Positions 1-15,417 of a stretch of DNA of 15,417 nucleotides are shown here, one piece after another. The position numbers and the translations under genes were made by a program. Within the stretch, counting starts at the first letter, position 1. Each line of letters opens with the position of its first letter. Origin of the DNA: Kiritimatiellota bacterium (GTDB lineage: Bacteria > Verrucomicrobiota > Kiritimatiellia > JAAZAB01); the NCBI GenBank assembly GCA_008636095.1, contig VSJD01000322.1, forward strand, positions 1-15,417, in the 5' to 3' direction. The notes beneath the pieces are model-generated. The model searched no databases and had not been told where the DNA came from. It saw nothing but the letters and a program-made list of their open reading frames with translations.

Positions 1-3000
1 TTCACGCGATCGGGTGCGATCACAAGATAATTGGTATATACTAGCGAATAATTTACCGACAAGGCCGGCCGATTAGTGGGGAATTCGCTCGGCGCCTTTC
101 CATCCACTTGCGGATCGGGAAGATCGGTGAACCGGTAATAGGCGAACAGGTTGTTTGCGCCCTGCGTATAAGGATTATTGCCGCCTAATACAGTCCCGAC
201 TTCTGCAGGAGTCAACCGGCGGTCTTTCCTTGCCCTGATATCGCCCGCAGTCAGCACGCGATCCCACACGCGCACCTCGTCAATGCAACCGGCAAAGAAT
301 TTTTCCGGCGCACCCGGGAACATCCAGCCGGGCGACAGTTCGCGCGCGCCGACGCTTAAATTACAATTAGGATGCCACACGTCGTAATTTCCCTCTATGC
401 CCCGCGCAGGCACATCGGTGGTATGATGCGTGGCACTGGCTTCACCGTTGACATACACGGTTAAATTTGCCCCGTCGAACACACCCGCCAGGTGTGTCCA
501 GGTCCCGACCTGCAATTGGCCGCCGATAGACGAGGCCAAAGCCCGGTGCGTGGTGTACCCGCTTACGTCATGGAATAAGACATACGGCACACCGCTGGCG
601 CTTATGCCCAGCTGGAAATTCGCCAGGGCGGAACTTGTAAAAGTGCCGTCCTTGAGTTGAACGGTGTAGAGGGATGTTTTTTCAACAACCACCTGGTCCA
701 CCGCCGAACTCAAGCGCGCCGGCCGCACCCATGCTTCAACGGAAAATTTGGAGAAATCGCCATAGTGCGACCAGGCGTAAGAGCGCAACCAGGAATTTGT
801 GCCGTCCAGCCACAACACGCGGTTGTGGAGCGGACTTTCATTATCTAAGGGGTCAGTGCCGGCAACCGAGTTCGTTGCCTGCCGGTACCCGGTGACTTCA
901 TCGTAGTCGCCGATCATGTCATTATCCGTGTCAAAACCTTCCGTCATGGCCGCCCACCGGAACGGAACCGACCCGCGATCATAGCTGTAGGTAATACCGG
1001 CAAATTGAGAAAACCCGGACGTGTTCCATCCTTGTGCCTCAGGCGTGTTGTCCCGGGTATAATTCCGCGCGACAAAACTATAGACCCCGCCCGCATACGG
1101 GTCCGTCCTCCAGAGCGGTGACGGCGAAGTGTGCAGATGAGATTGCCGATAGTAAGTGTATTCCTCAAAATTCGGCAGGCCGTCGCCATCCGGATCCATG
1201 CCGACCAACCCGAAATTATGCGGACCGACGAGAGCCATCACGCTCGCCGCCTTTTCATCATTAGTAGCCAGCGCCCGAAGGTTTTTATAGTAAGCAGCAA
1301 GCTCCGAGACGCTTGTAAAAGGAGAGCCCTGCGTCCCCACCTGATAGCCGGCTTGAGTTGTATCTGCGTCCGTTGAACCAATAATCATATACTGGGAATA
1401 TTTATCCATATTCCAACCGCCGTACACCAGGTCTCTATATCCACGGATTGGATTAAGGCAGTGGAATACCTCCCAGAAATCATCCATCCCGTCGCCATCC
1501 GAATCTGTCGGATCGACATCGGTACCAAGCAGATTAGTAGTGCCTGCCAAGGTCGTATGGTAGTTGCGACAAGTCAGACTGCTGGCCGCCGGGAATCCGT
1601 TCGTGGATCGCAGCCAGGCAAGGTTGGTTACCGCGCCGTTTGCGTAAAGGAACGAGGGACAGGTCATGAAATCAGGCGGCATGAACCAGCGCGTATCCAC
1701 GTCTTCCGCGCTGCCAAACGTGGTATATCGGTCCGCAGTTGGAGGCTCTATCCACGGTGTGTTCCAATCCATGTAACGCCGGGCCAAAAATTTCATGCCC
1801 CATGCCGGATCGCAGTCCATCCATTCAGGCACCGTGCCGGTCCAGTATTCCTGCCAATTCAAGAGACCATCATGATCGGAATCCAAGTTTGCATCCCTTA
1901 CCAGCGGGTCGGTGCCGGCATACACTTCCCACCCATCCGGGAGCCCCTCTGAAAACGGCCCAAGCCTGTCCGTATCCGCATCCGTGGGATTACTACGACT
2001 AGCGTATTCACCGACGCCAATAGCAGAAGAAGATGAACCCTCGGTGAACGTCGTCTGGTCCCAACCATCCACCAATCCATCCCAGTCGGTATCGCGCGGA
2101 TGCGGATCATTGGGCGATGGCGCAGTGATAACGCCCGGATCGGTGGGCCAGGGTTTATTTGGCCAGTCAGCGATGCAAGAGCCGAGCGGATGGGTGGCAT
2201 TGGCCCATTCGCTGAAATTGTTGAGGCTGTCGCTATCGGAATCGCCCGCGGCATCGGCGATGTTATTGGGATCCAAGCCGGTATAAAGTTCCCAGCCATC
2301 CGGTATCAGGTCGGCGTCGGTATCCTGGTTGTTCGGGAGGGTATAGCTGTTGCGGGTCAACGCCGATTCAGTGTCATTCAAGGAGATCACGCGTCCGCCG
2401 GCGTCCCAAACCACCCGGCCCAAGTAATCGCCGCCCAGGTATTCCTGGTAATTATTATAGGGCGCCGTGTTGGGGGCGGCATGGATAACTCCGAAGAGAT
2501 CCGGAAAGACATTAGTCCAGGCAGTGCGCGGATCAAAACTGCAGACCCCGGGATTCGGTATTGCCGGCGCCATGCGGTAGACCGCATCGTGCTTGATCGG
2601 CGGGTTGATAATGGCAATGTCAACTCCGGCATCATATTGCGCGTTGCCGTTCATATCCACCCATACGGGATAGCCCTGCTGGAAGGCGTTTAACCCGGTA
2701 TTTGTGCCGTAATAGACCGTGTTGTTGGTATATGTCCCGCCGGTCTGGTAATTAGTCAACGCCACCGTCGCCTTGAGTATGGTGTCCCGATAAAGATCGA
2801 AGACATTGGTTCCGGTGTTGGTATAGATATTGACCCAGGCGCCGCCCGGATTGGTCGCCACGCCGCTATAGCTAACCGTATTGGTGAATGCCGTCCCCAC
2901 CATCGTATTGGTCAGCACAAACAGAGTTGAGACCGTGGCATAATAATCGCCATCCGGATTCTTGTCCCAGTTCGCAGAATCGAGCGCATTGCTGACCGCC

Positions 3001-5633
3001 GAGGGCGTAATTATGTTGATTTCCCAAGTATCGTCCATGCCGTCTCCATCCGTATCGGCATGGGTGGGATCGGTGCCGCGACGAAATTCATCCAAGTCGT
3101 CGCCCCCACTCACGCTCATATCGGCGTCGGTATCCCAATCGCTTTCAGTTTGGATAATCTCACGCGTATCACAGGGCGAAATGCGCACCCATGACAAGTT
3201 GGCGCTATTGGTCACTCCGGCGGTGTAGGAACTGGCCGAGCGCCAATACCAGAAATAATATTCCCAGCCATCCGTCATGTCGTCGCCATCCGTGTCGGGA
3301 TCTTTGGGATCCGTCATGGGATCATCGCCATATTGCGAGGCATAGACCAGACTTGCCGGTGTGTTGGTCAGGTAGTAGCCATCCAGGCCGCGGCACTCCA
3401 GGAAATTATTGAAAGGCACACCACTCCCGTATCCCAATACGCCAACGGGGAATAAGCCACCGGACCCGGTGACGGGGGACTGGCCGAGTGTCAGCAGGCG
3501 GGTACGGAGCAAGGGATAGCCAGGAATCTCGTCCTGACCGGAATAGGAAACGAGATTGGTGACAACCAGGGCGGACCATGGCGGGATCATGCTGGCGCTG
3601 GGAATGAAATCGTCATCATAGTTTCCTGAAGCGCCATCATTTCCCTTATTAGACTCCGGATTAAGTCCGTTGGCCACTTCCCACTCATCCGGCAGGCCAT
3701 CGCCATCCATATCGCCGACATTGTCGTTCGTGTTCCAAGCACAGCTGAAATAGAGCTGAATCTCCCGGTCAGCATTCATTGTAACGACAATTGGATTTTG
3801 ATGCGCGCCCGCTCCGCCAATATCACCCGACCATTTATAGAAATAATTTACGGAAGCCGTGTTTGTGGCTGGAATCCCTGAGATCGTGATTTCCGGACTG
3901 GTGGCGGTGCTGAAATACCAGGATTCATTGCCATCGAATGCGCCTGCGTTTGTAGGCGAAACGGAGAATGACCCAGACCCCAAACCGGCCAGATTCGTGT
4001 CCGCCAATGTCATCACATGCACCGTCAAGCGCCAGCCGGTTCCATATATTCCCTCAAAGGTCGTGGTCAGCAATGAACTGTTGGTTTTGGTCACGATGTA
4101 CGGAGTCGGTAAGTCATACCCCGCGGTCTGTAAAAATTCGATGGTATAAACCCCCACCGGCGCATTCGTCAGCGTTGCGTTGTTCGTCCCGCTCAACGCA
4201 CTGCTGGTATAATTGGTATAATCCGATGGCCATAAGGTAAAGGCCCACGATCCGCTCGCGGGGGTAACGTTAACCTGGATGACGCCTGTCGACCGGGCAT
4301 AAGTCCCCGTCAGGTTATTCACCGCGGGACTGGCATTGACGATATTGGTGGATTGGGGACTATCCGAAGTAAGCGTGTAGCCGGCCAGGGTCGGGAATAT
4401 CACCGAATAATTACCGGTCGGGATGGAGGCTACCGTATAGGTATTGGGCGTGGCGCCGGGAAACGTATTGGTAAAGGTTGTGCCGTAGCTGACGGCATTG
4501 GTAAATTCATCCGGACGACCATATGCAGGTATATTCCAGATCACGTTCGTCGTGGTCGTGATCCCGGTAATCGTAACCGCCAGGCTGTTGGAATATGGAA
4601 TATAAGTATTGGTAAGGGTTAGATCGCCGAAGAAATTATCCAAATTCGTCGAAGCTAAAAATTTATAACCGCGCACCGCGTTATAACTGACCGTGTAATC
4701 ATTCGATACGGCCAAAGTCTTGACATAATTATTGCTATACGGTCCTTGCAACCCAAAAGCGGTACTATCCACCCACCATCGAGCTGTTGGCCGGACATCC
4801 GATGGGACAGTTGTCGGTTTAAACTGAACGGTTAAAGTACTGGAAGTAGTAGAAAGCACATAGGTCCCGGTAATGCTATTGGTCAGCGGACTGGCCCCGG
4901 TGATATTAGTAGTCACCGGGGCAGGCGCAGTCCAGCCGGCCACGGCCGGAAACGTCACCGTATACTGGCCGGTCGGAATTGGCGTGAGATCGTAATTATT
5001 AGTATATGACGACGCTTGATAGGCGCTCGAATTGATCCACTCGGAGGGGCCCGCCACACTCCATAAAACGGGCGAGGTGGGCCCCGCAATCGTCACCGAA
5101 AGAGTGTTGGAGTATGGCCAATACAGGTTGGTATTCCAGCTGTCGGCAGTGAGGTAAAGACTCGTGGAGGTGGGAACATAATAATTTGTCATCGTAAGAA
5201 AATTAATAACATAATAGTCGGGACCGTCCGTAGGCACATTTTGTCCGGTGATGTTTGTCGTTAATCCGATACCTATCCCCCACCGCGCATTATTTTGAAT
5301 AAGAGCATGTCGCGTAAGATAATCTATTCCACCCGGATAATCACTTCCCGGATAATTAGTCGCTACATCCAGAATATATACATTGGTAAATGTAGCTTGC
5401 GCAAAGGCAACGCGTGGAATGAACGTCAGGAGCAGGAAAGCCCCCAGGAGCGCACAGAACTTACCCTTCTTCGCCAGAAAGCCCTGTGGCAAGCCACAGG
5501 AAGGAATGGCGTTCTTGGCTTCGCAGGGTTCCGCAAAGACTCGACCTGCGTAGCCAGTGCTACTCCGGCAGAGCAGGTTGCCCCGCGGCTTGCCGCGGGG
5601 TGCTTCATTAGACTTGACCAATTTAGAGTTCAT
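1..5633 (-). CDS. Giant secreted protein with Asp-rich (TSP3-like) repeats and a LamG domain, C-terminus beyond window
   Basis: The minus-strand frame starting at ATG 5633 stays open to the left edge (at least 1877 codons), and the frame was confirmed at several points. Residues 55-78 form a signal peptide: KKGK, a hydrophobic stretch from about 60 to 73, then AFA before QA. Residues about 170-520 hold three or four Thr/Asn/Tyr-rich beta repeats resembling PEGA or carboxypeptidase-regulatory-like domains (shared ending PTGxYxVxFP..AGY). About 535-630 resembles a bacterial InlB-type repeat. From about 640 to 1580 there are roughly nine acidic motifs of the form DxDGDGxxDxWE (for example at 641-652 and 860-871), like thrombospondin type 3 calcium-binding repeats. 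Residues about 1600-1795 form a LamG/concanavalin-like domain (FSVEAWVRP, WTHLAGVFDG, IDEVRVWDR). Likely role: extracellular carbohydrate or surface binding with calcium-rigidified spacers (inference). No Shine-Dalgarno is visible before the ATG. Residues 9-54 look inserted. Any C-terminal anchor or sorting signal is outside the window. Confidence 0.9.
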   Translation of the reverse strand, partial: MNSKLVKSNEAPRGKPRGNLLCRSSTGYAGRVFAEPCEAKNAIPSCGLPQGFLAKKGKFCALLGAFLLLTFIPRVAFAQATFTNVYILDVATNYPGSDYPGGIDYLTRHALIQNNARWGIGIGLTTNITGQNVPTDGPDYYVINFLTMTNYYVPTSTSLYLTADSWNTNLYWPYSNTLSVTIAGPTSPVLWSVAGPSEWINSSAYQASSYTNNYDLTPIPTGQYTVTFPAVAGWTAPAPVTTNITGASPLTNSITGTYVLSTTSSTLTVQFKPTTVPSDVRPTARWWVDSTAFGLQGPYSNNYVKTLAVSNDYTVSYNAVRGYKFLASTNLDNFFGDLTLTNTYIPYSNSLAVTITGITTTTNVIWNIPAYGRPDEFTNAVSYGTTFTNTFPGATPNTYTVASIPTGNYSVIFPTLAGYTLTSDSPQSTNIVNASPAVNNLTGTYARSTGVIQVNVTPASGSWAFTLWPSDYTNYTSSALSGTNNATLTNAPVGVYTIEFLQTAGYDLPTPYIVTKTNSSLLTTTFEGIYGTGWRLTVHVMTLADTNLAGLGSGSFSVSPTNAGAFDGNESWYFSTATSPEITISGIPATNTASVNYFYKWSGDIGGAGAHQNPIVVTMNADREIQLYFSCAWNTNDNVGDMDGDGLPDEWEVANGLNPESNKGNDGASGNYDDDFIPSASMIPPWSALVVTNLVSYSGQDEIPGYPLLRTRLLTLGQSPVTGSGGLFPVGVLGYGSGVPFNNFLECRGLDGYYLTNTPASLVYASQYGDDPMTDPKDPDTDGDDMTDGWEYYFWYWRSASSYTAGVTNSANLSWVRISPCDTREIIQTESDWDTDADMSVSGGDDLDEFRRGTDPTHADTDGDGMDDTWEINIITPSAVSNALDSANWDKNPDGDYYATVSTLFVLTNTMVGTAFTNTVSYSGVATNPGGAWVNIYTNTGTNVFDLYRDTILKATVALTNYQTGGTYTNNTVYYGTNTGLNAFQQGYPVWVDMNGNAQYDAGVDIAIINPPIKHDAVYRMAPAIPNPGVCSFDPRTAWTNVFPDLFGVIHAAPNTAPYNNYQEYLGGDYLGRVVWDAGGRVISLNDTESALTRNSYTLPNNQDTDADLIPDGWELYTGLDPNNIADAAGDSDSDSLNNFSEWANATHPLGSCIADWPNKPWPTDPGVITAPSPNDPHPRDTDWDGLVDGWDQTTFTEGSSSSAIGVGEYASRSNPTDADTDRLGPFSEGLPDGWEVYAGTDPLVRDANLDSDHDGLLNWQEYWTGTVPEWMDCDPAWGMKFLARRYMDWNTPWIEPPTADRYTTFGSAEDVDTRWFMPPDFMTCPSFLYANGAVTNLAWLRSTNGFPAASSLTCRNYHTTLAGTTNLLGTDVDPTDSDGDGMDDFWEVFHCLNPIRGYRDLVYGGWNMDKYSQYMIIGSTDADTTQAGYQVGTQGSPFTSVSELAAYYKNLRALATNDEKAASVMALVGPHNFGLVGMDPDGDGLPNFEEYTYYRQSHLHTSPSPLWRTDPYAGGVYSFVARNYTRDNTPEAQGWNTSGFSQFAGITYSYDRGSVPFRWAAMTEGFDTDNDMIGDYDEVTGYRQATNSVAGTDPLDNESPLHNRVLWLDGTNSWLRSYAWSHYGDFSKFSVEAWVRPARLSSAVDQVVVEKTSLYTVQLKDGTFTSSALANFQLGISASGVPYVLFHDVSGYTTHRALASSIGGQLQVGTWTHLAGVFDGANLTVYVNGEASATHHTTDVPARGIEGNYDVWHPNCNLSVGARELSPGWMFPGAPEKFFAGCIDEVRVWDRVLTAGDIRARKDRRLTPAEVGTVLGGNNPYTQGANNLFAYYRFTDLPDPQVDGKAPSEFPTNRPALSVNYSLVYTNYLVIAPDRV
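5472..5609 (-). repeat. Palindromic insert in the N-terminus of the giant protein
   Basis: This block separates the first eight residues from the signal-peptide core. It is bounded by two perfect hairpins with two-base loops: CCCCGCGGC/GCCGCGGGG at 5581-5600 and CCTGTGGC/GCCACAGG at 5482-5499. The encoded peptide, about 46 residues rich in Arg, Gly, Pro and Cys, resembles nothing in the rest of the protein. Its length is a multiple of three and it has no stop in the gene's frame. It is interpreted as an inserted repeat element rather than native sequence. Confidence 0.6.
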
Positions 5634-6185
5634 GGCGATGAGCTAATTTCAAAAGTAGCCATTCAATTAGGCTAACGCCGCAAATATTTCACCTCTCCTT
5701 GGGGAGAGGGAATAAAATTTAAAATTCATAGAAATCAAGTTATCCAATACGACCGCTCCGCTACATCGGGCCCATACGGAACGGCCCCCTTTTGCGGCCC
5801 AAGATGGCTCTGAAACTGCTATTGGGAAGCATAGCACCTTCAACCGGAAACAGGCAACCTATTTTTTCAATTTTTTTATCTTAATTTTGCCGCAAAATCG
5901 GCCGTGCTTCAAGCCCGCTTTTCGTGCTTGGTTCTTCGTTACCTGATACGAATCATCGCATTATCTTTTCATGGCTCGTCGTCCCGCCTTCGCCCTTGCT
6001 TCGCTTCTGGATACAGAGAGCAGTTCAAGCGTCCCTATGGGACGCGATTCTGTTTGGTTTTCTGGTGCAGGCGCTAAAGCGCCGGTACCCCGTCAAAATA
6101 AAAAACATCCCGTCCCATCGGGACGGCTGATCCACACCCACGTTCATCCTCATTCGACGAATCATCTAATCCACGCATCACAGAT
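5634..6185. other. Intergenic region without a gene, with small palindromes
   Basis: No convincing coding sequence is seen here. The region holds a 7-bp hairpin with a TTGG loop at 5692-5709 (CCTCTCC/GGAGAGG). It also holds an AT-rich tract near 5860-5890, a palindrome around GCGTCCCTATGGGACGC at about 6029-6045, and two more short palindromes (GCGCTAAAGCGC and a CGTCCC/GGGACG pair) between 6070 and 6125. One arm of a degenerate direct repeat lies at 5888-5913. The promoter of the giant gene should be in here, but I cannot place it with confidence. Confidence 0.6.
5888..5913 (+). repeat. Left copy of a 26-bp direct repeat flanking the nucleotidyltransferase pair
   Basis: This 26-base segment matches 7325-7350 at 23 of 26 positions in the same orientation (shared words TGCCGCAA, GGCCG and GCTTCAAG). 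The two copies bracket the nucleotidyltransferase and most of its small partner gene. They could be the scar of a transposed or integrated module, or simply dispersed repeats. Confidence 0.5.
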
Positions 6186-7163
6186 TCACACCTTCCCGCC
6201 TTCGGGCATCAAGCGACCTTGAGCACGCAGGCTCTTTAATTCGGCAATGATTCGCCGCCAATATAGCCGATCTGCCGCTTGGTACTTGGCCATACACGCC
6301 TGCATCTCTCGTTCGACTCTTTGCTCCAGACCCGGCCCCGGTTCTTCCCCGTTTATAATCTTTGAACCAAATGCCCGGATGCCTGCCATGCCACGTCCCT
6401 GGCAGGTCGCCACCCAAGGTTGCTGTTGGATCAATTCAGTCAACAAAGCCGGTGAAAATATGTTTTGCACGGCCCAGCGCGCCAACCCGAACATTTCACG
6501 AGTAATGTGCAATGTTCGCCCTGCGGGCTTCGACGTGAACGACTTACGTCGTTCGTGCTCAGGGTTAACCTTGAGCAAGGCGCTCTCGCGCCGCGCCGAA
6601 ACTTTGGTCGCATCATGTTGCGGCCAAAGCGGATACTTCACGGGCGATCTTAAACCGTGAAATATCCGGGCCAATCGGTGGCTGGGTTTCAGGTCCGACC
6701 TGTTCATCAGCGCCAAAACTAATCGGCTGATAACCGCATAATCCTCCAGGCGTTGGGTCTTTTTCAGTTCCACCAGGTCCGGCACGCTGACCACCGGCAC
6801 CATGCCCCAAGGCGTTCGAATCAATGTTGATCGGCGCCAGGCCACGTTAAACGCGGGTGATCGGGGCGGAACTCCCATGACATCCAGATACCAATCGGTC
6901 CCATCTTCCGCCGGTAAGGTAAAATGGAATCCATGCCGTTTTCTAAGGTAAGACAGGGTCAGCGGCGGGGTCAGCTTGTAATACTGGGCACGGAGCGTCC
7001 GCAAAGCTTTGACAAAACGTTGCAGGTTGGCATGTTGCGGACAAAGCCAGATATCCAGGTCTTCAGAAAACGTGGCGGCGCCATAGAGCACCGTGGCCTG
7101 GCCGCTGATGAGCAGATAGCGGACCTTATCCGCCTTCAATTGCCGGAAAAAGTTTCTGATCAT
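6186..7163 (-). CDS. Nucleotidyltransferase-fold protein (AbiEii / MNT-like)
   Basis: 325 residues from ATG 7163 to TGA at 6186. The N-terminus carries the pattern of minimal or AbiEii-type nucleotidyltransferases: a beta strand with LISGQATVLYG (18-28), then TFSEDLDIWL (31-40), giving candidate metal-binding acids D35 and D37. A later WYLDVMG (91-97) could supply a third acid. Families with this fold transfer a nucleotide to RNA, protein or small molecules and often act in toxin-antitoxin modules; which applies here is not visible. The start overlaps the upstream small gene by 38 bases and has no clear ribosome-binding site, which suggests translational coupling. Residues about 184-221 look like an inserted palindromic element. 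The C-terminal third (222-325) is helical and basic and was not recognised. Fold call fairly sure, function unsure. Confidence 0.75.
   Translation of the reverse strand: MIRNFFRQLKADKVRYLLISGQATVLYGAATFSEDLDIWLCPQHANLQRFVKALRTLRAQYYKLTPPLTLSYLRKRHGFHFTLPAEDGTDWYLDVMGVPPRSPAFNVAWRRSTLIRTPWGMVPVVSVPDLVELKKTQRLEDYAVISRLVLALMNRSDLKPSHRLARIFHGLRSPVKYPLWPQHDATKVSARRESALLKVNPEHERRKSFTSKPAGRTLHITREMFGLARWAVQNIFSPALLTELIQQQPWVATCQGRGMAGIRAFGSKIINGEEPGPGLEQRVEREMQACMAKYQAADRLYWRRIIAELKSLRAQGRLMPEGGKV
6501..6614 (-). repeat. Palindromic element inserted in frame in the nucleotidyltransferase gene
   Basis: This stretch contains several close palindromes: GCCCTGCGGGC near 6519, ACGACTTACGTCGT near 6539, and GGCGCTCTCGCGCC near 6580. 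It encodes a basic peptide including VNPEHERRKS and SKPAGRTLH, unlike the flanking helical sequence. It reads through without a stop. The mode of insertion recalls Rickettsia palindromic elements, which also persist inside genes in frame, but no homology to those is claimed. Confidence 0.55.
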
Positions 7164-7311
7164 GAACTTTTTTGGGGTTGGGGATTAATCGCCACAGACG
7201 CAGGCACCGCCGCATACGTTCGGCCGGGGTCATCGTCCGCCAAGCGTCGTGCTTAAAGGGCGATAATGCCTGCGCCGCCAGGTCCGCATCAATCGGTTTG
7301 TTGCGCTTCAT
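7126..7311 (-). CDS. Small conserved-type protein upstream of the nucleotidyltransferase
   Basis: 61 residues from ATG 7311 to TAA at 7126. An in-frame TTG at 7332 would add seven residues. The protein is basic and has the central pattern WRTMTPAERMRRCLRLWRL followed by VHDQKLFP near the C-terminus. From memory of the family, similar short proteins with a TPAER-type helix and a V-H-D-x-K-L-F ending sit beside nucleotidyltransferase genes in other bacteria. Its last 38 bases overlap the next gene in another frame, as in toxin-antitoxin pairs where the small partner is translated first. It may be the antitoxin or a cofactor of the nucleotidyltransferase (inference). There is no strong Shine-Dalgarno at either start. 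Confidence 0.65.
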   Translation of the reverse strand: MKRNKPIDADLAAQALSPFKHDAWRTMTPAERMRRCLRLWRLIPNPKKVHDQKLFPAIEGG

Positions 7312-7324
7312 ACGCCGGATAGTA

Positions 7325-7350
7325 TGCCGCAAGATTGGCCGCGCTTCAAG
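7325..7350 (+). repeat. Right copy of the 26-bp direct repeat
   Basis: This partner of 5888-5913 (23 of 26 identical, same orientation) lies just upstream of the small gene, so it may also overlap its promoter region. The distance between copies is about 1.44 kb. Confidence 0.5.
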
Positions 7351-7428
7351 ACTGAAAAACCGATTATAAACAAAGATGTTTTATCCGCAGATTACAGACA
7401 AACGCGCCATTGATTCAGGAATAAAACA

Positions 7429-7566
7429 TTGCCCGCGAACCACGCGAAAGGAACGCGAACAGGATCTCTTTTGAGTTTTACATGCATAGATTAAAATACA
7501 CTGAAAAGCGATTCAAATGATCCCAAAAATCATATTTCGCGTTCCTTTCGCGTGGTTCGCGGGCAA
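7429..7566. repeat. Perfect 31-bp inverted repeat around a 76-bp AT-rich centre
   Basis: The arms at 7429-7459 and 7536-7566 are exact reverse complements over 31 bases. They are built from the words GCGAACCACGCG and AAGGAACGCGAA. The centre is AT-rich and has no coding capacity. The unit ends 29 bases past the stop codon of the helicase gene, so its transcript could form a very stable stem that acts as a terminator or 3'-end protector. It could equally be a non-autonomous repeat element. No target-site duplication is visible. Confidence 0.8.
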
Positions 7567-7595
7567 ATATCTGTTCTTCAACTGCTTTTCACCGC

Positions 7596-10163
7596 CTAAC
7601 TGATTACTTCCAGAATCTCCACCGGGCATTCGGGGATGGCCGCCAGGAAGAACCGGCCATACCACTTGCTCACAATCCGCGCATCCAGGATCGCAATGAT
7701 GCCCTCATCCGTGCCGGTCCGGATAAGCCGCCCCACGCCCTGCCGGAATTTAAGAATCGCTTCCGGCAGGGAATATTCCTTGAATGGATCGCCGCCCTGG
7801 GCCTTGATCCGTTCCATGCGGGCCTTGATCACGGGCTCGTCGGGCACGGCGAACGGCAGGCGCACGATGATCACGTTGCTCAACGCCTCACCGCGCACGT
7901 CCACGCCCATCCAGAAACTGTCCAGCCCGAACAGGACGGCGGAATTTTCGATTTTTCCGCCAGAGGCGGACCCGCCTTCGGCGGGCGATTGCCGATTTTC
8001 GATTTCGGAACCGTCCGTTTTTAGACATTCGGTCCGGCGGATGCCGGATTGGTCGTTGGGCGTTTGCTCTTCTTCATTCCCTCCGGCGTCTGGCGTCCGG
8101 CGTCCGGCGTCCGCCTTATCATTCGCCCGTCGAAACCGGTCCAGCATTACGTGCCGGGAAAGCCCTGTTCCCTGCACCAGGGGAATAATGCCCTCCGCTT
8201 CAAAAAAAGGTTCCAAGTCCCGCGCCACAGACTTCATCATCTCGGCGTTGGTGAACAGCGCGAAGGCCCGGCCTTGTGATTTTTTCACAAAATAACGGAT
8301 AGCCTGGGAAGCCGCGGCGGTAAAGGCTTGTTTGTCGTTGGGATCGGGCATGTCGCCGGCAATATAAACCCGCATCTGGCGCGTATAATTAAACGGCGAG
8401 CCCACGACCAGCTCCCGGCACCGCGTGGCACCGATTCTTTGCCTGAAGTAGGCTAACGATGCACCGTTAGCCGTTCTTGGTTCTTCGCCTGCCCCGCCGT
8501 AGCGGCTTCGCGTAGAGGGGTTCTTCGTTCTTCGTTCACTGATCGCTGTTTTATGATTTTGTCCACTGACCTCTGTTTCCTGATTTTGTTCACTGATCTC
8601 TGACCTCTGTTCTCTGACCTCTGTTTTTCGTCCGCCCTTCACGGCGAGCGTCGCCGAGGTCAGGATCACGGAGGGATAGGCTTCAAACAGTTTTTTTTCG
8701 AGGATCGGCGCTACTGCGATCGGCGCGGAATACAGCACCCACTGCCGGCGGCGCGCCCCTTCGCATGCCACCCAATAGACATGGTTCTCGGCCGTCTGCT
8801 TTAGAAACATATCCAGCGCGGCGCACATATCCAGTCCGCGCCGGACAACGGCGGTCAATTCGGCCTGAAGATCGGCATCTTGCATGGCTTCGGCCAGGCG
8901 CTTGACCGCTCGCGCAATTTTTTCCTGGCGGGCCCCCAGGAGCGTTGCAAACACCAGCGGCGCGCGGACAATGCGCCGGGTGTCCTTCGCCTCCAGGTGC
9001 GCCCACTGTTTGACTTCCAGGAAGAAATGCTCGACGTCCTCCCACATCCGGGATGCCTCGTGGGCGATCTCGCTTTCCTTCAATACCGCCAGCAGGCCCT
9101 TGCCGGTCTCGGGGGTATAGAGGCGTCGAAGCCAGTGCTCGAAGGCGCCCTGGGAAAGCCTCAGTCCCAAATGCTCGCTGGCCGTATCTTCCAGGCAATG
9201 GGCCTCGTCCAGCACGAGGGTATCGAAGGCCGGCAGGAGCCCCTTGCCGTTTTCGCGCAAGGCCAGGTCGGAAAAGAACAGGTGGTGATTGAGTACCAGC
9301 AGGTCGGCCTCAAAGGCCCGGGCGCGGGCCTTCATCAGAAAACAGCGCACGTAATGCGGGCACTTGCGCGCCAGGCAGTTGTCGTGTTCCGAGCAAACCT
9401 GGCTCCAGATTTCGGGCATGCCCTTGGCCTGCCCGAAATTGCTGATTGCTGATTTTTGATTGCTGATTTCTGACCCGCCTGCAGCGCTATGCGCAGCATT
9501 GCGGGCAGGTTGCTGACCTCCCTGCTTCGCCAAGGCTTCCCCCTTCGCTTCAGAAGCTACGGAGGACACGTCGCAGGGCAGGCTGACCTCTGACCTCTGA
9601 TCTCTGATCTCTGGGACCCAGTCGGCCAGACTGCCATCCTGGGTTTCATCGGCCCAGCGGCGCAAGCGCGCGAGTTCGCGTTCCTGGGCCTTATTAAAGA
9701 GATCGCCGCTGGTGTGGCGCGCGCGCTCCAGCCGACGCAGGCAAAGATAATTTGTACGGCCCTTGCACAGCGCGACCTTGAAATCCAGGCCCAGGTGATG
9801 CAAAAGAAAGGGCAGGTCCTTAAAGACCAATTGTTCCTGAAGGTTTATGGTATAGGTGGAGACGGCCACCGGACGCTGTTGTTCCTTGGCCAGCAGGATG
9901 AGCGGCACCAGGTAGGCAAAGGTTTTGCCGACACCCGTGCCGGCCTCCACCGCCAGGTGCTCCGGCTTGAGGATTGCCGCGGCTATCGTCTCGGCCATGG
10001 CCATTTGCTGGGGTCGGGCTTCGAACGCAAAGCCGTCGGCTTCCGCGGGGCCGGATTCGACCAAGCCGGACTTGGCCAATACTCCGTCAGCCTGAAAAAA
10101 AGCACGGACCTGCTCCGGAATCTGCGAGTGTTCATCCGCCATAGGATCCGGCTGCGCAATCAT
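7596..10163 (-). CDS. dinG: DinG/XPD-family iron-sulfur DNA helicase with three in-frame inserts
   Basis: A superfamily 2 ATP-dependent 5'-3' DNA helicase expected to act in repair of structured DNA or R-loops. ATG 10163 has AAGG eight bases upstream; GTG 10172 is an alternative in-frame start (residue numbers here count from 10172, 858 residues). Motifs in order: Walker A AGTGVGKT (77-84); first cluster cysteine C144 in GRTNYLC; C266, C271 and C277 with the spacing of the E. coli DinG cluster ligands; NHHLFF (295-300); DEAH (322-325); ILTSATL (503-509); SFWMGVD (752-758); and motif VI QGVGRLIRTG (811-820). All key motifs are intact. Three low-complexity blocks at residues about 188-247, 513-571 and 684-744 have no counterpart in the family and coincide with heptanucleotide and hairpin DNA. 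dinG is a family-level name; YoaA- or CshA-like paralogues cannot be excluded. Confidence 0.93.
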   Translation of the reverse strand: MIAQPDPMADEHSQIPEQVRAFFQADGVLAKSGLVESGPAEADGFAFEARPQQMAMAETIAAAILKPEHLAVEAGTGVGKTFAYLVPLILLAKEQQRPVAVSTYTINLQEQLVFKDLPFLLHHLGLDFKVALCKGRTNYLCLRRLERARHTSGDLFNKAQERELARLRRWADETQDGSLADWVPEIRDQRSEVSLPCDVSSVASEAKGEALAKQGGQQPARNAAHSAAGGSEISNQKSAISNFGQAKGMPEIWSQVCSEHDNCLARKCPHYVRCFLMKARARAFEADLLVLNHHLFFSDLALRENGKGLLPAFDTLVLDEAHCLEDTASEHLGLRLSQGAFEHWLRRLYTPETGKGLLAVLKESEIAHEASRMWEDVEHFFLEVKQWAHLEAKDTRRIVRAPLVFATLLGARQEKIARAVKRLAEAMQDADLQAELTAVVRRGLDMCAALDMFLKQTAENHVYWVACEGARRRQWVLYSAPIAVAPILEKKLFEAYPSVILTSATLAVKGGRKTEVREQRSEISEQNQETEVSGQNHKTAISERRTKNPSTRSRYGGAGEEPRTANGASLAYFRQRIGATRCRELVVGSPFNYTRQMRVYIAGDMPDPNDKQAFTAAASQAIRYFVKKSQGRAFALFTNAEMMKSVARDLEPFFEAEGIIPLVQGTGLSRHVMLDRFRRANDKADAGRRTPDAGGNEEEQTPNDQSGIRRTECLKTDGSEIENRQSPAEGGSASGGKIENSAVLFGLDSFWMGVDVRGEALSNVIIVRLPFAVPDEPVIKARMERIKAQGGDPFKEYSLPEAILKFRQGVGRLIRTGTDEGIIAILDARIVSKWYGRFFLAAIPECPVEILEVIS
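7941..8123 (-). repeat. Insert 3 in the helicase gene: heptamer and hairpin DNA
   Basis: The plus strand shows GGCGTCT followed by three GGCGTCC units at about 8088-8114. It also carries TCGAAAA-type words and two adjacent hairpins (CCGCC/GGCGG and CCCGCC/GGCGGG) near 7955-7985. The coding strand reads without stops as a polar peptide with TPDAGG and SEIENRQSP. It sits between the helix ending MLDRFRR and the strand AVLFGLDSFW, that is, in a loop of the second helicase domain. Confidence 0.75.
8460..8636 (-). repeat. Insert 2 in the helicase gene: heptamer array
   Basis: Degenerate units of seven bases run along the plus strand, including TGACCTC, TGTTCTC, TGATCTC and TGTTTCC, and further on repeated GAAGAAC-type words with a CGTAGCGGCTTCGCG palindromic block. 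The coding strand gives a heptad-like peptide (EVREQRS, EISEQNQ, ETEVSGQ). It follows directly after ILTSATLAVKGG and precedes SLAYFRQRIG. Confidence 0.8.
9432..9611 (-). repeat. Insert 1 in the helicase gene: heptamers flanking palindromes
   Basis: The two ends are heptamer arrays (GATTGCT/GATTTTT/GATTTCT at 9440-9470 and TGACCTC/TGATCTC at 9582-9610). Between them lie palindromic GC-rich blocks, including GCTGCGC/GCGCTGC-type stems near 9480-9510 and the word AGCTACGGAGGAC near 9555. The encoded peptide begins EIRDQRSEVS and ends SEISNQKSAISN. It lies between the first and second cluster cysteines, so it enlarges the iron-sulfur domain. Confidence 0.8.
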
Positions 10164-10207
10164 GGTAAGCACCTTGATTTTGATGTCTTCCGCAGAATCT
10201 GAAGATA

Positions 10208-10247
10208 GATCGGCAAGAATTCACCACGGAGGCACGGAAGCACGGAG
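10208..10247 (+). repeat. Left arm of the 40-bp inverted repeat
   Basis: Reverse complement of 10814-10853 with two mismatches. It contains CACCACGGAGGCACGG. It lies 36 bases upstream of the helicase GTG, so it also overlaps the likely helicase promoter or leader region. Confidence 0.85.
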
Positions 10248-10273
10248 GATAAAAACGGAAGAGGAGGTTCCAT

Positions 10274-10310
10274 CAAATCCAAGATTGACGGAGCGCCAAT
10301 CTCGGATTTG
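10274..10310. repeat. Imperfect hairpin 38 bases downstream of the GxxExxY stop
   Basis: A 14-base stem with one mismatch (CAAATCCAAGATTG against CAATCTCGGATTTG) around a nine-base loop. No U-tract follows on the minus strand, so an intrinsic terminator is only a weak possibility. It may instead be part of the surrounding repeat unit. Confidence 0.6.
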
Positions 10311-10347
10311 ACGGAATTGTCTGTATTGGGGAGAAAGCCGAGCGATT

Positions 10348-10719
10348 TCACAGCACCATCCGTTTAAGCCCCTGCTTGAGGGTCGACACATTGAAATTGA
10401 TTAACAGTCCAACCCGGCATTTGGTCAATTTCATATATGTTAATAGTTGTGCCTCATGAATCGCTTCCAGTTGAGCGACTGCTTTTAACTCCACCACAAC
10501 CTTATGTTGCACAACAAAATCAAGTCGCAGATCGTCTCCAACCCGCTCGCCTTTATAAATTAGTGGCAGACTCAGTTGGTTCTCAAAAGATATGTGCCTT
10601 AATCGCAATTCAACACACATGCTTCTCTCGTAGATTTCTTCGTATAGCCCAGGCCCCCAGTGCTTGTGAACCTCAATCGCCGCACCGATTATTTGTTCGG
10701 TCAGTTCTTCTTCGATCAT
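10348..10719 (-). CDS. GxxExxY family protein (PD-(D/E)XK nuclease-like fold)
   Basis: 123 residues from ATG 10719, preceded by AGGAGG (10730-10735) ten bases upstream. The diagnostic motif is present as G24-L-Y-E27-E-I-Y30. A nuclease-like core follows: D67 in LRLDFVV, then V-V-E77-L-K79, which matches the D...ExK pattern of PD-(D/E)XK enzymes. C-terminal INFNVSTLKQGLKR is also typical of the family. Biochemical function of the family is not established to my knowledge; a nucleic-acid-cleaving or binding role is inferred from the fold. Length is normal. The gene is alone between two inverted-repeat arms and hairpins, which suggests it travels as a unit. Expression probably depends on a promoter in or next to the right-hand hairpin region. 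Confidence 0.92.
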   Translation of the reverse strand: MIEEELTEQIIGAAIEVHKHWGPGLYEEIYERSMCVELRLRHISFENQLSLPLIYKGERVGDDLRLDFVVQHKVVVELKAVAQLEAIHEAQLLTYMKLTKCRVGLLINFNVSTLKQGLKRMVL

Positions 10720-10729
10720 GACAAATTAT

Positions 10730-10735
10730 CCTCCT
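10730..10735 (-). promoter_or_regulatory. Ribosome-binding site of the GxxExxY gene
   Basis: AGGAGG on the minus strand, ten bases before ATG 10719. It fixes the start of this gene. Confidence 0.7.
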
Positions 10736-10759
10736 CTCTTCCTTCTCCCATGACAAGTC

Positions 10760-10808
10760 ATTGCTTGAAATCAGATTTTGCGTTTAGCAAAACCTGATTT
10801 CAAGCAAT
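10760..10808. repeat. 22-bp hairpin upstream of the GxxExxY gene
   Basis: Left half 10760-10781 and right half 10787-10808 are reverse complements except for one position, with the five-base loop GTTTA. It lies 41 bases upstream of the start codon, inside the right arm of the outer inverted repeat. It could regulate the leader or be part of the mobile unit. Confidence 0.85.
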
Positions 10809-10813
10809 CTCTT

Positions 10814-10853
10814 CTCCGTGTTTCCGTGCCTCCGTGGTGAATTCTTTCCGATC
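10814..10853 (-). repeat. Right arm of the 40-bp inverted repeat
   Basis: Pairs with 10208-10247 (38 of 40). The right arm ends about 35 bases before the duplicated tRNA-Gly upstream block. Confidence 0.85.
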
Positions 10854-10887
10854 AACCCACAGATTTCCCCGTTCCGGTAAAGCCAAT

Positions 10888-10930
10888 AAAATATTACTTG
10901 CAAATAGCCGGTAATTCTGCCAAGAATATA
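10888..10930 (+). promoter_or_regulatory. Upstream block of the split tRNA-Gly copy
   Basis: A 43-base block that matches 11104-11146 at 34 of 43 positions without gaps and lies 17 bases before the tRNA. It includes TTGCAA and, 21 bases further, AATATA. These could be promoter elements, although the spacing is long for a sigma-70 promoter. Conservation shows that the tRNA was duplicated together with its promoter region. Confidence 0.45.
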
Positions 10931-10947
10931 GTCAGTTTTTCACTCAA

Positions 10948-11061
10948 GCGAGCGTAGCTCAGTGGTAGAGCTCTACCTTGCCAAGGTAGATGTCGAGCCC
11001 CGCCACGAGCGCGGGGTAAAGGTTCAAACCTGTCCCGCGTTTCGCGGGATCCCTTCGCTCG
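10948..11061 (+). pseudogene. tRNA-Gly(GCC) copy split by two hairpin inserts
   Basis: Bases 10948-10997 are identical to the 5' 50 bases of the intact tRNA at 11163, including the GCC anticodon loop. A 23-base hairpin insert (CCCCGC/GCGGGG stem, ending TAAA) then occupies 10998-11020. GGTTCAAA follows at 11021-11028. A second 21-base insert (TCCCGCG/CGCGGGA stem) fills 11029-11049, then TCCCTTCGCTCG. The acceptor ends in ACACA instead of CTCCA, so the last acceptor pair and the CCA are lost. Most likely a dead copy, unless the inserts are removed from the RNA. Confidence 0.7.
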
Positions 11062-11103
11062 ACACATGGTTATACGATAAATTTTTTGTTTTCTTAAAGG
11101 TAT

Positions 11104-11146
11104 AAAATATTTCTTGTAAACAGACGTTCGTTCTGACAAGGATATA
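11104..11146 (+). promoter_or_regulatory. Upstream block of the intact tRNA-Gly
   Basis: Second copy of the 43-base block (34 of 43 identical to 10888-10930), with TTGTAA and GATATA at the matching positions, 16 bases before the tRNA. Probable promoter region by conservation and position. Confidence 0.45.
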
Positions 11147-11162
11147 CATTTTTCTAAGTAAT

Positions 11163-11237
11163 GCGAGCGTAGCTCAGTGGTAGAGCTCTACCTTGCCAAG
11201 GTAGATGTCGAGGGTTCAAATCCCTTCGCTCGCTCCA
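11163..11237 (+). tRNA. tRNA-Gly(GCC)
   Basis: An intact 75-base cloverleaf. Acceptor GCGAGCG pairs perfectly with CGCTCGC, the discriminator is T and the CCA is encoded. The D arm carries AGTGGTAG. The anticodon arm is CTACC-TTGCCAA-GGTAG with anticodon GCC at 11195-11197. The T arm is GAGGG-TTCAAAT-CCCTT with one G-U pair. It decodes GGC and GGU glycine codons. Confidence 0.97.
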
Positions 11238-11242
11238 GTTTC

Positions 11243-11330
11243 CCTTGCCAAGGTAGATGTCGAGGTCCCGCCTCCGGCGGGATAAAGTTCAAACCTGTCC
11301 CGCGTTTCGCGGGATCCCTTCGCTCGCTCC
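11243..11330 (+). pseudogene. tRNA-Gly 3' fragment with hairpin inserts
   Basis: Starting five bases after the intact tRNA, the segment repeats the tRNA from the middle of the anticodon stem (CCTTGCCAAGGTAG) to the acceptor (CGCTCGCTCC). It is interrupted at the same two places as the copy at 10948. Insert one (11265-11286) has stem TCCCGCC/GGCGGGA and again ends TAAA. Insert two (11294-11314) is identical to that of the first copy. The 5' half is missing, so it cannot fold as a tRNA. Confidence 0.75.
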
Positions 11331-11367
11331 CTCCTTCGCGAAGCCGCTACGGAGGGCACGCCAGCCT
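11331..11367. repeat. Palindromic repeat between tRNA fragment and pgi stop
   Basis: CTCCTTCGCGAAGCCGCTAC followed by GGAGGG forms an imperfect palindrome. The words recur inside the helicase gene (CGTAGCGGCTTCGCG near 8501) and, more loosely, at 9555 and 15160, so it belongs to a dispersed repeat family in this genome. Confidence 0.5.
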
Positions 11368-11390
11368 TCACCTTCCGCCTTCAGCCTTTC
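11361..11390 (-). repeat. Heptamer array forming the pgi C-terminus and stop
   Basis: On the coding strand the sequence reads AAGGCTG, AAGGCGG, AAGGTGA, AGGCTGG, a degenerate seven-base repeat. The pgi TGA lies in the third unit. The related word AGCCTTCAGCCT recurs at about 13307-13318. Confidence 0.6.
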
Positions 11391-13017
11391 GATATTTCCT
11401 GATCAGCGCATTTGTTGACGAATCGTGCCGCAGTTCCGGCTCTGTCGTCGCAATCAATTCCGGCAGAATTTTACCGGCGAGTTCCTTGCCCAGTTGAACA
11501 CCCCACTGGTCAAACGAAAAAATATCCCAGATCACGCCTTGCGTAAAAATCTTGTGCTCGTAAAGCGCAATCAGCGCGCCCAGCACGGCGGGCGTTAATT
11601 CGTCCGCCAGGATCGTGTTGGTCGGCCGGTTACCCTCAAACACTTTGTGCCCAACGAGTTCAGACGGAGTCCCTTGCGCCGCCACCTCAGTGGCAGTCGC
11701 CACCTCGGCGGCCGTGCGCCCGAACGCCAGGGCTTCCGTCTGCGCAAAGCAATTCGCCATCAACTTGGCATGGTGATCTCCAACCGGATTATGCGACCGG
11801 CCAAATCCGATAAAATCCGCCGGAATCAGTTTGGTACCCTGATGAATCAACTGGTAAAAGGCATGCTGACCGTTGGTGCCCGGCTCGCCCCAGATAATCG
11901 GCCCGGTTTGCCAGCCAACCGTCCGCCCCTGCTGGTCTACCGATTTGCCGTTACTTTCCATGTCGGCCTGCTGGAGATAGGCGGCCAACCGGCAAAGGTA
12001 TTGATCGTAGGGCAGGATGGCGTAGGTTGCGGCCCCGAAGAAATTATTATACCAAATTCCCAGAAGCCCAAGGATCACGGGCATATTGCGCTCCAGCGGC
12101 GCCTGGGCAAAATGTCGGTCCATGGCATGAAACCCGTCCAGCATCGCCAGAAAATGTTCCGGTGAAATGGCCACCATCAGCGCCAATCCCACCGCCGAAC
12201 ACAGCGAATAGCGCCCCCCCACCCAATCCCAGAACTCGAACATGTTCTGCGGATCAATGCCGAAACGCGCGACTTCCTGCGCATTGGTGGATACCGCCAC
12301 GAAATGACGCGCCACGGCTTTTTCATCCTTCAGTGCCGCCAGGCACCAGGCCCGCGCGGTCTGTGCATTGGTCATGGTTTCCTGGGTGGTGAACGTTTTC
12401 GAGGTGACAATAAACAGCGTCTCCTCGGGGACCAGGTCGCGCGTAGCCTCCACGATGTGCGTGGCGTCAACATTGGAAACAAATCGCACGGTCAAATCCC
12501 GCTGGGAGTAAGCTTTCAACGCCTCATAGGCCATGGCCGGCCCCAGGTCCGACCCGCCGATGCCGATGTTAACGATCGCCCGGATGCGCTTTCCCGTATA
12601 TCCGCGCCATGCGCCGGACCGTACATCCCGCGCAAACGCCTGCATCTTGGCCAGCACGCGGTTGACCTCCGGCATGACGTCCACGCCCTTGACGTAAATC
12701 GGAGTATTGCCCCGGTTACGCAGGGCCACGTGCAGGACCGGTCGGTTTTCCGTGCGATTGATGGGTTGGCCCGTGAACATGGCCGTGCGCGCCGCTTCCA
12801 CCCCGCAGGCACGGGCCAACGCCGCCAACCGTTGCATTGTTTCTTCGGTCACGCGGTTCTTCGAGTAATCCAGCATCAGCCCTTCCGCTGAGAGCGTGAA
12901 GTGCTCCGCCCGGCGCGGATCGCGTGCAAAGAGCTCGCGCAGGTGTACCCCGCGCAGGTCATCATAATGCGCCGTCAGGGCTTTCCATTCCGGCAAATCA
13001 GTCAGACGTGATTTCAT
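11368..13017 (-). CDS. pgi: Glucose-6-phosphate isomerase
   Basis: 549 residues, the usual length for bacterial Pgi, converting glucose 6-phosphate and fructose 6-phosphate in the cytoplasm for glycolysis and gluconeogenesis. ATG 13017 follows AGGAGGGG (13025-13032) with seven bases of spacing. Visible family motifs: [12 protein letters not shown] (149-160), [14 protein letters not shown] (205-218) for phosphate binding, DWVGGRYS with R269, DMESNGK with catalytic base E354, [19 protein letters not shown] with ring-opening H385, and [13 protein letters not shown] with K511. These correspond to E357, H388, K518 and R272 of the animal enzyme. It appears complete and active. The last few residues (KAEGGR) and the stop codon come from a heptamer repeat. 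It is transcribed alone, divergently from the fusion gene. Confidence 0.98.
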
Positions 13018-13024
13018 AGGACTA

Positions 13025-13032
13025 CCCCTCCT
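13025..13032 (-). promoter_or_regulatory. Ribosome-binding site of pgi
   Basis: AGGAGGGG on the minus strand, seven bases before ATG 13017. It decides the start codon. Confidence 0.8.
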
Positions 13033-13106
13033 GCAAAGAATTGCCCACGTAACACGGATACTGAAGCACTATATCCGCAAAAGATGTCAAATGCAATCGT
13101 GACTAC

Positions 13107-13294
13107 TCAGGTGTTCGGTGTTCAGGGTTCGGGGTTCAGGGTTCGGGGTTCAGGTTGAAATCCAGTAATCCCGCTTAATTAAACGTGTCGCAACATTTTG
13201 TATTTCAATTGCTTGAGATAAACACGGCAGGGAAAAATGTTTGCATCGGCAACCTGATTCTTCCGGTTCCGAACACCGAACACTGAACACCTGA
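13107..13294. repeat. Inverted heptamer arrays in the pgi upstream region
   Basis: The left arm 13107-13132 and right arm 13269-13294 are reverse complements at 23 of 26 positions. On the left the heptamers continue (GTGTTCG, GTGTTCA, GGGTTCG, GGGTTCA and so on) to about 13154; on the right they read GAACACC, GAACACT, GAACACC. The nine-base word AATGCAATC occurs at 13090-13098 and again at 13294-13302, close to the outer ends. This resembles a small non-autonomous element, but an eight-base gap separates the left word from the arm. Confidence 0.6.
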
Positions 13295-13401
13295 ATGCAA
13301 TCAACAGCCTTCAGCCTGCTTTAAGGCTTTCCAAGCGCCGGCCCAATGGCCATACTGGCGGCGTGTTATTAACTCTTAACAACCTAACACTGACGGCCCG
13401 C

Positions 13402-15417
13402 ATGGCCGGTCATACATTGGCTTATTTCGGTCGCAGTCGCTGGCGCCGTTCCACAAGCCCCTTGCCCCGCAAGGCGGCCCAAGTCCCGACCGATTTCTTC
13501 GGCCTGTGCGTGGCCAACGCGCCGGATCCAGCGTGCGACGATTACGTCATCGCCCGTCTGAACGAGCTTGGCATCCGCCACGCGCGCCTAGATTTTACCT
13601 ATGGCGATCGTGATGCCTTTACCGAACGGTTCCTGGCCCGCCTGCTGACCGACCGGTTCCGCGTCTGCCTGCACCTGGTACAACCACGGGAAGAGGCCCA
13701 CACCATGCTTCGCCATCCGGAGGCCGCTGAACGCTGGCGGGCTTTTGTCGGCGATATGCTGGACCGGTATGGGAGCCGGGTAGAGCTGATCGAAATCGGC
13801 GCCACCTGCAACCGTCGTAAATGGTCGGGCTACTCACCCGCCGCTTTTTTCGTCGCCTGGCAAATCGCCTGGGAGGAAGCGCGCGGTCGCAACCTGGCAA
13901 TCGCCGGGCCGAACGTTACGGATTTCGAACCGGCCTATAACGCCGGCTGGCTGGGCGAATTTCGGCGCTCCAGAGTGTTGCCCAGCGTGCATACCGACAA
14001 CCTGTTTGTGGAGCGCGCCACGGAACCGGAGGCGTTCGATCACAAAATCGCCGGACAGCGTCTGGCCAGCCTGTTCCGCTTCAACCTGGTACGCAAGGCC
14101 CAGTTGCTCCAGGATATTGGCGCGTGGGCCGGCGTACCCACCCTGATGTGCGCGCACGTTACCTGGAGCCTGCGGCGGATTGCCCGCTTCCTGGAGGACG
14201 TCGAGGAAAAACAGGCGGATTACCTGGGGCGTTATGCCTGCCTGGCCGCCGCCTCCGGCGCGCTCACCCGCGTCTATTGGGGTCCATTGATTGGACAACG
14301 TGAAGGCTTGATTGACGACGGCACCTTGGAATACCCCGAACTTCCGCACGTGACCTATTATGAACAGGCGCGCGGCGAGATAAAAGATTACCGCTTGCGT
14401 CCAGCCTTTAGAACCTTTCAAACTGTTAATCGCCTGCTCGCCGGCGCCACGTTCCAGCGCCGTCTGGCAACCGATGCCGGCCTGGAAATACTGGAGTTCG
14501 TACTGAATGCAGAATGCCAGGCTCCGCCGGAGCGCTACGCCCAGGCGAGCAGAATGCAGAATGCAGAAGAAAAAAGTCAGAGGTCCGAGGTCAGCGGTCA
14601 GCGGTCAGCGATCAGTCAGAAGTTTGCCCCGCCTTTGGCGGGGTCAGCAATCAGCAATTCCGCCAACGCCGAATCAGGAATGAAGAACGAAGAACAAAGA
14701 ACCAGGAACGGAGCGATTCTGCACGCCGTCTGGACGACCGACGGCAACGGCGCCAGCGCCGACGCTTGTTATCCGCCGGAGCTCCTCGCCCAGGCCGAGA
14801 TCTATGCCCGCGACGGCCAGCGGCTGGAGCGCGCCCCCCGGATGTTCTCCGAAAGCCCGGTGTTTATTTTGTGGCCATCCGGCGTCTGTCATCCGTCGTC
14901 TGGCGTCTGTCTTCCAATCCCCGGCTACCGCTTTGCACATCGACCGGGCTGGGATTTTGATATCGTCCGCGTAGGAACCAATGCGCTGGGTCTGGGAGGC
15001 GTGTACTTGACCGGGGATGGTGGGGAACGCGTGGATATTCAGGCGCTGCTGGAACTGGCCGGCCATGGAAAGGCGGGGGGTGGGGAAGAAAAGCAAACGC
15101 CCAACGCCCAACATCCAACGCCGAACGCTCAATGTCGGATGCCGGACCCTGCTTCGCCCGGAGGCTACGCAGGGCAAGCGCCAGATGGCGAAATTCTTCA
15201 ATCGAAAATCGAAAATCGAAAATCGAAAATATTGCGCGATTCGCGCAATGTTGTCTGGTCCGTAAGCGCGCCGTGGGACATCGCGCGAACCATCGTGATC
15301 AAGGAATTTAAGCCGCGCAGCGTCTTCCGCCGGCTCCTGGACTATGGTAAACCCGACAAGGCCCTGCGCAGTTGGAACGGCGCGCAGGAACTGCTCCGGC
15401 GCGGCCTGCAAACCCCC
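13402..15417 (+). CDS. Glycoside-hydrolase-like barrel fused to an LPS (Kdo/WaaP-type) kinase domain, C-terminus beyond window
   Basis: The frame from ATG 13402 is open to the right edge (672 codons). GTG 13363 is a possible earlier start; neither has a clear ribosome-binding site, and no signal peptide is seen, so the protein is probably cytoplasmic. Residues about 31-360 look like a clan-A glycoside hydrolase barrel: FFGLCVANAPD, LNELGIRHARLDF, VELIEIGATCNRRKW (127-141), AGPNVTDFEP, RPAFRTFQTVNRLL. A beta-sandwich tail follows (ILHAVWTTDG ... SESPVFILW, about 439-491). From about 614, NVVWSVSAPWDIARTIVIKEFKP and a basic segment ending W-x(8)-LLRRGLQTP match the start of lipopolysaccharide kinases, with K634 as candidate ATP-binding lysine. 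Likely envelope-glycan related (inference). Three inserts at residues about 369-436, 493-505 and 557-612 are repeat-derived. Confidence 0.85.
   Translation, partial: MAGHTLAYFGRSRWRRSTSPLPRKAAQVPTDFFGLCVANAPDPACDDYVIARLNELGIRHARLDFTYGDRDAFTERFLARLLTDRFRVCLHLVQPREEAHTMLRHPEAAERWRAFVGDMLDRYGSRVELIEIGATCNRRKWSGYSPAAFFVAWQIAWEEARGRNLAIAGPNVTDFEPAYNAGWLGEFRRSRVLPSVHTDNLFVERATEPEAFDHKIAGQRLASLFRFNLVRKAQLLQDIGAWAGVPTLMCAHVTWSLRRIARFLEDVEEKQADYLGRYACLAAASGALTRVYWGPLIGQREGLIDDGTLEYPELPHVTYYEQARGEIKDYRLRPAFRTFQTVNRLLAGATFQRRLATDAGLEILEFVLNAECQAPPERYAQASRMQNAEEKSQRSEVSGQRSAISQKFAPPLAGSAISNSANAESGMKNEEQRTRNGAILHAVWTTDGNGASADACYPPELLAQAEIYARDGQRLERAPRMFSESPVFILWPSGVCHPSSGVCLPIPGYRFAHRPGWDFDIVRVGTNALGLGGVYLTGDGGERVDIQALLELAGHGKAGGGEEKQTPNAQHPTPNAQCRMPDPASPGGYAGQAPDGEILQSKIENRKSKILRDSRNVVWSVSAPWDIARTIVIKEFKPRSVFRRLLDYGKPDKALRSWNGAQELLRRGLQTP
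14507..14712 (+). repeat. Insert 1 in the fusion gene: heptamers and hairpins
   Basis: It contains a GCTCCGCCGGAGC palindrome (14521-14533), ATGCAGA-type repeats, GGTCAGC/GGTCAGC/GATCAGT units (about 14595-14615) and a CCCCGCC/GGCGGGG hairpin (14627-14643). Further on are TCAGCAA units and GAAGAAC/GAAGAAC/AAAGAAC/CAGGAAC units (14683-14710). The peptide includes RSEVSGQRSAISQK, very like the helicase inserts. It lies between the barrel and its beta-sandwich tail. Confidence 0.8.
14878..14920 (+). repeat. Insert 2 in the fusion gene: short GGCGTCT array
   Basis: Units GGCGTCT, GTCATCC, GTCGTCT, GGCGTCT and GTCTTCC run with period seven, giving the peptide SGVCHPSSGVCLP directly after the conserved-looking SPVFILW strand. 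The same GGCGTCT/GGCGTCC words occur in helicase insert 3. Confidence 0.65.
15070..15237 (+). repeat. Insert 3 in the fusion gene: heptamer arrays at the domain boundary
   Basis: CCAACGC, CCAACAT, CCAACGC, CGAACGC units (15106-15133) are followed by a palindromic block with GGAGGCTACGCAGGGC. Four TCGAAAA units follow (15201-15230). An ATTGCGCG/CGCGCAAT hairpin closes the block at about 15230-15248. It separates the hydrolase-like part from the kinase-like part. Confidence 0.8.

Follow-up and report, generated by a model that had tools for sequence, protein, structure and literature searches.

How could tandem arrays with a unit length of seven nucleotides, which is not divisible by three, come to lie in frame in unrelated bacterial genes? 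This question is raised by a 15,417-nt stretch of DNA (the window) from an uncultured bacterium, the genome assembly of which is 87% complete and fragmented into 357 contigs. A previous sequence-only reading had described heptanucleotide arrays in frame in two genes, related arrays between genes and a number of named heptamer families. When we scanned the window with a lag-7 run criterion (at least 17 matches in 21), we found seven runs, whereas none was present in any of 200 dinucleotide shuffles. At the other lags, the same window contained no runs (lags 4-6 and 8-13) except for seven at lag 14. The named families were recovered by TRF, the DinG-type helicase gene and the InaA-kinase-like gene together carry about 11 to 12 in-frame arrays, and two of the arrays outside both genes are intergenic (Table 1), so that the description was confirmed in these respects. 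Both host ORFs stay open across their inserts. The inserts are composites of arrays and short palindromic modules, and within these composites adjacent heptamers shade gradually into one another.

Table 1. Coordinates of the features in the window. Insert borders in both genes are approximate and were set by alignment with homologues.
Position	Strand	Feature	Location	Basis
7596..10172	-	DinG-type helicase gene (DEAD + Helicase_C_2), 858 aa, three inserts		
7938..8126	-	Insert 3: GACGCCG array with palindromes and short remnants of ATCGAAA type	helicase gene	TRF, homologue alignment
8082-8113		TCCGGCG array	helicase gene	TRF
8456..8632	-	Insert 2: GAGGTCA and GAAGAAC arrays	helicase gene	TRF, homologue alignment
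8520-8537		GTTCTTC array	helicase gene	TRF
8593-8625 and 9583-9613		CTGACCT arrays	helicase gene	TRF
9430..9620	-	Insert 1: GAGGTCA array, palindromic modules, CAGCAAT array	helicase gene	TRF, homologue alignment
9438-9473		ATTGCTG array	helicase gene	TRF
11362-11388		Array outside both genes	overlaps isomerase ORF 3' end	
13098..13301	.	MITE-like element, inverted GTTCGGG/CCGAACA arrays at ends	intergenic	
13107-13154 and 13269-13291		Arrays outside both genes	intergenic	
13363..15417	+	InaA-kinase-like protein gene with array inserts	runs past end of window	
14505..14722	+	Insert 1: GCAGAAT array split by 33-bp module, then GTCAGCG, TCAGCAA, GAAGAAC arrays	InaA-kinase-like gene	
14517..14549	-	33-bp REP-like module, GTAG adjoining short inverted repeat		
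14549-14568		GCAGAAT array	InaA-kinase-like gene	TRF
14576-14615		GTCAGCG array	InaA-kinase-like gene	TRF
14644-14658		TCAGCAA array	InaA-kinase-like gene	TRF
14678-14710		GAACGAA array	InaA-kinase-like gene	TRF
14874..14922	+	Insert 2: GGCGTCT/CGTCGTC array	InaA-kinase-like gene	
14881-14909		GGCGTCT array	InaA-kinase-like gene	TRF
15084..15236	+	Insert 3: AAGCAAAC leader + CAACGCC array, palindromic module, AATCGAA array	InaA-kinase-like gene	
15096-15132		AACGCCC array	InaA-kinase-like gene	TRF
15200-15230		AATCGAA array	InaA-kinase-like gene	TRF

In a sample of the whole genome lag 7 ranked first (20 runs), followed by lag 14 (12 runs) and lag 18 (7 runs). The arrays make up about 0.4% of the sequence, and 25 of the 30 arrays in a 238-kb sample were intergenic according to a crude ORF rule; thus, the helicase and InaA-like genes with their 11 arrays are unusually loaded. 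They are not the only host genes, since three of seven further loci inspected also carry coding arrays (in frame in the genes for an FGAM synthase, an ATPase of the MgsA type and a hydrophobic protein that has no Pfam match), which upholds the earlier claim that the host genes are unrelated. Array density per 100 kb was 12.6 in the own genome, 11.6 in the same genus and 4.2 in the same family.

For the InaA-kinase-like protein, no Pfam match was obtained with the portion inside the window. Its gene had been labeled a fusion gene, but this label had to be abandoned because full-length relatives exist, some of which are annotated at source as lipopolysaccharide kinase InaA family. Its insert 1 also holds a CCCCGCC-GGCGGGG palindrome, and the non-repeat leader of insert 3 recurs, in modules with a similar end, at unrelated loci. 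The arrays had been expected to be readable in every frame. This holds for the InaA-like gene, in which alternative-frame stops per 100 codons amount to 0.36 in the inserts vs 2.84 elsewhere, but not for the helicase gene (3.11 vs 2.63). The arrays in the genes do stand in stop-free orientation, but this lends no support to the selection proposed earlier since 69% of heptamers are free of stops. GAAGAAC lacks stops in either orientation, and something else must account for its always pointing the same way. Hydrophilic array orientations outnumber the others by 151 to 11 word hits.

The proteins of the widespread family PF05635 are related to Avd and are mostly known from the intervening sequences of 23S rRNA. 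We found 12 matches to this four-helix-bundle (4HB) family in the genome, 10 of them above the curated cut-off. Nine of the 12 genes are flanked by inverted heptamer arrays (flank-pair scores 40-89, spans 439-603 bp), and the other three, without such arrays, scored 18-22. When we took the best PF05635 match of each of 30 genomes of the phylum, the inverted-flank score was at least 30 in 20 loci (below 30 in 10) vs 3 of 120 mismatched pairs, although this control reached a maximum of 185, so that some loci must have long sequence in common. The best arm period was 7 in 21 of these 30 loci. A heptamer could be read in 28 of 40 loci, and among these protein similarity tracked same-strand heptamer similarity (Mantel r 0.33, 0 of 5000 permutations as high) and the value for the opposite strand was 0.03. 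In the 238-kb sample, 10 of 25 intergenic arrays were paired with an inverted array no more than 800 bp away (null 1.4%), compared with 0 of 5 intragenic arrays. These data demonstrate the structure of the elements. An Rfam search at permissive threshold yielded only tRNA and sub-threshold matches, and no rRNA match at L154, one of the nine flanked loci. Neither target duplications (judged by eye) nor an excision product or movement was seen, our analyses showed no transposase function for PF05635, and no transposase with ends matching the elements was identified. A reverse transcriptase was rejected as agent: the single RVT_1 gene has no arrays or hairpin motifs in its surrounding 2.5-kb locus. 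We also rejected the idea that array density tracks PF05635 gene number, since no such correlation was found outside this lineage: ten other Kiritimatiellae with at least 8 PF05635 genes had 2 period-7 arrays in 165 kb vs 0 in 154 kb for ten genomes with 0 or 1. Element number alone therefore fails to explain the proliferation.

The 33-bp module carries GTAG beside a short inverted repeat, which recalls the hairpin of GTAG REPs, and is dispersed in many copies. Its 22-bp core has 33 genome matches with up to two mismatches (the copy listed in Table 1 included) vs 0 in the control, and at 5 of 17 loci inspected the module lies within or edges heptamer arrays. In helicase insert 2, a 33-nt palindromic module splits the GAAGAAC array and its 11 residues are absent from the relative P0013. 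Precise nesting is demonstrated for one module. The predicted single-strand fold of the 33-bp module pairs bases other than the GTAG-adjoining repeat and is of ordinary stability (z -0.97). Single-strand DNA folding of the modules gained no support, with z-values of -0.2 to -1.0 for five pieces and only a tRNA-like copy being notable (-4.2). A simple motif search of the loci of the four Y1_Tnp genes in the genome gave scattered single motifs and no clear REP pair. A looser palindrome motif (CTTCGC/CTCCGC ... GCTACG type) occurred 14 times in the genome sample vs a mean of 3.7 and a maximum of 9 in ten shuffles. Other families contain it no less often, with 17 occurrences in 319 kb, and it is therefore no marker of the lineage.

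When we compared 12 in-gene arrays with the arms of the nine flanked elements, five of them beat the highest score of the random-piece control (32/32, 29/30, 29/31, 30/33 and 28/31 bases). Among these matches are the AATCGAA array of InaA-like insert 3 with L156 (32/32), the GAGGTCA array of helicase insert 1 with L152 (29/30) and the GGCGTCT/CGTCGTC array of InaA-like insert 2 with L151 (29/31). Two more matches (25/30, and 30/37 for the CAACGCC array with L158) were not above the top-scoring random piece, and such pieces may contain arrays of their own. For the GAAGAAC, TCAGCAA and GCAGAAT arrays, no matching arm was found among the nine elements of this 87% complete genome. Since any two arrays built from one heptamer are bound to match, arm agreement is no proof of descent. 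As to the intergenic element, 168 bp of it recur at locus C59 with 95% identity. Its ends resemble the arms of L154 (33/35 and 22/24 bases), the only parts it has in common with this 4HB element. Internally deleted relatives of L154, which have its ends and part of its interior (judged by eye), also exist; thus, as for MITEs, there are several non-autonomous copies of a coding element. We give about even odds to the reading that most of the in-gene arrays represent solo ends of 4HB elements or copies of such ends, which accumulate together with REP-like modules in disordered linkers.

Two other origins have to be weighed, each of which we consider unlikely. Local replication slippage would expand heptamers in place by 7-nt steps, with permissive linkers merely tolerating them. 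Heptamers have been reported to outnumber all other longer simple repeats in most genomes surveyed, and polymerase slippage was proposed (PMC4679880). The lead of lag 7 over every other lag is in line with this, and the gradation between neighboring units also fits slippage plus mutation. However, slippage does not account for leader modules with similar ends at unrelated loci, for inverted pairs around one gene family or for a non-heptamer module nested inside arrays, and a single added unit breaks the frame of a gene. With a similarly low probability the arrays came first, and 4HB elements inserted into, or were trapped between, older inverted arrays. Arrays do outnumber 4HB genes (30 in 238 kb vs 12 in the genome) and demonstrably host the 33-bp module, but heptamer identity follows protein relationship with fixed strand orientation, and other genomes with array-flanked 4HB genes have few further arrays. 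In our preferred reading, solo arrays would come from element ends and not the reverse.

The alignment of 14 close helicase relatives bears on the fate of the inserts. Sites 1, 2 and 3 carry inserts in 13/13, 14/14 and 11/14 relatives, and site 3 is reduced to 5 residues in 3/14. Identity averages 87% in the core vs 30% in the inserts, and all three outgroup helicases aligned lack the inserts. The sequence-only reading had named as contrary evidence that relatives carry identical peptides at these sites. This was mostly not found; the sites are common and the content differs. The nearest relatives do have part of the content, as descent predicts: P0013 has it at sites 1 and 2 of the helicase, and P0122 has it in the InaA-kinase-like gene. 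Thus, insert sites persist while their content turns over. In the AlphaFold2 model (numbering of the 855-aa form P0001), pLDDT is below 50 at residues 186-249 (insert 1), 510-568 (insert 2) and 685-735 (insert 3), and these are all the long low-confidence stretches of the protein. One might argue from the constancy of the sites and the hydrophilic bias that charged disordered linkers are kept for their usefulness (length or interaction tuning). We consider this very improbable because insert identity is so low, site 3 can shrink to a few residues, the outgroups do without inserts, and tolerance plus purging accounts for the same pattern. The fragmented assembly might suggest an assembly or binning artefact, but same-site inserts in open frames on separate contigs from several sources (ncbi, jgi, ena, lgn) make its probability negligible.

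If the in-gene arrays are solo element ends, the source would be a PF05635 gene (S23p/IVP and Avd-like) with an array of a heptamer specific to the element lineage on each side, the two arrays being inverted relative to each other. Between genes, complete elements would settle as well as MITE-like copies with internal deletions, and solo arrays and 33-bp REP-like modules would also enter coding sequence. There, they would persist where a disordered linker is tolerated, the reading orientation has no stop, the whole insert is in frame and, mostly, the peptide is hydrophilic. Standing arrays may then act as tolerated landing sites for later modules, so that a site would stay while its content turns over. 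The elements presumably move, the four-helix-bundle protein may participate in this movement, and a Y1/RAYT-type enzyme may mobilize the short modules. With somewhat less than even probability, they represent an undescribed class of mobile elements, in which an Avd-like 4HB protein recognizes inverted lineage heptamer arrays without any classical transposase and solo arrays rewrite linkers.

Rickettsia palindromic elements are selfish DNA retained in unrelated proteins as single palindromes; the inserts described here differ by combining heptamer arrays with a 33-bp module and by turnover at fixed sites. In Coxiella burnetii, an intervening sequence (IVS) with an S23p ORF lies inside the 23S rRNA gene and is excised by RNase III (PMC4990558). 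Our elements resemble it in their PF05635-type 4HB ORF, their size (about 430-600 bp) and their terminal inverted repeats (9/12 loci), and the IVS likewise has tandem heptamers (GACAGAT) adjoining its ORF. In contrast, where examined our elements adjoin protein genes, their ends are whole heptamer arrays, and they are accompanied by short copies with deletions and by similar-looking arrays within genes. GTAG REPs have been reported from the PVC group and within O. terrae genes (PMC3733652). The short GTAG-tagged palindromes with dispersed copies resemble this REP/RAYT system, but they sit inside heptamer arrays and inside one another. In cyanobacteria, Xanthomonas and Beggiatoaceae, heptamer repeats also form genome-wide tandem arrays located mostly between genes, but the reports centre on one or a few heptamers per genome (PMC4692102, PMC4679880), whereas here we found many families, inverted pairs around a gene and composites in coding sequence. 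Borg tandem repeats evolve fast and create disordered protein regions (PMC9879509). Our arrays coincide with such regions as well, but in-ORF Borg units have lengths divisible by three and the unit here is seven. In the titles and abstract openings of the open-licence literature, we found nothing on heptamer arrays as termini of non-rRNA PF05635 elements, nor on the turnover of heptamers within linkers of coding genes.

Taken together, these results suggest a source for part of the bacterial excess of seven-base repeats and a testable role for the widespread PF05635 family. The related genomes form a natural series in which disordered linkers are exchanged around a conserved enzyme core, so that one can directly observe how selfish DNA gives rise to linkers.

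The window is contig C237 of its genome G000 (3.81 Mb, 357 contigs), and its features are collected in the table. Judged by the helicase, the closest named relative was Kiritimatiellae bacterium STD1_155 (75-78% identity, among the 80 of 146 loci retained, a set that may omit very near genomes). We counted 7 runs at lag 7 in the window versus none in 200 of 200 dinucleotide shuffles, and the same run count gave none at lags 4-6 or 8-13. The period-7 arrays claimed by the sequence-only reading were borne out.

Features of the window. L151, L152, L153, L156 and L158 are loci of four-helix-bundle elements; fractions give matching bases between an in-gene array and an element arm, and "random" refers to random controls.
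Feature	Position	Strand	Observation
Long ORF			extends past window start
325-aa ORF			no Pfam match
Further short palindromic modules	5461-5605, 6530-6565		within other ORFs, one of them a long minus-strand ORF (N-terminal part); by eye
Inverted repeat CCCGCGAACCACGCGAAAGGAACGCGAA	7428-7570		about 75 bp gene-free between; by eye, similar to the sequences flanking the PDDEXK_3 genes at L164 and L166
DinG-type helicase gene	7596-10172	minus	
In-gene array	8079-8119		arm of L151, 25/30; below best random piece, which may contain arrays
In-gene array	8545-8630		arm of L153, 28/31; above random
In-gene array	9578-9620		arm of L152, 29/30; above random
PDDEXK_3 (GxxExxY) gene	10215-10840 region		between inverted 52-bp repeats made of CACGGAGG octamers
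tRNA-Gly(GCC) and two tRNA-like copies	10948-11075, 11163-11240, 11239-11335		intact tRNA with one copy on either side
Phosphoglucose isomerase gene	11368-13017		
Intergenic array pair	13107, 13269		encloses a unit
InaA-kinase-like gene	from 13363 onward		
33-bp module	14517-14549	minus	GTAG adjoins short inverted repeat
In-gene array	14574-14622		arm of L153, 30/33; above random
In-gene array	14874-14918		arm of L151, 29/31; above random
In-gene array with non-repeat leader	15084-15147		arm of L158, 30/37; below best random piece, possibly array-bearing
In-gene array	15193-15234		arm of L156, 32/32; above random

The window helicase was aligned with 21 of 120 listed homologues. Sixteen of those listed were at least 70% identical; two of them were partial and stayed out of the alignment, and the remaining 14 (P0002-P0014, P0024) carried the same three insert places. 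Site 1 held 24-85 residues in 13 of the 13 proteins covering it, site 2 held 28-70 residues in 14 of 14, and site 3 held 28-69 residues in 11 of 14, the remaining three being down to AEIGN or AKIGN. Among four farther relatives (54-57%), inserts of at least 16 residues were found in three, four and three proteins at sites 1, 2 and 3, respectively, and the three outgroup helicases aligned had none. The sequence-only reading had named identical peptides at identical sites in close homologues from unrelated genomes as a result that would refute it. Here, we found that the sites are indeed the same and that the content is not: mean pairwise identity was 87% for the core versus 30% for the inserts (12 full-length sequences including that of the window, 66 pairs). 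The nearest relatives share parts, and one of them, P0013, matches the window over much of site 2 and, within site 1, over a palindromic stretch. Residue autocorrelation at lag 7 was 0.20 in the inserts versus 0.06 in the core. In the AlphaFold2 model of the window helicase (mean pLDDT 69), the inserts correspond to the three long segments with pLDDT under 50 (residues 186-249, 510-568, 685-735); seven short segments of 3-10 residues fell under that value too. Inspection by eye of 23 aligned InaA-like sequences gave a similar picture. Since the sites are shared and their content diverges, invasion of the linkers predates species divergence, and their sequence was later rewritten from a shared heptamer alphabet.

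Six-residue words of the cyclic peptides encoded by 59 heptamers, out of 76 that occur as perfect dimers (40 contigs and the window), were compared with 238 homologous proteins, the two of the window being left out. The 34 families without a stop in either orientation gave 151 matches in the more hydrophilic orientation versus 11 in the opposite one; a single stop-free orientation was left to 24 families, which gave 62, and a reversed-protein control gave 5; these counts are not independent, since word matches overlap and the proteins are related. This distribution suggests a filter on peptide character in addition to stop codons; a coding-strand purine bias would give the identical hydrophilic-orientation pattern. 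ATGGTTA has stops on either strand, and its two arrays (L124) in a 238-kb sample of G000 are both intergenic.

In that sample (20 contigs taken at even steps), TRF reported 30 arrays of period 7, 14, 21 or 28, and 25 of them lay outside any ORF of at least 150 aa, a crude rule, although such ORFs span 87% of the sample. Against this mostly intergenic background the window is exceptional, with 11 intragenic arrays spread over two genes. Heptamer arrays make up about 0.4% of the sequence, and TCTGACCTCTGACCTC (at most one mismatch) occurs 59 + 64 times in G000 (reversed control 0). Array density per 100 kb was 12.6 in the own genome, 11.6 in the same genus and 4.2 in the same family; other families of the class yielded two period-7 arrays in 319 kb (20 stretches). 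Helicase-relative loci, Ignavibacteria among them, contained 29 lag-7 runs in 1.25 Mb, and lags that are not multiples of 7 gave at most 14 runs each. Seven further loci bearing the AAGCAAAC-plus-CAACATC module were inspected, and at three the module falls within a long open frame: internally in an FGAM synthase, and at the C terminus in both an MgsA-type ATPase and a hydrophobic protein lacking any Pfam match.

G000 contains 12 matches to the four-helix-bundle family PF05635, and nine of these genes sit between inverted arrays ("arms") of eight heptamer families (GAGGTCA twice, GACGACG, GTTCGGT, TTTCGAT, ATGGTTA, GAACATC, ATCCGAA, TTCCAAG); L155 and both sub-cut-off matches had no inverted arrays. 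Beside the gene of L158 (1151-1500), arm and adjoining sequence recur about three times in tandem (by eye). The family was present in 100 of 145 genomes of the phylum. When the best match per genome was taken for 30 genomes with fetched loci, inverted-flank scores reached at least 30 in 20 loci versus 3/120 mismatched pairs, and at least 40 in 10 versus 2/120. The best arm period was 7 in 21 loci, 8 in seven (L175, L181, L187, L188, L190, L193, L195) and 4 in one; one arm was too short. A heptamer could be read at 28 of 40 loci, and across these, protein identity correlated with same-strand heptamer similarity (r 0.33, 0/5000 permutations as high) and not with opposite-strand similarity (r 0.03), and therefore the heptamer looks like an inherited component of the element. 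PF05635 resembles Avd of diversity-generating retroelements, as described in PMC10053308, and this likeness suggests a possible nucleic-acid-binding role.

Shorter forms were also detected. The unit enclosed by the intergenic array pair of the window recurs over 168 bp on contig C59 (95% identity), and a similar stretch lies on C213 (79%). Further GAACACC pairs, about 165-215 bp apart (C298, C271, C295, C249, C252, C8, C186), hold parts of both ends of the gene of element L154, the middle being absent (by eye). Inverted partners were found for 0/5 intragenic versus 10/25 intergenic arrays of the 238-kb sample, so the in-gene forms are single. When the 12 in-gene arrays of the window were compared with both arms of each of the nine elements (18 in all), five scored above the best of their random controls, and five (GAAGAAC, TCAGCAA and GCAGAAT kinds) matched none of these arms. 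The matches are consistent with descent of in-gene arrays from element ends but do not prove it, since arrays of the same heptamer are alike anyway.

The core of the 33-bp module had 33 matches at up to 2 mismatches (control 0). At 17 inspected loci, drawn from a list of matches, five copies lay inside a heptamer array or on its margin (L278, L286, L287, L288, L290), three split another copy of the module centrally (L284, L293, L295), three split a different palindrome (L291, L292, L294) and the remainder had other surroundings; no target duplication was seen by eye at these loci. A second 33-nt module divides the GAAGAAC array of helicase insert 2, and P0013 lacks its 11 residues; 33 bases is a frame-preserving length. 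These modules are like GTAG REPs, which PMC3733652 describes within genes of the PVC group. The fold of the 33-bp module was not unusually stable, and a motif search at the four Y1_Tnp genes of G000 gave no clear REP pair.

The tRNA-like copies of the window carry a T arm with short palindromes (CCCCGCC-GCGGGG or TCCCGCC-GGCGGGA, and TCCCGCG-CGCGGGA) and differ in the palindrome at the first position. The PDDEXK_3 gene with its inverted repeats is a possible second element type. The PDDEXK_3 loci L164 and L166 have inverted flanks of GCCCGCGAA type, and L165 scored weakly.

Heptamer repeats in bacteria (PMC4692102, PMC4679880), intragenic REPs (PMC3733652) and disordered repeats in Borg proteins (PMC9879509) have been described before. 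The S23p element of Coxiella lies inside 23S rRNA (PMC4990558), with inverted repeats and a small number of tandem heptamers. No paper listed in our literature searches treats heptamer arrays as the termini of four-helix-bundle elements in general, or turnover of such arrays as single ends in coding linkers. We observed the structures and how they are dispersed, the conservation of the sites and the nesting; from these we infer movement, the enzyme and the direction (ends first versus arrays first). Elements consisting of a four-helix-bundle gene and heptamer-array ends would spread among intergenic regions and decay, leaving short forms as well as solitary ends. Of the arrays and REP-like modules that land in linkers, those with an open, frame-preserving and hydrophilic reading would persist, and every surviving insert would then be a harmless landing place for the next.
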